Positions 1 through 64,000 of a DNA stretch of 64,000 bases are shown here, piece after piece. Numbering within the stretch: the stretch's first letter is position 1; the number at the start of each line of letters is the position of its first letter. Source of the DNA: Nguyenibacter vanlangensis (GTDB taxonomy: Bacteria; Pseudomonadota; Alphaproteobacteria; Acetobacterales; Acetobacteraceae); the NCBI RefSeq assembly GCF_038719015.1, contig NZ_CP152276.1, forward strand, positions 2,647,501-2,711,500. The letters run 5' to 3'. Both the position numbers and the translations under genes were made by a program. The notes under the pieces are model-generated. The model saw nothing but the letters and a program-made list of their open reading frames with translations. It did not search any database and was not told the origin of the DNA.

Positions 1-280
1 CGAGTGCTGCGAAGCTGTCGAAGATCTTCTGCGACAGGCTGTCGAAATCGTTGATGATCAGCGCGAAGAACCCGACATAGAGAGTCTTCTTCACGAGGCG
101 CTGGATGATGTCCTCATCCACCGCCCAGGCCCAGAACAGGCCGGCCAGCACGATATCGAGTACCGACAGGGTGCCCGACAGCGACAGGACGCTGCCCTTC
201 ACCAGCCCGAACCCGGAGTCGATCGTCGTGGTGAAGACGTTCAGGAACCGATCGATCACGCCCAGATCATTGGTGGCCAT
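1..280 (-). CDS. trbL: TrbL, N-terminal part (runs off the window)
   Basis: This is the start of a polytopic inner-membrane protein of the P-type type IV secretion channel (VirB6 family). The ATG is at 280; the product begins MATNDLGVIDRFLNVFTTTI and continues into hydrophobic stretches with the sequence WAWAVDEDIIQRLVKKTLYVGFFALII, a pattern typical of TrbL N-termini. The 3' part lies beyond base 1. It starts only 5 bases after the trbJ stop, so the two are co-transcribed, and there is no room for a trbK entry-exclusion lipoprotein between them. The family assignment rests on sequence pattern and operon position. Confidence 0.85.
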   Translation of the reverse strand, partial: MATNDLGVIDRFLNVFTTTIDSGFGLVKGSVLSLSGTLSVLDIVLAGLFWAWAVDEDIIQRLVKKTLYVGFFALIINDFDSLSQKIFDSFAAL

Positions 281-285
281 GGGCG

Positions 286-1020
286 TCAGTTCCCGCTGGG
301 ACCGAACATGGTGATCACGGTCGGCGCGTAAGCATCGTGCTGGGCGAAATGCTGGTATTGGGCCTGGCCGTCGGCCTCCTCGGCGGCCTCACGCGCCTGC
401 TGAAGTTCCTGTGCCCGGCCATTGGCGGACAGCACCGCGATCACGTCGGAAAGCTGGCGGGATTGCAGGGCAAGCAACTGGTTGCCGGCCTGCGCCGCCT
501 GCAACGCCCCGGCCGAACTCTGGCTCGCCGAGACAAGCTGGGTCATGGCGCTACTGTCGGACGGGATATTGCCCACCACTTGGGCCTGAATCTTCAGCGC
601 ATCCTCGAATCCACCGACCGCGTTCCGCCAGCGGGTCTGCGCCTGGCTGAACAGGGCGCTGTCGGACATCCCCGACGAAATCGAGGTGTAGGCCTGCTGG
701 TATTGCTGCTCGACCGACTGGACGCTGTAGGCGATGTTCTGCGCCTGCGTGAGCAGCGCCGTCGTCTGGGAAATCGTCGATTGCAGCGTCGACAATCTCG
801 ACAGTGGCAGGGTAGCGAGGTTCTTCGCCTGGTTGACCAGCATCTGCGCCTGATTGGCGAGCGAGGAAATCTGGTTGTCGATCTGCTGCAACGCGCGGGC
901 GGCCTGCAGCACGTTCTGGCCGAAATTGGCACCGTCGAACACCGCCCATTGCGCGCGGGCCGGAATGGCGGAAAGAGAAAATACCCCGAAAATACTGCAC
1001 AGGAGCAGGACGCGCCTCAT
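286..1020 (-). CDS. trbJ: TrbJ, conjugal transfer protein
   Basis: VirB5-like periplasmic or pilus-associated component of the mating apparatus, 244 residues. The ATG at 1020 gives a clean signal peptide (MRRVLLLCSIFGVFSLSAIPARAQ) followed by WAVFDGANFGQNVLQAARAL, the usual TrbJ opening. The rest is alpha-helical, rich in Q and A, with long coiled-coil-like segments, as in the family. An open frame extends upstream to 1356 but overlaps trbE and has no signal peptide, so the shorter start is preferred. The gene overlaps the trbE stop by 4 bases. It ends 5 bases before trbL. Confidence 0.9.
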   Translation of the reverse strand: MRRVLLLCSIFGVFSLSAIPARAQWAVFDGANFGQNVLQAARALQQIDNQISSLANQAQMLVNQAKNLATLPLSRLSTLQSTISQTTALLTQAQNIAYSVQSVEQQYQQAYTSISSGMSDSALFSQAQTRWRNAVGGFEDALKIQAQVVGNIPSDSSAMTQLVSASQSSAGALQAAQAGNQLLALQSRQLSDVIAVLSANGRAQELQQAREAAEEADGQAQYQHFAQHDAYAPTVITMFGPSGN

Positions 1021-3473
1021 GGCACATCTCCTTCCCGGAGAAGGTCGGCGGCCCAGGTCACACCCCGCGCCGCGAACCAGGCCGACAGGAATCCGTCCCG
1101 CCCATGCTCGGCCAGTACCTCGTCGATCAGCCGGTGATCGTCCTTTCCCGAAGCCGCGCACAGCGCCAGCGCCACGGGGCCAAGCCCCAACTCGAACAGA
1201 CGGTTGCCGCGCTGGGTCTGGCAGTAATACTCCCGCTTGGAGGCCGCACGGGCGATGATGCCGATCTGGCGGTCGTTCAGCCCGAAATCGCGATAAAGCA
1301 CCATGATCTGCGGTTCGATCGCCCGCTCGTTGGGCAGGAAGATCCGTGTCGCGCAACTTTCGACCACGGCCGGCGCGATCCGGCTATTGGCGATGTCGGA
1401 CAGAGACTGGGTCGCGAAAACGACTGAGGCGTTCTTCTTGCGCAGGGTCTTCAGCCATTCGCGGAGCTGCCCGGCGAAATCGCCATCGTCCAGCACCAGC
1501 CAGCCCTCATCGATGACCAGCAGGGTCGGCCGACCGTCGAGACGGCCCTCGATGCGGTGGAACAGGTAGGAGAGAACGGGCGACGCCGCCCCGGAACCGA
1601 TCAGCCCCTCGGTCTCGAACACTACGACGTTCGCCTCGCCGAGACGTTCGGCATCGGCGTCGAGCAGCCGGCCATGGGGACCGCCGAGGCAATAGGGCGC
1701 CAGCGCCTGCTTCAGCGTGTTGGATTGAAGGAGCGCCACGAGGCCGGACAATGTCCGTTCGTGAGGGGGCGACGACGCCAATGAGTTCAACGCCGACCAG
1801 AGGTGAGACTTCACCTCGGGCGTGAGCGACAGGCCCTCGCCAGCAAGGATCTGGCCGACCCATTCGGTCGCCCAGGTGCGTTCATGGGGATCGTCGACCC
1901 ATGCCAGCGGCTGGAGGGAAACCCCGCTTTCCTCCGCGCCATCGACGTCCTTCCCGGCCGTCAGCCCCACCCCCAGCCCCCCACCCAGGTCGTGCCAATC
2001 CCCGCCCATGGCCAGCGTCGCCGCGCGCAGCGAGCCGCCGAAGTCGAAGGCGAAAACCTGCGCCCCGGCATAGCGCTGGAATTGCAGCACCATCAGCGCC
2101 AGCAGGACGGATTTGCCGGCACCAGTCGGTCCCGCAATCAGCGTGTGACCGACATCGCCGACATGCAGGCCGAAGCGGAACGGCGTGGCACCGGCGGTCT
2201 TGCCATAGAACAGAGGCGGGGCGTTGAAATGCCCGTCGCGGTCCGGTCCCGCCCAGACGGCGGAGAGCGGGACCATATGCGCCAGGTTCAGGGTCGAGAT
2301 CGGCGGCTGACGCACATTGGCGTAGACATGCCCCGGTAATGATCCGAGCCAGGCTTCCACCGCGTTCAGGCTTTCCGCCATGCAAGTGAAATCGCGGCCC
2401 TGGATGATCTTCTCGACCAGACGCAGCTTCTCGGCGGCGATACTGGCGCTGCCGTCCCAGACCGTAATCGTCGCGGTGACATACGCCTGCCCGACATTGT
2501 CCGCGCCGAGCGACTGCAACGCCAGATCGGCATCGGCCGCCTTGTTGGCGGCGTCGTTGTCGACCAGCGCCGACGCCTCGTTGGTCATCACCTCGCGCAC
2601 GATGGCGGCGATCGATTTCCGCTTGGCAAACCATTGGCGACGGATCTTCGTCAGCACCTTGGTGGCATCGGTCTTGTCGAGCAGGATCGCCCGCGTCGAC
2701 CAGCGATACGGCATCGCCAGCCGGTTCAGGTCATCGAGAATCCCCGGAAAGGTCTGGCTCGGAAACCCGGTGATGGTCAGGGTCTTGAGGTAGGCCGCGC
2801 CCAGTTTCGGTTCGAGCCCACCCGTCAACGGCTGATCCACCAGCAGCGCATCGAGATGCATGGGAATTTCCGGCACACGCACCCGCTGGTTCCGCGTCGA
2901 GATGGTGCTGTGCAAATAAGTCAGCGTCCCGGCATCATCGAGCCAGGCGGCCTCGGGCATGAAGCCGTCGAGCAACGCGAGCAGCCGGTCGGTCCGGTCG
3001 ACGAAATTGCGCAGCAGCCCGTGTGGATCCGGCCCGTCGCGCTCCATACCCTCATAAAGCAGGCGTTCCGCCCGGCCCGAGGTTTCCGCCGGGGGCAGCC
3101 AGACCAGGGTCAGGAAATACCGACTCTCGAAATGCGCTCCTTCATCCTCGAACGCCTCGCGCCGTTCCAGATCGACCATCTGGCTGGCCGCGTCGGGGAA
3201 GTCACTCTCCGGGTACAGGGTGGCCGGCCCCCGCTGCGCCTCGACGAACACCGCCCAGCCGGAGCCAAGCCTTCTGAGCGCGTTGTTCAGCCGGCCGGTG
3301 ACGCCGACCAGTTCGGCAGGCGTCGCGGAATCGAGATCGGGACCACGGATGCGCGCGGTGCGCTGGAAGCTGCCGTCCTTGTTCAGCACCACGCCGCGTT
3401 CGACCAGCGTCGCCCAGGGCAGGAAATCGGCCAGCAGGGATGCGCGGTTGCGATATTCGCCAAGAGACATCAT
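1017..3473 (-). CDS. trbE: TrbE, VirB4-like conjugation ATPase
   Basis: Large cytoplasmic/inner-membrane ATPase (818 residues) that energises type IV pilus assembly and DNA transfer. The N-terminal CagE/TrbE/VirB domain is followed by a Walker A motif GPTGAGKS near residue 446 and a Walker B motif LLVIDEGW near residue 651. The sequence LRKKNASVVFATQSL near the end is a typical VirB4 segment. The ATG at 3473 (an ATG-ATG pair) follows GAGGAGGG in the leader; the frame is open further upstream into trbD but that start is unsupported. Length matches the family. It lies between trbD and trbJ with short or overlapping junctions, so translation is coupled. Confidence 0.95.
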   Translation of the reverse strand: MMSLGEYRNRASLLADFLPWATLVERGVVLNKDGSFQRTARIRGPDLDSATPAELVGVTGRLNNALRRLGSGWAVFVEAQRGPATLYPESDFPDAASQMVDLERREAFEDEGAHFESRYFLTLVWLPPAETSGRAERLLYEGMERDGPDPHGLLRNFVDRTDRLLALLDGFMPEAAWLDDAGTLTYLHSTISTRNQRVRVPEIPMHLDALLVDQPLTGGLEPKLGAAYLKTLTITGFPSQTFPGILDDLNRLAMPYRWSTRAILLDKTDATKVLTKIRRQWFAKRKSIAAIVREVMTNEASALVDNDAANKAADADLALQSLGADNVGQAYVTATITVWDGSASIAAEKLRLVEKIIQGRDFTCMAESLNAVEAWLGSLPGHVYANVRQPPISTLNLAHMVPLSAVWAGPDRDGHFNAPPLFYGKTAGATPFRFGLHVGDVGHTLIAGPTGAGKSVLLALMVLQFQRYAGAQVFAFDFGGSLRAATLAMGGDWHDLGGGLGVGLTAGKDVDGAEESGVSLQPLAWVDDPHERTWATEWVGQILAGEGLSLTPEVKSHLWSALNSLASSPPHERTLSGLVALLQSNTLKQALAPYCLGGPHGRLLDADAERLGEANVVVFETEGLIGSGAASPVLSYLFHRIEGRLDGRPTLLVIDEGWLVLDDGDFAGQLREWLKTLRKKNASVVFATQSLSDIANSRIAPAVVESCATRIFLPNERAIEPQIMVLYRDFGLNDRQIGIIARAASKREYYCQTQRGNRLFELGLGPVALALCAASGKDDHRLIDEVLAEHGRDGFLSAWFAARGVTWAADLLREGDVP

Positions 3474-3486
3474 CGCCGTGCCCTCC

Positions 3487-3765
3487 TCACGCCCGCAGCC
3501 AGGCGGGATAGCGGAGGTGGCGGCGCGCCACCTCGACAAACAGTGGGTCGCGTTTCGCGCCCCAAACCGCCAGGCTGTGCCCGACGATCCAGAACGCGGC
3601 GCCGATCAGCCACAGACGCAGGCCCAGCGCGATCGCGGCGGCCAGCGTACCGTTGGCGATCGCCACCGTGCGCGGGGCACCGCCGAGCAGGATCGGCTCG
3701 GTCAGGGAGCGATGCACCGGGACATGGAATCCCGGCACCGCATCGTCCTCGTATCCGGCGGCCAT
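3487..3765 (-). CDS. trbD: TrbD, conjugal transfer protein
   Basis: Small VirB3-like inner-membrane protein, 92 residues. It opens with GYEDDAVPGFHVPVHRSLTEPILLGGAPR, the conserved TrbD N-terminus, followed by two hydrophobic segments (about residues 35-68). The end carries RDPLFVEVARRHLRYP, also family-typical. The ATG at 3765 shares its A with the trbC stop codon (TGATG), which implies translational coupling. A longer open frame upstream is a shadow of trbB and trbC. It works with TrbE in the inner membrane. Confidence 0.92.
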   Translation of the reverse strand: MAAGYEDDAVPGFHVPVHRSLTEPILLGGAPRTVAIANGTLAAAIALGLRLWLIGAAFWIVGHSLAVWGAKRDPLFVEVARRHLRYPAWLRA

Positions 3766-4097
3766 CAGATCAGCGCCCCGCCGGCGAAGGAGAAGAAGGA
3801 CAGGAAGAAGCTCGACGCTGCAAAGGCGATGGACAGGCCGAAGACGATCTGGATCAGCCGGCGGAATCCGCCCGAAGTCTCGCCAAAGGCCAGGGTCAGG
3901 CCGGTCACGGTGATGATGATCACCGACACGATCTTGGCCACCGGTCCCTGCACCGAGTCCAGGATCTGGGTCAACGGCTGCTCCCACGGCATGCCGGAGC
4001 CCGACGCCCAGGCACTGGAACCGAACACCGCCGTCAGCAGGGCGGCGGACGCGATCGTGGCAACGTGCTGCCGCACACGGGGACTGTACTGGATCAT
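3765..4097 (-). CDS. trbC: TrbC, pilin-like conjugal transfer protein
   Basis: VirB2-type prepilin, 110 residues. The long N-terminal signal (up to SSAWAS) is followed by the mature part with two hydrophobic segments separated by a short polar loop GETSGGFRR, the classic TrbC/VirB2 layout. In relatives the mature peptide is cyclised by the TraF peptidase; a traF gene lies at 56.2-56.7 kb in this window. It overlaps trbB by 4 bases and trbD by 1 base. Confidence 0.92.
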   Translation of the reverse strand: MIQYSPRVRQHVATIASAALLTAVFGSSAWASGSGMPWEQPLTQILDSVQGPVAKIVSVIIITVTGLTLAFGETSGGFRRLIQIVFGLSIAFAASSFFLSFFSFAGGALI

Positions 4098-5071
4098 CGG
4101 GATTCTCCGTCGGTCTGGATTGGATGGAGGCGATAATCGCCGGTCGCGGGATCGCGCCCGTCGACCGTGGCGAGTTCGGACAGGCGCCGGGCATTACCCC
4201 GCCCGGACAGCACCGCGATCACGTCGATGGTCTCGGCGATCAGCGCGCGCGGCACGGTGACCACGATTTCCTGGATCAGCTGCTCCAGCCGATGCAGGGC
4301 ACCCAAGGCGGTGCCGGCATGCAGGGTGCCGATGCCACCGGGGTGGCCAGTACCCCACGCCTTGAGCAAGTCGAGCGCCTCGGGACCGCGCACCTCGCCG
4401 ATCGGGATCCGGTCGGGCCGCAGGCGCAGCGCCGAGCGCACCAGGTCGGAGAGGGACACCACGCCGTCGCGGGTACGCAGTGCCACCAGGTTGGGCGCCG
4501 CGCATTGCAATTCGCGGGTGTCCTCGATCAGCACAATCCGATCGTCGGTTTTGGCGACCTCAGCGAGCAGGGCGTTGACCAGGGTGGTCTTGCCAGTCGA
4601 GGTGCCGCCCGCGACCAGGATGTTCTTTTGCTCGGAGACAACGCAGCGCAGGAAAGCGGCCTGGCCTGCGGTCATGATCCCGGCGGCGACATAATCGTCG
4701 AGGGTGAACACCGCGACCGCCGGCTTGCGAATGGCGAAACTCGGCGCGGTTACAACCGGGGGTAGCAGACCCTCGAACCGCTCTCCGGTCGGCAGCTCGG
4801 CCGATACGCGCGGTGCGGCGTCATGCACCTCGGTGCCGACATGGTGCGCGACCAGACGGACAATGCGCTCGGCGTCAGCCGGGGTGATATGGTCTCCGGT
4901 GCCCGCCAACCCCTCGGACAGACGGTCGATCCACAGCCGCCCATCCGGGTTGAGCATCACCTCGACCACGGCCGGGTCGGCGAGATGCCCCGCGATGGCC
5001 GGCCCCATCGCCGTGCGCAGCATGGAGATGCCGCGCTGCGCGCCCGGTGCCAACTTGGGAAGAAAAGACAT
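4094..5071 (-). CDS. trbB: TrbB, VirB11-like traffic ATPase
   Basis: Hexameric cytoplasmic ATPase of the conjugation channel, about 325 residues. Walker [10 protein letters not shown] lies near residue 155, followed by the Asp-box LIEDTRELQ and [29 protein letters not shown] with the conserved His box, all diagnostic of the VirB11/TrbB family. I chose the ATG at 5071 ([14 protein letters not shown]), preceded by GGGGAC. An in-frame ATG at 5104 is the alternative. It is the first gene of the trb block; its leader (5072-5227) carries a repeat shared with three other backbone operons. Confidence 0.93.
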
Positions 5072-5175
5072 GCCGTCCCCGCCCTGTTCAGGCAGCGAAA
5101 CCATTCCGCCACCAGCGGGATGAATTAAGAAAGGCAGAAACCTGCTGAGTTCAACAGCATTTCCCGGCACTGCGC

Positions 5176-5220
5176 AGCGGAGCGTAGAACGGCGCAGCGG
5201 AGCGCAAAATTGTCGGCGGG
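5176..5220. promoter_or_regulatory. Shared backbone motif, site A (upstream of trbB)
   Basis: Two imperfect copies sit here: GCGCAGCGGAGCGTAGAAC and GCGCAGCGGAGCGCAAAAT, the second continuing TTGTCGG. The core GGAGCGYAAAATTGTCGG recurs at 7732, 58030 and 59339, each time just upstream of a minus-strand backbone unit. A common operator or promoter element is inferred; no promoter mapping is possible from sequence alone. Confidence 0.55.
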
Positions 5221-5227
5221 AGCGCAA

Positions 5228-5647
5228 TCACGGCGACGGCGGGGTGTCCTGGTCCAGTTCCTCATGGAGACGCCGCCCGGTGCTCATGCGCCGGGCCAGG
5301 GTTTCGATGAACTGCTCGTAGCGCGCGCTGGCCTGCGCCCGTGCCGCCGCGGCGGGCTCGGGCAATGCGGGCGTCGTCAGCAGCCAGAAACGGATGAACA
5401 ACGCCAGGGTCTCGACGCTGATACCGAGATCCCGCTCGATGCGCCCGAGGCGCCGGTCGACCCGCTCAAGCCGGCGGCCAACCGCCCCCTCCCCGCCTCC
5501 CTGCTCCGGCGACAGGAATGCCGCCAGGGCGGTTTCGACTACCATGGACTGCGACTGATGACGGCGGGTGGCGAGATCGCCGACCGTTTTCGCCAGATCC
5601 GGGTCGAGATAGACGGTCATCTGCTGTTTCCTGCGCGGGCGGCTCAT
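5228..5647 (-). CDS. Ribbon-helix-helix (CopG-type) protein of the tra/trb cluster
   Basis: Small DNA-binding protein of 139 residues. Residues 1-45 (MSRPRRKQQMTVYLDPDLAK, then MVVETALAAFL) match the ribbon-helix-helix fold. The rest is helical and charged, with a hydrophobic patch near residues 78-92. In related alphaproteobacterial elements a gene of this kind sits between traG and trbB and may act as an autoregulator or a relaxosome/coupling accessory; which of the two is not decided by sequence. Its ATG overlaps the traG stop (TGATG), so it is the second gene of a traG-copG unit. Confidence 0.8.
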   Translation of the reverse strand: MSRPRRKQQMTVYLDPDLAKTVGDLATRRHQSQSMVVETALAAFLSPEQGGGEGAVGRRLERVDRRLGRIERDLGISVETLALFIRFWLLTTPALPEPAAAARAQASARYEQFIETLARRMSTGRRLHEELDQDTPPSP

Positions 5648-7641
5648 CAGCGATCCATCCCCATATCGTCGTCGCGATCCAAGGCAGTCAGGCGGGCGAT
5701 ACGCTGCAGGTCCGCGAATTCCCGCTGCGCATGCGCCGACCGTCCGTCGGCCTCAGAATGCTGCGGGTCCGGCTCGGCTGGCGACGTCCGCTGCGGTGGC
5801 GGCGTGTGGGCGGCGTCAAACTCCTTGCTGTGCTTCTTCCCCGCCCCGACAGGATCGCCAGTCGCCTCCTCGTCCGTGGCTGCGGGCGCTTCCTCCGGCA
5901 TCTGTTCCGGCCGGGCCAGACCGGTCCAGTCGTCTGGTTTCGGTGGAGTCTCGCCCCCGTCCCGAAGCGGCGGCGGCAGAACCCGGCTCTGCAAGCGAGA
6001 ATCCGTGTAGTAACGGGCCTTTTTCGCACGCACCGGCGGCGTGCCCGCCGCCATGACGATCTCGTCCGCCGCCGGCAATTGCATGATCTCGCCCGGCGTC
6101 AGCAGCGGGCGCGCGCTTTCCTGGCGGGAGACCATGAGATGCCCGAGCCAGGGCGAGAGCCGATGCCCGGCATAGTTCTTCTGCGCCCGGATCTCGGTCG
6201 CGGTGCCCAGGGCGTCGGAGACGCGTTTGGCCGTCCGCTCGTCATTGGTGGCGAAACAGACGCGGACATGGCAATTGTCGAGGATCGAATTGTTCTGGCC
6301 GTAGGCTTTCTCGATCTGGTTCAGCGACTGGGCGATCAGGAACGCCTTGATCCCGTAGCCGGCCATGAAGGCCAGCGCGCTCTCGAAGAAATCCAGCCGG
6401 CCCAGAGCCGGGAATTCGTCGAGCATCAGCAGCAGGCGATGGTTCTGTTTCTGCCCTTGCAGATCCTCGGTCAGCCGTCGGCCGATCTGGTTCAGCACCA
6501 GCCGGATCAATGGCTTGGTGCGGCTGATATCCGACGGCGGCACGCTGAGATAGAGCGTGGTAGGCTGGCCGCCCCTGACGATATCGGTGATCCGCCAGGC
6601 GCAGCGCGCCGTGACCTTGGCGACGACGGGGTCGCGATACAGGCCGAGGAACGACATCGCGGTGGACAGCACGCCTGAGCGTTCATTGGGGGATTTATTC
6701 AGCAGTTCGCGCGCGGCGCTGGCGACCACGGGATGCGGTCCCGCTTCCCCGAGGTGCCGGGTGCGCATCATCGCGCTCAGCGTGCTCTCGATCGGTCGCT
6801 TGGGATCGGACAGCAGATTGGCGACGCCGGACAGGGTCTTATCCGGCTCGGCATAGAGCACGTGCAGGATGGCTCCGACCAGCAGGGAATGGCTGGTCTT
6901 CTCCCAATGGTTGCGCCGCTCAAGCGAGCCCTCGGGGTCGACCAGGACATCGGCGACGTTCTGGGCGTCGCGCACCTCCCACTCGCCGCGACGGATTTCA
7001 AGCAGCGGGTTGTAGGCATCGGACCGTGGATTGGTGGGATCGAACAGCAGCACCCGGCTGAAGCCGGCGCGGAAGCCCGCCGTTCCCTGCCAGTTCTCGC
7101 CCTTGATGTCGTGGACGATCACCGAGCCCGGCCAGGTCAGCAGGGTGGGGATGACCAGGCCCACGCCCTTGCCCGAGCGGGTCGGCGCGAAGCACAGCAC
7201 ATGCTCGGAGCCGTTATGGCGGAGATACTCTCTTCGGTAGCGGCCGAGCACGACGCCGTCGGGATCGAGCAGGCCGAATCTGCGCAGATCCTCGGGCTCG
7301 GCCCAGCGGGCGCTGCCGTAGGTGGCGGCACGTTTCGCTTCGCGGGCACGGCGCACGGACAGCGCCACCGCCACCAGGAAGGCGGCTACGCCGCCCGACC
7401 CGGCGATCCAGCCGCCCTGCGCAAAGATGTGCGGCGCGTAGGCGTCGAACACATACCACCACCAGAAGATCATCGGCGGCGGATAGATCGCCCAGCGATG
7501 GAACAGGACGAACCAGGGCGATCCCAGTTCCGGCTGGAAGGCGAGCTGCCAGGCCACCCATTCTGTCGCCAGCCACCACGACAGCAGGATCATCGCCAGG
7601 ACGACGATCATCTGCCCCCAGAGAATGCGTGCTCCAGACAT
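5647..7641 (-). CDS. traG: TraG/VirD4 type IV coupling protein
   Basis: Coupling ATPase (664 residues) that docks the relaxosome on the type IV channel. The N-terminus has transmembrane segments (about 8-30, 45-65 and 75-98). Walker A (APTRSGKGVG) lies near residue 151 and Walker B (LLLMLDEFPALG) near residue 401, followed by the conserved IAQSLNQIEKAYG segment. The C-terminal 90 residues are polar and low in complexity. The ATG at 7641 follows AAAGGAGC at good spacing; the long upstream extension of the frame is rejected. A truncated second copy of its N-terminal region lies at 53032-53217 behind the relaxase. Confidence 0.95.
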   Translation of the reverse strand: MSGARILWGQMIVVLAMILLSWWLATEWVAWQLAFQPELGSPWFVLFHRWAIYPPPMIFWWWYVFDAYAPHIFAQGGWIAGSGGVAAFLVAVALSVRRAREAKRAATYGSARWAEPEDLRRFGLLDPDGVVLGRYRREYLRHNGSEHVLCFAPTRSGKGVGLVIPTLLTWPGSVIVHDIKGENWQGTAGFRAGFSRVLLFDPTNPRSDAYNPLLEIRRGEWEVRDAQNVADVLVDPEGSLERRNHWEKTSHSLLVGAILHVLYAEPDKTLSGVANLLSDPKRPIESTLSAMMRTRHLGEAGPHPVVASAARELLNKSPNERSGVLSTAMSFLGLYRDPVVAKVTARCAWRITDIVRGGQPTTLYLSVPPSDISRTKPLIRLVLNQIGRRLTEDLQGQKQNHRLLLMLDEFPALGRLDFFESALAFMAGYGIKAFLIAQSLNQIEKAYGQNNSILDNCHVRVCFATNDERTAKRVSDALGTATEIRAQKNYAGHRLSPWLGHLMVSRQESARPLLTPGEIMQLPAADEIVMAAGTPPVRAKKARYYTDSRLQSRVLPPPLRDGGETPPKPDDWTGLARPEQMPEEAPAATDEEATGDPVGAGKKHSKEFDAAHTPPPQRTSPAEPDPQHSEADGRSAHAQREFADLQRIARLTALDRDDDMGMDR

Positions 7642-7731
7642 TGGACGGCTCCTTTCTGCAACAGGCGTTACAGAGAGGGGCTCCGTCAGGAATTCAATCA
7701 CTTTGCCCGGTCGTGCGTAGTCGGGCGGAGC

Positions 7732-7750
7732 GGAGCGTAAAATTGTCGGA
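7732..7750. promoter_or_regulatory. Shared backbone motif, site B (traG / HU intergenic)
   Basis: GGAGCGTAAAATTGTCGG lies in the 213-base divergent region between traG (minus) and the HU-like gene (plus), about 90 bases from the traG start. It matches the motif at sites A, C and D. It could serve one or both divergent genes. Confidence 0.55.
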
Positions 7751-7854
7751 TTTGACCCAACCCATACTACCACTCGCTGACGGGGGCGTGACGAAACCCC
7801 GAATCGCACGTACCATGCCGGGGCATTTCGCCGAAACAGGGACCGGTACCGTCG

Positions 7855-8124
7855 ATGAGCAAGGCTTTTATCGCAGCTGTTCTTCAGGACTCTCTCAACT
7901 GCACCGGGGTCGCGGCGCAAAAGGCGGCCGCCGATCTGATCGACGCGATCACGGTCGAACTGAAGACGGAAGGCGGCTTCACCCTGCCCTCCTTCGGCGC
8001 TTTCACGGTCCACAAGACCAAGGCCCGCAAGGCGCTCAATCCCCGCACCGGCGAGCCGGTGAAGGTCAAAGCGGGCAAGACCGTGCGGTTCAAGGCCAGC
8101 CCGGTGCTCAAGAAGGCCGTCTGA
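7855..8124 (+). CDS. HU/IHF-family DNA-binding protein
   Basis: Histone-like protein of 89 residues covering a full HU fold: helices over residues 1-40, then GGFTLPSFGAFTVHKTKARKALNPRTGE, the conserved DNA-gripping arm with the PRTG signature, and KAGKTVRFKASPVLKKAV at the end. HU proteins bend DNA and support replication, relaxosome assembly and recombination. It is the only plus-strand gene in this part of the backbone and is divergent from traG. A small inverted repeat (CTGACCC-TC-GGGTCAG) overlaps its stop codon. Confidence 0.93.
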   Translation: MSKAFIAAVLQDSLNCTGVAAQKAAADLIDAITVELKTEGGFTLPSFGAFTVHKTKARKALNPRTGEPVKVKAGKTVRFKASPVLKKAV

Positions 8125-8677
8125 CCCTCGGGTCAGGCAGGCCGGCATCTCTGGGCTCCGCCTGACAGGATCCGGGCGTTTTCATCCATCGCTGCAGAGG
8201 TCGGGGCAGGCATGGATCAACCATGCGGGCAATGGCGTAACACGGTGGATGATCCGACCGTCCGCGATCTTGATCACCGAATTGGGTCGCACTGCGGTAA
8301 TATCCGACGCCACCACGCGAGGCGCGCGCGATCGCGGCCGGCTGGTTGTGCAGGCTGCTCACATAGCGCCGCCGGATATCGTTTGGCTCGATGCGCAAAC
8401 CGCTTGACTACTATATGTGCATGGCAGACCGGCAGGATTGACCGGGGAACGTTAAGGTCCGGTCTTGGTGAGAGAGACAGAAAAACTCGCCATTCCTTAG
8501 CGGCACATATGAGATCATTTTCCCTTTCTAAGCGTGTCGTCCTGCAGCGCATCAGTCGCGCGATCTGGACGACCCCAGTAAACAGAGACATATACGCAGC
8601 GAGCGTTCAGGATATGAACTCAGTGGAGAACTGCCTGTGCTTTCTTCAACAAAGCACAGGCGGCCCAACTCATGATA
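8125..8677. other. Junction between conjugative backbone and cargo, no gene recognised
   Basis: No open frame here resembles a known family. On the minus strand short stretches such as VVASDITAVRPNSVIKIADGRIIHRVTP are protein-like but not assignable and are broken by stops and frame changes. This is where backbone ends and accessory DNA begins, so it may hold a decayed gene. Confidence 0.4.
8633..8661 (-). terminator. Hairpin downstream of the MFS remnant
   Basis: GCCTGTGCTTT and AAAGCACAGGC form a perfect 11-bp stem with a 7-base loop (CTTCAAC), 17 bases past the stop of the MFS remnant. There is no U-run on the minus side, so termination is plausible but unproven. A perfect 14-bp palindrome TCATGATATCATGA follows at 8670-8683. 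Confidence 0.5.
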
Positions 8678-9398
8678 TCATGAATCAGCTTGTTCAAGGC
8701 CGCTCACTGCCGTGGCGGCAATCACCCACCCCATCGGCCAAGGTGTTCCGTCCGCGCAGGAGCCCACGAGCGCGGAGCCCAGCATCCCGCAGCCATACTG
8801 CATCGCACCCACAAGGCCGGAGAGGCTGCCAGCGTGCCGGGCAAAGTTTTCCATCGCAAGCGTAATGGAATTGGCGAAGATGAAGCCGCGGGACGAGATG
8901 AACAGGAAAACCGGGACGAAAACCCCGAAAACGCCGCCCCATCCGGTCCAGGCATCGCAAGCCAGAAGACAACCGGCCAGGGCGGAGAGGACCGACCCGC
9001 AAAGCAGCATCCGCCGGGCGCCATAACGCATGACGAGACGAGACGAGACGAGCGTTGAGCAGATTGGCGATCATCATGCCAATGACGCCAGCACCGAACA
9101 GGAAGCCATAAAACTGCGCGCCGACGTGATAATACGAAATATAGACAAACGGACTGCCCGCCACATAGGCGAAGCAGCCTCTGTAAATCAGAGCGCCTGC
9201 CCCGGCAGTCCCGAGCAGGCGTGGATTGAGGATCAGGGAGCCATCGCCGGCAAGAATGCGCCTCACGGACCGACGGAGCCGGCGCTCCGCCGGTAGGGTC
9301 CACAACGCCGCCAGCGTGACGACGCCGATGGCCACGAGGGTCCAGAAGATTCCACGCCAGCTCGTGACGCGCCGTTCTGGCGTCGAACATGTCTTCAC
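8678..9398 (-). pseudogene. Bcr/CflA-type MFS drug transporter, truncated and frameshifted
   Basis: The C-terminal half of a 12-TM drug:H+ antiporter. Frame one (from about 9398) reads SWRGIFWTLVAIGVVTL to GFLFGAGVIGMMIANLLNARLV. The second frame continues MRYGARRMLLCGSVLSALAGCLL to GSALVGSCADGTPWPMGWVIAA. The frames part at a run of four GACGA units (9032-9051); removing two units (10 bases) rejoins them as NARLVMRYGARR, the expected family sequence. The N-terminal half is missing and an IS630-like fragment lies where it should begin. Non-functional as it stands. Confidence 0.8.
9032..9051. repeat. Pentanucleotide tandem repeat, four GACGA units
   Basis: Four perfect 5-bp units inside the MFS remnant. 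Two or five units keep the frame open, four do not, so the frameshift is best explained by slippage of two extra units. Confidence 0.8.
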
Positions 9399-9432
9399 CT
9401 ACGAGAAAGGGTCCGTCCGTCCCCGCGTGAGG

Positions 9433-9561
9433 CCCTATCATAGATCGCCGTAAGGCCGGAAGCCGGCGCGACTGCGCCGTCTGTTTCGTCGCCCGAGCCA
9501 GAACACGAAGGGTTGCAGCACCATAATCGTCACGAAACACCAGCGCGTTGCCCGTCCTCAT
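9433..9561 (-). mobile_element. IS630-family transposase N-terminal remnant
   Basis: The minus-strand stretch FRDDYGAATLRVLARATKQTAQSRRLPAL aligns with the N-terminus of the IS630 transposase at 16497 (LRDDYSASDLRRLAARSQQANAARRLLAL). Only about 43 residues remain. It abuts the truncated MFS gene and probably marks the rearrangement that removed the 5' half of that gene. Confidence 0.65.
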
Positions 9562-9744
9562 GAATCATATTGCGCCTCTCATGTTACCCCACGAACCCGC
9601 ATCATTTGTCGAAGCAAAGCCAAATTGGTATAATGCCGATTTTGTGAAAGGGTGGACCATTCCATAAATTCAGGATAGGCCCATGATCCATTCTTTCTCG
9701 GCCGCCCTGAGCTTGGCATTCAGCGCCTCTCACGCTAATTTCTG

Positions 9745-10293
9745 TTAGAAGCTCGGGGGCGTGCAGGCACTGATGACCTGACACGCTTCCGACCCCACGC
9801 AACGAAAGCGATGCGGCCGATGGCTTTCGAAATAATAGGCATCGCCCGGCCCAAGGATCTTGCGTTCATCGTCGACCGTGACCTCCAGTCGGCCCGACAG
9901 AATAATGCCCCCCTCTTCTCCGTCATGAATCAGGGGGACCTTCCCTGTATCCGAGCCCGGCTGATAGCATTCCTTCAGGATCTGAAGACTGCGACCGAAC
10001 AGATTGTCACCGACCTGTCGGTATGAAATCGCCCCCTTGCCGATTTCTGCCAATTCCTCCGATGCGTAGAACACCTTCCGGGAACGATCGGGCTCAAGCG
10101 CAAAGAATTCGGCCAGCCCGATCGGAATTCCATCAAGAATGCGCTTCAGCGCACCCACGGACGGGTTCGACGAGTTGGACTCTATCAGGGAAATCGTCGA
10201 ATTCGTGACACCCGTCCGTTTGGCCAGTTCCCGCTGCGACAGATTATGGGCCAAGCGAAAATGGCGCAGACGATTGCCGATATCGACCGACAT
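9745..10293 (-). CDS. XRE-family regulator with C-terminal cupin domain (PuuR-like)
   Basis: 182-residue repressor-type protein. An HTH_3 domain occupies residues 3-60 (IGNRLRHFRLAHNLSQRELAKRTGVTNSTISLIE), and a cupin covers about residues 105-175 (GGIILSGRLEVTVDDERKILGPGDAYYFESHRPHRF). This architecture is typical of PuuR-like controllers of amine and amino-acid catabolism, in which the cupin senses a metabolite. I use the ATG at 10293; a TTG at 10326 is the only upstream option. The gene is divergent from the aminotransferase gene with a 142-base promoter region, so control of the aminotransferase-decarboxylase pair is likely. Confidence 0.88.
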   Translation of the reverse strand: MSVDIGNRLRHFRLAHNLSQRELAKRTGVTNSTISLIESNSSNPSVGALKRILDGIPIGLAEFFALEPDRSRKVFYASEELAEIGKGAISYRQVGDNLFGRSLQILKECYQPGSDTGKVPLIHDGEEGGIILSGRLEVTVDDERKILGPGDAYYFESHRPHRFRCVGSEACQVISACTPPSF

Positions 10294-10435
10294 CTTGTTC
10301 CGTTCCCGGTGTTGAATATATCGCAAATCTAGGCATGACGCTCACGCCGATTCAAGAGGTTGCGCGCGAAGAGAAAAGGACTTGTTCACACGGCCGGAAT
10401 CGTTGATCCCACAGGCTCATTCATGGGAGCCCGGC

Positions 10436-11770
10436 ATGAGCCCGACCGCGAAAACGAATATGCCTGTTCTGGATAATTTCTGGATGCCCTTTACCGCGAA
10501 CCGGCAATTCAAGGCGGCGCCGCGCCTCCTAGCCGGTGCCGAAGGCATGTATTACACCGACATCGATGGCCATCGGGTCATGGACGGTACCGCGGGGTTG
10601 TGGTGCGTCAATGCGGGCCATGGCCGTCGGCAGATCACCGACGCCGTCACCCGCCAGCTTGCGACGCTGGACTTCGCCCCGACCTTCCAGATGGGCCATC
10701 CGATCGCCTTTGAATTCGCCGAGAGGCTGGCCGCGATCGCTCCTGGCGGCCCGGCGGCCGGGCTCGACCGCGTGTTCTTTACCGGGTCCGGCTCGGAATC
10801 CGTGGAAACAGCGCTGAAAATTGCGATCGCCTATCAGCGGGCCATCGGCCAGGGCACACGTACCCGCGTCATCGGCCGGGAAAAGGGCTATCATGGTGTC
10901 GGCTTCGGAGGTATCTCGGTCGGCGGTCTGGTGAACAACCGCCGGGTCTTTCCCCAGATTCCCGCCGCGCATTTGCGCCATACGCTCGACATCCCGCGCA
11001 ATGCCTTCTCGAAGGGGCTGCCGCGGCACGGGGTCGAACTGGCGGAGGATCTGGAACGTCTGGTCGCGCTGCACGGCGCCGAGACCATCGCCGCCGTCAT
11101 CGTCGAACCGATGTCGGGATCGGCGGGTGTCGTCCTGCCGCCCAAGGGCTATCTGGAGCGACTGCGCGCCATTGCCGACCAGCACGGCATTCTTCTCATT
11201 TTCGATGAAGTCATTACCGGCTTCGGGCGGCTGGGCACCCCGTTCGCGACGGATTATTTCGGCGTGATCCCCGATCTGGTCACCACCGCCAAGGGCCTGA
11301 CCAACGGTACCATCCCGATGGGCGCGGTCTTTGCCAGCCGCAAGGTCTATGATGGTCTCATGACCGGGCCGGAACAGCAGATCGAACTCTTTCACGGCTA
11401 CACCTATTCCGGCCACCCGGTCGCCTGCGCGGCGGGTCTGGCGACACTCGACGTCTACGCCGAAGATGGACTCCTGACGCGGGGCGCCGAACTCGCCACC
11501 TATTGGCAGGACGCCCTGCACAGCCTGGCCGACCGGCCGCATGTCCTCGATATCCGCAATCTCGGACTGGTCGGCGCAATCGAACTGGCCGCGCGCGACG
11601 GCGCGCCCGGCGCGCGCGCCTATGACGTCTTCGTCGATTGCTTCCACAAAGGCCTGCTCATCCGCGTCACCGGCGACATCATTGCCCTCTCTCCGCCCCT
11701 GATCGTCACGACGGATCATATCGATACCATTGTCTCGATTCTCGGCGACGTAATCACCCGCGCTGCCTGA
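10436..11770 (+). CDS. Beta-alanine (omega-amino acid):pyruvate aminotransferase
   Basis: Class III PLP-dependent aminotransferase, 444 residues. The opening LDNFWMPFTANRQFK and DGTAGLWCVNAGHGR are characteristic of beta-alanine:pyruvate transaminases. Other landmarks are FFTGSGSESVETALK, EKGYHGVGFGG, the IFDEVITGFGR motif and the PLP-lysine segment TTAKGLTNGTIPMGA. The reaction would convert beta-alanine plus pyruvate to malonate semialdehyde plus L-alanine. The ATG at 10436 follows GGGAG; a TTG at 10382 is possible but weaker. The next gene, 43 bases downstream, encodes a malonate semialdehyde decarboxylase, which supports beta-alanine as the natural substrate. Confidence 0.88.
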   Translation: MSPTAKTNMPVLDNFWMPFTANRQFKAAPRLLAGAEGMYYTDIDGHRVMDGTAGLWCVNAGHGRRQITDAVTRQLATLDFAPTFQMGHPIAFEFAERLAAIAPGGPAAGLDRVFFTGSGSESVETALKIAIAYQRAIGQGTRTRVIGREKGYHGVGFGGISVGGLVNNRRVFPQIPAAHLRHTLDIPRNAFSKGLPRHGVELAEDLERLVALHGAETIAAVIVEPMSGSAGVVLPPKGYLERLRAIADQHGILLIFDEVITGFGRLGTPFATDYFGVIPDLVTTAKGLTNGTIPMGAVFASRKVYDGLMTGPEQQIELFHGYTYSGHPVACAAGLATLDVYAEDGLLTRGAELATYWQDALHSLADRPHVLDIRNLGLVGAIELAARDGAPGARAYDVFVDCFHKGLLIRVTGDIIALSPPLIVTTDHIDTIVSILGDVITRAA

Positions 11771-11813
11771 CGGAGAAGCCTTCGTCAACGTCATTCACAC
11801 GAAAGGAACGCCT

Positions 11814-12203
11814 ATGCCCCTGATGAAATTCCACGTCCTGAAGGGACGGACACCGGCAGAGATCGATCAGCTTCTCGATGCCGCCCATGAGGCGATGCTG
11901 CGTGCGTTCAAGGTACCGGCCCGAGACCGCTATCAGATCCTGGTCGAACACGAGCCCACGCATCTGCGCGCGCTGGATACCGGCCTCGATATCCCGAGAA
12001 CCGAGAAATTCGTCCTGCTCGAAGTCGTCTCGCGGCCACGCAGCCGCGAGGCCAAGCTGGCTTTCTACGAGATCCTCTGTGCCGAATGGCAGGACAAATG
12101 TGGAATCGCACCGTCGGACGTCATGATCTCGTTTGTCCAGAATACCGACGATGACTGGTCTTTTGGTAACGGTCGTGCCCAGTTTGTGACGGGTGAATTG
12201 TAA
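11814..12203 (+). CDS. Malonate semialdehyde decarboxylase (tautomerase superfamily)
   Basis: 129 residues. After Met removal Pro becomes residue 1, the hallmark of the tautomerase superfamily. Numbered from that Pro, the protein has Asp37, Arg73, Arg75, Trp114, Phe116, Phe123 and Leu128, the catalytic and hydrophobic-wall residues I recall for characterised malonate semialdehyde decarboxylase, in a chain of the same length. The reaction yields acetaldehyde and CO2. The gene directly follows the omega-aminotransferase, which would supply the substrate. The known role of this enzyme is in halogenated-alkene breakdown; its pairing with a beta-alanine transaminase is uncommon. A promiscuous tautomerase or hydratase activity is also possible. 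Confidence 0.82.
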   Translation: MPLMKFHVLKGRTPAEIDQLLDAAHEAMLRAFKVPARDRYQILVEHEPTHLRALDTGLDIPRTEKFVLLEVVSRPRSREAKLAFYEILCAEWQDKCGIAPSDVMISFVQNTDDDWSFGNGRAQFVTGEL

Positions 12204-12256
12204 TCTTCCAACCATGCGCGGATGACAAGACCGATGGGAATAGCCTTGCACGGTCA

Positions 12257-12470
12257 AAGTGCCTGGGCAAGCGCCGCCATTGGCAACCGGTCGTGACGAT
12301 ATAGAGGATCACCTCCATGACGCGGCGCAAATCAGTACGTCGCGGCCTCCCCAGTCGTTTCCGCTCGGGCATCAGTGGCGCAAGCAGCGCCCATTCCGCA
12401 TCGCGCAGGTCGCTTGCATACTCCAGATTGTCCTCGCAATACTGCGCACGGGCGATTTCAGTCTACGTCC
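12257..12470 (-). mobile_element. IS5-family transposase N-terminal fragment
   Basis: The minus strand reads TEIARAQYCEDNLEYASDLRDAEWALLAPLMPERKRLGRPRRTDLRRVMEVILYIVTTGCQW (given here only as landmarks YASDLRDAEW and TGCQWR), the N-terminus of an IS5/IS1031-type transposase. The terminal inverted repeat upstream and the rest of the gene are missing. Confidence 0.75.
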
Positions 12471-12522
12471 TGTCTGCATTCAGGGACTTCTTTTGAATTG
12501 AAGTTCAGATTCAGGGTTGCCG

Positions 12523-12690
12523 ATGGAGGACGAGCCTTTCCAACGCTTCCGACGGATCGCCCTGCGATGCGAAAAGACACTCACCGCCATCATGGGCTTC
12601 ACCCATCTCGCATGCGCCATGATCTGGCTACGCTGAAGGCAGACAGGACCTGGGCCATCTTGATCGCATCAGGTTCTCGCAAACCCACGG
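12523..12690 (+). mobile_element. IS5-family transposase C-terminal fragment and right end
   Basis: On the plus strand FQRFRRIALRCEKTL to FTHLACAMIWLR-stop is the C-terminus of an IS5-type transposase, followed by the terminal repeat AGGTTCTCGCAAACCC at 12670-12687. The fragment faces the N-terminal fragment at 12257-12470 head to head, so this is a rearranged IS, not a deleted one. The same terminal repeat occurs at 34018-34035. Confidence 0.65.
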
Positions 12691-12695
12691 ATCAG

Positions 12696-13613
12696 TCACA
12701 GGTGATGTGACGGCAACAGGGTCGGATCTGAAAGCGATTTCCGAACCGTCTCATACAGCTGTAGCACCGGCGCGGTAAAGACATGCCGGTTGCGGGCGAC
12801 CAGCACCAGTTCTCGCGCGGGCAGCATCTCGCGAACCTGAATCGGCACCAATGTCTCCGCAATGGCGCGATGCGTGAACGACGCACTGGTCAACATCGTC
12901 ACGCTGTCGGTGTTCACGGTCAGGAGATGCGCCGTCACCGTGGCCGTACATTCCGTCACCCGTTCGGGAAAGCGCAGCCTCTCCTGGGTAAACAAGCGGT
13001 GGAACGGCGCGGTCACATCGTCGCGCGGATCGTGGACCACCCATTCCTGGTCCAGCAGATCACGTATCGACCGCGCCTCACGCAGCGGATGCCCCTTGCG
13101 GCAGGCCAGCAGAGAGGGAATATGCCGTAGCAGCACACACTCGTCTGGCCGGCTATAGGCAGGCATCTGTGAACTGAGGGCGAAATCGAGCGTACCGTCG
13201 CGCAGTTCCTGCATCAGCTGGCTGGGACGCATTTCCAGAACCCGTAGACGGATCTTCGGATTACGTCGGCGAAATTCTATGATACAGTCACCGATTTCCT
13301 TCATGATCGAAACGACCGGGGTGATACCGATCGTCGTCGTGATGTTCCCGGAATCCTCCGCTTCCAGCAGGTCGTCCTTCGCCCGGCGCACGCTTTCATT
13401 GATGAAGCGGGCATGCATGACCAGCCGCTGCCCCTGCGACGTCAGACGCGCCCCCTTGTTCGATCGTTCGAAGAGCGCGATGCCCAGTGACGATTCCAGT
13501 TCCTTGATCGCCTTGCTCAGCGCGCCCTGGGTGATATTCAGCGTCTCGGACGCGGCATTGAAGCTCCCGGTTTCGGCCAGCGCGACGAGTGCGCGCAAAT
13601 GGTGCAGCTTCAC
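12696..13613 (-). CDS. LysR-family transcriptional regulator
   Basis: 305 residues from a GTG at 13613, which follows AGGAGG at ideal spacing; the longer frame has no such site. An N-terminal winged HTH is at residues 1-60 (LHHLRALVALAETGSFNAASETLNITQGALSKAIKELE), then a helical linker and a type 2 periplasmic-binding-fold effector domain (ITTTIGITPVVS to the end). It lies between the beta-alanine pair and the convergently unlinked amidohydrolase gene, both of which it might control. Effector unknown. Confidence 0.9.
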   Translation of the reverse strand: MKLHHLRALVALAETGSFNAASETLNITQGALSKAIKELESSLGIALFERSNKGARLTSQGQRLVMHARFINESVRRAKDDLLEAEDSGNITTTIGITPVVSIMKEIGDCIIEFRRRNPKIRLRVLEMRPSQLMQELRDGTLDFALSSQMPAYSRPDECVLLRHIPSLLACRKGHPLREARSIRDLLDQEWVVHDPRDDVTAPFHRLFTQERLRFPERVTECTATVTAHLLTVNTDSVTMLTSASFTHRAIAETLVPIQVREMLPARELVLVARNRHVFTAPVLQLYETVRKSLSDPTLLPSHHL

Positions 13614-13772
13614 CTGGCCCTCCTCTCGGTCGCATCGCTTGCCCTGCTCCCGCGACGACACGACAAGCCGCCGGGAGCGTAACAGAACCCTAAAGGCCCG
13701 AAGACCATGTCACAAGACACGACCGGACGGAAAAGGCGACCGTGCCACCAGCCCGCATTTTCAATCAGGGTC

Positions 13773-15215
13773 TCAGATTTCGGGAACCAGGTCGAGCGAC
13801 GGCGAGACATCCGCCGGAATCGGGCAGACATAAGAGGCCCTACGCAGCTTGTCCGCCAGAGCCGAACGGGCCGCATCCAGCAGGCCGGGCTGGGTCAGCA
13901 CCTCGATGGCGGTGGCAGCCATCAGTTTCGCCACATGGATCATCCCCGTATGCGCAAGCGAGGATTTTCCCTGGGCCACCATCTGCCAGGAATGGAGCGC
14001 CGTCCCGATGGCACAGGTCGCGCCGAGGGCCTGCACGGTCGGCACCTGCCAGCTCACATCTCCGACGTCGGTTGACCCCATCATCCCGCCGGGCGACTGC
14101 CCCTCAGGCAGCAGGGGCGGCACCACGTCACAGACCACCAGTTCTTCGCTCCCCCGGACGAGGGGCGCGAGCAGCCGGCGAGCGGTCTGCAATTCACCTT
14201 CCGAGAAGGTCTTCCGCATCTCTCGGGCAACAGCGCGATCGGCCTCCGAGAACCGCGGCGGCCCCAGGCGCTCCAGGCATCGCTGCATCGCCTGCTCCAG
14301 CGGGCGGTTGGGCAGCAGCTCCGCCATGCCGCTGATCACGCGCGACGACATCGTCGTCTCCGTCATCATCGCGGCCCCTTCCGCGATTCTCCGCACCCTT
14401 CCTGCCAATTTCAGCATTTCGTCCAGTTCCATGGCGCGGACGGAATAGGCCAGAACGGCCCGGGACTGCACGACATTCGGCGCGGTGCCCCCCGCATCCA
14501 CATAGGCATAATGGATCCGCGATGTCGGCAGCATATGTTCACGCAGGTAATTCGCCCCGATATTCATCAACTCTGCAGCATCCAGTGCCGACCGGCCCAG
14601 AAAGGGAGCGGCGGCGGCATGGGCGGCCCGCCCGACAAACGTGAAATCAATCCGCTGCGAGGCCAGCGATGCGGCGGGTGCCACGCCCGCTATCCAGAAC
14701 GGATGCCACGAGATCGCGATATCGACGTCATCGAACACGCCCTCACGCACCATGAACCCCTTTCCGGCCCCGCCTTCCTCCGCCGGGCAGCCATAATACC
14801 GTACCCGGCCGGGCGTGCCGGTGGTCGCCAGCCACTCCCTGATGGCATTCGCGGCCAACGCGGCGCCCGCACCCAGAAGATTATGTCCACACCCATGACC
14901 GTTGCCATCACCCGACAGAGGCATGCGTTCCGTCGCGCCCGCCTGCTGGCTCAGCCCCGGCAGCGCGTCATACTCCCCAAGAAAGGCAATGACCGGCCCA
15001 CCCTCCCCAGATTCGGCCATGATGGCGGTCGGCAGTCCCCCCACATCGACGGTAACGCGGAAGCCTTCTTCCTCCAGCCGCCGCTTGTGCAGCGCGACCG
15101 ACCGGTATTCCTTGTAATTGAGTTCCGGCGCCTCCCACACGGCGTCGCTGAGGGCGGTAAAGCGCTGGCTGCCGGCATCGACCAGCCTCCAGATCGTCTC
15201 GCAATTGCCGCTCAT
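13773..15215 (-). CDS. M20-family metallo-amidohydrolase (AbgB-like)
   Basis: 480-residue di-zinc peptidase/amidohydrolase. HGCGHN near residue 104 supplies a metal ligand; CPAEEGGAGK carries the general-base Glu; a Bacterial dimerisation domain follows (FVGRAAHAAAAPFLGRSALDAAELMNIG) and a late HTG supplies the last ligand. The pattern NYKEYRSVALHKRRLEEEGF at the start and overall length resemble AbgB, the p-aminobenzoyl-glutamate hydrolase subunit, but no AbgA partner is present. It is the last gene of a minus-strand set with a TonB receptor, an amidase and an MHS carrier, so a secreted or imported amide is the likely substrate. Confidence 0.85.
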   Translation of the reverse strand: MSGNCETIWRLVDAGSQRFTALSDAVWEAPELNYKEYRSVALHKRRLEEEGFRVTVDVGGLPTAIMAESGEGGPVIAFLGEYDALPGLSQQAGATERMPLSGDGNGHGCGHNLLGAGAALAANAIREWLATTGTPGRVRYYGCPAEEGGAGKGFMVREGVFDDVDIAISWHPFWIAGVAPAASLASQRIDFTFVGRAAHAAAAPFLGRSALDAAELMNIGANYLREHMLPTSRIHYAYVDAGGTAPNVVQSRAVLAYSVRAMELDEMLKLAGRVRRIAEGAAMMTETTMSSRVISGMAELLPNRPLEQAMQRCLERLGPPRFSEADRAVAREMRKTFSEGELQTARRLLAPLVRGSEELVVCDVVPPLLPEGQSPGGMMGSTDVGDVSWQVPTVQALGATCAIGTALHSWQMVAQGKSSLAHTGMIHVAKLMAATAIEVLTQPGLLDAARSALADKLRRASYVCPIPADVSPSLDLVPEI

Positions 15216-15258
15216 GAAATATTCTCCTTCCAGGATTTTCTCTTTTTAAAAAAAATGT

Positions 15259-16409
15259 TCAGAAATTGAATCCGAACCGCCCGCCGATGAAGCGCGGTGG
15301 AGAAGGCATATAGTAATAGGTGGTGGTTTCCATGCCAGCGCTCACCTCGTAATGGCGCTGCAGGATGTTGGAGGCATAGGCGGTCACAGACCAGCGGCCG
15401 GAAGCAGGCCGGAACGTCATATGCGCACCCAGCAGGAAATATGACGGCATCAGGGACATGCCGGAGGTCACGCCGGGCGACATGGCCTGCGCGCCGCGAT
15501 AACTGCCGTCGACGGCGGTGACCCATTCATATCCGTTCAACGGATTGAACCGGTATTCTGCCGTTCCACTCATGGAAAGTTTCGGCATGCCGGTATCGGT
15601 CCCGGAATAATCGGTATAGAAGGCCTGCCACACACCACCATGGGTCTGAGCATATGCGGCGACGGCAGCCGTGTTAAGCGTCTGGTATATCTGGTAGTTT
15701 CCACGCTGGTAACCAAGATTCCCACTAAGGAAGATATGCCTGAAAGGATGGATTTCCGTATTCAGTTCAATCCCCCAGATCTGTGATTTTGGCGCGTTCA
15801 TGAACATTCCCAACGGCCCGTAATTCGGCACGAGAAGCGACGTCAGCACCTGCTGGTCGTGGTAGTCGTAATAGAATGCGGCCCCGTTCAGGCGAAAGAC
15901 ATTCGGAACGATATCGCTCTTGAAGCCCACCTCATAAGCCAGCAGCGTTTCTGGCTTATAGGGTGCAAGTTGCGCCTGGACCACGGTATTGTTCGCGGTA
16001 AACCCTCCGGGCTTGAACCCCTTGCTGACCTTGAAATAGGCCATCAGGTTTGAGACAGGCTGCCACTGCACGCCAACAACGCCGCTGAACTGGTTAGCAG
16101 ACGTCGCTTCATTGTTGAAGTTCAGGGTGCTGATCCCGAAATGCCTTGTGGCCAGTCCCAGAAGCTGCCGGTCGTCTGCCTCATGCGTAATGCCGCCAAA
16201 CAGGGTAACGTTATGCGGAAATCTGTACGAAAGATGCGCAAACTGCGAAAATGTCTGCTGGTTCTGCTGGTACGATGTTTCGGACATATAGCCGCGCTGC
16301 GGCAGATATTGCGTGAAGTCCATGAAGAATTGCTGCGCCATGCGGACGCGATCGTAATAAGCCCCGATGTTCCACTGGAAGGGGCTCTGCTGATGCGCCG
16401 ATTTCAGGC
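15259..16409 (-). pseudogene. TonB-dependent receptor, 3' part (beta-barrel), split by IS630
   Basis: Encodes the C-terminal half of an outer-membrane TonB-dependent receptor: FQWNIGAYYDRVRMAQQFF, FSGVVGVQWQPVSNLMAYFKVSKGFKPGGF and the closing beta-strand FIGGRFGFNF with a terminal Phe. It continues directly from the 5' part at 17576-18761. Deleting the IS and one copy of the 3-bp duplication TGA joins the halves in frame as FSQEL-SLKSAHQQ. The interruption is therefore recent. Confidence 0.88.
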
Positions 16410-16412
16410 TGA

Positions 16413-17575
16413 TACCAAAGGACGTAGCCACTGACTCGTGTGTGAAGTGACGAACGGCGCCGGCTCTGATTCTCTTGATGCGGGAGGATCTGGCTGATGA
16501 CGGCGGCGGTAAAGCTACGAGATGACTATTCGGCCTCTGATCTGAGGCGACTTGCGGCGCGCAGCCAGCAGGCGAACGCTGCGCGCCGGCTTCTGGCCCT
16601 GGCGGCGATCCGTGACGGGTCCAGCCGGACGGATGCGGCCCGCGTAGGCGGCATGGATCGCCAGACATTGCGAGACTGGGTTCATCGCTTCAATGCCGAA
16701 GGACCCGATGGCCTGCGCGATCATCAGCACGCGGGGCCAGCCTGCCGATTGAACGGGGCACAGCAGGCCGAATTGAAGGCCCTGGTCGAGGCGGGCCCGG
16801 ATCGGCAGCGCGATGGCGTGGTGCGCTGGCGCCGGGTCGATCTGCAACGCGTGATCGAGGAGCGCTTCGGCGTCGTCTACCACGAGCGGCACGTGTCCAC
16901 TCTGCTGAAACGGCTTGGTTTTTCCCATGTCAGCGCCCGGCCACGCCATCCGGGTCAGGACGCTGGCGTCATGGAGGCGTTTAAAAAAACTTCCCCCGCA
17001 TCCTGAACGCCCATATCGGCCATCTGCCTAAGGGCAAGCCGATCGAGATCTGGTTCCAGGACGAGGCCCGGATCGGCCAGAAGAACGGGATCGTCCGACA
17101 ATGGGCCCGGCGCGGCACGCGGCCACGCCAGCCGGCCGACCAGCGCTACGAGAATGCCTGGCTGTTCGGGGCGATCTGCCCGGCGCGCGGCAAAGCCGCC
17201 GGCCTGGCGCTACCGTTCATCGGCACGGCCGGCATGCAACTGCATATCGAGGAAATCTCACGCTGCGTCGCCCGCGGTGCCCACGCTGTCGTGCTGCTCG
17301 ATCGCGCAGGATGGCATACCACCGACAAGCTGAAGCTGCCCCGCAATATCAGCCTGATCTTCCTGCCGTCCCGCGCTCCCGAACTGAACCCGGTCGAGAA
17401 TATCTGGCAGTTCCTTCGCGCCAACTGGCTGTCCAACACCGTCTTCGACGGCATCGATCACATCATCGACGCCGCCTGTTCCGCCTGGAACAATCTCGCC
17501 GCCCTCCCGGAAACCATCCGATCCATCGGACTCAGAAAATGGGCTCACACAAGTCTGTGTCTATAACCGTTGGTA
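16413..17575. mobile_element. IS630-family insertion sequence inside the TonB receptor gene
   Basis: 1163-bp element. The ends are related inverted repeats: TACCAAAGG...TAGCCAC..GACTCGTGTGA on the left and TACCAACGG...TAGACAC..GACTTGTGTGA on the right (read inward). Flanks are TGA on both sides (16410-16412 and 17576-17578), a 3-bp direct repeat whose removal restores the host frame. The family normally duplicates TA, so either the boundary differs or this member uses a 3-bp target. Confidence 0.8.
16497..17566 (+). CDS. IS630-family transposase (probable -1 frameshift)
   Basis: The first frame encodes the HTH domain (LRDDYSASDLRRLAARSQQA to SHVSARPRHPGQDAGVMEAFKK) and stops near 17006. The -1 frame continues NFPRILNAHIGHLPKGKPIEIWFQDEARIG with the DDE catalytic residues (WFQDEARIG, VLLDRAGWHT, LPSRAPELNPVENIWQFLR). 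The switch falls at TTTAAAAAAAC (16980-16990), a slippery A-run, so programmed frameshifting, known in some IS630 elements, is more likely than decay. Confidence 0.85.
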
Positions 17576-18761
17576 TGAGTTCCTGCGAGAACGTGTTGGC
17601 CACGACGTTGCGGTACTGGTCGCCGGTCGCGTATTGCGTGGCATCCTGGTCGGTATACTCGCCGATCCGCTCGGTCTCGAACGCGCTGATGCTGCTCAGC
17701 GTGGCAAAGCCGAGTTGCCGCGACATCTTCAGGTCGGCGCCCCAGAACGTGTTATGTTCCGAAGGCTTGATACTGGCTGAACGCCCGAACAGGGCGGCGA
17801 ATTGCGGGCGCAGGTCCCATTCGGCCTGGTAGAACCCCATATTCGGGCTCGGTCCGACCGGTTGGACGTTCAGGAACGGCTTTCCCGCCACGACCTGGGA
17901 GTCGTCCTGCACCCAATGGCCCGTCAGCATGATGTCGGTCTTCTCGTCCGGCTGCCATCTCAGTTTCGCCCTCAGCGCCCCTTCGTTGGCATCTCCCAGG
18001 TGCGATCCATCCAGCGGCATGCTCTGCCATCCACCGCCCTGCTGTGCCTGCCCGGCAATGCGGAATGAGACGGTGCGCGACAGTGGACCGGAAACATAGA
18101 AATTCGTGCGGCTGCGCGCGTAGCTGGCAATGTCTTCCGACAGCCCGCCATGCCATGTCGCCGTCGGGTCAGCGGTGTGGATGTTGATTTCACCGCCAGT
18201 ATCGGTCTGGCCATGTTCCGTTCCGACCGGACCGGGCGTGACGTCGACTGAAGCAAGGTCGAACATCATGCCATTGCTCATCTGCCCCAGCGGAAACGCA
18301 ACACCGTCGATATAGGTCATGACCGACGACATGGCGTTCTGCGTGTAATCGTTCATGCCGACGCCGCGCAGCAGGTAATTGATCGTCGAGGTTCCGTTCA
18401 TGCTCTGGATCGTCACGTTCGGCAGCAACTGCTGCAAGTCGGCGATGGTGACGACATTGCGGTTGGTCAGTTCCTCGGCGGTGATGCGGGTCGCGGAATC
18501 CGCACTATGCTGCGCCTGGGAAAAGCGGAAGGCCCGGCGCGCGCCGTTGACATCGACCGTCTCGCCCACCGCGACCGGCAGGCGGGTATCCCGGGCCTTT
18601 GCTCGTGCGACGACGGTCGGCTGGCGCCTAGGTGCTGTGGTGGAAGAGTGGGCGGCGCGAACCGGCTTTTTCGGCCCCGCTGCCGCCCGTGCCGAAATAT
18701 CCGACATGATCGTACAGCCGAACAGCATGCAGAAAATTGCGGCGCTTTGTCGCGAAGACAT
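17576..18761 (-). pseudogene. TonB-dependent receptor, 5' part (signal and plug), split by IS630
   Basis: Starts at ATG 18761 with a signal peptide (AAIFCMLFGCTIMSDISARAAA), then a spacer, the TonB box region and the plug domain (RITAEELTNRNVVTIADLQQLLPNV, YLLRGVGMNDYTQNAMSSVMTYIDGV). The barrel begins before the break at NTFSQEL. The first gene-proximal neighbour is the amidase (stop at 18858), so receptor, amidase and MHS carrier form one unit. The IS should also be polar on the amidohydrolase downstream. Ligand unknown; these receptors are not limited to iron. Confidence 0.88.
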
Positions 18762-18857
18762 GACCTATCCTTTACCCTTAGCGGGTTTTCGCAATCCCCG
18801 AAAACGAGACGATCCGAATGATCTGGTGAATGGAGCCGAGCGAAGCGCTGCGGCGAT

Positions 18858-20267
18858 TCAGGCGGGCGGTTTGGGCCAGGCGTGTTGCGTTGGCCGCATC
18901 AACTCCCATGCGCGTGCCAGGCGAAGCACGCCGATATCGTCGAACCGGCGCCCGGCAATTTGCAGGCCGATAGGCAGGCCGGCTTGCGTGTAGCCACAAT
19001 TGATCGCGGCCGCTGGCTGTTCCGAGACGTTATGAACGCAGGTGTAGGCGATATCGTACATCAGCCCGGACTCGGGGTTCGCACACCAGGATTCAGCGGC
19101 AAATGCGGGCACGGGCGAAACGGGGGACAGGACGAAATTGAACCGGCCGGTCACCTGCGCAGTGCGCTGGCGCATCGCCAGGACGTTTTGGTAGGCCCGA
19201 TAGAACGCCTTTCCGCCGATAGCAGGCTGTTTCAGGAGGGCTTCGCGAAGCTGTGGGTGTAACCTCGCCTGCTGTTCTGGTGTCAGATCCTCCAGATCTA
19301 CCGCTGCCCGGATATGCATGAACGTGCTGAACCCATCGCGCATGGCGGGCTCGATCCAGTTCTCGACCAGTTCCACATCGGCACCATGCGCCTCAAAGGT
19401 TCGGGCGGCGCTCGTGACGGCCGCCTCCACCTCCGGGTCCAGGCACAGGCCGCTGCCGGGGTCCAGAAGCAGGCCCAGACGCAACCCCTTCAGGCTGGCA
19501 TGCGCCAGATCGCTCCAGGCCACAGGTTGGAAAGGGAGGCTCATGTAATCGCGGTCATCCGGCAGGGACATCACCTGCATCATGGTCGCCGCGTCGGCCA
19601 CATCCCGCGTGATGGGGCCCGTGACACGAAAGAAATAGGGCGGCAGGTGCGGCACGCGCCCCCAGCTCGGCTTCAGTCCGAATACGCCGCAGAAACCGGC
19701 GGGAATACGGATCGAGCCGCCGATATCGGTACCGACATGCAGCGGACCGTACCCAGCGGCGGCGGCGGCGGCGGCACCGGAACTGGAGCCGCCAGGGGTC
19801 TTGCTCAGATCCCACGGGTTGCGCGTTAGCGGATGGAAGCTGGACGGCGAGGCCGCCAGCAGACCGAAATCCGGCATGGTGGTCTTGGTAACCAGAATGG
19901 CGCCGGCTTCCCGCAGCCGCGCCATCGGCGGCGCATCCTGCGTCGCCGGCACCAAGTCCGTCGCCGCACTGCCCAGCGGGGACGGCACGCCCTTGCTGGC
20001 GATGTTTTCCTTCACGGTGACCGGCACGCCATCCAGCAGACCCAGCGGCGCATGATCGCGCCAGCGGGCCTCGGAGGCGCGCGCCTCCGCCAACGCGGCA
20101 TCGGCGCTCATGGCATAGGTGGCGTGAAGGGCCGGCTCCCATGCCTCGATCCGCTCCAGCACCGAGCGAACCACCTCGACGGGCGAAAGCGCGCCGCTGC
20201 GATACCGTTCCACCAGGCAAGCAGCACTCAGTTCGGCCGGCGAACCGGTCGTACATGTATCGTACAT
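18858..20267 (-). CDS. Amidase-signature hydrolase
   Basis: 469 residues with the Ser-Ser-Lys catalytic triad of the amidase signature family: Lys in VTVKEN near residue 86, the cis-Ser in TPGGSSSGAAAA near residue 158 and the nucleophile in GTDIGGSIRIPAGFCG near residue 178. Such enzymes hydrolyse carboxamides (indole-acetamide, aryl-amides, 6-aminohexanoate oligomers and others), so the substrate is open. It lies 49 bases from the MHS carrier stop and shares the strand with the TonB receptor, which suggests import followed by hydrolysis of an amide. Confidence 0.9.
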   Translation of the reverse strand: MYDTCTTGSPAELSAACLVERYRSGALSPVEVVRSVLERIEAWEPALHATYAMSADAALAEARASEARWRDHAPLGLLDGVPVTVKENIASKGVPSPLGSAATDLVPATQDAPPMARLREAGAILVTKTTMPDFGLLAASPSSFHPLTRNPWDLSKTPGGSSSGAAAAAAAGYGPLHVGTDIGGSIRIPAGFCGVFGLKPSWGRVPHLPPYFFRVTGPITRDVADAATMMQVMSLPDDRDYMSLPFQPVAWSDLAHASLKGLRLGLLLDPGSGLCLDPEVEAAVTSAARTFEAHGADVELVENWIEPAMRDGFSTFMHIRAAVDLEDLTPEQQARLHPQLREALLKQPAIGGKAFYRAYQNVLAMRQRTAQVTGRFNFVLSPVSPVPAFAAESWCANPESGLMYDIAYTCVHNVSEQPAAAINCGYTQAGLPIGLQIAGRRFDDIGVLRLARAWELMRPTQHAWPKPPA

Positions 20268-20315
20268 CTCAATTTCCTGAAGCTATCGTAGAATTATTAT
20301 ATTCGTTTTTGATTT

Positions 20316-21620
20316 CTATTCCGTATTTTCAGACGGAAAGAAAATGACCGTCATCATACTGACCATCATGGCCGCGAACAGATACCAGGCGGGGGCCATG
20401 ACATTGTGGGTGACGGCGATCAGCCAGGTGACGATCATGGGGGCGAACCCGCCGAAAATCGTCACGCCGCAACTATAGGATATGGACATTCCGGCAGCCC
20501 GGTGGCGACAGGGAAAGGCTTCGATCATCAGGGCGGTTCCCGCTCCCGTTCCGATGGCCCCCGTTGCAAAAAATAACGCCATGACTGAGAGAATAATGAA
20601 TGGCGACGCTTCCGATGCCAACAGGTGAAACAGCGGAAAGATCAGCAGCATCTGGAACACCCCAAGCCCCATTGGCAAGGATTTGCGCAGCCCCAGCCGA
20701 TCGGCGAGGCGCCCACCCAGCGGTCCGATGACAAGGATGGCCAACCCGGCGATGCAGGGTACGGAAAACGCGATGGTCTGGGAAAAACCGAGCGAACGCA
20801 CCAGATAAACCGGCATGTAATAGATCATGATATAGGTGGACACCGTACTCCCGGCCATCAGCAGAATCCCCTGCAGCAACGTCTTCCATTCGCTGACGAA
20901 GATGCCCGACCAGCGGACGGGGACAGCCTCCGCGGGAGGCGCCGATTCGCGCAGGGTGCTGCGAATATAAAGGCCGAGCGGCCCGATCAGCAGGGCGATC
21001 AGAAACGGAACGCGCCAGCCCCAGGCCTGCATAGAGGCTTCGGACATCAGTCCATGTACCGATACACCGACCAGGGCGCCGAAAAGCGCGGCCCCGCCCT
21101 GACTTGCCGCCTGCCAGCTCACCAACTCGCACCGACGGTCACGACTGGCGCTCTCAAGCAGCAAAGTCGTGGCGGTCCCGATCTCGCCCCCCGACGAAAA
21201 GCCCTGAAGCAGACGCCCGATAACGACCAGCAGCGACGCGGCGATGCCGAATCGCGCATAGTCCGGCGCGAACGCGATGGCGGCGGTTCCCACAACCATC
21301 AGGCCGATCGTCAATGTCAGAGCCGGCTTGCGGCCATGGCGGTCGGCATAATGGCCGATGATCGCGGCGCCGAACGGCCGGGCAAAGAAACCCACGCCGA
21401 ACGTTGCCAGCGCGACGAGCAACGAGAGCAGCTCGCTGCCGTCAGGAAAGAATGCCCGCGCGATATAGGTGGAGAAAAAACTATAGACGGTAAAATCATA
21501 AACTTCCAGGGCATTGCCCAGGACAGCGGCGATAATGGCGCTGATCGATGACGTTGCGGCGGCCTTGCTTTGGACGGCTGAAACCTCTGCTTCGGCGACG
21601 GCCGTCATGTTGCCAATCAT
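20316..21620 (-). CDS. MHS-family (metabolite:H+ symporter) MFS transporter
   Basis: 434 residues with 12 predicted membrane segments. The N-terminal NALEVYDFTVYSFFSTYIARAFFPDGSELLSLLVALATFGVGFFARPFGAAIIGHYADRHGRK contains the signatures of the ShiA/ProP/KgtP group, including the loop motif GxxaDrxGRK. The ATG at 21620 follows AAGG. It is the first gene of the unit MHS carrier-amidase-TonB receptor-M20 hydrolase. Substrate class is organic acid or amino-acid derivative by family; no finer call is possible. Confidence 0.88.
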   Translation of the reverse strand: MIGNMTAVAEAEVSAVQSKAAATSSISAIIAAVLGNALEVYDFTVYSFFSTYIARAFFPDGSELLSLLVALATFGVGFFARPFGAAIIGHYADRHGRKPALTLTIGLMVVGTAAIAFAPDYARFGIAASLLVVIGRLLQGFSSGGEIGTATTLLLESASRDRRCELVSWQAASQGGAALFGALVGVSVHGLMSEASMQAWGWRVPFLIALLIGPLGLYIRSTLRESAPPAEAVPVRWSGIFVSEWKTLLQGILLMAGSTVSTYIMIYYMPVYLVRSLGFSQTIAFSVPCIAGLAILVIGPLGGRLADRLGLRKSLPMGLGVFQMLLIFPLFHLLASEASPFIILSVMALFFATGAIGTGAGTALMIEAFPCRHRAAGMSISYSCGVTIFGGFAPMIVTWLIAVTHNVMAPAWYLFAAMMVSMMTVIFFPSENTE

Positions 21621-22008
21621 ATCGGTGCCTTTTCATCATACTTCCATTATTACCGTATCGATATGGACGCGATGTGGCATCGTAATTTTATTCATGGCTA
21701 TGAATAACGAGATCCGCCGCGCCCGACCACTCGTGTGTGTGCCAGGCGAACCGTCTCATCCTCAAATTCTTGCGTAAAACGTCGTTGCTTCGTCAGGGAT
21801 AGAGCCTTTCATGCTCAGAAAGCGGTCTCCACTTTTTCGAAGCAAATCCACGTTATCGTTATGCGCCCATTGCGTTGTTCAAGCCGATACGGATGGAATA
21901 TTTATGGGTTAGATTCTCGATCTGCAGAACTAGACCGCGGCGGCCGCCATGATCTGCGTCTTCCGTCCGGTTACCGTGCAATACAAAATAAAATATCAAT
22001 GGTGACCT
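21621..22008. other. Intergenic region with an IS3-type remnant
   Basis: Holds the presumed promoter of the MHS carrier unit and, at 21731-21793 on the minus strand, TKQRRFTQEFEDETVRLAHT, the start of an IS3-family OrfA. The remaining bases (about 21800-22008) show no gene. Confidence 0.5.
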
Positions 22009-22770
22009 CTATCGCGGCCAGTCGGCCGTGATCCGCTCCGCCAGATCGTCGAGGATCGACTGGGTGAGCGTTGCGACCTGATCGTCGGTCGTGGCGGGGC
22101 CCTGGCGGGTCAGGGTGGCGCGCTGGTGGATCAGCGGCTGGTGTTCGTCATGCGGGATGATCGACCAGTCGGCGGCCAGTGACGCGGTGCCGTCATGGGC
22201 GATGTCCAGACGGCTGATATTGACCGCCAGCCGCCAGGTGGCGGGCAGGATTTGTGGCTGGTCGGTCACGAACAGGTCGGTGCGGCTTTGTGCCAAGCGC
22301 GCCGTGATCAGGTCGGTGGCGCCCAGGGACTGGCGGCTGGCCCAGCGGCCGGTGGCGCTGCGTTCGATCCGGTTGCCGTCGCGGGCGATCAGGTCCTGGC
22401 CATCCAGATAATCGGGCAGGGTGACGCGGGCGACCGCGACGGTCGGCGTTGCCGGCGTGACGGCGCCGACCGGCACCGCACCGGTCGCGATGGCCGGCGC
22501 GCCCAGCGTGTAGAACCGCACCGGCGGCGACGCGCAGGCGGCGAGCAGGGCGGGGAGAACGAGGCCAGCCAGCCACGCCGGAACGCGTTGATCCCGGCGT
22601 GGGAGAGGCTGTTCTCCCAGCCGGTCTGCCGAGCGAGAGGGCCGCGAAGCGGGCCGCCCGGCGTGTGTTTCCGAGCACCGGAGCGGAGCGGCCTTGATGG
22701 CCGTGAGCACCGGAGCGCAAGAAACGCGCGTCGGATCGCCGGCAGACCGACGTGCAGAGCGGTTTTTCAT
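22009..22770 (-). CDS. PqiC/Mla-type ABC transport auxiliary lipoprotein
   Basis: 253-residue outer-membrane-directed lipoprotein of an MCE lipid transport system. The lipobox LLAACAS with invariant Cys lies unusually deep, near residue 80, and is followed by PPVRFYTLG and TLPDYLDGQDLIAR, both typical of the ABC_trans_aux family. The ATG overlaps the MCE gene stop (ATGA). The 60-odd residues between MKNR and RVPAWLAGLVLPALLAAC are Arg-rich and coded by a stretch with internal repeats, so an insertion has been placed into the signal-peptide region; an internal start close to the hydrophobic segment may be used instead. Confidence 0.82.
   Translation of the reverse strand: MKNRSARRSAGDPTRVSCAPVLTAIKAAPLRCSETHAGRPASRPSRSADRLGEQPLPRRDQRVPAWLAGLVLPALLAACASPPVRFYTLGAPAIATGAVPVGAVTPATPTVAVARVTLPDYLDGQDLIARDGNRIERSATGRWASRQSLGATDLITARLAQSRTDLFVTDQPQILPATWRLAVNISRLDIAHDGTASLAADWSIIPHDEHQPLIHQRATLTRQGPATTDDQVATLTQSILDDLAERITADWPR
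22673..22717. repeat. Repeat-bearing insertion in the pqiC-like signal region
   Basis: GAGCACCGGAGCG occurs twice (22673-22685 and 22705-22717) around a small hairpin GGCC-TTGAT-GGCC. The arrangement is unlike ordinary coding DNA and resembles small palindromic elements that insert into genes in frame. Confidence 0.5.
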
Positions 22771-23741
22771 GGGCGGCGTCCCATTAGGAGGAGTTGCGGA
22801 TTGCGTTCGACGTCGCTGGCGAAGCCGCGCAGGGCAGCGGCGGCGGCGGACAGGTCGCGCAGGGTGGAGTCGATGTTCGCGCGGTCGGCCGAGCGGGGCG
22901 ATGTCATGTCGTGCAGGGCGGACAGGCTCTCGCGGGCCTGGATCACCGTGTCGTTGGCGTTGCGCAGCACTTCGTGCAGGTCGGCGCCGCGGGCATCGAG
23001 CTGCTGGGTGCCGGTATTGGCCAGCCGGTCGATGGCCGTCAGCGTCGTACCCAGCCGTTGCTCCAGGTCCTGGATGGCGTGGGTCGCGCTGTCGACGGCG
23101 ATGCGCGAATGGTCGGAGGTCTCTTTGATGCTGTCGACCAGCGGAGGCAGGTCCTGATCCAGCCGTTCGCTCAACTGCTTGATGCTGGCGAGCGCTGCCT
23201 GGGCGTTGTCGGCCAGTTCCTTCAGGGGAAGCTGGGTCAGGGTTTCCTGCACCTTCTGGATCGCGGACTGGCGGGTCGGGATCTCAACCCGCTTGCCGGA
23301 TACGATGTCGGGGTGCAGGACCGCAGGGGCGGAGGGGTCGAAATCGAGGTCGATCTCCGCCTGGCCGGTGACGAAGCTTTGCATGTTCAGCGAGGCGCGC
23401 AGCCCGTGGTCGATCATGCTCTGCAGGGTCAGGCTGTGGTGGCTGCCTGACCTGCCGGCGATCGAGATGCGGTTGGGCTGGAGTTCGACCGTTACCGGGA
23501 TATAGGCGGCATGGGTTCGGGCATCATAGGTGATCGAGATGGAATCGACCGCGCCGACCCGGACCCCGCGGAATGTGACCGGGGCGCCGATGGTCAGGCC
23601 CGAGGTCGAGCCCTGGAACACCACCATGGCCTGCCGGGTGGGCGAGAAGAGGTTGAAATTGCCGAAGAAGACCAGGGCCCCCATGCCCAGGGCCACACCC
23701 CCGACGACAAAGGCGCCAACGATCGTTTCTCGATTTGCCAT
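22767..23741 (-). CDS. MlaD-family (MCE domain) lipid transport protein
   Basis: 324 residues: one N-terminal membrane anchor (IVGAFVVGGVALGMGALVFFGNF), an MCE domain at about residues 38-115 (VVFQGSTSGLTIGAPVTFRGVRVGAVDSI), then a long helical region with heptad-like periodicity and AAAALRGFASDVERNPQLLLMGRRP at the end. It forms the periplasmic substrate-binding ring of a Mla/Pqi-type transporter moving phospholipids between membranes. It lies between the ATPase and the auxiliary lipoprotein genes of the same operon. Confidence 0.92.
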   Translation of the reverse strand: MANRETIVGAFVVGGVALGMGALVFFGNFNLFSPTRQAMVVFQGSTSGLTIGAPVTFRGVRVGAVDSISITYDARTHAAYIPVTVELQPNRISIAGRSGSHHSLTLQSMIDHGLRASLNMQSFVTGQAEIDLDFDPSAPAVLHPDIVSGKRVEIPTRQSAIQKVQETLTQLPLKELADNAQAALASIKQLSERLDQDLPPLVDSIKETSDHSRIAVDSATHAIQDLEQRLGTTLTAIDRLANTGTQQLDARGADLHEVLRNANDTVIQARESLSALHDMTSPRSADRANIDSTLRDLSAAAAALRGFASDVERNPQLLLMGRRP

Positions 23742-23744
23742 GGG

Positions 23745-24560
23745 TCAGTCGGTCCTCCCGGACTCGGTTTCGCGTTCGCGTTCGCGGTGCATGAAGGCGT
23801 GGACTTGCGGTTCGTCGCAGTGATCGTGGAGCCAGGACGGCGCGCCGTGGGCGATCGGGGTCCTGGTCTTGGCGTCGAGGAAGATCCCGTCATCGGCGAT
23901 CTTGAACAGGCTGGGCAGTTCGTGGCTGACGATGACGATGGTGGCCCCCAGACCGTCGCGCAGGTTCAGGATCAGATCGTCCAGCCGGGCCGACGTGATC
24001 GGGTCCAGGCCGGCTGACGGCTCGTCGAAGAACAGGATATCCGGGTCTAGCGCCATCGCGCGTGCCAGCCCCGCGCGCTTCCTCATCCCGCCGCTGAGTT
24101 CCGACGGATACTGGTCGATGGCGTGCAGCATGCCCACCAGCCCCAGCTTCAGCTCCACCTGGTCGCGCACGGTGGTCGGGTCCATCTTCGTGAGCATCTG
24201 CATCGGCAGGGCGACATTTTCGCCGACCGTCAGCGAACTCCACAGCGCGGCGCTCTGGAACAGCACGCCGAAGCGCCGGCTGACCGCCTGCCGGTGGGCG
24301 TCGTCGGCCGTCCAGTAGGCGTCGCCATCGACCAGGTACTGGCCGGCGGCGGGGCGCAGCAGGCCGATCATGCTCTTGAGGACGGTGCTCTTGCCGCAGC
24401 CCGATCCGCCCATGACGGCGAAGATGCTGCCGCGCCGGATGTCGAAGGAAATATCCTTCTGGATCACTTTCAGCCCGAAGGCGAGCGTGACGCCCTGGAG
24501 GGACATCAGGATGTCGTCCCGCGTACCGCCCCGTCCGGGGGCCTGGGTGGGGGGTGCCAT
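23745..24560 (-). CDS. MlaF-like ABC transporter ATPase
   Basis: 271 residues. Walker A is GGSGCGKST, the signature LSGGMRKRAGLARAMALDP, and Walker B ILFFDEP followed by SAGLDPITSARLDDLI, the MlaF/Ttg2A pattern. I chose the ATG at 24560, which just overlaps the intergenic edge of the permease stop at 24562; the longer open frame is a shadow. The tail HRERERETESGRTD is charged and poorly conserved. It energises the MCE system of the neighbouring genes. Confidence 0.93.
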   Translation of the reverse strand: MAPPTQAPGRGGTRDDILMSLQGVTLAFGLKVIQKDISFDIRRGSIFAVMGGSGCGKSTVLKSMIGLLRPAAGQYLVDGDAYWTADDAHRQAVSRRFGVLFQSAALWSSLTVGENVALPMQMLTKMDPTTVRDQVELKLGLVGMLHAIDQYPSELSGGMRKRAGLARAMALDPDILFFDEPSAGLDPITSARLDDLILNLRDGLGATIVIVSHELPSLFKIADDGIFLDAKTRTPIAHGAPSWLHDHCDEPQVHAFMHRERERETESGRTD

Positions 24561-24561
24561 G

Positions 24562-25698
24562 TCAGATTCCGATCGTCGTCGCGATGATGGCGAAGATCGC
24601 GTCCAGCGCGATGACGCCCACGATCCCGACCACCACCGCGCGGGTTGCGGCCACGCCGACATCGGCGGCGCTGCGGCCGGCCTGCAGGCCGATGCGGCAA
24701 CTGGTCAGCCCGATCAGGGTGGCGAAGAAGATGCTCTTGACGAAGCCGAACACGAACTGGTTCAGCGCCACGGCATTGAGCGTCTGGTGAAGATAGCCGG
24801 CCCCGGTGACCGACAGCATGCTGATCGCGACCGCGAAGCCGCCCAGCATGCCGACCAGGCTGCCGTACAGGTACAGGAACGGCATGGTGGCGGTCAGGCT
24901 GAGGATCGACGGCAGGATGATATAGCTCGAGACCGGAATGCCGAAGACCGTCAGGGCGTCGATTTCCTCGTTGCCCTGCATGGTGGCGATGCGCGCGGCA
25001 TAGGCGCCGCCGGTGCGTCCGGCCATGATGATCGCCGTCATCACCGCCGACATCTCGCGCACCATGGCGATGCCGACCAGGCTGGCGACATAGATATCGG
25101 CCGCGAATTTGCGCAGCTGCACCGCGCCGACGAAGGCCAGGATCGCGCCGACCAGGAAGTTCACGACGCTGACGATCAGCAGCGCCGACGGGCCGGCGTC
25201 TCGGATGTTCGACATCAGGTCGGTCAGGCGCATCCGGCCGCGGCCGGTCACGCTGGCCACGCCGCCGCGGGCGGTCTCGATGCCCAGCTCGGTCACGGTG
25301 CCGATTTCGGTCAGGCTGTCGATGGTGACGGTGCCGATCGTGGCCAGTGGGGCGAAGCGACGGCGAGGCAAGGGTGGAGCGGGCGCGGGACGGTCGGGCA
25401 GCAGATCGAGTAGCTTGCGCGCCGCGTCCGGCAGGGTCTCGGCGCGCATGTCGAGTTGGGCCTGTGCCGCGCCCTGCTTGAGGGCCCACAAGAAGCCGAT
25501 CAGCCCGGTATCCCAGCGCCCCAGCCCGTCGGTGCTGAAGGTCAGGGGCTGGTTCGGCCGGGCCTGGTGCAGCCCGTCGGACGGGAAGTCGGGGACATGA
25601 CCCTGCTGCGCGATCCAGTCGCCGGACAGGACGATCACGTTGGCATTGTCGCCGGCATGCAGGGACCATTCCGGTTGGCCGCGATCGGTACTGTTCAC
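24562..25698 (-). CDS. MlaE-like permease with N-terminal STAS-like region
   Basis: 378 residues. Residues 1-100 look like a degenerate STAS/MlaB-type domain (VIVLSGDWIAQQG, FSTDGLGRWDTGLIGFLWAL), fused to a MlaE permease domain with GAILAFVGAVQLRKFAADIYVASLVGIAMVREMSAVMTAIIMAGRTGGAYAARI, the family signature. The fusion accounts for the absence of a separate mlaB gene. First gene of the operon permease-ATPase-MCE-lipoprotein. Confidence 0.92.
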   Translation of the reverse strand: MNSTDRGQPEWSLHAGDNANVIVLSGDWIAQQGHVPDFPSDGLHQARPNQPLTFSTDGLGRWDTGLIGFLWALKQGAAQAQLDMRAETLPDAARKLLDLLPDRPAPAPPLPRRRFAPLATIGTVTIDSLTEIGTVTELGIETARGGVASVTGRGRMRLTDLMSNIRDAGPSALLIVSVVNFLVGAILAFVGAVQLRKFAADIYVASLVGIAMVREMSAVMTAIIMAGRTGGAYAARIATMQGNEEIDALTVFGIPVSSYIILPSILSLTATMPFLYLYGSLVGMLGGFAVAISMLSVTGAGYLHQTLNAVALNQFVFGFVKSIFFATLIGLTSCRIGLQAGRSAADVGVAATRAVVVGIVGVIALDAIFAIIATTIGI

Positions 25699-25831
25699 AG
25701 CCTCTCCATATCGCAGTGTGTTTCCCAGGGCTTATAAAGCCGTGGAGGACTTCTCAACATGGACCAGAAGTCCGAGAGAGTTCAGCATATGGAATACCGA
25801 TTGTCTGTATCAATTCCCCTTCCAACATACT

Positions 25832-25969
25832 GCGGGTCACGTCACCCTTGCCGGGCAGTTCGATCTTGAGCACCTCGGCTCCGAACCATGCAAGCATCTG
25901 TGTGCAAGACGGACCGGCCTGCACACCGGTAAAATCGATAACTTTGATGCCTTCGAGCGGAAGCGTCAT
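25832..25969 (-). pseudogene. frc: Formyl-CoA transferase (class III CoA-transferase), N-terminal fragment
   Basis: The start [46 protein letters not shown] matches the beginning of formyl-CoA:oxalate CoA-transferases. After about 46 residues homology ends abruptly near 25832 and the frame runs on into unrelated sequence to 25754. It is a remnant of oxalate catabolism or a related CoA-transfer route. Confidence 0.75.
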
Positions 25970-26135
25970 CGGAACCCCCAACGGTGCGGTGTTGCACAGA
26001 TGTCAAACCACACAAGCCGACAGACGGAGGTTGATACGCATCAATTCTATCTTGGAATTTATAAATATTCTGATGCGTACAATTATTTTACAATCAGATA
26101 TTTCGCATGCTAAAGGCATGCGTACCGGACCATGA

Positions 26136-26456
26136 CTCCGTACGAAACGCATTTCCGGTTGGCGGGCCACGATCGCTTCCGCATCGGCGGCGTCATTCTT
26201 CTGACGCTTGACGAACGGACGGACATATTGCGGCGGGATCAGTTTTACCTCGTGCCCCGCATTCATTAGTTCGCGCACCCAGTAATGGGCGCTGCCACAC
26301 ACCTCACCACAAGTGCCGGTGGTTGGCTCACCATGAAGTGTAGAAACTGTGGGTGACGAATTTTCTTGCGGAACAGCAATTCGCTCGTCAGGGATGACGC
26401 GTGAGTCTGGAGGGCTGTCTTAGCCAGATCCACTCCAATCAACACGTTGGCATATC
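26136..26456 (-). mobile_element. IS110-family transposase remnant
   Basis: The minus strand carries LIGVDLAKTALQTHASSLTSELLFRKK and, in a shifted frame, CGSAHYWVRELMNAGHEVKLIPPQYVRPFVKRQKNDAADAEAI, consecutive parts of the IS110 N-terminal DEDD domain. A small deletion near 26305 breaks the frame and the element ends at about 26136 without its C-terminal domain. Confidence 0.8.
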
Positions 26457-26459
26457 GCG

Positions 26460-26699
26460 ATGCCGTTCGGGGAGAACGGCATCCACCTCATCTCACAACC
26501 TGACAATACCAACAGCTTGCCCCGCCAATACTCTCTCAAAGGTATCGATCTTAGCCAGCATTGCATCAAGGAACTGAGCGTTGTTGCCCATGCTCTCAGT
26601 ACAAGGCCACGAATAACACTCGAATGGCGAATGTCCGCGGAAGCGCTCGACCAACAACTCAAACAGGATATGATCGAAGGTGTTGCAACGACCGGTTGA
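26460..26699 (+). mobile_element. IS30-family transposase C-terminal remnant
   Basis: DNTNSLPRQYSLKGIDLSQH and ELSVVAHALSTRPRITLEWRMSAEALDQQL up to GVATTG-stop is the C-terminus of an IS30 transposase (canonical N-G-L-R-Q-Y-F and RPRKTLG motifs altered). The N-terminal two thirds are missing. Confidence 0.75.
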
Positions 26700-27002
26700 A
26701 TCCGCCCAGATCCCTCGATCCGATACTCCGAGAGACTGACCGAAGCTGAAAGCGCTACCTCGGTCGGCAGCATCGGCGATTCCTATAAAAATGCCATGGC
26801 TGAAAGCATCATTGGCCTTTTCAAGACCAATGTCATCAAGTTCCTTGCCCATGGAGGTCTGCGAGCAGGTCGAATGGGAGACTCCCAAATGGATCGACTA
26901 GTAACGACACACGCCGACACAACGCCTTTGGTTGCATCACGCCGATCGAAGCAGAGGAGACCTTCGACGCAAACTTGAACGCTCACGAAAAAGCAGCTTA
27001 AT
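26700..27002 (+). mobile_element. IS3-family OrfB C-terminal remnant
   Basis: IRYSERLTEAESATSVGSIGDSYKNAMAESIIGLFKTNVI is the DDE-region of an IS3 OrfB. After a frameshift at about 26850 the end continues ITPIEAEETFDANLNAHEKAA-stop at 26940-26999. Several frame breaks show decay. Confidence 0.75.
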
Positions 27003-27206
27003 CATAGGACCAGAAACTCTTTGGAGCTTACCTCCCGCAAAGGGCAGAAGGGATGGAAACCGTCGGGGATTGCGACAACGATCAGTCATACTGACATTCG
27101 ACATCGGGCAATTTTTGCCGTACAAAGTGCTCGACAAGACACTCAGGCCGTCTCAATGTCCTGCCAAAACATGTTTCCTAGAATTTTCAACTCCGAACTT
27201 CACGTT
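27003..27206. other. Short region without recognisable genes
   Basis: About 200 bases between the IS3 remnant and the pta remnant. Short open frames are present on both strands but none resembles a known family. Confidence 0.4.
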
Positions 27207-27850
27207 TCAATGGACCGATTGGCCGGCCAGATAATGTGCATACAGCGAGCCGACTACGGCAGACACAAAGCGCGCTTGTACATTATCGGCGCGACTGGTC
27301 AAGAGCACCGGAACACGGACCCCCAACACGATCCCAGCCGAATCGGCTTCGGCCATAAAAATCAGATTTTTGCTGAACATATTGCCAGATTCAAGATCGG
27401 GTGCCACAAGGATCTGGGCCTGCCCTGCGACAGGGAAAACTATCCGTTTGATTCTTGCGGCCTCGGGATTGACGGCGTTATCCATCGCTAGTGGCCCGTC
27501 CAGAATACCGCCTGCTATCTGCCCGCGCTCGGACATTTTGCACAGAGATGCGGCGTCGATAGTAATTGGAATCTTCGCAGTAATTGTCTCCATGGCCGAT
27601 AGAATCGCGACATGGGGGGGGGCCTAGACCAAGTCCGATGTGCAGATCAATGGCGTTCTGAACAATGTCACGCTTGTCATCGAGAGATGGGGAAAATATT
27701 GATAGCACCATCTGTAACGAATATAATATTGTCGTAGCGGGGATCCGCAATCAAAAAAACATGGCTGACGCGGCGCGCTGTCCGAAGGCTCCCATCGCCT
27801 CCCACCACTGCATGCATCAGCACGTCAGTCTCCAGGCTGTTAATTTCTGC
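27207..27850 (-). pseudogene. pta: Phosphate acetyl/butyryltransferase, truncated and frameshifted
   Basis: Three frame segments make up the C-terminal two thirds of a PTA_PTB enzyme: SLETDVLMHAVVGGDGS to FVTDGAINI, then SLDDKRDIVQNAIDLHIGLGL, then METITAKIPITIDAASLCKMSERGQIAGGILDGPLA to the natural end. The breaks fall at a CCCC run (about 27690) and a run of nine G (27614-27622). The 5' end is cut off at the ISL3 boundary. Either decay or homopolymer miscounting would explain the internal shifts; the 5' loss is real. Confidence 0.8.
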
Positions 27851-27852
27851 TG

Positions 27853-29578
27853 AGATTTGGGTTCATCCGCACTTTGCGTGCAGGCTGGGATTGTACGGCG
27901 GCCGAAGATTTGGGAAAGGCTGAGGATCTACCACTGATCCGGATCCCGCGCCCTTGTCCGCCGTTCGAGCCCTTGATTTCCCTTCGTCCTTGTCCGCTGG
28001 TCGTCCGGTCATGGTGGCTGATCATTTGTGGGTGGAGACGAAATCCCGTTGTCATGGAGCAGCCTGTCCCGATTGTGGGACGGTGTCGCATCGACGTCAC
28101 AGCCATTATGTTCGCAAGCTTTCTGACATGCCGGCGCATGGACGCCGTGTTTCCCTGTCGATGACGGTGCGACGTTTTCGTTGCACCGACAAAGGATGTC
28201 AGCGCCGAACCTTCGTCGAACCATTGGGGGAATTCGCGGCTCCCTACGCGCGGCAGACGTGTCGGCTGGCGAACCTCCACACCTACGTAGCCCACGCGCT
28301 GGGCGGGAGTGCAGGTGCCCGTATGGCGGCGCGCCTGTGCTGTCCCATCAGCGCCGACACGCTGATACGGCGCATCGTCAGGATGGCAGCGGTCGCCGGC
28401 CGGCCTGAAACGCCCCGCGTGCTCGGTGTCGACGACTGGGCCTGGCGGCGTGGCCGACACTATGGCACCATTCTCGTGGACCTCGAACGAAACAGGGTGG
28501 TCGATCTTCTGGCCGACCGGCAGGGGGACACTCTCGCGGCGTGGCTCCGCGATCATCCCGGTATCGAGATTGTCGCCCGTGATCGCGCAGGGGCCTATGC
28601 CGACGGCATTCGGCAGGGCGCCCCGGCCGCCATTCAGGTCGCAGATCGCTGGCATCTGATCCGCAATCTTCATGATGCGTTCCTGACCGTCGTCGACCGG
28701 CACGCCGTTCTGGCCAGGCGCATCATGGCCGATATCACGAATGAGGTCTCCCCGGTCGGACAGCCGGTCGACGCAGGAATGGTGAGCGATCCGGGCGAGA
28801 CTGGGCCCGTTGCGTCCAGTCAGGCCCGTCAGGGACAGCGTGAAGAGCAATACCGGCAGGCGGCCGCCATGCGGGCGAAGGGACAGACGATCAGCCGTAT
28901 CGCACAGACAATTGGCGCGGAACGCAAGACCGTCCGGCGGTGGTTGCGACAGGGTCACCCCTCGACGTGGCAGCGTCGCATTTTTCGGCCCGGCATCATG
29001 ACCCCCTACGCCACCTTTCTCGATCGACGCCTGAAGGAAGGATGTCACAATGCCGCCCGTCTGCATCGTGAAATCACCGCCATGGGGTTCTCCGGTCGAT
29101 ATGGAAGCGTCCGGGACTGGGTCTTGTCGAGACGATCCACGGCAGGTGCATCTCATCCGGTGCCGATCAAACCCGTGCCCATGGGTAGAAACCTGGCTCG
29201 GATGCTCACGACCGAAACCAGCAACCGGTCAGATATGGACGTCCTGTTTATCCAGCGCCTGATGACGGCCGCGCCGGTGCTGGCGCAAGCCACGGTCTGG
29301 GTAAGAGACATGCAGGATCTCTTTACCAGAAAATCACAGGCATCCCTGGAAACCCTTCTCGAAGCGGGGGAAAGAACGCCTCTATCCCGTTTTGTAACTG
29401 GCCTGCGGCGAGACCTTTCCGCCGTTCAGGCCGCACTGCACCACCCCTGGACCACCAGTCCCGTCGAAGGGCAGATCAGCCGCCTCAAGATGATCAAGCG
29501 CACCATGTTCGGTAGGGCAGGCTTCAAACTCCTCCGCGCCCGTGTCATGCACGCAAAGTGCGGATGAACCCAATTCTC
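27853..29578. mobile_element. ISL3-family insertion sequence
   Basis: About 1726 bp with long, near-perfect terminal inverted repeats, GAGATTTGGGTTCATCCGC at the left and its partner GAGAATTGGGTTCATCCGC (read from the right end inward), both continuing ACTTTGCGTGCA. The flanking 8-mers do not match, so no target duplication is seen; together with loss of the pta 5' end this points to a deletion next to the element. Confidence 0.85.
27954..29567 (+). CDS. ISL3-family transposase
   Basis: 537 residues: an N-terminal zinc-finger region (CHGAACPDCGTVSHRRHSHYVRKLSDMPAHGRRVSL, RRFRCTDKGCQRRTF), a DDE catalytic domain (VLGVDDWAWRRGRHYGTILVDLE, VARDRAGAYADGIR, QVADRWHLIRNL) with a DUF-type insertion, and SPVEGQISRLKMIKRTMFGRAGFKLLRARV at the end. 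The frame begins at a TTG (27954); an ATG at 28011 is the next option. It appears intact and may be active. Confidence 0.92.
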   Translation: MSAVRALDFPSSLSAGRPVMVADHLWVETKSRCHGAACPDCGTVSHRRHSHYVRKLSDMPAHGRRVSLSMTVRRFRCTDKGCQRRTFVEPLGEFAAPYARQTCRLANLHTYVAHALGGSAGARMAARLCCPISADTLIRRIVRMAAVAGRPETPRVLGVDDWAWRRGRHYGTILVDLERNRVVDLLADRQGDTLAAWLRDHPGIEIVARDRAGAYADGIRQGAPAAIQVADRWHLIRNLHDAFLTVVDRHAVLARRIMADITNEVSPVGQPVDAGMVSDPGETGPVASSQARQGQREEQYRQAAAMRAKGQTISRIAQTIGAERKTVRRWLRQGHPSTWQRRIFRPGIMTPYATFLDRRLKEGCHNAARLHREITAMGFSGRYGSVRDWVLSRRSTAGASHPVPIKPVPMGRNLARMLTTETSNRSDMDVLFIQRLMTAAPVLAQATVWVRDMQDLFTRKSQASLETLLEAGERTPLSRFVTGLRRDLSAVQAALHHPWTTSPVEGQISRLKMIKRTMFGRAGFKLLRARVMHAKCG

Positions 29579-29670
29579 AATGAAAATTTCCGCCCCTACA
29601 GGGTCAGTTCTCGCTGGAAATCAACAACGTAATCTAGCAGACTCTAAGCGACTGACATAGGCAAGCTGCT

Positions 29671-30804
29671 TCAAGCTGGGAATTCTATGACCTGGCGCAC
29701 GGCTTCGGCCGCGCTCAGCCGGTCGAAGGCGGCATTGATGTCGTCGATGGCGATGCGGCTGCTCAACAACCTGTCCACCGGCAGGCGCCCGGTCCGATAT
29801 AGCGCCATGTAGCGCGGGATATCGCGCACTGGCACGCATGTTCCCATATAGCTTCCCGCGAGCGTCCGCTCCTCACCCACGAGACTGGCGATGTTCAGGG
29901 AAAGCGTGGCATCCTTCGGCGGCAGGCCGGCGGTCACCGTCATGCCGCCGGCACGACGGGTCATTGCCACCGCGCTTTCCAGGGCACGGATCGATCCCGC
30001 CATCTCGAAAGCATAATCGACGCCGCCGCCCGACAGCCGCCTCACCTGCGCGATCGCATCCATAGAGCCCGCGTTCACCGTCATGGTGGCCCCGATCTCG
30101 CGCGCAAGCGCCAGCTTGGTGTCCGAGAGATCGACCGCGATCACCTCCCCCGCCCCCGCCGCCCGCGCTCCCATGACGGCGGCGAGACCGACGCCGCCCA
30201 ACCCGACCACGGCGACGCTCGTGCCCATCGTGACTTTCGCGGTATTGACGACTGCACCCACCCCGGTCATGACCGCGCAGCCGAACAGCGCGGCTTCCGC
30301 GAACGGCACGTCCGGATCGATCCTAACCAGCGAGTCGGGCGACACCACGGCATGATCCGCGAAGCTCGAGACGCCGAGATGGTGATGGACCGGCTTTCCA
30401 TCCAAGCTCAGCCTGACGGCCCCGCCGATCAGCGTGCCAGCGGCATTCGCAACGCCACCGGGTTCGCACATCGCCGGACGGCCGCCGGCGCAGATCGGGC
30501 AATGACCGCAACTCGGGGTGAACGTCATCACCACATGGTCGCCAACCGCGAAGTCCGACACATCCTGCCCCACCTCCTGAATCACGCCCGCCGACTCGTG
30601 TCCAAGCACCATCGGCATGGGACGGGGCCGGCTGCCATTGATGACGGACAGATCCGAGTGGCACAGGCCCGTGGCCATGATCCGTACCAGAACCTCCGCT
30701 GGACCAGGAGCGGCCAGGTCGAGGGTCTCGATCGAAAGCGGGCAGCTTTGCGCATAAGGCGCCGGCCTCCCCATTTCATGCAGAACGGCAGCCCGGATTT
30801 TCAT
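29671..30804 (-). CDS. Zinc-dependent medium-chain alcohol dehydrogenase
   Basis: 377 residues. The catalytic-zinc ligands are in GLCHSDLSV and LGHESAGVIQEVG, structural-zinc cysteines in CGHCPICAGGRPAMC, and the NAD-binding motif is GLGGVGLAAVMGARAAGA. The length and the CxxCxxCxxxxxxxC lobe place it with class III-like alcohol dehydrogenases. It lies 27 bases downstream of the acetolactate synthase gene on the same strand, so reduction of an aldehyde or ketone made by that pathway is plausible. Substrate not determinable. Confidence 0.88.
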   Translation of the reverse strand: MKIRAAVLHEMGRPAPYAQSCPLSIETLDLAAPGPAEVLVRIMATGLCHSDLSVINGSRPRPMPMVLGHESAGVIQEVGQDVSDFAVGDHVVMTFTPSCGHCPICAGGRPAMCEPGGVANAAGTLIGGAVRLSLDGKPVHHHLGVSSFADHAVVSPDSLVRIDPDVPFAEAALFGCAVMTGVGAVVNTAKVTMGTSVAVVGLGGVGLAAVMGARAAGAGEVIAVDLSDTKLALAREIGATMTVNAGSMDAIAQVRRLSGGGVDYAFEMAGSIRALESAVAMTRRAGGMTVTAGLPPKDATLSLNIASLVGEERTLAGSYMGTCVPVRDIPRYMALYRTGRLPVDRLLSSRIAIDDINAAFDRLSAAEAVRQVIEFPA

Positions 30805-30831
30805 GATGCTGATCCTTCTTTTCCGTGACTG

Positions 30832-32493
30832 TCAAAGCGCGATCGTCAGTTCACCGAGGCGATCAGTCAATTTTATATTCTCGGAATAATCGACAGGGCA
30901 CGCAATGATCGACACGCCGTCACCCGCAAGCGCCGTGCGCAGGACCGGCAGCAGGTCAGTGGCGCGCTCGATCGCATAGCCATGCGCGCCGAAGCTCTCG
31001 GCATATTTGACGAAATCCGGATTACCGAAATCGACATCACGATGATGCTTCAGTTCCAGGTCCATCTTCCACTTGATCAGCCCATAGGCATTGTCCACCC
31101 ATACCAGAACGACCAGAGGGATTTTCTCGCGCACCGCGGTCTCGATCTCCTGCGAGTTCATCAGGAACGAGCCGTCTCCCATCACGGCGAGCACCTTGCG
31201 CCCTGGACATGCCAGCTTGGCTGCGATCGCTCCGGGCAGGGAGAAGGCCATCGTGGAGAGACCGTTGGAGATCAGGCAGGTCAGCGGCTTCTGCGCGGGA
31301 TAGAGCCGCGCCATCCACATCTTGATCGCTCCTGTGTCGGCAAGGACGATGTCGTCGTCATCCAGCGCGGCGCGGATGTCGGCGACGATGCGCTGCGGCA
31401 CCAGCGGAAAGGCATCGTTGGCCGCACCCGCCGAGCACTCCGCCTCCAGGATCGCGCGGATCTTCGCATCGGTGCTGAACGGACCGGCCGGCATGGCCTC
31501 GAACGTGGCGATCAACGCGTCCAGCGCGGCATCGATATCGGCCTCGACCGCGACTGCGACCGGGTAGGCGGCATCGATGTCCTCGGCGAAGCGGTGAACG
31601 TGGATGATGGTCTTGTCCCGCGCGGGATTGATGCGCGACGGCGCGAATTCCTGCAATTCGTAGCCGACCGAGAGAATGACGTCGGCGGCGTCGAAGGCGA
31701 AATTCTCATAGTCATGGCGCATGAAGCCGATGACGCCCAGCGAATTGGGATGTCGCGCGGGCAGCACGCCTTTGGCCATGAAGGTCGTCGCCACGGGAAT
31801 GTTGAGCATCTCCGACAGCTTTCGCAGCTTGTCCGAGGCGCGTGCGCGCGCGACCCCGTGGCCCGCCAGGATGACCGGCCGCCGCGCCGCGCGCAGGATA
31901 TCCGCCGCTGCCGCCACGCGGCCCGCGTCGGGCGCGGTCGCGTGCGACGGACGGCAGCAGAGCGGGGCGAGCCCGGCGGGTGCCGCCGTCGCTTCCAGAT
32001 CCTCGGGGATCGCCAGATAGACCGCGCCAGGCCGCTCGCGCTGGGCGAGGTCGAACGCCTTGCGCACCATCTCCGGCACGGCGAGCGCCGTCGTCATGGT
32101 CGCGGCCCATTTGGTCACGGGGCGGAACATGCTTTCGAGATCCACGTATTGATGCGACTCCTTGTAGATCCGGTTGAGCCCCACCTGCGCCGTGATCGCG
32201 ACCAGCGGCGTGCTGTCGGTATTGGCGTCCGCCACGCCCAACAGCAGATTGATCGCCCCGGGGCCGAGCGTCGCGGTGCAGACGGCGGCGCGGCCCGTCA
32301 GGCGGCCGTAGATATCGGCCATGAAGGAGGCTGCTTGCTCGTGCCGGACCAGCACGAAACGGATGGAGGAGCCCTCGGTCGCATCGACGAGACGGATGTT
32401 TTCCTCGCCCGGTATGCCGAACATGTAGCGCACGCCCTCGGCTTCGAGGCAGTGGACGACCAGTTGGGCCACAGTCGTTGACGGATCGGACAT
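30832..32493 (-). CDS. Catabolic acetolactate synthase-like ThDP enzyme
   Basis: 553 residues with the three ThDP-enzyme domains. The Pyr domain opens AQLVVHCLEAEGVRYMFGIPGEENIRLVDA, has the catalytic Glu in FVLVRHEQAASFMADIYGRLTG, and includes ESHQYVDLESMFRPVTKW as in AlsS-type enzymes. The PP domain has GDGSFLMNSQEIETAVREKIPLVVLVWVDN. There is no regulatory subunit gene nearby, which fits a catabolic, FAD-independent type: 2 pyruvate to acetolactate plus CO2. The ATG is at 32493 although a longer frame overlaps the AEC gene. Benzoylformate decarboxylase-like activity is an alternative. Confidence 0.82.
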   Translation of the reverse strand: MSDPSTTVAQLVVHCLEAEGVRYMFGIPGEENIRLVDATEGSSIRFVLVRHEQAASFMADIYGRLTGRAAVCTATLGPGAINLLLGVADANTDSTPLVAITAQVGLNRIYKESHQYVDLESMFRPVTKWAATMTTALAVPEMVRKAFDLAQRERPGAVYLAIPEDLEATAAPAGLAPLCCRPSHATAPDAGRVAAAADILRAARRPVILAGHGVARARASDKLRKLSEMLNIPVATTFMAKGVLPARHPNSLGVIGFMRHDYENFAFDAADVILSVGYELQEFAPSRINPARDKTIIHVHRFAEDIDAAYPVAVAVEADIDAALDALIATFEAMPAGPFSTDAKIRAILEAECSAGAANDAFPLVPQRIVADIRAALDDDDIVLADTGAIKMWMARLYPAQKPLTCLISNGLSTMAFSLPGAIAAKLACPGRKVLAVMGDGSFLMNSQEIETAVREKIPLVVLVWVDNAYGLIKWKMDLELKHHRDVDFGNPDFVKYAESFGAHGYAIERATDLLPVLRTALAGDGVSIIACPVDYSENIKLTDRLGELTIAL

Positions 32494-32519
32494 AGCGATA
32501 TTCCTCTCTTGGGAGGCGC

Positions 32520-33473
32520 CTACAGGCTGGTCAGCCAGATGAAGGCGCCCATGGTAAGCACGGACAGCATGGTGGTGAAGAATAGCACGGAGGCCATCTC
32601 CCGCTCGGCCACGCGATATTGCACGGCCAGCATCACCGCGATCGAGGCGGTCGGGATGGCCATGGTGACGACGCTCTCCTGCCGCAGCGCGGGCGACAGC
32701 CCCAGGACGAGGGCCGTCCCCCAGGTGATCGCCGGCATCAGCACGTTCTTGGCGAAGACGGCGCGGAACACCTGTCCGTCCCACATCACCTGGCGCGAGA
32801 ACAGGATGATGCCCGATGCGAACAGAGCGACGCCGCCGGTGGATTGGCCCAGCAGCGTCAGCGAGCCACGAAGCGCGTGCGGCAGCGAGAGCCCGCACAA
32901 CACCAGCAGCAGGGCCGCGAGCGGCGCCCACACGACCGGCTCCTTGCACGCATGGACCCCATAGTCGACGAAATTGCCGCCCTTGGGCGCATTCGCGGCC
33001 GTGTCGTCCGTCGCCTGGGCACCGGCGACCAGGAAGATGAGGGTCAGCGGCACCTGCACGAGATTCATCAACAGGCTCGCGATCGCGATCGGCACTGCGC
33101 TCGCGGGTCCGAAGATATGGCCCAGCACCGGCACGCCGACGAAAGGAACGGCCGGCCCGCTGATGGCCAGTGCCTCCAGCGCAGCCACGCCGATGGGGCG
33201 ATGGAACAGATAGCGGGCGAAGCCCAGCACGACGCCGTAGCTGCCGACCATCCCGAGCGTGATGACGAAGAGCAAGGGTCCTGCGGAGAGAACCTGATCG
33301 CGCGGCGTCGCCATGATGCCGGCGAACAGATTCAGCGGCAGAGCGTAGAGCATCACCATCCGGTTGAGGATGGCCGCCTGATCGCCACTGAAATTCCGAT
33401 CCCATCCCGCGAGATAGCCCAGAAGAAGCGTCACGACGATCGGCAGCAGGGCTTCTACGATGGTCGAACTCAT
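32520..33473 (-). CDS. AEC-family carrier 1
   Basis: 317 residues, about ten membrane segments, AEC/auxin-efflux-carrier fold (LPIVVTLLLGYLAGWDRNFSGDQAAILNRMVMLYALPLNLF, GPAVPFVGVPVLGHIFGPASAVPIAIASLLMNLVQVPLTL). Members move malonate, malate and similar acids. The ATG at 33473 follows the natural start MSSTIVEALLP. It precedes the acetolactate synthase gene by 26 bases and is paralogous to the carrier at 34103, so the carrier and enzyme genes form one unit. Confidence 0.88.
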   Translation of the reverse strand: MSSTIVEALLPIVVTLLLGYLAGWDRNFSGDQAAILNRMVMLYALPLNLFAGIMATPRDQVLSAGPLLFVITLGMVGSYGVVLGFARYLFHRPIGVAALEALAISGPAVPFVGVPVLGHIFGPASAVPIAIASLLMNLVQVPLTLIFLVAGAQATDDTAANAPKGGNFVDYGVHACKEPVVWAPLAALLLVLCGLSLPHALRGSLTLLGQSTGGVALFASGIILFSRQVMWDGQVFRAVFAKNVLMPAITWGTALVLGLSPALRQESVVTMAIPTASIAVMLAVQYRVAEREMASVLFFTTMLSVLTMGAFIWLTSL

Positions 33474-33528
33474 GGATGCGGCGGCCTTTCGAGCACGGAA
33501 CGGAGAGGTGGGCGGCACGCGGGACTCG

Positions 33529-33915
33529 TCATAGCAGGGCCGTCGCCTTGAAGCCGATCACGCTCGCGTTGCGGATATGGGTCGAGCCGCCTGGATGAAC
33601 GACATATTCGTATTCCGGCTGAAACAGCATGCCCCGCCACACCGCCGCGCCATAATAGACTTCCATGATTCCCTCATCGGATTGCGGTCCCATCAGGCCG
33701 GCACCGGGGCTGAGGCCGGCGGCTTCGCGTAGTTCCTCGCCCCGACGCAGAGCGAAGCTGAACGTGTAATGCGAGAATACGATGCCTAACCGGTCATGAT
33801 CCCGACCCGGCACGACGCTCGGCGCCGTGAGGCCGATGAATTCCTGCTCATGAAACACGCTGATCGACGCGTTATTATAAATAAAACCGCCGAACAGGAT
33901 GCCGCCGCTCGTCAT
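33529..33915 (-). pseudogene. OprB-type porin, C-terminal fragment
   Basis: Encodes the last 120 or so residues of an OprB-like porin: GGFIYNNASISVFHEQEFIGLTAPS, LRRGEELREAAGLSPGAGLMGPQSDEGIMEVYYG and the closing strand GGSTHIRNASVIGFKATALL. The intact paralogue at 42854 ends LRRGEEIRISDGLSPGKNIYGPQSD...SYLRSASFVGFKTSILL, clearly related. The 5' three quarters are missing, cut near an IS5-type end. Confidence 0.85.
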
Positions 33916-33977
33916 CGAGCTCTATATCTACCTGATGGGCCTCGCGGTCCATAACGAACCCCTCTTCTATTAGATAC

Positions 33978-34035
33978 TGCGCGCGGGTGATTTCAGTCGA
34001 GCCATCGTGATCTCATTAGGTTCTCGCAAACCCAT
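33978..34035 (-). mobile_element. IS5-family end remnant
   Basis: The inverted repeat GGGTTTGCGAGAACCT (on the minus strand, starting at 34035) is followed by STEITRAQYLIEEG, the beginning of an IS5-type transposase as at 12257-12470. The element is cut after about 60 bases and lies exactly where the porin gene was truncated. Confidence 0.6.
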
Positions 34036-34102
34036 GAATCATAACCAAGTGAAATCACACAACTTATTTTCGGTGAGACACTCAATTAACAAGAGCAACC
34101 CA

Positions 34103-35074
34103 TCAATGTGTCAGTGCGATGAATGCGCCTACGGTTAATGGCGACATAATTGTGCTTATCAGGAGAATCGACGGGGCGGATTCCTCGGCCACACCATATT
34201 CCAGCGCCAACATCACGATGATTGGCATGGCGGGGATAGCCATGGTGATTACAGCCTGAGAAATGATGCCGCGATCTATGCCGAGCCAGAAAAGGCAACC
34301 AAAAACCAATCCCGGCTGTACAATGTTCTTGAGAAAAACAAAAAGCAAAGTGTATAGATCGATTTTGACCTTGTAGGCAGCCAGCACAATACCCGCCGCA
34401 AAAAGCGCAACACCCGCAGAGGACCCTCCCAGAAGAAGAAGCGACTTCCCGACGAGAGGCGGCACGGGGATGCCGACCACCACGATGATCGTACCGAGAA
34501 AGGGCGCCCAAACCAGCGGTTTTTTGCACGTTTCCTTGATTTGCGCCACGAGTATTTCCCTGGGTCTGCCTGGAACGCTCTGGCGAGATCCTTCGGGTAG
34601 GTTAATGGCTTTCTCGCCCTTACCTAGTGTCAGGAGAAAAATTGTGAGCGGCACGACCGTCACATTGATGACAATGCTGGCGACAGCGATCGGAATAGCG
34701 CTGCTAGACCCGAAGACGCCGCCAAGGATAGCGGGACCGAAAAACGGTACCGCAGGGCCCGCCGCGGTTACCGCGCCCAAAGCACTCGTGCTCACCGTCA
34801 AGCGAAAGGCTAGACGACACAACATATACACCAATGCATACATGCCGATGATGCCAATCAGAATAGCGATAACGAGTGGAACGCTCTTGAGCAGATAGGC
34901 CCGCGATGTGCTGATTGTCCCGGCAAATATAGAAAGCGGAACGGCGTAAGTGATCACCATGCGGTTCAGAGTGCCGGCTTCCTTGCCGGTGAAGTCATGA
35001 TGCCACGCAGCCACAAAACCCAGGCACAGCGTCACGACGATAGGAATCGTCGTGCTCAAAATCGTCAGTATCAT
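34103..35074 (-). CDS. AEC-family carrier 2 (citrate lyase operon)
   Basis: 323 residues with ten membrane segments and the same family signature as carrier 1 (IPIVVTLCLGFVAAWHHDFTGKEAGTLNRMVITYAVPLSIFAG, GPAVPFFGPAILGGVFGSSSAIPIAVASIVINVTVVPLTIF). It is 61 bases behind citG and is the last gene of the citrate lyase operon, so a di- or tricarboxylate or acetate exchanger is the natural guess. Lower GC than backbone genes. Confidence 0.87.
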   Translation of the reverse strand: MILTILSTTIPIVVTLCLGFVAAWHHDFTGKEAGTLNRMVITYAVPLSIFAGTISTSRAYLLKSVPLVIAILIGIIGMYALVYMLCRLAFRLTVSTSALGAVTAAGPAVPFFGPAILGGVFGSSSAIPIAVASIVINVTVVPLTIFLLTLGKGEKAINLPEGSRQSVPGRPREILVAQIKETCKKPLVWAPFLGTIIVVVGIPVPPLVGKSLLLLGGSSAGVALFAAGIVLAAYKVKIDLYTLLFVFLKNIVQPGLVFGCLFWLGIDRGIISQAVITMAIPAMPIIVMLALEYGVAEESAPSILLISTIMSPLTVGAFIALTH

Positions 35075-35135
35075 GAGAAATCATCGCCTTTCTTATGGAT
35101 TCAAAGCCCATCTGTTAACTTTTTCGGCAATTTGC

Positions 35136-36062
35136 CTAGGTATTTACAATTCTATTCATTTTTTTACAAAAATGTCGATCGACGCATTCAAGAGTCCAAA
35201 TTTTTGATGCCGGAAGTTGCGCAAGAAACCAGGTTACCGCAAGTAGATCAGCACTCCCTCCTGGACTTAGATTGCGGGCTATGAGGGCATCGTCAAAGAG
35301 ACAGAGCTTATCCAGAAGATCGGATGCAGGTTTCGGGTTCTGTAAAAGCAGGTTCGACGCGTAGTCCCTAACGAACGTAAGGCCGTCAACACCGCCCCGA
35401 GATACAAGGTTGGTATCCGCATTGAAGGCGAGCAACTCCAGGAGTACTCGCATGAGTGCGTGATTTTCACAGTCGCCTTGCTGGAGTAGATCATCATAAA
35501 TCGGGAGTGCGAGTCTACGGACCGTCGCAAAGCCCGACTCTGCCTCACCACGTGCGCCGGAAAGACCGTAGCGTCTGTAAACCCGCTCGCCCGCTGTCCG
35601 GGTGCGTCCGGCGTTCCCCAGCTCACGCCCCACGATACCGTGACAGAAGTCGGCAACCATGAAACACAGGTTTTCTCGTGTAATGTCGATCCTAAGAGCC
35701 TCGGCACGCCCCGCGGCGACCGAAAGCAACCCCAAGGCGAAAATCGCTCCCTTGTGGGTATTGATCCCACCTGTCGCCGCGAACATGGCCGTCTCGCACT
35801 CAAAACCAATGGGCCGAATAAGCGCCAGACATTCACCTGGCGCTATTGTTGCATTCGACGCTCCCCACTCGAAAAATCGCAGGAACCAAGGAGAAATAGC
35901 GTTGATGCTTCTGATGAAGGTTTGAAGTGTCATATCGTTATGAGCGCCGCTATTGCGCCGATCCACTAATCCGGGTTTCGGTGTTAAAAACAGTTCAGTC
36001 AGAAGTGCGCGTTCCGCGTTGCAACGAATCCTCACTGCCAATTTTTCGTTACTGTGGGACAT
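35136..36062 (-). CDS. citG: CitG, triphosphoribosyl-dephospho-CoA synthase
   Basis: Makes the precursor of the citrate lyase prosthetic group from ATP and dephospho-CoA. About 308 residues, with the family segments LLTELFLTPKPGLVDRRNSGAHNDMTLQTFIRSI near the start and GINTHKGAIFALGLL, RELGNAGRTRTAGERVY, plus GGVDGLTFVRDYA. I use the ATG at 36062; a TTG at 36083 overlapping the citX stop is possible and would be coupled. MdcB of malonate decarboxylase is homologous but the neighbouring citDEF identify this one. Confidence 0.88.
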   Translation of the reverse strand: MSHSNEKLAVRIRCNAERALLTELFLTPKPGLVDRRNSGAHNDMTLQTFIRSINAISPWFLRFFEWGASNATIAPGECLALIRPIGFECETAMFAATGGINTHKGAIFALGLLSVAAGRAEALRIDITRENLCFMVADFCHGIVGRELGNAGRTRTAGERVYRRYGLSGARGEAESGFATVRRLALPIYDDLLQQGDCENHALMRVLLELLAFNADTNLVSRGGVDGLTFVRDYASNLLLQNPKPASDLLDKLCLFDDALIARNLSPGGSADLLAVTWFLAQLPASKIWTLECVDRHFCKKMNRIVNT

Positions 36063-36079
36063 CGTACCGAGTCTTTCTA

Positions 36080-36613
36080 TCAAAGGATAACGACATCGGC
36101 GTTATCGATGATCCGCTTTACGGCGTTTGTTAATGATACCAATGAATGTTTGCGCGAACGCCCACATTCAAAAGCGGGTGCATTGCAGACAAGACACTTC
36201 CTTCCGTCGAATCCTGACTCCTTACGTGACAGAGATTGTCCATCCGCCCCTATAACGTCGAGATCCCATAGTCTTCCCAGTGGCATGGTGTTCTCCAGGA
36301 AGACAAGATGCGATTTCAGGGCGCGGATATCGGCGTCGAATACGTATAATGCTTCAGGTCCGGTTTCCAGAAAGGTGACGGCACGATAACGACACGGCCA
36401 TCCATATTGTTTTTGGGCGGCTTCGACCGCGGCAATTGCTCCTTGGAAAACCGTCCTCAATCGCGAACTGTCCTTCACTGGTCCGGGGGCGACAAGCGTT
36501 ATAGACACAACCGCCTTGCCAAAGCGCGCTCGCACCTGAGCCTGCCGGATCGCCCTTTGCTCACGTGCGTCAAGAATTTGCTCAAGACTTACCCTGTTAT
36601 CGGCCGCCCCCAT
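36080..36613 (-). CDS. citX: CitX, holo-citrate-lyase synthase
   Basis: Transfers the phosphoribosyl-dephospho-CoA group onto the acyl-carrier subunit CitD. About 177 residues with VSLEQILDAREQRAIRQ near the start (the family signature LLxAREqR), TLVAPGPVKDSSRLRTVFQGAI, and a late GRKCLVCNAPAFECGRSRKHSL with its Cys-rich RxCLvC motif. The ATG at 36613 is preferred; an in-frame TTG at 36634 overlaps the citF stop. Its stop overlaps the possible upstream start of citG. Confidence 0.87.
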   Translation of the reverse strand: MGAADNRVSLEQILDAREQRAIRQAQVRARFGKAVVSITLVAPGPVKDSSRLRTVFQGAIAAVEAAQKQYGWPCRYRAVTFLETGPEALYVFDADIRALKSHLVFLENTMPLGRLWDLDVIGADGQSLSRKESGFDGRKCLVCNAPAFECGRSRKHSLVSLTNAVKRIIDNADVVIL

Positions 36614-36630
36614 GATCAAATCGCACTCAA

Positions 36631-38151
36631 TCAACAGGCGATTTTTCGAACAACATCAATGACTGTGCCGTCACGGAAGCGAACGATACCGACAATTTTA
36701 TCCGAAAATTCAAGTGGCTCGGGAATACCGGTAAGCGCTATCCCCTTTTCGTACAGTTGCTGGATTGTATAGACTGGCAACCCAGCATCTTTCAGTCTCT
36801 GGGCTACGTCAGCGCGCGCCGGGTTGACCGCAATACCTTGATCCGTGACCAGAACATCAATGCATTCGCCGGGAGTAACAAGCGTCGTGACTTTCTGAAT
36901 GATCGTCGGAATTCGGCTGCGCACCAACGGGGCGACGACGATTGTCAGATTGGCACCGGCGGCGACATCGCAATGGCCGCCGGACGCTCCGCGCATCACG
37001 CCATCTCCGCCCGTCAGAACATTAACATTGAATTCCAGATCGATTTCGAGCGCGCTCAGAACGACAACGTCTACATGATCGACATACGCGGCCTTCGATG
37101 TCGGATTGGCATATTCGCTGGCCGAGATTTCGACATGTGTGGGAGAAGTTCGCAACGATTCGGCGGCGTCCGCGTCGAACGACTGCACATCGACTAGAAC
37201 CTTGACGAGGCCCTTCTTATGCAGATCGACAATTTCTCCGGTAATTCCCCCCAAGGCAAAACTTGCTTTTATCCCACTTTCCTGCATCTTCGCTTCAAGG
37301 CAGCGTGTCGTCGCCGTCGAGGCCCCTCCAGACCCGGTTTGCAAGGAAAATCCGTCCTTGAAATAGCCGGAGTGTTCGATAACGTCTGCGGCGTATCTCG
37401 CAATAAGAAGATCCCGCGGGTTTCGTGTGATCCGCGCGGCACCGACGCTGATCAGCTCTGGATCACCTACCTGCTTTACCTTTACGACAGCATCAACGTG
37501 AACTTGCGACAAGCTCGCGGGACAATTTGGAAATTCGACAATTTCCTCGGTCATTACGACAACATAGCGCGCGAACTCCGCGTCAACTTTTGCATAACCG
37601 AGTGAGCCGCAATTGAGCTTGCCATGTGCCCCATTTGCATTCCCAAATTCGTCCGCGCAGGCCACGCCCAGGAACGCCACGTCTATCTTCAACTCGCCGG
37701 TCTGAATCAGATGCGCGCGACCGCCATGCGAATGGATCTGCACAGGATGCGCCATCAGGCCGCTAGATATCGCCTCGGCGAGCTCACCACGAAGGCCGGA
37801 CGTGAAAATCCGAGTGATGACACCACTTTTTATGTGCGCGATTAGCGGATCATGGCAGTTCAACAAAGAGCTGGACGCAAGAGTGAGATTACTAAATCCC
37901 ATTTTCGCTAGGGTATCCACCACTTGGAGAACAATCTTGTCGCCCTCGCGGAACGCGTGATGGAACGAAATCGTCATTCCGTCCTTCAGTCCCGATCTCT
38001 TAATGGCATCTTCCAAGCTCCCACAGATCTTGCGGTGAAGTTTTTGTTCACTGTCATCCAGATACGGGGTGACGGCGGTAGCACCTGCGTATTCCCGAAA
38101 GGCGGGTCCATCTGGAATCTGAACCGCCAATGCCTCGATTATACCAACCAT
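36631..38151 (-). CDS. citF: CitF, citrate lyase alpha subunit (acetyl-ACP:citrate transferase)
   Basis: 506 residues, the usual CitF length. The opening AVTPYLDDSEQKLHRKICGSLEDAIKRSGLKDGMTISFHHAFREGDKIV and SGLRGELAEAISSGLMAHPVQIHSHGGR are CitF-specific, as are GHCDVAAGANLTIVVAPLVRSRIPTI and TDQGIAVNPAR. The ATG at 38151 follows AAAGGAG. It carries out the acyl-exchange half-reaction in the CitDEF complex in the cytoplasm. The gap to citE is 28 bases. Confidence 0.93.
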   Translation of the reverse strand: MVGIIEALAVQIPDGPAFREYAGATAVTPYLDDSEQKLHRKICGSLEDAIKRSGLKDGMTISFHHAFREGDKIVLQVVDTLAKMGFSNLTLASSSLLNCHDPLIAHIKSGVITRIFTSGLRGELAEAISSGLMAHPVQIHSHGGRAHLIQTGELKIDVAFLGVACADEFGNANGAHGKLNCGSLGYAKVDAEFARYVVVMTEEIVEFPNCPASLSQVHVDAVVKVKQVGDPELISVGAARITRNPRDLLIARYAADVIEHSGYFKDGFSLQTGSGGASTATTRCLEAKMQESGIKASFALGGITGEIVDLHKKGLVKVLVDVQSFDADAAESLRTSPTHVEISASEYANPTSKAAYVDHVDVVVLSALEIDLEFNVNVLTGGDGVMRGASGGHCDVAAGANLTIVVAPLVRSRIPTIIQKVTTLVTPGECIDVLVTDQGIAVNPARADVAQRLKDAGLPVYTIQQLYEKGIALTGIPEPLEFSDKIVGIVRFRDGTVIDVVRKIAC

Positions 38152-38179
38152 TTCCTGCTCCTTTGTCCTTACACCGAAC

Positions 38180-39046
38180 TCAGACAGCCACCGCACGTTG
38201 AAGAACGGCTTCGGCCTCGTGAATCACCGGCGGATCAATCATCTTGCCATCGAGCGAAACGACTCCCAGCCCCCTTGCCTGCGCCTGCGATGCCGCGGCG
38301 AGAACGCGCTTCGCATAGTCAAGCTCCGCCACCGTGGGTGCATACGCCTTGTGCAAGAGAGCGATCTGTCGAGGATGGATCAGTGACTTGCCATTGAATC
38401 CCAGCTGCTTGGCAATCATTACCTCGCGCAGAAATCCCTCATCATCATCCACATTTCCGTAAGCGACATCATACGCGGCTATGTGAGCGGCGCGAGCCGC
38501 GTGAAGGACAGCGGCTCTCGCGTAAAAGAGCTCGGGTTCCGAACCGCCACTCCGCTTCGTCTGCATATCGACAAGATAATCGAACCCGGCAATCGCAATC
38601 GCCATCATCCGGGGAGACGCGGTCGCGATGCTTACCGCGTTGACGACGCCGGAGGCCGACTCGATCGCGGCCATCAGCTTCGTTTCACCGAGAGGCCGCC
38701 CGGCCGCCTTTTCGATCGCCGCGACATGGGATTCTATCTCGCGAATGTTATCCGCACTTTCCGTCTTGGGAAGGCGGATAACGTCGGCGCGACCGCGAAC
38801 CGCCGCTTCGAGGTCTTCTCGCCAGAACGCTGTATCCAAACCGTTGATTCGGACTACTCTCTCAATGTCACGGTAAGCTGGATGCAGCAATGTCTGAAAA
38901 ACGAGTAGTCTTGCTGTGTCCTTTTCCCCTATGGCAACGGCGTCCTCAAGATCGAACATCACCGAATCCGGCTTGTAAATAAAAGACGTGCTCAGCATAC
39001 TGGCATTAGAGCCCGGCACGAACATCATGCTCCGTCGAAGTTTCAT
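38180..39046 (-). CDS. citE: CitE, citrate lyase beta subunit (citryl-ACP lyase)
   Basis: 288 residues of the HpcH/HpaI aldolase/citrate lyase family: [43 protein letters not shown] with the Asp/Glu Mg ligands, VVRINGLDT, and [18 protein letters not shown]. It cleaves citryl-ACP to acetyl-ACP and oxaloacetate. It overlaps citD by 4 bases (ATGA). Confidence 0.93.
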
Positions 39047-39339
39047 GACAGCTTCTCCATCGGAACTTCTGGGGCTTCAGCGCCACGAAGGATAGCCGCC
39101 TGTACACGTGCCTTAATGACACAATCAAGTGCGCCCTTATCTTCGATTTCGATGGATACCGAACTCACTAAGAACGTCTCCAGTGTTTTAGAAACGGTCT
39201 CGCGGATTTGCTTTCCAAATCGCTTTTCCACAGCGCTGCGAATCACGATGTCTATCACCGATCCATCACCAGGTGAAACTTTGACGAGCAAGTCACTTGA
39301 TTCCAGTGTCCCCGCCACTGCGGGCTTGACAATTTTCAT
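39043..39339 (-). CDS. citD: CitD, citrate lyase acyl-carrier subunit
   Basis: 98 residues, the canonical size. The N-terminus [17 protein letters not shown] contains Ser14, the attachment site of the phosphoribosyl-dephospho-CoA group, at the same position as in enterobacterial Cit[20 protein letters not shown] near the end also matches the family. It overlaps citC upstream and citE downstream. Confidence 0.95.
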
Positions 39340-40400
39340 TTCACCACCTCTTTCGTTGACGCAACGTCATGCGCGCGTCCGTATTTCTGCCTGAGAAATT
39401 CGAGAGTCGTATTCGGGACCATGCGCGCAATTCTGGCAAAATTGCCGCTATGTATCAGCTCCCTGACTTCGCTGGCCGAAATCGCCTCGCCATCGACCGA
39501 TATCCTCGGAATCTCAACGACATCAATGTCGGGCCCCAAACCAGCATCGCCCTGCAACCACATCCGCATCTGGGTATTGTAATGCCGGGTGGTCGCATCA
39601 AACGGCTCCGTGCCGACGAAGCGATGAGTAATACCCAAGGCGGGTCCGATATATTCCCGAAATAGAAGAAGATCTACCGCCGCCCATCCCCGATCGACCT
39701 GCGCTTTGTCCTTCAGGAAATATCCGGGAAAGGTCGCCCGAGAAACGATATAGTTGGAGCCTTCCTGTATAGTAACATTTTTAATGTCCGCCAGCCCCGC
39801 GACAACAAGCATATGGCGTTCGGCATAGGAGAACATCGACGCCTCTTCCCGCACAAGAAATACGTGAAGCCAATCACATTTCTTAGCGGCCTGTATAGCC
39901 AAGCTGCGATGACCAAGCGTAAACGGATTGGCGTTCATGACAATCGCCCCGATTGTCTTTCCTGGTCGTCGGTCCCGGCACACCTTGCGGCAATAATTCC
40001 CAATCGCCACCGAGCTGTTTTCCATGAGCATGACCATGTCAGGGACTTCAACCAATGGGTAGAATCCCCATCCACGAAAGAAAAGACGGTTCTTCGGCGA
40101 GGAATAAAGAAACAGATCAAACACCCCGCGTGACGCCGCAACCTCTATGATCCGACTTCCTAGCGTCAAGCTAATCTTTTCTCCACGCAATCCAGAGTCG
40201 ATAGCCACGCATTTGATCGTCGCATGATCCAAGCCTGCACATGCGACCAAGCCGCTCTGGTTTTCACGTCGACCGACAACGAATACTTCAACCTGATCAT
40301 CCATATCAAGATCATTGTCGTTGAGAAATCGACGAATTTCGTCGATTTCTTCAGTATCGACGTCGTTATACACGCAATAGAATGCAACATTCTCAATCAC
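39336..40400 (-). CDS. citC: CitC, citrate lyase acetate:ligase
   Basis: 354 residues. An N-terminal acetyltransferase-like region (LFLYSSPKNRLFFRGWGFYPL) precedes a nucleotidyltransferase domain with the HxGH-like motif NANPFTLGHRSLA, RVG-type YAERHMLVVAGLADI and late GEAISASEVRELIHSG. It acetylates the CitD prosthetic group using ATP and acetate, activating the lyase. It is the second gene of the operon, 79 bases downstream of a CitE-like gene. Confidence 0.92.
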   Translation of the reverse strand: MIENVAFYCVYNDVDTEEIDEIRRFLNDNDLDMDDQVEVFVVGRRENQSGLVACAGLDHATIKCVAIDSGLRGEKISLTLGSRIIEVAASRGVFDLFLYSSPKNRLFFRGWGFYPLVEVPDMVMLMENSSVAIGNYCRKVCRDRRPGKTIGAIVMNANPFTLGHRSLAIQAAKKCDWLHVFLVREEASMFSYAERHMLVVAGLADIKNVTIQEGSNYIVSRATFPGYFLKDKAQVDRGWAAVDLLLFREYIGPALGITHRFVGTEPFDATTRHYNTQMRMWLQGDAGLGPDIDVVEIPRISVDGEAISASEVRELIHSGNFARIARMVPNTTLEFLRQKYGRAHDVASTKEVVK

Positions 40401-40478
40401 ATTTCACTCCACCCGTGAAAACGAGAAATAAATTCAGGACTGCAATCTGTACATCTACGATACCCAAGCGATAGCAAG

Positions 40479-41222
40479 CTATTCAGCGGCAAAGATTGCA
40501 TTGACGGTGGCAATCTGCTCGACATGTAACGCAGCCTTTGCAGTCATGCCTAGCTTGCGACTTCCGGCTGCTTCCGTCGCCAGCCCAGCCTCGTCGGATT
40601 TAAAATACGGCACGTCGATCGCCGCGATGGAACGCGTCGCCGCCGCCGCGACGATGCACGAGCGGGCGCAAAGCAGGCTCTCCCACGAGCCATCGGCATG
40701 CAGGTCCCGCGCCAGATCGCCCCCCCCGAGGAAGAGTGCGCTGACACGCTCATGGGAGTTGGCGATCCGTTCGGCCGCGAACAGGGCTCGCGCCAACTCC
40801 ACCATGGGAATGATGCCGATCGTTGAAAGCGGCCCATCAAGAATATCGGCGACGACGCCTACCTCATCCGGTGTCCTGCATAAGGGAATAATGATGGCAT
40901 CAGGCTTATACTCAGCCCCATGAAGCGCAATCAGATCCTTTAAGCCGATAACTGATCTTGGGCTGTTGATCCGGACGATTCGAACTGGATTTCCCTCGAC
41001 AGAGCGAGCGAGCCAAGCTATGGCGGCGCGGCGAGCCTTATCCTTGTCGGCCAGCGGAACGGTCGACTCCAGATCAAGAATGACACCATCGCCGAGATAG
41101 CCGGTCTCGTAGCGCTCCGGATGCGAGGCAGGGGTCAACAAAAAGCTCCGGCAGGCTCGCAACCGAGCCTGTAACGATACCACCTCGCTGCTTTGCGGAC
41201 GGCAAGGAACACTTGAATTCAT
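40479..41222 (-). CDS. CitE-like HpcH/HpaI aldolase, first gene of the citrate lyase operon
   Basis: 247 residues. CRSFLLTPASHPERYETGYLGDGVILDLESTVPLADKDKAR (metal-ligand Glu), VRIVRINSPRSVIGLKDL and PMVELARALFAAERIA match the citrate lyase beta/malyl-CoA lyase family, but the protein is shorter than CitE and diverges at the end. The ATG at 41222 is preceded by TTTGGAG. Being upstream of citC in one operon, it may cleave a related CoA- or ACP-linked hydroxy acid, or modulate the lyase. No role is proved. Confidence 0.8.
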   Translation of the reverse strand: MNSSVPCRPQSSEVVSLQARLRACRSFLLTPASHPERYETGYLGDGVILDLESTVPLADKDKARRAAIAWLARSVEGNPVRIVRINSPRSVIGLKDLIALHGAEYKPDAIIIPLCRTPDEVGVVADILDGPLSTIGIIPMVELARALFAAERIANSHERVSALFLGGGDLARDLHADGSWESLLCARSCIVAAAATRSIAAIDVPYFKSDEAGLATEAAGSRKLGMTAKAALHVEQIATVNAIFAAE

Positions 41223-41509
41223 CGCAAACAACTCCAAAATATAATAATAGCGCGAGAATTACCGTACATCGTCCAAAGACAAAACTATATGGCACTGATG
41301 TCAGCATAAAATCGCTGTATAAGCCGATGGCATTAACATGGCGAGCCCCTAAGATAAGGCGCTAAGGAAGCGCCATTGAACGCATGAACTGAACGCCGAT
41401 CCCATCTGCCGGAAAATTCTCTCGCTCCGATCTCGTTCCATACCTTCCATTTAATTCCCGCCGTGTCATTGACGGGCGTCACGCGCCGTAAAAATTATGG
41501 CAGGTTGCC
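41223..41509. promoter_or_regulatory. Leader and probable promoter region of the citrate lyase operon
   Basis: Minus strand leader with an A/T-rich stretch TATTATTATATTTTGGAG just before the first operon gene. A hairpin GGCGCT-AAGGA-AGCGCC sits at about 41357-41373. No open gene. At 41463-41481 a copy of GTGTCATTGACGGGCGTCA begins the IS-rich segment. Confidence 0.4.
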
Positions 41510-42069
41510 GCTTGTCCCCGCCCGGTGAGCTGGAACTCGGTTTTCCGCGATATCACAGACCGTTGGATTACGTCCAAATGAACCCTCTCGATAGCGTCGC
41601 ACAGTCCGGCATCGCGCCGCTCGCGGGGCGGCAATCGCTATGGGTCGCCAGCACGCACGGCATGCTCATACCAGGTCGACGGGGCATACCGTGCGTGCTG
41701 GCGACCCCATACTTCCGGCGGTGCTGGTACATGAAGGCGATCATGGCTTGTGTCGACGCCCGCACTCCACCATCGCAAAATAAGCCGACGCCTTGCGCGC
41801 GATCTCATTGGCATGCCGCAGTTCGCGGACCTCGCGCTTAAGGGCCTTGATCCGCTCGATCTCTGCCATGCTCGGACCAGGCCGCACTCCGCTGTCGTGC
41901 TCGGCCTTATGCGCCCAATTCCACAGCGTCTCCCCGAGCAGCCGATCTTGGCCGCAACCCAGTTGATTGCTCCCTATTGCGTCGCATGCTCGTCCTGCTG
42001 CTCCAGCACCGGACACACCGCACGTTCGCTGACTTCTCGTGGCAATGGTCAATTCGTCTTTCTCGTCAT
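41510..42069 (-). mobile_element. Degenerate IS3-family copy (orfA and orfB pieces)
   Basis: From ATG 42069 the minus strand gives broken OrfA pieces (PLPREVSERAV; VLEQQDEHATQ; GAINWVAAKIGCS; ETLWNWAHKAEHDSGVRPGPSMAEIERIKALKREVRELRHANEIARKASAYF), then OrfB beginnings (MIAFMYQHRRKYGV; APSTWYEHAVRAGDP; RLPPRERRDAGLCDAIERVH). Several frameshifts and stops are present. A fold-back hairpin (41642-41706) replaces part of OrfB. Confidence 0.75.
41642..41706. repeat. Long fold-back hairpin inside the IS3 remnant
   Basis: GGGTCGCCAGCACGCACGG and its reverse complement flank a 16- to 18-base centre, with the stem extending to about 24 bp at one mismatch. In OrfB terms, one arm is native (HAVRAGDP) and the other is an inverted copy, so it arose by a local inverted duplication. 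Confidence 0.75.
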
Positions 42070-42084
42070 GACCTCACTCTCTCA

Positions 42085-42249
42085 AGAGTTGAGGTCTCCA
42101 CCAATCCCGGCGCGGTTCACCTGAAAAAACCGGAGAACCTCGTTGCGTCGCAAGCGACGTCGAACAAGGATGTTTCCCTCGCTGTCGATCCCACGTAACT
42201 GGAAAACACTCTTGGCCAGATCCAGTCCAATCGTCGAAATTGTTCCCAT
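42085..42249 (-). mobile_element. IS110-family transposase N-terminal fragment
   Basis: From ATG 42249: MGTISTIGLDLAKSVFQLRGIDSEGNILVRRRLRRNEVLRFF, the start of an IS110-type DEDD transposase. It ends after about 55 residues against the IS3 remnant. The upstream 70 bases look like the left end of the same element. Confidence 0.8.
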
Positions 42250-42853
42250 AAGGGCCTCCCGGCGTTGTAGACGGCGGCGCTTTTATCCTCGCACGTTCCC
42301 CGCCGGAGCCGTCCACAACATCACTTCAATCGTCACGCGCTTTCACTTCAAACTCTATTTGTGCGTCTCCGGACGCATCGTTGACGCCCGTCAATGTCAC
42401 AACCGAAAAATTATGCTCTGGATAGCATGAGTAGATACGGACAGAAGCTGATAGTTGGGACGAGGGTCATGGGAAAAAAAAGCAGGCCCTTGTCGCAAGA
42501 GGTCGTCGATATCTCAACCAGAATCCCAGTACTTTCCTGCAATGCGTTTTTATTTGTCTTATTTATTTGTCTTACGGAAAAAAAATCTGAGAAGATACGA
42601 AATCATGAAGGGCGGACTCGGGCGCTGGACCATAGAGATGAAAGATCAAGATCTTTCCCTCATGTTGAAGGAATGGCGCATTGTCTGGCGTATACAGCGC
42701 ACGGCTATCGCCTCATGGGGCTATTGGCCGTGCCGTTCTACCAATTAATCGGAAACAGAACTCTTCGAGCAAAATTAACTCCATATTCGCCGTGTCCGGG
42801 GCTGTGGTCTTTTAACGAGATCGTTCCAATATTAACGTGTGAGATTGACGCTC
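42250..42853. other. Leader region of the OprB porin gene, no clear gene
   Basis: About 600 bases with lower GC. Overlapping open frames up to 160 codons exist on the plus strand but have no recognisable family, overlap the porin start and lack good ribosome sites, so I do not call them. A perfect 13-bp tandem duplication TTTATTTGTCTTA lies at 42549-42574, and a palindrome-like GTTGACGCCCGTCAAT at 42380-42395. Control sequences for the porin are likely here. Confidence 0.4.
42549..42574. repeat. 13-bp tandem duplication in porin leader
   Basis: Two perfect, adjacent copies of TTTATTTGTCTTA about 280 bases before the porin ATG. Function unknown. Confidence 0.75.
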
Positions 42854-44440
42854 ATGAACAAAAATCTTTCTCTTAAAAGTTTTCTGCTTATTTTTAAGGG
42901 TGCGTTGTTGAGCTCTGTTACAATCAACGTTTTTGTAGCGCAAAATGTACAAGCGGCCGAGGTTGGCGCGTCTGAATACCCACTTAATCCCGCGAATCCC
43001 GTGCCGACCGCGGAAAAAACATCCAAAGTGCCGAGACTAAAATCGATGCTCCCCGTGAATCTGTATTCTAGCACAAATGGTGAGCTGGCGGCTCTTGATG
43101 ATGACGCGTACTTCCGTCATTTTCCGGCACTGGACGTCCTCCCTGGATACTACGGCCAGGATCGAAACTCTATTATTGTGCGCGATTTCGGCGCGACCCC
43201 TTCTCCACCCCAGCATCTGTTGCCCGAAAGTATGGCACCGATACGCCGCTTTCTTCTGTCACACGGCATCAATGTTCAATTGACCTACGTGTCGGAGCCG
43301 ATGTGGAATGTGGCGGGAGGCCGCGAACGGGGCGGAGATTATGCTGCGCAGTTATCGCTTCAGCTTGATACCGACCTCAAACGATTGACGCATCTGGCAT
43401 TTTTAGATGGCTTCACGACACACATGATGATTCTTCAGCGCTCCGGCCGAAGCCTGACGAATGACAGGGTAGGCGACCACGATCTCAATCTCGTCGGCGT
43501 TTATGGCGTGGGTAACAATGTCATTGCGAAGCTTGGTTATTTTTACATCGAAAAAGACATTCTTGATCATCGAATAAATCTAGCCGTCGGACGAATGGCG
43601 GTTGCAATGGACTTCGCCACGTCCCCTGTCTATTCGTCATTTTTGTCGATCGGCCTGGCGCCCATCGCCCTGAAAACTGCCGCTGGGTTCGAAGCAACTC
43701 CCAACTCAGTCTGGGGAGGACGCGCTCGCCTTCGACCATTTCTCGACAATTATCTCTCTTTCGGCGCCTATCAGGTGAGCCCCAATTATGGCGGCATTTC
43801 AGGGTGGAGTTGGTTCGAGCCGGGCTCCCAGGGCGTTATCCTTCCCGTCGAGGATGCGTGGACTCCTTACATCGGCCGGCAAGGTCTGGTTGGACACTAC
43901 CGGGTAGGCTTTGCTTATAATAGCGTTCGTTATCCGAGCCTAGCAGGCACCATTCCCGCCCAAAGCATTACCGAGATTCATATGGGTGGCCCTCGTCATC
44001 GTGATAGTTTCTGGGTGCTGGGCGATCAGATGCTGTTCCGGACAGGTCATACTGAATATAGCGGAGTTATCGCGTTCGGAGGATATGTCCATAATACTCA
44101 GAGTATTACGACGTTTCAGGATCAGATATTCGGTGGGCTACTGACTCCCAGCCCGATACCGGGACGAAAGGATGACCAGTTCGGTTTTCTTTTTTCATAT
44201 TATCATTACAGTACAACTCTTCGCAGGGGCGAGGAGATTCGGATCTCAGATGGGCTTTCCCCCGGAAAGAATATTTATGGTCCGCAGTCCGATTCCAATT
44301 CCATCGAGGTATTCTATAATATACCCGTATTTCGCGGTATTCGTTTTTCGCCGGATTATGAGTACTTCGTCCGTCCGGGCGGGTCCAGCTATCTGCGAAG
44401 TGCCAGCTTCGTAGGGTTCAAAACATCTATTCTGCTGTGA
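42854..44440 (+). CDS. OprB-family carbohydrate-selective porin
   Basis: 528 residues, outer membrane. The ATG at 42854 gives a signal peptide (SLKSFLLIFKGALLSSVTINVFVAQNVQAAE); the frame also has a GTG 15 bases upstream. The OprB domain spans about residues 150-528 with alternating beta strands, RPFLDNYLSFGAYQVSP, YRVGFAYNSVRYPSL and the terminal strand SFVGFKTSILL. In acetic acid bacteria such porins pass sugars and polyols to periplasmic dehydrogenases. It stands between the citrate lyase operon and pdc on the plus strand. A truncated paralogue is at 33529. Confidence 0.9.
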   Translation: MNKNLSLKSFLLIFKGALLSSVTINVFVAQNVQAAEVGASEYPLNPANPVPTAEKTSKVPRLKSMLPVNLYSSTNGELAALDDDAYFRHFPALDVLPGYYGQDRNSIIVRDFGATPSPPQHLLPESMAPIRRFLLSHGINVQLTYVSEPMWNVAGGRERGGDYAAQLSLQLDTDLKRLTHLAFLDGFTTHMMILQRSGRSLTNDRVGDHDLNLVGVYGVGNNVIAKLGYFYIEKDILDHRINLAVGRMAVAMDFATSPVYSSFLSIGLAPIALKTAAGFEATPNSVWGGRARLRPFLDNYLSFGAYQVSPNYGGISGWSWFEPGSQGVILPVEDAWTPYIGRQGLVGHYRVGFAYNSVRYPSLAGTIPAQSITEIHMGGPRHRDSFWVLGDQMLFRTGHTEYSGVIAFGGYVHNTQSITTFQDQIFGGLLTPSPIPGRKDDQFGFLFSYYHYSTTLRRGEEIRISDGLSPGKNIYGPQSDSNSIEVFYNIPVFRGIRFSPDYEYFVRPGGSSYLRSASFVGFKTSILL

Positions 44441-44806
44441 AAAAATAGCACCGTGTTCATCGCCATCGATCGTTGCGGCGGTTTATACATTGGCGTCCAG
44501 CCGCCCTGTCGTCCGGCAGGACACTGCGGGCGGCTGTGATGTCGAATTCGGCACCTGCAACGCCCGGACGCGCACGCTTGCCGCGTTCACGACCGGCAAC
44601 TGGTGGCATTTTCTGGAAGGTCACTGCGGTAGTCTCATGGGCGGCGCGCAATACATCCATATCCAGATATTTGCCTTCTACGGCAACGATGGTGAGGAAA
44701 ACAGCGTCTACCCGCAGACGAGTGTCAACACCGTTTGCGTGACCATCCGATATTTCCATTTCCAGCAATGACCGAAGATTTCTTCGTTCACTCAAGGATT
44801 ACGCAC
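44441..44806. other. Region between porin and pdc, no recognised gene
   Basis: Open frames exist in both orientations (one plus-strand frame reads GGCDVEFGTCNARTRTL and [16 protein letters not shown]), but none resembles a family and their codon pattern is unremarkable. Probably the remnant of a gene plus the pdc promoter. The pdc ribosome site AAGGA is at 44794-44798. Confidence 0.4.
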
Positions 44807-46531
44807 ATGTCCTATACAGTCGGCACCTACCTTGCCGAGCGCCTGTCCCAGATCGGCCTCAAGCATCACTTCGCGGTCGCAGGCGACTACAACCTCGCCT
44901 TACTCGATGAGCTCTTGAAAAACCCTACTTTTGAACAGGTTTATTGCTGCAATGAACTAAACTGCGGCTTCGCGGCCGAAGGTTATGCGCGCGCCAACGG
45001 AGCCGCCGCAGCAGTCGTTACCTTCAATGTCGGTGCCTTCTCGGCCCTGAACGCGATCGGCGGCGCGAACGCCGAAAACCTGCCCGTCATCCTGATTTCC
45101 GGTTCTCCCAACTCCAACGATTATGGAAGCGGGCATATCCTGCACCACACGATCGGCTTTCCGGATTACAATTATCAGCTCGAAATCGCGGAAAAGCTCA
45201 CCTGTGCTGCCGTCTCGATCACGTCGGCCCACGATGCGCCGGAAAAGATCGACCATGTGATCCGCACGGCCCTGCGCGAGAAAAAGCCAGGTTATATCGA
45301 AATTTCCTGCAACGTTTCGGGTCAGCCTTGTACGACGCCCGGCCCGATCAGTGCGGTCATCGGCCATGTGCCGAGCGATCGCGCAACGCTGCAGGCAGCG
45401 ATCAAGTCGGTTGCAGCTTTCGTGGACGCTCACGAAAAGCCTGCCCTGCTGATCGGCAGCAAGACGCGGGCCGCCGGAGCGGAAGAGGTATCCGTCAAGC
45501 TTGCCGATGCATTGGGCTGTGTTGTGGCGACCATGGGGGCTGCGAAAAGCTTCTTCCCCGAGGATCATCCGAACTATGTCGGCACGTTCTGGGGAAGTGC
45601 GAGCTCGGCGGGCGTGCGCGAGATCTTCGACTGGAGCGACAGCATCATTGCTATCGCCCCGATCTTCAACGACTACTCGACCGAAGGATGGACGGCCTGG
45701 CCGAAAGGCCCAAACGTGGTGCTCCTCGACAAGAACGTCGTGAAAGTAGGCGATCAGAGCTTCAACAATATCGCGTTGGCCGATCTACTCGAAGGACTTG
45801 CCGCCTACTATGCCGAGAAGCCTAAAAAAAATGCGACGCTTGTCGAGTTCGATAGGATCCACGGCGCATCCGGCATGGCCGACGCCCCTGTTGCCCAGAA
45901 GAAATCTGAAATCACCCGGACGACCGTCGAAACGAAACTGACCCGCGCTGACATTCAGTCCGCGGTGCAGGGCCTCGTGACGCCCGAGACGACTATTTTC
46001 GCCGAGACCGGCGACAGCTGGTTCAACGTCATGCGCATGAAGCTGCCGCGCGGAGCGCGCGTCGAACTTGAAATGCAGTGGGGCCATATCGGCTGGTCAG
46101 TGCCGTCCATGTTCGGTTACGCCGTGGGCAGCCCGGAGCGTCGTCACATCCTGATGGTGGGCGACGGCTCGTTCCAGCTCACCGCGCAGGAAGTCGCCCA
46201 GATGACGCGCCGCAAGCTGCCGGTCATCATCTTCCTCATCAACAATGGGGGCTACACGATCGAAGTCGAGATCCAGGACGGTCCTTACAACAACATCAAG
46301 AACTGGGACTACGCGGCCGTCATCGAAGGCTTCAATGCGCAAGACGGGAAGGGGCGCGGCCTGCGCGCGACTACCCCGGCCGAGCTTGAGGCGGCAGTGA
46401 AGACGGCGCTCGGCAATACCGAGGGACCGACACTGATCGAATGCGTCATTCCGCGTGACGACTGCACGAGCGAGCTGATTTCCTGGGGTCGCCATGTTGC
46501 GGCCGCGAACGCACGACCGCCCGCGCAATAA
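44807..46531 (+). CDS. pdc: Pyruvate decarboxylase
   Basis: 574-residue ThDP enzyme of the Zymomonas/Acetobacter group: pyruvate to acetaldehyde plus CO2. Key residues stand at the classic positions: Asp27 (VAGDYN), Glu50 (CCNELN), His113-His114 (GHILHHT), and the Glu of the GYTIEV motif near residue 470. The ThDP/Mg motif is [29 protein letters not shown]. Minor changes from the usual sequence occur at [14 protein letters not shown] and INNGGYTIE. The ATG at 44807 follows AAGGA. It is one of few bacterial lineages with this gene and is convergent with a Crp-type gene. Confidence 0.95.
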
Positions 46532-46537
46532 GCTGCA

Positions 46538-46572
46538 GCCGCGGCCATGCGGGCGAGCCGCATGGCCGCGGC
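46538..46572. terminator. Strong hairpin between pdc and the Crp-like gene
   Basis: GCCGCGGCCATGCGG and its exact reverse complement form a 15-bp stem with loop GCGAG, 7 bases past the pdc stop. Convergent genes on both sides make a bidirectional terminator likely, although no U-run follows. Confidence 0.7.
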
Positions 46573-46663
46573 GCCACCCCGAACTGAGCGGAGCCACCAT
46601 GTCGGCCTCGAATACCAATGTCAGTCCGATGCGACAGACGACCCAGGCCACGCCCAGGCCTCA

Positions 46664-47437
46664 CTAGAGCAGATCATTCCCGGTCGATGTGGCTGCGGCG
46701 ATTTTCTTCAGATTCGGAAGGTCGATTCTAAATGTGTTGTCGTCTATCCGGATTATGAGCCTCTTTTTGGTCAGGTCGGTAAGGTTTCGGCTGATGCTCT
46801 CGCGCGTTGTTCCTATGTAGTCAGCAATGTCGATGCGATCCATCGGCAGTTTCAGGATCGACGTGTCCGGATTGAAATAAGGCCTGTCGTGATTGCAGAG
46901 CTCTACCAGAAAGCTGGAAAGTCTTTCAATTCCCTTGCAATGGCTCATGACAATCAGGCGCCTTTGCATCAGCCGAATTTCGGCTGTGGCTTTCACAAGA
47001 AGGGGCGTCTGCAGAGAGGGCTGTGCGTGTACCAGTCCATTTGGGCCGGATATCCTATAACGGATTGCCTGAACGTCGGTCAGGGCATCGGCCCGATTGA
47101 CATATTTTCCATCGACGGAAAGTCCGATGAAATCACCGAACCAGTGGAATGCCAGGACCTGACGCTTGCCATTTGCCAGATCATGTGAAATCCGGACCAG
47201 ACCGGATTCGACAAGATAGATGTAATCCGACCTTTCGTTTTGTCCAAAGACGCATTCGCCAGAACGAAAGGCAAGCGGCTGTCCGATCCGTTTCAATACA
47301 TCTTCATCTTCCGGACTAAGCGCAAGGTCCTGGGGGCCGTTTTTCGGATTGAGCAGGTCGGACGGGGCGTTGATATGGATTCGATCTTTGGGCAGGGCCA
47401 TCTTGTGTGTCTCGGTAATGGAGAGGGACTGGTTCAT
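46664..47437 (-). CDS. Crp/Fnr-family transcriptional regulator (FixK-like)
   Basis: 257 residues. A cyclic-nucleotide-type beta-roll (LAFRSGECVFGQNERSDYIYLVESGLVRI) is followed by the dimer helix and a C-terminal HTH (RIDIADYIGTTRESISRNLTDLTKKRLIIR) with the E-S-R-x-L recognition residues. The four N-terminal cysteines that bind the Fe-S cluster in FNR are absent, so it resembles FixK-type members that follow another signal. The ATG at 47437 is used. It follows the ion-channel gene by 32 bases and faces pdc. Confidence 0.88.
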   Translation of the reverse strand: MNQSLSITETHKMALPKDRIHINAPSDLLNPKNGPQDLALSPEDEDVLKRIGQPLAFRSGECVFGQNERSDYIYLVESGLVRISHDLANGKRQVLAFHWFGDFIGLSVDGKYVNRADALTDVQAIRYRISGPNGLVHAQPSLQTPLLVKATAEIRLMQRRLIVMSHCKGIERLSSFLVELCNHDRPYFNPDTSILKLPMDRIDIADYIGTTRESISRNLTDLTKKRLIIRIDDNTFRIDLPNLKKIAAATSTGNDLL

Positions 47438-47469
47438 AGATGATATCTGGCGGTGTCCAGGTTGCCGGA

Positions 47470-48000
47470 TCACTGTGGAACGCCATTCTGTCCATCCTTT
47501 CTAGCCGGATGAAGCCAGGATATTTCGGGGGAACGGTCATTCGTTCCCGACAGGTGATGGCGTGAACGCCATGTGCTTCTGCCCAGTCGTTGAAAGATTC
47601 CGAAAAGGAATGCCGTCGACATCCCGACGAGGAGCATGCCCGAACAGGCTTCGACGGCACCCAGGACGCGCCATTGCCGATCAAGGACGATTCCGCTGAC
47701 ACCCCTTGTTGACATCGTGTCAAAAGAATAGAAAAGCGCGTCACTGCAATTTCGTATGGCTCCAAGATATACGAAAAGAACCGCCCATGATATCGATTCA
47801 AGCATATGCAGGAAGCCAAGGCACACACAGATCACCGTAATGAGGAACGTCTGCTTGGTTATACGTTTCCAGTGCCTGCTGAAGTCAAAATTTAGGGCGA
47901 AATAGGGACTGTCGACCAGCATCTCGAGACTGCCCATACCGATGGCATGCAACAGGGTGCAGCCTATGCTGACTAGAAGGCCTATCAACCACGGCGCCAT
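47470..48000 (-). CDS. Small two-TM ion channel protein (Ion_trans_2-like)
   Basis: 176 residues. N-terminal membrane segments (APWLIGLLVSIGCTLLHAIGMGSL, FLITVICVCLGFLHMLESISWAVLFVYLGAI) flank a pore-like segment (ALFYSFDTMSTRGVSGIVLDRQWRVLGAVEACSGMLLVGMSTAFLFGIF), a pattern of putative potassium-channel relatives in Proteobacteria; the classical TxGYG filter is replaced by STRG, so K+ selectivity is uncertain. The ATG at 48000 has AAGGG upstream; an in-frame ATG at 48036 lacks a site. Located upstream of the Crp-like gene on the same strand. Confidence 0.72.
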   Translation of the reverse strand: MAPWLIGLLVSIGCTLLHAIGMGSLEMLVDSPYFALNFDFSRHWKRITKQTFLITVICVCLGFLHMLESISWAVLFVYLGAIRNCSDALFYSFDTMSTRGVSGIVLDRQWRVLGAVEACSGMLLVGMSTAFLFGIFQRLGRSTWRSRHHLSGTNDRSPEISWLHPARKDGQNGVPQ

Positions 48001-48141
48001 GAATGTACCCTTCGTTGGTGCAAATGTCTTTTCCATACGACATGCAGGGCCGGTCTCTCGGCGAAACCTGTCGTCAGCCAGGCCCGGCGGGAACATTGCC
48101 GTGATCGGTCCAGTGATATCCTGTGACCGGAGCGTCCGAGC

Positions 48142-49521
48142 CTATTTTCCCCCCGTCGCCTGATACAGTGTCGCGATTTCGCCTAGGCGGGCGGCTCGGA
48201 TCTGCACCCTTTGCAAAGTCGTTTCCAGAATATCATATTCCGAGTTCGCGACATCGAAGTAATTGACATACCCGGTGCGCAATTCCTTTCGAGCATCCGC
48301 CAGCGTGTGCTGCCTGTCATAGAGTGCGCGTTGCACCTGCTCTTCTTCTTCAGCCAGGTGCGTCAATCCGGCGAGAGCATCCTCGACCTCGCGAAAGGCT
48401 TCGATGGCGGCCTTGCGGTACGCCCAGGCGGCCTGATTGCGGCGGGATCGGGCAATACGCTCATTGGCCTGCAATTCGCCTCCTTCGAAGATGGGAGCCA
48501 GGATGCTGCCCCCAAGGGCCCAGGCTGTTCCGGTGAACGGATTGCTGCCGCCGATCGTGCCGATCCCAGGGTTGATGACGATATCGGGCAGGAAGGCTGC
48601 CCGTGCGGATTGGAGGGAATGATCGGCGGCTATGATGGTGTCGCCTGCCTCCACCAGATCCGGCCGGTTGGCCAGTACGCGTGCCGGAACGGGTTCGATC
48701 ACGGGCGGAAAGCGAATATTGTCGAGTTGCGGGCCGTCTGTTGCAATCGAATCGATATCATTCGGCATATCCCCCAGCAGCACCGCCAGGGCATCTTCCT
48801 GTCGTGCGATCTGAAGTTTCGTGGCTGCGATCTGTGCCTGCGCATTGCTGACCAGGGCATCTGCCTGATCGGCAGAGCTGCGCTTCTCGTAGCCCGCAGT
48901 GACCTCATGGGCGATCCGGATGCGTTCGGCTTCACGCACGTCACGTGTATGTTCCAGAATCGTCAGGGCCTCACGGGACGACTGAAGCGCGACATAGGCC
49001 CGTACGGTATCGCCAATCAGGGCCAGTTCCACTGCGTCCCGATCGGCGGCACTGGCCAGCATCCGGGCCTTTGCAGCCCGTGTCTGCTCACGCAGACGTC
49101 CGAACAGGTCGGTATCGAACTTCAGGCCGCCACCCAGAATATACTGGCTGAATTCCATCGTACTGAAGCGACCGTTCCCGATGCCAATGCCGCTGCCCTC
49201 GACATGCGGTAGTTCGGCACTGAATGAGAGGCGCATCTGCGCGCGGGCTTCCATCACGCGCTCCGCGGCGATCGCCATGTCGGGATTATTGTGGACGGCG
49301 CGGGCAACAAGGCTGGTCAGCACAGGATCGCCGAAGCGGTTCCACCACTGTTCCGGTACAGATGCGGTCAGGGCCTGTCCGTTCGGTCCCGGACGCCAGG
49401 AGGATGAAGGAATGACTGCCGAACCCGATGGCAGGATTTCGTCATGGGCGCTACAGGCGGCGAGCGTACATGATGCAAGCAGCAATGCCGGCAGATACCA
49501 TGAATGGCGGGCTTTCTTCAC
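48142..49521 (-). CDS. NodT-family outer-membrane efflux lipoprotein
   Basis: 459-residue TolC-like channel. Lipoprotein signal LLLASCTLAACSA with the Cys at the cleavage site, WWNRFGDPVLTSLVARAVHNNPDM, two OEP repeats of coiled-coil helices (ALIGDTVRAYVALQSS; AWAYRKAAIEAFREVEDALAGL) and GGSILAPIFEGGELQANE, typical of NodT members. It overlaps the membrane-fusion gene by 4 bases, so the three efflux genes are one operon. Confidence 0.92.
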   Translation of the reverse strand: MKKARHSWYLPALLLASCTLAACSAHDEILPSGSAVIPSSSWRPGPNGQALTASVPEQWWNRFGDPVLTSLVARAVHNNPDMAIAAERVMEARAQMRLSFSAELPHVEGSGIGIGNGRFSTMEFSQYILGGGLKFDTDLFGRLREQTRAAKARMLASAADRDAVELALIGDTVRAYVALQSSREALTILEHTRDVREAERIRIAHEVTAGYEKRSSADQADALVSNAQAQIAATKLQIARQEDALAVLLGDMPNDIDSIATDGPQLDNIRFPPVIEPVPARVLANRPDLVEAGDTIIAADHSLQSARAAFLPDIVINPGIGTIGGSNPFTGTAWALGGSILAPIFEGGELQANERIARSRRNQAAWAYRKAAIEAFREVEDALAGLTHLAEEEEQVQRALYDRQHTLADARKELRTGYVNYFDVANSEYDILETTLQRVQIRAARLGEIATLYQATGGK

Positions 49522-50678
49522 GGTCTGGTACCATCAGCCCACGTGTCGGGTATGTGTGCGGTCGTGTCAGACGGTGTAGCGACAAAGACTTCCACCGACA
49601 TGCCTGGGGCAAGTCGTTCCGCCAGCTTCTGACCAGGGTCGATGGCGATGTAGATACCGATACGTTGTGGTACTTTAACGAAATTTCCGGTTGCATTGTC
49701 AGGTTTGACTAGCGCGAATTCAGATCCCGTTGCCGGTGCGACGCGCGTGATATGTCCGCTGAATTGCTCCCCGGCCAAGGCATCCACAGTGAAGGTTGCA
49801 TGCTGACCGACGCGCATACGGCTGGTCTGCGCTTCCTTGTAATCGGCGATCACCCAGCGTTCGTCGGGGACAAGCGAAAACAGGGCCGTACCGGCACCGA
49901 CATAGGCACCGACATGGGTGCCGCCGGTCCGGCCGATAACCCCGTCGCTTTCGGCACGGATATGGGTGCGATCCAGATCGATCAGGGCGGAATTCAGGGC
50001 TGCCTTCGCCTGCCTTACGATCGCGCGAAGCACCTGCTCTTCCACGTTCGCTGCCGTTACAGCGGTCTCGGCGGCCCTGAGGTCCGCGCGTGCCTGCCGA
50101 ACAGCGGCTTCGTCCGAGCGCAGTGTGGCAAGCCCCGCATCATAGTCCCGGCGGGAAACCGTCTGATCGGCGACCAGCAGTTCCTGCCGATGATGGTCCG
50201 CGGAACTCTGTGCCAGGTGGGCAAGGGCAGTTTGCAGGGCGGCATCGCGCTGTTCCAGCCCCGCACGGGCCGATGCCTGGTTCTGGCGGTTATTGGCCAG
50301 GGTGGCCTCGCGGCTGGCCACATCCGCCTGTGCCTGTGCGACACGGGCATCATAGGAACTTTCGTCGATCTGAACGAGAACCTGTCCCTTGCGGACGTGG
50401 GCATAGTCGTCGACCAGAACCTGTCTGATATAGCCGGGTACCTGTGGGGCGACGACGGTGACGTGACCCTGCACATAGGCATCGTCCGTCCGTACCCCGT
50501 CAAAGCCGAATGGAGGGAGTTCGAACGCGGACAGCGTGCATGCCACCGCGATGGCTGCGAGCATCAGCGTTATCGTAATGACGATCGCGTTCCGCCGTGG
50601 GGGATGCCATTCAACGGTCGGAGACGGCGGGTTTCCCATGTCCTGACTGCCGCTCGCCGATCCGTCTTGCTGTGTCAT
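49518..50678 (-). CDS. EmrA/HlyD-type membrane-fusion protein
   Basis: 386 residues: one N-terminal membrane anchor (AIVITITLMLAAIAVACTLSAF), a lipoyl half with DDAYVQGHVTVVAPQVPGYIRQVLVDDYAHVRKGQVLVQID, a long coiled-coil hairpin (about 110-215) and the second lipoyl part followed by VRVGQHATFTVDALAGEQFSGHITRVAP. It bridges the inner-membrane EmrB-type pump and the NodT channel. ATG at 50678 overlaps the emrB-like stop. Confidence 0.92.
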   Translation of the reverse strand: MTQQDGSASGSQDMGNPPSPTVEWHPPRRNAIVITITLMLAAIAVACTLSAFELPPFGFDGVRTDDAYVQGHVTVVAPQVPGYIRQVLVDDYAHVRKGQVLVQIDESSYDARVAQAQADVASREATLANNRQNQASARAGLEQRDAALQTALAHLAQSSADHHRQELLVADQTVSRRDYDAGLATLRSDEAAVRQARADLRAAETAVTAANVEEQVLRAIVRQAKAALNSALIDLDRTHIRAESDGVIGRTGGTHVGAYVGAGTALFSLVPDERWVIADYKEAQTSRMRVGQHATFTVDALAGEQFSGHITRVAPATGSEFALVKPDNATGNFVKVPQRIGIYIAIDPGQKLAERLAPGMSVEVFVATPSDTTAHIPDTWADGTRP

Positions 50679-52237
50679 GACGGACGCCCCGCGGCATGGC
50701 TGGTAACCCGCATCCACAGGAATGACAGTGCAAGCAGGGCTGCGACGCCGAAGGCAAGATCGCGGACGAAGCCGAAGACATTGATATAGCCAAGAACGGC
50801 GGACTGGTCGGAAAGGTTGCTGATCAAGGAAGATGCACCACGGTTAAGGACGTCCAGCGAAGTGGAGGCCGAGCCGGCGAGACGGTTGGAGAGGCCCGTC
50901 AGCGCGTAACGTTGATAGTGATATTGCAGGCTGCCCAGCACGGCGGATCCGATGACACTTCCAAGGCTTTGTGAAATCGCAAACACGTAAATGGCCGAGA
51001 TGAAATTGCTGGTATCGGATCTGAATACGAGAATGATGTCATACAGAAGGGCGGGCCCCACGAACAACGTCGTGCCGAAACCCAGAAGGGCCTGCGAAAA
51101 ATACATATCGACCGGGCGGCTCTGGGCATTGCTGCCTGTGTCAAGGGCGGCCGCAACAGCGATGACGACGAGTGCCGCGATACACTGAAACGGTATGGTC
51201 CCGGGGGACAGGGTCAACGCCATGGTGGCGATACCACACACCATACCGAGGATGACCCACAGATAAAGCGTATGGAACTGATCATTGAGCAGGCCCGCAT
51301 GCGTGAACAGCCCGATGACACCGGTATCCTGTTCCGATAGGAGCAGTCGCTCCATGATGGCGACTACGACGAACTTCACAAGTGTCGATGTCGACAGCCA
51401 TCCCATTTCCAGCAGAGGCCGGGTACGGCACAGTTCGACGGCGACGGCCGGCGCAAGAAACAGGATCATCGTGACGAGAAGCCAGCCGATCCATGGCGTG
51501 TCCGTCCACCACAGGGTGCGGCCGAGCGTCAGTACAGCAACAAGGGTCACCGATACGATGCTCAACAGCGTGGCCGGAAGCAGGTCGACCGCACCGATCA
51601 CCGGGCCGGTATAGGTCTTCGGCAAGGGTAGAAGCAACACCGCCAGCAGTTGCAGCGATGCGAATGTCGTGGACAGGCAGGCAAAACCCTTATTGCCGGA
51701 ATGGGTCAGCATCTCCACGGGAAACAGGGCCGCGATCGGATTGGCCAGTTGGAGGCTGGCGATGGCCAGCGCGATGGCGAGCACTCTCCGGGATTTTGGA
51801 AGGGCCTGTATGAAATAGTATACGCCGGCCGCGACACTGGTGGAGACCTGCAGGCCATTGGTCACGCGATTGACGACCATGCCGATGAAACCATGGGCCA
51901 GAAGCATAACGAGGCCGCTGGCGACATTGGCCACGAGCAGCCAGTGAAGGATACGCATGATTCCGAATTGCTGTCGGCCCTTGATGACGACCAAATTGGC
52001 GTACGCCGCGGCCGCCACGAAGGCGACGATCAGCCATTCACTTTCGGCTATAGTCAGCCCGGCTTCCCCCGCAACACTGCCAAGATTGCCGGACAGCAGT
52101 GCGTTCTGTGTCGATGCGATGATCGGCATGAGGAAGCCCATGCCGATATAGGCCACACGGCGCGCCATCGGGTGATGCGCGATATAGGGCGCGCCCAGCA
52201 GCGGGGGGCGTTCAAGATCCGAAGGTACTTCAGACAT
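50675..52237 (-). CDS. EmrB/DHA2-type MFS efflux pump
   Basis: 520 residues with 14 predicted membrane segments, as in DHA2 pumps partnered with EmrA. VAYIGMGFLMPIIASTQNALLSGNL at the start and AGLTIAESEWLIVAFVAAAAYANLVVIKGRQQFGIMRIL contain the family loop region. Substrates of such pumps are lipophilic acids, uncouplers and antibiotics; none can be picked here. Controlled by the MarR gene upstream (84-base gap). Confidence 0.88.
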   Translation of the reverse strand: MSEVPSDLERPPLLGAPYIAHHPMARRVAYIGMGFLMPIIASTQNALLSGNLGSVAGEAGLTIAESEWLIVAFVAAAAYANLVVIKGRQQFGIMRILHWLLVANVASGLVMLLAHGFIGMVVNRVTNGLQVSTSVAAGVYYFIQALPKSRRVLAIALAIASLQLANPIAALFPVEMLTHSGNKGFACLSTTFASLQLLAVLLLPLPKTYTGPVIGAVDLLPATLLSIVSVTLVAVLTLGRTLWWTDTPWIGWLLVTMILFLAPAVAVELCRTRPLLEMGWLSTSTLVKFVVVAIMERLLLSEQDTGVIGLFTHAGLLNDQFHTLYLWVILGMVCGIATMALTLSPGTIPFQCIAALVVIAVAAALDTGSNAQSRPVDMYFSQALLGFGTTLFVGPALLYDIILVFRSDTSNFISAIYVFAISQSLGSVIGSAVLGSLQYHYQRYALTGLSNRLAGSASTSLDVLNRGASSLISNLSDQSAVLGYINVFGFVRDLAFGVAALLALSFLWMRVTSHAAGRPS

Positions 52238-52321
52238 TGACCTGGCTTTTCAGCGACGTTTTTTCCGGATTTCAAATAAACGAATCACGAAAGAAACGAA
52301 GATGTTTAGATTGAAGAAGGT

Positions 52322-52768
52322 TTACAGCTTCATCCTGACGATGATATCGAGAATTTCGCCAAATATCTCTTTTGCTACCGATCCATGACTTCCGAGTTTT
52401 TCGATAACTTCCTCTTCGATTCCGGACGCGGCCTGCAGTACGGTTTCGATGCGTTCATGACCGGTTCCGGTCAGGACGATGCAATAGGCCCTGCCGTCCC
52501 TTGCATCGGGAATTCGGGTGATGAGGTCAAGCGCTTCCAGAGCCCGCAATGTCCGTACCACCGATGATTTGTCCAGAAGCAGTGCGTCGGCGATTTCCTG
52601 CTGACTCATGGGACGGTTCTGCCGACTCAACTCAAGCAGGGGCTGCCATGTCGCATCTGTCAAACCGTATGGAAGCAGGCGTGTGTTCAGGATATGGCGC
52701 CAGCGCCGGGCAATCTGGGCAAGCATGCGGCCAAGAGTGATGGCCGTATCGTCGCCGCCGTTCTGCAT
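52322..52768 (-). CDS. MarR-family regulator of the efflux operon
   Basis: 148 residues. A winged-helix domain (LTDATWQPLLELSRQNRPMSQQEIADALLLDKSSVVRTLRALEALDLITRIPDARDGRAYCIVLTGTG) with the DxRxxx wing motif and helical dimer arms. It is the first gene of the marR-emrB-emrA-outer membrane channel set and probably represses it until a phenolic or acidic ligand binds. A promoter-like TTGACA occurs on the minus strand at 52936-52941. Confidence 0.9.
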   Translation of the reverse strand: MQNGGDDTAITLGRMLAQIARRWRHILNTRLLPYGLTDATWQPLLELSRQNRPMSQQEIADALLLDKSSVVRTLRALEALDLITRIPDARDGRAYCIVLTGTGHERIETVLQAASGIEEEVIEKLGSHGSVAKEIFGEILDIIVRMKL

Positions 52769-53031
52769 CAGTCTGTGTAATCCGTTTCGTTCGATGGCCC
52801 CGCTATGAAGAGAAGCCGGCTAATGAGATGGCGCATACAGATGGGCTTCGCGCCTGCGCGCGCAGTCGATCTGAGAATGAGGATCGTGAAGTGGTCCCCA
52901 TGCCGGGACCGCTTCATCAGGCAAAAAAGTTTGTATGTCAACCAGTATATTTCTGATGACGACATGGTCCGTTTTTCCTTCTGGGGGTCAATCAGCGAAA
53001 GGAGCGAGACTCCACCTCTAACTGATAACAA
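52769..53031. other. Junction between efflux operon and backbone
   Basis: About 260 bases ahead of the marR gene with no open gene. Minus-strand TTGACA at 52941-52936 is 17 bases before GATGAA, a possible promoter for the marR operon. The boundary of accessory DNA with the traG fragment lies near 53032. Confidence 0.4.
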
Positions 53032-53217
53032 TCAGGGGATTACATAAACACGAGCCCATGTGGCAGCAGCGAGTCCCGAAACCATGGCGACACCGAGTCC
53101 GGCCACCACCAGAGAGGCAATCACACTGCCCGCCCCGGCGATCCAGCCGGCCTGCATGAAGATATGCGGCGCATAGCATGACGCTGCGCCAGTCAGGAAC
53201 CACGATAGCTTTGCCAT
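53032..53217 (-). pseudogene. traG N-terminal fragment behind the relaxase gene
   Basis: 61 codons starting MAKLSWFLTGAASCYAPHIFMQAGWIAGAGSVIASLVVAG. The part CYAPHIFMQAGWIAGAGSV aligns with TraG residues 71-89 (DAYAPHIFAQGGWIAGSGGV) and the DNA is closely similar to 7391-7447. The frame then leaves homology and stops at the cargo junction. It begins 1 base after the relaxase stop, so this is the residue of an original traG start region, not a stray copy elsewhere. Confidence 0.75.
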
Positions 53218-53218
53218 C

Positions 53219-54988
53219 TTACAGCCCGATCCCCATGTCCCGCTTCCGGCCGAAGGACCAGTCCACCCCGCCATCGCCGCGCGCGATCCCGGAGACCTGC
53301 CGGCCAAGCTGTTTCTCCAGGGACGGCGTCCAGGGCACCAGTTGGAACCCCAGCCCGTCATCGATCATGGCCATACGCCCCGAGGCCAGGGCAAAGCGCT
53401 GGCGATAGGTGCCCGTCACATATTCACCCTGGGCCGAGGGCTGATGCGGCAGTCCGCTCTGCTGCTCCAGACGCCTGACCAGGTCAGCGACCTCGCGCTC
53501 CCGCAGTGCCACGATCATGCCATGCGGATAGCGCACCTGCTCTCCATCGCGCTGGGCAATGCCCTGCGCGACCAGATGCTCCGACCGCCGGGTCAAAGCA
53601 TCCCGCACCTCGGCGCCGTATCCCCCCTCCCCCAGCGCCACCGGCTCACGCGCGATGAGTTGCCGGTCGAGCCAGGTCGCGCCCCGCGCCGTCACCTGCT
53701 CCGCGACCGACAGGTCCGAGCGCACCGCCAACGCCACACGGCGACGGCCATTGGCGTCCTCGAATTTCCGTACCTCCACCACTGACCTGGACGGACTGTC
53801 GCCGGTCGCCTCCAGCGTCGGCAGATGGACGTGATGGGTACGTCCATCCACCCCGTCGATCACGGCATAGGCCGTGCCCTTCAGTTCGTCGTCGAGGCCG
53901 CGCGCCACCAGTCGCCCGATTACCGGTTCGGCCAGTTCTTCCCCGGCCAGCACCCAGGCTGACGCGGCGCGCTCGATGCCCTGTTCGCTCAGGCCGCGAT
54001 GGATGCGCTTGATGATATCCCCACGCTGGCCCATCTCGCGCAGGGTCGGTTCCGCCGCCTCGTCCAGCCGCCATCGTCCGTCCCCGACCTGGTGCGCCAA
54101 TCCCATCCGCTCCAGGCGCCGCAACCGTCCCACCTTCAGCACCGCGAAGAGATCCGGCCGGCGATCCGGATGCGGGGCTAGGTTGAGAATTCCCCGCTCA
54201 TCGGCATCCTGCTGCAATTGCCGGTCGAGCTGGGTCCAGCGCTCGGCCTCGACCTGCCGTTCCACGGATTTGCGGATCTCGTTCTCAGTGCGGAGACCGA
54301 GTTCCAGCGTGACCAGGTTCTGGGCGCGGGCGCGCAGGCCCTCGCTGATATAGTCGCGGGCGATCACCAGATCCTCGCCCTCCTGGTCCTTGCCACGCAC
54401 GATGATATGGATATGCGGATTATCGGTGTTCCAATGCGACACCGCCACCCAGTCCAGCGTCGTGCCGAGATCCTGCTCGGCCTGGGTCATCAATTCGCGC
54501 GTGAAGGATCTAAGGTCCGCCAGCGCCGGCGCATCCTCCGGCCCGATGATGAAGCGGAAATGATGCCGATCATCCGCGCACCGCTCGGCGAATTCGGACG
54601 CCGGCACCGCGTCGCGCTCGGCGCCGAACAGCTTCGCCTTCTCGCCGTCCTTCGTCACCCCTTCACGCTGGAGGTAGGACAGGTGGGCACGCAGCGAGGC
54701 CCGGCCGCCATGGCGCACGACACGGGCCTTGACCACAGCAAGCCGGGTGCGCCGCGACAGGATGCGGTTGGCGCGCAACGTGGCGCCCCTACCCCGCCCA
54801 AAGGTCGACGGACCCGTCCCGCCTCGTCCTGAACCCGGACGCGCCATGCCGCCGGCCCGGTTGGTCGCGGCGAGAACCTTGCCGATAAAGGACCGCCCCT
54901 GACCCGCGCGGGTCGCGCGGATGCGGCCGGGTCTGACCCGGAATTCGTCATCCTGCACCACGGAAACCCTGACCTTGCTGGAGATCAT
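53219..54988 (-). CDS. VirD2-like relaxase with DUF3363 domain
   Basis: 589 residues; nicks the transfer origin and pilots the strand. Opens DEFRVRPGRIRATRAGQGRSF and STFGRGRGATLRANRI, typical of the family in alphaproteobacterial conjugative elements. The metal-binding motif HWNTDNPHIHIIVRG is near residue 188. DUF3363 follows (DERGILNLAPHPDRR; GTAYAVIDGVDGRTHHVHLP; MGIGL end). The ATG at 54988 is used. It lies downstream of the lytic transglycosylase gene with a 200-base gap holding the presumed oriT. Confidence 0.93.
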   Translation of the reverse strand: MISSKVRVSVVQDDEFRVRPGRIRATRAGQGRSFIGKVLAATNRAGGMARPGSGRGGTGPSTFGRGRGATLRANRILSRRTRLAVVKARVVRHGGRASLRAHLSYLQREGVTKDGEKAKLFGAERDAVPASEFAERCADDRHHFRFIIGPEDAPALADLRSFTRELMTQAEQDLGTTLDWVAVSHWNTDNPHIHIIVRGKDQEGEDLVIARDYISEGLRARAQNLVTLELGLRTENEIRKSVERQVEAERWTQLDRQLQQDADERGILNLAPHPDRRPDLFAVLKVGRLRRLERMGLAHQVGDGRWRLDEAAEPTLREMGQRGDIIKRIHRGLSEQGIERAASAWVLAGEELAEPVIGRLVARGLDDELKGTAYAVIDGVDGRTHHVHLPTLEATGDSPSRSVVEVRKFEDANGRRRVALAVRSDLSVAEQVTARGATWLDRQLIAREPVALGEGGYGAEVRDALTRRSEHLVAQGIAQRDGEQVRYPHGMIVALREREVADLVRRLEQQSGLPHQPSAQGEYVTGTYRQRFALASGRMAMIDDGLGFQLVPWTPSLEKQLGRQVSGIARGDGGVDWSFGRKRDMGIGL

Positions 54989-55074
54989 TGAAAAGATATC
55001 GAATTCTTTGGGCGAAACCTTTGGACGGCAAAATGACCTTGCAGAAACACGAGAAAATCCGCCATCCCCAACCG

Positions 55075-55110
55075 AGACGCACCTTGCGGCTTTTATCTTG
55101 CCTTAAGCCA
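55075..55110. other. Candidate origin of transfer (oriT / nic)
   Basis: In the 200-base gap upstream of the relaxase start, TATCTTGC at 55094-55101 fits the nic consensus YATCYTG|Y used by the VirD2/RP4 relaxase group, and a short inverted repeat CGCA-CCT-TGCG lies 10 bases before it. Relaxase genes commonly sit beside their oriT. Inference only. Confidence 0.35.
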
Positions 55111-55189
55111 AAATGGCCCACTCCCCGATAAAACTGCCGACTCCACCGCCGATTTCCGAGGGAGAACATCAGCCCGCCGTGTCGATCCC

Positions 55190-55837
55190 TCATGGTTCGG
55201 CGCTCCCCGAACGGCGGATGAACAGCGTCAATGATGCTGCAGACGGACTGCTGACAGGATGCGACGAACCGGCGGACGACATACCCACGAAATGCGCGGC
55301 GAACAGCATCGCCAGCCGCCAATCGGTCGCGGCGAACCGCTCGCGGACGTGCGCTGGCGATGCATCGCCAGTGCTCCGGCGCAGCAGACGAACGACCGAG
55401 GCGACGTAATCGCGCGTCTCGGCGGGCAGCGGACGCCCGGTTGCCAGATGATCGTCATAACGCCCCGGCCCGGCATTATAGGCGGCCAGGAAGCCGGCAT
55501 CGCCATAGCGATCATGCAGCAGCCGAAGATAAGCAGTCCCGGCGACGATATTGTCATGGGGGTCGAACGGATCTGCGCCGAGATTGAGATCCTGGCGCAA
55601 TTCCCGCCATGTGTTGGGCATGATCTGCATCAGCCCCATCGCGCCCTTCGCCGAAATGGCGTGCGGATCGCCGCCGCTCTCGATGCGCAACACCGCGCGG
55701 ACCCAGTCCTGCGGAATGGATGCCTGCCGCGCGGCCTGCTGCACGAAATCGTCGATGCCCTGCGCACGGGAAGGACCAGGCGAGAGCAGCAGCGCGAGCC
55801 CGAGCGCGCCGCCCGCGATCAACGCGCCCCGCCTCAT
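55190..55837 (-). CDS. Lytic transglycosylase, conjugation-associated
   Basis: 215-residue periplasmic muramidase (VirB1-like role). Signal peptide ALIAGGALGLALLLSPGPSRAQG, then SLT domain: VRAVLRIESGGDPHAISAKGAMGLMQIMPNTWREL with the catalytic Glu in IESGG, and AYNAGPGRY. It locally opens the cell wall for the mating apparatus. ATG at 55837; the frame extends upstream without support. It overlaps the DUF736 gene by 4 bases. Confidence 0.92.
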   Translation of the reverse strand: MRRGALIAGGALGLALLLSPGPSRAQGIDDFVQQAARQASIPQDWVRAVLRIESGGDPHAISAKGAMGLMQIMPNTWRELRQDLNLGADPFDPHDNIVAGTAYLRLLHDRYGDAGFLAAYNAGPGRYDDHLATGRPLPAETRDYVASVVRLLRRSTGDASPAHVRERFAATDWRLAMLFAAHFVGMSSAGSSHPVSSPSAASLTLFIRRSGSAEP

Positions 55838-56175
55838 TCGCGTGCGCCCTGCCGCTTCGCGGATCGGTTCCACACCAATTGCCAGGCGCGCCCGCCGCGA
55901 CCGGCCTGGAACAGGGTGGCGCGGATCGGCTGGGTCAGCGACGGATCATCGAGCAGCACCGAGACATACTCACCGGCGCGCTCTCCGGTGCGGGTCCAGC
56001 CTGCACCGATCTCCAACGTCTCTGCGCTATCACCGAGATGGATACGGTAGTCGGGCGCGTTCTCGGCGTCCGATCCCTCGACCCGCGCGAAGGTCAGTTC
56101 GGCGTCGAGGGCGAGCGTGCGCAGCCGCCCGGCAAAACCGGTGGCGGTGCGGGTGAACAGACCGATCTGGGTCAT
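55834..56175 (-). CDS. DUF736-family protein
   Basis: 113 residues with the family opening MTQIGLFTRTATGFAGRLRTLALDAELTF and the motif APDYRIHLGDSAETLEIGAGW. The family occurs almost only in conjugative elements of Alpha- and Betaproteobacteria; function unknown. Small, soluble and mainly beta. Located between TraF and the transglycosylase. Confidence 0.9.
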   Translation of the reverse strand: MTQIGLFTRTATGFAGRLRTLALDAELTFARVEGSDAENAPDYRIHLGDSAETLEIGAGWTRTGERAGEYVSVLLDDPSLTQPIRATLFQAGRGGRAWQLVWNRSAKRQGARE

Positions 56176-56176
56176 G

Positions 56177-56734
56177 TCAGGGTGCTTTCATGGTGGGGGG
56201 TGAAGACAAGGGCGCCGCGTGTCGGGTCGCAGGCGGCAGCCAGAGCGGCGTCGCGCGGCCGATCACGTCGGCAGCAGGAAGGGAGCCGAAATAGCGGCCA
56301 TCGAGACTGCGCGGCTCGGCCGGGTTCATGACGAAAATCTGCCCGGCGGAGAGACGACGGCAGCCGTGCCAGACCGGCAGCGAGCGGCCGCGATGATCGA
56401 CGGTCCGCGCATCGCCGACGACCACGCCGTCGATGGTGATACGCAGCGCAATGCGACAGACACTCTGCCCGGCGACCGCCGCCACGGGCTTCAACAACGG
56501 CACGCCCAAGGGCAGATAGCCGCGCGCCGCCAGCAGGCTGGCCTGCGTGTCCGGCAACCGCAGCGCGACGACATCGCCGATACGCGGGCTGGGATCTGGA
56601 TGCAGCCGGTAGAGCCCGACCGGGACGCTGGCGGTGGCGTTCCAGAGCAGGCGCGGGACCGGATGGACCGCCAGCGCGGCGCCGATGCCGAGCACGGCGA
56701 CATAAGTGGTGAAGAACCAGCCGCGCCGGGTCAT
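56177..56734 (-). CDS. traF: TraF, S26-family conjugal transfer peptidase
   Basis: 185 residues. Starts MTRRGWFFTTYVAVLGIGAALAVHP (membrane anchor), then NATASVPVGLYRL with the Ser nucleophile of the signal-peptidase I-like family, and VPLLKPVAAVAGQSVCR with the catalytic Lys of the Ser-Lys dyad. It processes and cyclises the TrbC pilin in RP4-type systems; trbC is at 3765-4097. The ATG at 56734 overlaps the DUF2840 gene end. Confidence 0.9.
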   Translation of the reverse strand: MTRRGWFFTTYVAVLGIGAALAVHPVPRLLWNATASVPVGLYRLHPDPSPRIGDVVALRLPDTQASLLAARGYLPLGVPLLKPVAAVAGQSVCRIALRITIDGVVVGDARTVDHRGRSLPVWHGCRRLSAGQIFVMNPAEPRSLDGRYFGSLPAADVIGRATPLWLPPATRHAAPLSSPPTMKAP

Positions 56735-57207
56735 GATGTCGCACTCCGCGCCTGCCAGGCATGATGCCGCGACGGCGCATAGGCGTGGATTGCCGCGCCG
56801 ACGCGCAGACGTTCGGCCACCTCCCGCCAATATGCCGGGTCGATCCGCGCGGGATCGATGCGCTGGCGCTCGATGCGGTCGATGGCCTCCAGCACCATCC
56901 GCACCTGCGGCCAGCCCGTCCCATGCAACAGACGTTCGCCGCCGGTCGGCACGAACGGCAGGCAGTCGCGCGGCTCGCCGAGCAGCGGCGCGCGGACGAT
57001 GTCGATGCAGCAGGTCGCCGCACCGCAATCGGCCTGGGTCCAGCGCAGCAGCGCGAAGACGGCGCCGGGCGCGAAGCACAGGCGGCGGCGATAGCGGTCG
57101 ATGGGATGCGTGTCGACAACAGGACCGAAGCGCAGCCATTGTTCGATGCGCTTCTCCAGCCAGGTGAGTTCGAGATGCGTCAGCATCTCGCGATGAGCAT
57201 GGCTCAT
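56731..57207 (-). CDS. DUF2840-family protein
   Basis: 158 residues: THLELTWLEKRIEQWLRFGPVVDTHPIDRYRRRLCFAPGAVFALLRW and GVERLLHGTGWPQVR-like segments match DUF2840, a family of conjugative elements of unknown function. It overlaps the methyltransferase upstream and TraF downstream by 4 bases each, so it is in the same operon. Confidence 0.88.
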   Translation of the reverse strand: MSHAHREMLTHLELTWLEKRIEQWLRFGPVVDTHPIDRYRRRLCFAPGAVFALLRWTQADCGAATCCIDIVRAPLLGEPRDCLPFVPTGGERLLHGTGWPQVRMVLEAIDRIERQRIDPARIDPAYWREVAERLRVGAAIHAYAPSRHHAWQARSATS

Positions 57208-57959
57208 GCGCTGTCTCCGACGGGAAAGGGAAGGATGGCGGCGAGACGATCCCGGGCGCGTTGCGCCATCGCGGGATCGATCCCGCAGCCGACAGAACGG
57301 CGGCCGGCCAACCGGCGGGCGACGCCGGCGGCGCCTGAACCGGCGAACCAGTCTCCGACCACACCGCCCGGCGGGCAGCTGACGCGGATCAGCAGATCCA
57401 GCAGGGCGACGGGCTTTTCGGTGGGATGGATGGCGCGGCCATGGACGTTGCGGAAGCGCTGCACCGAGCGGGCCAGGCGTGGTCCGCCATCTTCGCTGCG
57501 ATACGACGCTGCGCCGATGTCACCGGTATGGGTCGGTCGGCGCTTGCGGCGGACCACCCGTGCCCGGGCGTCATCCGTCGTGGCCACGGCGTTGTAGATC
57601 GCCTGCCAGCGCGCGGATTCGGGATAGAACTGCACCAGCACTTCATGGACGCGGCGGAAGCGATCGGCATGAAAGACGCTACCGTTCTGCTTTTCCCAGA
57701 CGATCTCCTGCGCGTGCCGCAACCCGGCGGTGTGGAAAGCGTCGGCGGTCGCCATGAAGCTGCGCAGGGAGCCGCAGACCCAGAGCGAGCCATGAGGCTT
57801 CAATGCCCTTGCCGCCAGTTGCAGCCAGCCCGACACGCGCCGGTCCCAGGCCAGCGACGTTTCGCCATAGGGCGGGTCGGCGAGGATCAGGTCGTAGGGA
57901 CCATGACCGGGCATGAGATCCCGGCAATCGCCCGTCAACAGCAGGAAGGGGCCGGTCAT
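57204..57959 (-). CDS. DNA (adenine or cytosine-N4) methyltransferase
   Basis: 251 residues. DPPYGETSLAWDRRV is motif IV; the AdoMet-binding motif GDWFAGSGAAGVAARR comes after it, and TEKPVALLDLLIRV precedes it, the motif order of beta-class enzymes. No restriction partner is adjacent. Its position between repA and the DUF2840 gene is where many relatives carry parA. It may protect the element from host restriction or mark its own DNA. The start ATG at 57959 follows shared motif C. Confidence 0.88.
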   Translation of the reverse strand: MTGPFLLLTGDCRDLMPGHGPYDLILADPPYGETSLAWDRRVSGWLQLAARALKPHGSLWVCGSLRSFMATADAFHTAGLRHAQEIVWEKQNGSVFHADRFRRVHEVLVQFYPESARWQAIYNAVATTDDARARVVRRKRRPTHTGDIGAASYRSEDGGPRLARSVQRFRNVHGRAIHPTEKPVALLDLLIRVSCPPGGVVGDWFAGSGAAGVARRLAGRRSVGCGIDPAMAQRARDRLAAILPFPVGDSA

Positions 57960-58029
57960 GGCCCGTCTCCCGCAGCGTCACGGCTCCGAAGGCAGGTCCA
58001 CACTGTGAGGACAACCGAGCGTGACGGCC

Positions 58030-58057
58030 GGAGCGTAGAATTGTCGGAAATTGTCAG
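58030..58057. promoter_or_regulatory. Shared backbone motif, site C (upstream of methyltransferase)
   Basis: GGAGCGTAGAATTGTCGG, followed by AAATTGTCAG, about 70 bases before the methyltransferase start. Matches sites A, B and D. Confidence 0.55.
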
Positions 58058-58059
58058 TC

Positions 58060-58242
58060 TATAGCAGCGTGTTTTCGTGGTAGTCGAAGACTCACGCGCA
58101 CGCGCCGGCGCGGTGTACAAGTACTGAATAGGTGTACTTAGTACCTTTAGAGGGCGACGATTTCCGATTTTTAAACAATGACTTATCGAAAAACCCCGTT
58201 CCTGTTCGGCCGGAGATTCGATTCCTGAAAGGACGGGGGCCA
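58060..58242. other. Candidate replication origin region
   Basis: The stretch between the methyltransferase and repA is A/T-rich with two copies of a GGTGTAC...AGTAC repeat (58112-58125 and 58131-58145, 19 bases apart; the second has a perfect palindrome GTACTTAGTAC). Beside it, inside the 3' end of repA, are two perfect DnaA boxes. Taken together this could be the element's oriV. Confidence 0.45.
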
Positions 58243-59049
58243 TCACACATCCCCCACAGGGTTATCCACAGATGGCTGTGGATAAGAGTCGGCGGCGGTA
58301 TCGGGCGCGAAATGCAGGACCGGCGTGCCGTTGGGATCGATCTCCAGCCACAACCGGTAGCCGGGCAGGCTCTGGGCCTCGACCAGGCGACGGATCTCGA
58401 AGACGAAGCGCGGATAAGGCGACAGCGCGGCCGACTTCTCATGGAGATGCTTGAGATCGAAGGACCAGCCATCACGCTGCCGGCCGGCATGACGGCGGAC
58501 CAGCAGATAGAGCCAGCGCACAAAACCGCCGGTCAGCGCGAAATAGCGGGAGTCGAGGTCGAGTATGGCGCGGCCTTTGACCGCGTCGCACAGCCAGGGC
58601 GGCAGGATCAGGTCGAGTTCGCCGCGCCGTTCCTGCCAGGCGACCAGCCAGGAGAAGCCGGACGCGCCATCGCTTGTCTGGCGCAGCGAGGTGGTGACCT
58701 GAGTATCGGTCAGGCGGTCGAGGGCGGCGCGCAGCCGGACATAGCGGCTGGCGGAATCCCCGCGCCCGAGAAAGCGCAGGATATCGCGGGTCGAGCCGCG
58801 CACATGGGACGAAACGAGTTGCCGCTGCCGGCGCGCCGCGATCAGGGTGGAGACCGCCCATATCAGGATATCGGCGTCCCAGATCGTCGCCATCGGGCTG
58901 GCATCGCGGCCGGCCACCGTCATGCTGACGCGCCCCATGCGAAAATCGACCGGGACATGGCGTGGTGACTTGGCGAGGGAGAAGAATGGCCACGACATCA
59001 GGTCGATCAGCAGGCAGGGGGTCAGCGCCCGGGGCGCGCGGGCGGTCAT
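58243..59049 (-). CDS. Replication initiator protein A (RepA family)
   Basis: 268 residues. LIDLMSWPFFSLAKSPRHVPVDFRMG, ATIWDADILIWAVSTLIAARRQ and TRDILRFLGRG are the conserved segments of the RPA family (plasmid and ICE initiators). The C-terminus codes across the DnaA boxes (SYPQPSVDNPVG). It likely initiates autonomous replication of the excised element. The gene is preceded by a 4-base overlap with the HTH gene. Confidence 0.9.
   Translation of the reverse strand: MTARAPRALTPCLLIDLMSWPFFSLAKSPRHVPVDFRMGRVSMTVAGRDASPMATIWDADILIWAVSTLIAARRQRQLVSSHVRGSTRDILRFLGRGDSASRYVRLRAALDRLTDTQVTTSLRQTSDGASGFSWLVAWQERRGELDLILPPWLCDAVKGRAILDLDSRYFALTGGFVRWLYLLVRRHAGRQRDGWSFDLKHLHEKSAALSPYPRFVFEIRRLVEAQSLPGYRLWLEIDPNGTPVLHFAPDTAADSYPQPSVDNPVGDV
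58262..58285. promoter_or_regulatory. Inverted pair of perfect DnaA boxes
   Basis: TTATCCACA (58262-58270) and TGTGGATAA (58277-58285), both identical to the DnaA consensus, 6 bases apart, inside the last codons of repA. Chance occurrence of an inverted perfect pair is small. Confidence 0.75.
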
Positions 59050-59321
59050 CGCCGCCGGCTCCGGCCGAGGCTGCCGATCCGGCGCGCCGTGTCGTAGATC
59101 TCTTCCGAGGTGGAATGGCAGGCGACGCGCTCGATCCAGACGCGCACGTCGTCGACATGATAGAGGACGCGGCCGCCCATCTTGCGGAAGACCGGGCCGA
59201 CACCCCGGCAGCGATAGCGTTCGAGGGTGCGGGGTGACAGGCCGAGCTTGTCGGCGGCCTGCGGCGTGGTCAGCAACTGCGCGTGCAGGAAATGCCCGGG
59301 CGGCGGATCATAGGGCGACAT
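59046..59321 (-). CDS. Small HTH DNA-binding protein (AlpA/excisionase-type)
   Basis: 91 residues. LLTTPQAADKLGLSPRTLERYRCRGVGPVFRKMGGRVLYHVDDVRVWIER is a MerR-like HTH_17 domain as found in excisionases and element regulators. It is coupled to repA and starts directly after shared motif D. Likely a regulator of the element's replication and transfer genes. Confidence 0.88.
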   Translation of the reverse strand: MSPYDPPPGHFLHAQLLTTPQAADKLGLSPRTLERYRCRGVGPVFRKMGGRVLYHVDDVRVWIERVACHSTSEEIYDTARRIGSLGRSRRR

Positions 59322-59338
59322 GGCGGCCTCTGACGGTT

Positions 59339-59376
59339 GGAGCGTAGCGAGGCCAAGCGTGGTCGGAAATTGTCGG
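59339..59376. promoter_or_regulatory. Shared backbone motif, site D (upstream of the HTH gene)
   Basis: GGAGCGTAGCGAGGCC followed by GGTCGGAAATTGTCGG, 18 bases before the HTH gene start. Same words as sites A-C with the middle expanded. Its closeness to the start suggests an operator. Confidence 0.5.
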
Positions 59377-59428
59377 TGGCGGGACGCACGAAAACGGGGA
59401 TAGGCTTATGGAGCGACCGTGCGGCGCG

Positions 59429-59962
59429 TCAGACGCGAACCGTAAAACGCGGGGGCCGGAGCAGGGTCAGGTAGCCGCGACGCTCGGTCAGGCCATGCGC
59501 GGTGCGCAGCAGCCGGGCGATGCGCGAACGCTGCGGCGACGAATCCCACTGCCGCGCATTCATGGCGCGCACCGCCGGATCGAGGACGCAGCCGATGTCG
59601 CGCTGCGAGGCGCCGGCAAGACGCCCGGCATAGGCGCACAGCACGTCGGCCAGCCGCCAGGCTCGATAGGGCGGCAAGCGCAGGGCGCGCGGCAGCGCCG
59701 CAACGGGCTGCCTGGCGATCCGTTTGAGCAGGCGGCGCAGTTCGCCGACCCGGAGATCCTCGCCACCGTCGAGCGGAATCAGCGCCGCCGGACGGGCGCG
59801 GGCGGCGGGGCCGAACAGATGCAGCCGATGCTCGCCGGTGGCGTCGGGAACGACGATCGCGATCACGCCCGGCGCGGATCGTGTCGTGCCGCCGCTGGCG
59901 AACAGGTCGTCAGGAAGCGACCGGACCCGGAACAGTGCGGGCGCGGTAACGAAGACCGTCAC
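59429..59962 (-). CDS. DUF2285-domain protein (C-terminal half of a frameshifted gene)
   Basis: 177 residues with a C-terminal DUF2285 (PPYRAWRLADVLCAYAGRLAGASQRDIGCVLDP) and the family segment VTVFVTAPALFRVRSLPDD. Members are usually fused to an N-terminal DUF6499; that half lies at 60021-60239 in another frame. Reading through the frame break gives WGLSFP-VDPEKPAWIAPALWSPDAYPG, the normal linker. An own start at 59962 is not a natural one. Regulatory role in ICE is suspected but unknown. Confidence 0.8.
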   Translation of the reverse strand: MTVFVTAPALFRVRSLPDDLFASGGTTRSAPGVIAIVVPDATGEHRLHLFGPAARARPAALIPLDGGEDLRVGELRRLLKRIARQPVAALPRALRLPPYRAWRLADVLCAYAGRLAGASQRDIGCVLDPAVRAMNARQWDSSPQRSRIARLLRTAHGLTERRGYLTLLRPPRFTVRV

Positions 59963-60020
59963 TCCCGGATAGGCATCGGGGCTCCACAGGGCCGGCGCGA
60001 TCCAGGCCGGTTTCTCCGGG

Positions 60021-60239
60021 TCAACAGGGAAAGGACAACCCCCATTGAATGGCGAAACCGACGATCAGGTCGTAGCGCCGATGGAGATCCGTCAGCGCTT
60101 CCAGCTGACGGCACAGAGCGCGATAGCCGGCGACATAAGCGGGGATGCGGCGCAATGTCTCCTGCGCCAGCGCCGGCCTGTCCAGGGTCCGCAGGGTCTC
60201 GCGGAACCGCGCATCGTGCCAGTCGTGCTGATCGGTCAT
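60021..60239 (-). CDS. DUF6499-like N-terminal half of the same gene
   Basis: 72 residues from ATG 60239: WHDARFRETLRTLDRPALAQETLRRIPAYVAGYRALCRQLEALTDLHRRYDLIVGFAIQWGLSFP, then a stop caused by one extra C in a CCC run (about 60030). Removing one C continues into the DUF2285 half. Either a real frameshift or a base-calling error in the run. Its promoter region contains the IS21 insertion at 60392. Confidence 0.72.
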   Translation of the reverse strand: MTDQHDWHDARFRETLRTLDRPALAQETLRRIPAYVAGYRALCRQLEALTDLHRRYDLIVGFAIQWGLSFPC

Positions 60240-60551
60240 GAACGGACTCCTCCCATTACGGACGACCGTTACCAATCTGGCGAGGCGGGGGCATAGCGTC
60301 CGCGATCGTGGCATCACCGCAGCGGAATGATGCACAGGTGCAATGACGATCGTAAAAGCGTCGTCCCGAACGACGCATAATTGAAGACCACTGTCAGGCG
60401 AAGTGAGAAAGTGACCCCCTGTCGCAATGAGGAACTGACCCCCCTTCGTTTTTGAAAGGGGCACCGATGACGGAAGAAAAGAGCATGATTTCCGCATTGT
60501 CTGGAACGATGCGGGGAACGGGGATGCTGCAACCCGAGCGAGGTTGCCGCG

Positions 60552-61760
60552 ATGATGCGGCTGCACGGGCTTGGCTGGGGAGCCAAGCGGCTGGCGCGGG
60601 AGTTTGGCTGTTCGCGGAACACGGCGCGACGATATGTCCGTGCTGGCGGGGCGATCGCGTATCGGCAGCCTGAGCGGCGGTCGGCGTTCGATGGTCTGGA
60701 CGATTGGCTTCGGGAGCGGTTCTTCCGGCACGACGGCAATGCCGACGTGATCCGCCAGGAACTGGCGAGCGAGCATGGGATCGTCATTGGGCTTCGCTCG
60801 GTCGAGTTGAAGGTCCGGCCGTGGCGGCGGGAGTTATTGGCCCGGAAGCGGGCGACGGTTCGCTTCGAGACGCCGCCTGGGCGGCAGTTGCAGATCGATT
60901 TCGGCGAGACGCGGGTGTGGATCGGCGATGAGCGGCTGCGGGTGTATCTGTTCGTGGCGACGCTCGGCTATTCGCGCCGCCTGCATATCCGCGCGTCGCT
61001 GAGGCAGGGACAGGCGGACTGGTTCGCGGGCATGGAGGGCGCATTCCTGCGGTTCGGCGGGGTTCCGGCGGAGATCCTGCTCGATAATGCCAAAGCTCTG
61101 GTCGAGCATCACGACGCGACGACGCGGGAGGTTCGTTTCAATGGGCGGCTGCACGCCTTTGCGCGGTATTGGGGCTTTGCGCCGCGTGCCTGCGCGCCGT
61201 ATCGCGCCCGGACCAAGGGCAAGGACGAGCGCGGGGTCGGCTACGTCAAGAAGAACGCGGTCGCGGGACGGCGTTTCGCGAACTGGGCGATGTTCGAGGC
61301 GCATCTTGACCAATGGACGCGCGAGATTGCCGACCGGCGCGTGCATGGCACGACGGGCGTTGCACCGTCGGAGCGTTTCGCCGGCGAGGCCGAGGCCCTG
61401 CGCCTGCTCGGTGGACGCGCGCCGTTCGGCCAGTTGCGCGATCTGGTGCGCAAGGTTCAGGCCGATTGCGCGATCGACCTGGACACCAACAGCTACTCCG
61501 TGCCGTGGCGGCTGATCGGCGAGAGCGTCCAGATTGTGGTGCTGGGCGGACGCGTCGTCGTGCGTCATGCCGGGCAGGTCGTGGCGGATCATCCGCTTTG
61601 CGCGGGACGCCGGCAGCGGATCGTCGATCGCTCCCATCTCGCCGGCGTGGTCGGCGGACCGGCCGCGAACGGCCCATCACTTGCCGGGCTACCGACCCTG
61701 CTGCTCGACCTGCTCCGGCCGCTGGCCGAATATGAGGCTGTCGCGGGAGGGGCCTGGTGA
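60552..61760 (+). CDS. istA: IstA, IS21-family transposase
   Basis: 402 residues: N-terminal HTH (LGWGAKRLAREFGCSRNTARRYV) and a DDE domain (LQIDFGETRVWIG, ILLDNAKALVEHHD, CAPYRARTKGKDERGVGYVKKNAV). The frame upstream reads NPSEVAA but is shifted by one base relative to a better ATG (MLxPSEVAA), so the N-terminal few residues may be lost or the start is at 60552. Stop overlaps istB (TGATG). Confidence 0.92.
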   Translation: MMRLHGLGWGAKRLAREFGCSRNTARRYVRAGGAIAYRQPERRSAFDGLDDWLRERFFRHDGNADVIRQELASEHGIVIGLRSVELKVRPWRRELLARKRATVRFETPPGRQLQIDFGETRVWIGDERLRVYLFVATLGYSRRLHIRASLRQGQADWFAGMEGAFLRFGGVPAEILLDNAKALVEHHDATTREVRFNGRLHAFARYWGFAPRACAPYRARTKGKDERGVGYVKKNAVAGRRFANWAMFEAHLDQWTREIADRRVHGTTGVAPSERFAGEAEALRLLGGRAPFGQLRDLVRKVQADCAIDLDTNSYSVPWRLIGESVQIVVLGGRVVVRHAGQVVADHPLCAGRRQRIVDRSHLAGVVGGPAANGPSLAGLPTLLLDLLRPLAEYEAVAGGAW

Positions 61761-62560
61761 TGGCGGGCGTGGACCATGCGGCATTGGTCGGGATGCTGGA
61801 CCGGCTCAAGCTGACGGCGATCCGCGACCAGCTGGACACGCTGCTCGACGAGGCGGCGCGCTCGGACATGACGTTACGCGAGGCACTGGCATTCCTGGTC
61901 GGGCGCGAGATCGCGCGACGCGACGAGCGCCGCATCGCCATGGCGAGCAAGATGGCGCAGTTCCCGTTCGTGCGGGAACTCGACGGCTTCGAGTTCGACG
62001 CCCAGCCGTCCCTCGATCCCCGGCAGGTCCGCGATCTGGCCGAGTGCCGCTGGGTCGCGCACGGCGATACGATCCTGCTGCTGGGGCCGCCGGGAACGGG
62101 GAAGACGCATCTGGCCGTGGCGCTCGGGCGCGAGGCGATCCGGCGAAACTACAGCGTGCAGTTCGTCACCGCCGCGACATTGGTCGCCATGCTGGCCAAG
62201 GCGCATGCGGACGGCGCGCTGGACAAGCAACTGGCGCTCCTATCGCGACCGAAGCTGCTGATCATCGACGAACTGGGCTATCTGCCGTTCGAAGCCAACG
62301 CCGCGCATCTGTTTTTCCAGCTCGTCTCAAGGCGCTACGAGCGCGGCTCGATCCTGCTGACCTCCAATCGCTCGGTCGGAGAATGGGGCGAGGTCTTCGG
62401 CGACCCGGTGGTGGCCACCGCCATCCTGGACCGCCTGCTGCACCATTCCACCGTGATCACCATCCGCGGCGACAGCTACCGTCTGCGGGAGAAACGACGC
62501 TCCGGCCTTCTGCAGAAGGCCGGAGCGTCCATCAGAGAAGCCGAGACAACCACTTCATGA
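61760..62560 (+). CDS. istB: IstB, IS21-family helper ATPase
   Basis: 266 residues: an AAA+ DnaC-like ATPase with GPPGTGKTHLAVALG (Walker A near residue 113), LLIIDELGYLPFEANAAHLFFQLVSRRYERGSILLTSNRSVGEWGEVF (Walker B and sensor). It assists IstA in target choice. Start at ATG 61760 overlapping the istA stop. Confidence 0.94.
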   Translation: MAGVDHAALVGMLDRLKLTAIRDQLDTLLDEAARSDMTLREALAFLVGREIARRDERRIAMASKMAQFPFVRELDGFEFDAQPSLDPRQVRDLAECRWVAHGDTILLLGPPGTGKTHLAVALGREAIRRNYSVQFVTAATLVAMLAKAHADGALDKQLALLSRPKLLIIDELGYLPFEANAAHLFFQLVSRRYERGSILLTSNRSVGEWGEVFGDPVVATAILDRLLHHSTVITIRGDSYRLREKRRSGLLQKAGASIREAETTTS

Positions 62561-62736
62561 CGGGGTCAGTTCCTCGCTTCGCCAAAGGGGTCAGTTCTTC
62601 AATTCGTTTGACAACCACAGCGGAAAGGATACCAACTGGACCGGCAGAAACCACCGGACCGCGCGAATGACGACAGTGCCTCACGCCAATGATGCACTGC
62701 ATCACATGGGCGAGGCACGATCACCCGTACGTGACA

Positions 62737-62761
62737 AACCCGGCGCCCTGGGCGCCGGGTT
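62737..62761 (-). terminator. GC-rich hairpin downstream of the membrane-protein gene
   Basis: AACCCGGCGCC-CTG-GGCGCCGGGTT forms an 11-bp stem, about 40 bases after the membrane-protein stop on the minus strand, followed by TTGTCACG. A weak U-tract leaves the terminator call moderate. Confidence 0.6.
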
Positions 62762-62800
62762 GTATCCGGATATCGCGCATCAGGACACGCCCCCTTACGG

Positions 62801-63208
62801 TCAGGACGATCCGATCGCCGAGAGACGAACCCAAGCCGTACCGCCGGCGACCGTGGCACCGATCACGGCCAGCAGGTGGGACAGGAGAAAGCTGCCGGTG
62901 CCCATCTGCGCAAACCCGAGCGTCATGCAGTAGCCCATCGCCATGGCGGGCACGGCGAAGACGAACACAACCACGGCACGCAGGGCCGGTTCGGCGCTGG
63001 TCGCGAGCATAAAGCGGCCGATCGCCGCCGTAGCGATGCCCGTCAATGCGCCGAGCGCCAGCGCACCCGCGCCGGAACCGGCGTGGTCGCCATGGGCGAA
63101 GACCATGGCGCCGACGAAGACGGGCAAAGCCCAGACCGCCGCCATGAACAGCAGCCAGCAGAAAAAACCCAGCCCGCACAGGCTGAGGGCGAGAGTGAGG
63201 ACCAGCAT
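62801..63208 (-). CDS. Small integral membrane protein of unknown function
   Basis: 135 residues with four hydrophobic segments (LVLTLALSLCGLGFFCWLLFMAAVWALPVFVGAMVF; GALALGALTGIATAAIGRFML; AVVVFVFAVPAMAMGYCMTLGF; FLLSHLLAVIGATVAGGTAW). Not recognised as a named family, though membrane proteins of this size are frequent beside the DUF2285 end of related elements. Lies in tandem behind a 56-residue protein gene. Confidence 0.65.
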   Translation of the reverse strand: MLVLTLALSLCGLGFFCWLLFMAAVWALPVFVGAMVFAHGDHAGSGAGALALGALTGIATAAIGRFMLATSAEPALRAVVVFVFAVPAMAMGYCMTLGFAQMGTGSFLLSHLLAVIGATVAGGTAWVRLSAIGSS

Positions 63209-63239
63209 GTCAGGCGCTCCTTGCAGGGACTCTCCCGCA

Positions 63240-63410
63240 TCAGGCGGGAGACGCTCGCGGGAAGCGGCCCTCGACCTCCTCCGCCGTCGCGGCCTGCGCG
63301 GCCACGGCGCTGGCCAGTTCGCGTTCGATTTGCGCCCGCTCGCGGCGGCTGAGGTGAACGCTGGTCAGTTCGGCGCGCAGCATCTGGATCGTGTCGTGCA
63401 GATTGGTCAT
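63240..63410 (-). CDS. Small charged protein, 56 residues
   Basis: From ATG 63410: MTNLHDTIQMLRAELTSVHLSRRERAQIERELASAVAAQAATAEEVEGRF to FPRASPA-stop. A leader with AGGAGCAGGACG gives a good ribosome site. A single amphipathic helix is predicted. Too short for a family call; probably in a unit with the membrane-protein gene 30 bases downstream. Confidence 0.6.
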   Translation of the reverse strand: MTNLHDTIQMLRAELTSVHLSRRERAQIERELASAVAAQAATAEEVEGRFPRASPA

Positions 63411-63771
63411 CGTCCTGCTCCTGTCGTTTGTCGAAGACAGGACGCCGCCTCATGCTCACGGGAACCGGGTCAATGATCGCCGAAGGCGACCGCGCCAGCG
63501 GCGCGCGGGGGAGCCGATTTTTTCGGTGCGTCCGCAGGGCGTGCCGGAAAAATTGGGGGGACCGCGCGTCTTGAGGCGGTTTCCGTGGGCATGGTACGAT
63601 GGGAGGACTGAGGGAAAAGTCTCTTCTTCCCCGTGGGACGGAGACTGCCGGGCGACAGGGACGACCGCCGCCTCATCCGATCGACGGTTCGTGGCTGCGT
63701 TCCACCCGGTGGTCCGGTAGGCTCGCGATGGGTCGATCAGACCCTGTCGCCGCAACGGAGTGGGTGGCTAT
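63411..63771. other. Intergenic region, no gene seen
   Basis: 360 bases with two short stretches such as GATTTTTTCGG and AAAAATTGGGGGG, but no conserved open frame. May contain the promoter of the 56-residue gene. Confidence 0.4.
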
Positions 63772-63996
63772 TCATTGAAGTCGCTCACCTTTTCTGCGTG
63801 CAACGCGCGTGAGCGACTCAACGTGGTCCCTGACTCTCACCCAGAACTCTGCCTCGTCGGCGAGATTCTGTTCGACGCAACGGGCGATATGCCGACGGAC
63901 GGCGAGGTAGGCGTCCGCCCCGAAGCCTCTGATGAGGCACGCCGCAACGTCATAGGCCGACATGCCCAACGCCCTGCTTTCGTCCCGATCCGCCAT
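63772..63996 (-). CDS. Small hypothetical protein (DUF6961-like)
   Basis: 74 residues, possibly longer beyond the window; an in-frame ATG at 63963 (MSAYDVAACLIRGFGADAYLAVRRHIARCVEQNLADEAEFWVRVRDHVESL) is the better-looking start. The pattern of alternating helices with ADAYLAVR and FWVRVRDHVE resembles DUF6961-type small proteins found in mobile elements. Function unknown. Confidence 0.55.
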   Translation of the reverse strand: MADRDESRALGMSAYDVAACLIRGFGADAYLAVRRHIARCVEQNLADEAEFWVRVRDHVESLTRVARRKGERLQ

Positions 63997-64000
63997 TCCG

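Follow-up and report, generated by a model that had tools for sequence, protein, structure and literature searches.

Malonate semialdehyde is a product of two unrelated pathways, beta-alanine transamination and inositol catabolism. In the standard degradation of beta-alanine, as set out in passages of PMC6581905, a transaminase is followed by a malonate semialdehyde dehydrogenase that gives acetyl-CoA. Reductive pyrimidine degradation, described in part of PMC7332683, concerns the same node, the fate of beta-alanine-derived malonate semialdehyde, and employs the transaminase PydD and the malonic semialdehyde reductase PydE, which reduces the aldehyde. In myo-inositol (iol) catabolism, the last enzyme described is the dehydrogenase IolA, named malonate-semialdehyde dehydrogenase in sections of PMC9430895. 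Known malonate semialdehyde decarboxylases (MSADs) are tied instead to 1,3-dichloropropene breakdown, according to passages of PMC10606566. Within the open-access literature, we found no report joining MSAD with beta-alanine or inositol catabolism, and the available text of PMC5818174, PMC10606566, PMC11641302, PMC9430895, PMC6581905, PMC7332683, and PMC5789663 contains no such link.

The locus described here has a gene for an MSAD-type protein directly after that for a beta-alanine transaminase. It has the first step and the transaminase family in common with standard beta-alanine degradation, but its second step would be a decarboxylation to acetaldehyde that uses neither CoA nor NAD. We propose that the two genes and their regulator constitute a small catabolic unit, predicted to convert beta-alanine to malonate semialdehyde and then to acetaldehyde and CO2, and we estimate the probability of this reading at roughly 70%. 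The genomic evidence gives good support to a predicted form of beta-alanine catabolism in which the second step is a decarboxylation, and genomic context, trees, and active-site residues support the original prediction of such a route. If correct, it would provide the MSAD family with a role in normal physiology, beyond xenobiotic degradation, add a CoA- and NAD-free branch to the catabolism of beta-alanine, uracil, and perhaps inositol, explain how some bacteria lacking (methyl)malonate semialdehyde dehydrogenase (MMSDH) handle malonate semialdehyde, and allow a function to be assigned to proteins labeled only "tautomerase family protein" in plasmid records.

The locus and its two enzymes

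The window, by which we mean the whole stretch of 64,000 nucleotides that was analyzed, belongs to the genome of Nguyenibacter vanlangensis, a single contig of 4.75 Mb (NZ_CP152276.1). On its forward strand, the transaminase gene (10436..11770) starts with an ATG at 10436, encodes 444 amino acids, and has a stop codon that ends at 11770; we call its product AptA2, AptA1 being a second AptA encoded elsewhere on the same chromosome. A 43-nt spacer (11771..11813), whose GA-rich sequence (gaaaggaa) ahead of the next ATG is a likely ribosome-binding site, leads to the gene for the 129-residue MSAD-type tautomerase (11814..12203, forward strand), the single MSAD gene of this genome in a search at E <= 0.001. 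These positions agree with the original prediction, which placed a decarboxylase-like gene at 11814, 43 bases 3' of a transaminase gene.

Divergent from the pair, on the reverse strand, lies a gene for an XRE-cupin transcriptional regulator (9745..10293) with the Pfam domains HTH_3 and Cupin_2. Its open reading frame can be read from 10326, and Rhizobium relatives align from residue 12, that is, from the ATG at 10293. The regulator had been described as PuuR-like; its architecture and orientation stand, but it scores 121 bits against the PuuR model NF007408, below the cutoff of 211, and judging by sequence it is a protein that shares the XRE-cupin architecture with PuuR and is not PuuR itself. 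From their position, promoters and an operator are expected in the intergenic region (10294..10435). A repeat search of 10300-10445 returned just one 7-nt inverted repeat (10414-10420/10436-10442), and we do not regard this sole repeat as a clear operator for the regulator.

AptA2, a pyridoxal phosphate (PLP)-dependent class III enzyme, matches the NCBIfam model NF052567, "omega-aminotransferase AptA," with 715 bits against a curated cutoff of 500. Its closest relatives in the PDB are beta-alanine:pyruvate and omega-amino acid:pyruvate transaminases, the best sequence match being 4b98 (473 bits), which bears the name beta-alanine--pyruvate transaminase; from its family and this nearest solved relative, AptA2 is a predicted beta-alanine:pyruvate transaminase. 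At the protein level it is 98.9% identical to its counterpart in Gluconacetobacter aggeris, 84-85% identical to Rhizobium plasmid proteins, and 63% identical to AptA1 of its own genome.

The small protein belongs to Pfam Tautomerase_2 (89 bits, cutoff 28), and its strongest sequence matches in the PDB are all MSADs: 2aag (142 bits), the enzyme of Pseudomonas pavonaceae 170, 2aaj (138 bits), and the enzyme of the coryneform FG41 (3mjz; 82 bits). Its AlphaFold2 model (mean pLDDT 86, with a weak C terminus) retrieves 2aag at rank 1 in Foldseek, with 53% identity in that alignment. The fold is like that of both 2aag and the FG41 enzyme, and the ungapped length matches that of 2aag. The eight active-site residues that had been claimed for the protein, Pro1, Asp37, Arg73, Arg75, Trp114, Phe116, Phe123, and Leu128 in mature numbering, were all found on alignment to 2aag; the first four of these are named as MSAD catalytic residues in passages of PMC11641302.

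These residues are strongly conserved among close relatives. Arg73 is retained in 83 of 84 locus homologs of equal length, and each of the other seven positions in all 84; this count comprises 84 of the 85 full-length matches among the locus sequences, the one left out being L091 (one residue longer); L066 (split match) does not belong to the 85, and L087 and L088 have no MSAD. Among the best 120 of 1,441 database homologs, every one of the eight positions is retained in 119 or 120. As a control, we used 14 remote Acetobacteraceae tautomerases (26-38% identity), in which Pro1 (12/14), Asp37 (13/14), Trp114, and Phe116 (both 14/14) are also retained, so that these four residues say little. Arg73 and Arg75 occur together in only two of the 14, both with Met or Leu at position 123, and the combination of Arg73, Arg75, and Phe123 occurs in none, position 123 lying outside the alignment in five sequences that all lack Arg73. 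The FG41 MSAD differs from the protein of the window at residues 73 and 123, where it has Gln and Tyr, and thus Arg73 and Phe123 are not strictly needed. Taken with the structural matches, these residues indicate that the small protein is probably an MSAD-type enzyme, predicted to split malonate semialdehyde into acetaldehyde and CO2.

Recurrence and probable separate assembly of the pair

When the 62 named MSAD loci from a genome scan were grouped by their neighbor genes, 15 had AptA immediately upstream of MSAD, and a separate 15 had iolB, -C, -D, or -E in the locus. In another 21 loci, all from Methylobacterium or Methylorubrum (L014, L015, L021, and 18 more), MSAD and a gene for a CitE-like lyase are divergently oriented; four, all from Komagataeibacter, have sugar-porter and Gfo/Idh genes but no iol core genes beside MSAD, and seven have other contexts. 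Redundant entries were counted once (L076, L081, L084, L085/L086, and G200 with L034, L046, L042, L056, and L007, respectively), and L018 and L063 are two contigs of one Gluconobacter frateurii assembly. In the Komagataeibacter loci (L028, L045, L052, and L054), two of which are annotated in part, MSAD comes after the sugar-porter gene in a cluster with the Gfo/Idh genes, and L045 also has 2-hydroxyacid dehydrogenase and glyoxalase-fold genes.

Recurrence of the pair, proposed at the outset as a check on the prediction, was thus found in 15 of the 62 loci, which go back to at least two separate assemblies (see below). The iol context extends to plasmids: on four Agrobacterium/Rhizobium plasmids examined, a relative of the MSAD of the window follows iolC-iolD-iolB, twice with iolE next, and on a fifth it lies among other genes. 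Asaia siamensis (L056/L085/L086) and G. frateurii (L018/L063) each have one MSAD that follows AptA and a second alongside iol genes. That one tautomerase family accompanies both AptA and iol genes is the strongest argument for malonate semialdehyde as its substrate. The MSAD of the window thus has close relatives in or beside iol clusters; an inositol-related use of this copy itself is not favored, since iolB, a part of that system, is absent from the genome (no TIGR04378 match).

Several neighbors of the pair in other genomes are suggestive of downstream steps. The gene for the D-amino-acid dehydrogenase DadA is present in eight of the 15 named pair loci, with an alanine racemase gene adjoining it in that of G. 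johannae (L084), the one such locus annotated for a racemase, and dadA and dadX are found near AptA of Rhizobium etli; such genes fit a transaminase that depends on pyruvate and has its alanine product recycled. Downstream of the pair in G. frateurii (L018) and A. siamensis (L085) are genes for an amino-acid permease, for which the nearest model is GABA permease, under its cutoff, and for an aldehyde dehydrogenase (ALDH) that could oxidize acetaldehyde. DadA, racemase, permease, and ALDH genes are all absent beside the pair of the window.

The trees do not allow all of these pairs a common origin. In a quick tree of MSADs (129 columns), the sequences of the window and of G. aggeris fall, with support of 98, inside a set of 11 rows, seven of which are iol linked and mostly rhizobial, and this set stands apart from the other AptA-linked MSADs. 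Approximately unbiased (AU) tests rejected a single clade of AptA-linked MSADs (p 0.0008) as well as a single clade of iol-linked MSADs (p 5e-5). In the AptA tree, the proteins of the window and of G. aggeris group with AptA1 and an MMSDH-adjacent AptA (100/100), and the remaining 18 MSAD-linked rows make up a clade of their own. The trees and the AU test therefore rule out a single origin for every AptA-MSAD pair. The regulators differ likewise: an XRE-cupin relative at the pair was found just in the window and in G. aggeris, and a MocR-like regulator gene is present in 13 of the 14 other named pair loci. From these sequence comparisons, the pair seems to have been assembled at least twice, that of the window apart from those of Methylobacterium and of other acetic acid bacteria.

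Over 2.0 kb, the DNA of the regulator and AptA2 genes is 77% identical to sequences on Rhizobium plasmids, where the counterpart of the regulator, 84% identical as a protein, occupies the same place. On the two such plasmid loci examined, the regulator and AptA genes are present without MSAD and without an annotated MMSDH beside them, which implies that AptA2 had a use without MSAD; none of the 522 plasmid records with a match covers 80% of the regulator-AptA-MSAD segment. The pair of the window thus seems, from sequence relationships, to join two rhizobial-type pieces, a plasmid-type regulator-AptA module and an MSAD from a mostly inositol-linked clade.

Malonate semialdehyde dehydrogenase, the proposed route, and alternatives

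In the usual route, the position that we assign to the decarboxylase would be held by a CoA-acylating malonate semialdehyde dehydrogenase. The genome of the window has no MMSDH over the cutoff, its best TIGR01722 match scoring 297 bits against 448.5. Absence of the dehydrogenase where the pair is present, which was to be looked for according to the original prediction, was found in most but not all cases: among 18 pair genomes (that of the window, the 15 named ones, G208 [L082], and G192 [A. siamensis, L085]), MMSDH over the cutoff is absent from 14, including that of the window, and present in four. The search for MMSDH covered 50 of the 62 MSAD loci and found it in 2/15 genomes with the pair, 12/14 with iol genes, 0/4 with the Komagataeibacter sugar-porter context, 2/10 with CitE, and 6/7 with other contexts. 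The 2/15 of named pair genomes compares with 20/35 of other MSAD genomes (p 0.005, kinship ignored), one of these 35, A. siamensis, also holding a pair.

In a genus set of 14 genomes (one of them 87% complete), six have MSAD only, four both enzymes, four MMSDH only, and none neither, a distribution that is suggestive only (Fisher p 0.085). Across 200 Acetobacteraceae genomes, TIGR01722 is matched over the cutoff in 79, and a close MSAD (>140 bits) is present in 16, eight with MMSDH and eight without. Strict replacement of MMSDH by MSAD as a general rule is ruled out by these eight genomes and by the four pair genomes that keep MMSDH. Moreover, of the 122 Acetobacteraceae genomes with AptA, 69 lack both MMSDH and a close MSAD, and AptA by itself therefore does not imply an MSAD route. 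In G143 (L088), an AptA of the same clade as AptA2 directly follows MMSDH, as in the standard route. In an uncultured Pleomorphomonas (L009, 4344-6387), an ALDH gene over the MMSDH cutoff directly precedes MSAD, with iolB, iolD, and iolC on the opposite strand, so that two predicted enzymes for the same intermediate are encoded next to each other.

Our working model for the pair is as follows. AptA2, on the basis of its family and nearest solved relative, would transaminate beta-alanine with pyruvate as the acceptor, yielding malonate semialdehyde and L-alanine. The MSAD-type enzyme, to judge by its residues, fold, and context, would use Pro1 as a general acid to convert malonate semialdehyde to acetaldehyde and CO2. 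By analogy with relatives, in which the respective genes lie beside the pair, alanine racemase and D-amino-acid dehydrogenase may then regenerate pyruvate from alanine, and an ALDH may oxidize acetaldehyde to acetate. Uracil would be one source of beta-alanine, via a locus elsewhere on the chromosome (G000:C1:669611-676600, L087) that contains AptA1 (741 bits to the AptA model) and, beside it, genes for a dihydropyrimidinase/D-hydantoinase (584 bits, cutoff 393), a carbamoylase-family amidase, a RutR-like regulator (151 bits, under the cutoff of 368), and an NCS1-type permease; from its gene content, this is a probable uracil-to-beta-alanine cluster. Somewhat less firmly, though still on balance, we suggest that, next to oxidation to acetyl-CoA and reduction to 3-hydroxypropionate, MSAD offers malonate semialdehyde a third general fate, a decarboxylation that needs no cofactor. 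Pathways for beta-alanine and for inositol would have taken up this reaction repeatedly, chiefly in Alphaproteobacteria, and the native function of the close MSAD family would lie there and not in the breakdown of haloalkenes.

The main flux could instead be carried by another enzyme, either a generic ALDH, with malonate or acetyl-CoA as the product, or a reductase forming 3-hydroxypropionate, with MSAD draining excess aldehyde. The genome has seven ALDH matches below the MMSDH cutoff, each of which might accept malonate semialdehyde as a substrate, and the coexistence of MSAD and MMSDH in four of the 18 pair genomes and in most searched iol-linked genomes would also fit such an overflow function. 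Against this stand the 14 pair genomes without MMSDH over the cutoff and the position of MSAD directly after AptA, an arrangement put together separately at least twice, and we consider this explanation unlikely.

Still less likely, in our judgment, is that another amine (2,3-diaminopropionate, GABA, or a polyamine product, for example) is the substrate of the transaminase and that the tautomerase acts on the resulting compound. Omega-transaminases are often promiscuous, the regulator resembles PuuR, Rhizobium relatives of the regulator-AptA module lie near a diaminopropionate ammonia-lyase gene (L110), and the CitE-like gene accompanies MSAD in about a third of the loci (21/62), all of which would be compatible with a different substrate; the score of AptA2 above the curated cutoff, the presence of the MSAD residue set, and the occurrence of this tautomerase beside iol genes, a context that only malonate semialdehyde fits, argue for the beta-alanine route. 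That the MSAD gene is a remnant of 1,3-dichloropropene/3-chloroacrylate degradation and the transaminase gene a chance neighbor is very improbable and not favored, for although the solved MSADs come from 1,3-dichloropropene degradation (PMC10606566), the genome has no match to the cis-CaaD family PF14832 (the one dehalogenase family covered by the search), the recurrent neighbors of MSAD are AptA and iol genes, and the pair arose by separate assembly on more than one occasion.

Conservation and flanking DNA

The regulator-AptA-MSAD DNA is 98.2% identical to that of G. aggeris LMG 27801 (L007), and the MSAD proteins of the two are identical, their genes differing by one synonymous and no nonsynonymous codon change in 390 nt. 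AptA has 19 synonymous and five nonsynonymous changes, and the regulator 11 and six. The small number of nonsynonymous changes in AptA and MSAD suggests that the two enzymes are maintained.

Colinearity with G. aggeris stops at about 9372 on the left, beyond which are a gene for a TraG/VirD4-type coupling protein (5647-8148) and a weak, subthreshold match to the MFS family in a reverse-strand open reading frame at about 8694-9398; together, these features suggest that a mobile region may adjoin the block. The reverse-strand open reading frame at 8725-9561, upstream, matched no Pfam family at 1e-5. On the other side, positions 16413-17575 of the window hold an insert of ~1.16 kb with transposase-like open reading frames, absent from G. 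aggeris, that splits a gene resembling those for TonB receptors, which in G. aggeris is a single 778-residue open reading frame. Between the pair and this insert, at 12696-15215, are genes for a LysR regulator and an M20-family amidohydrolase, both of which are also present in G. aggeris.
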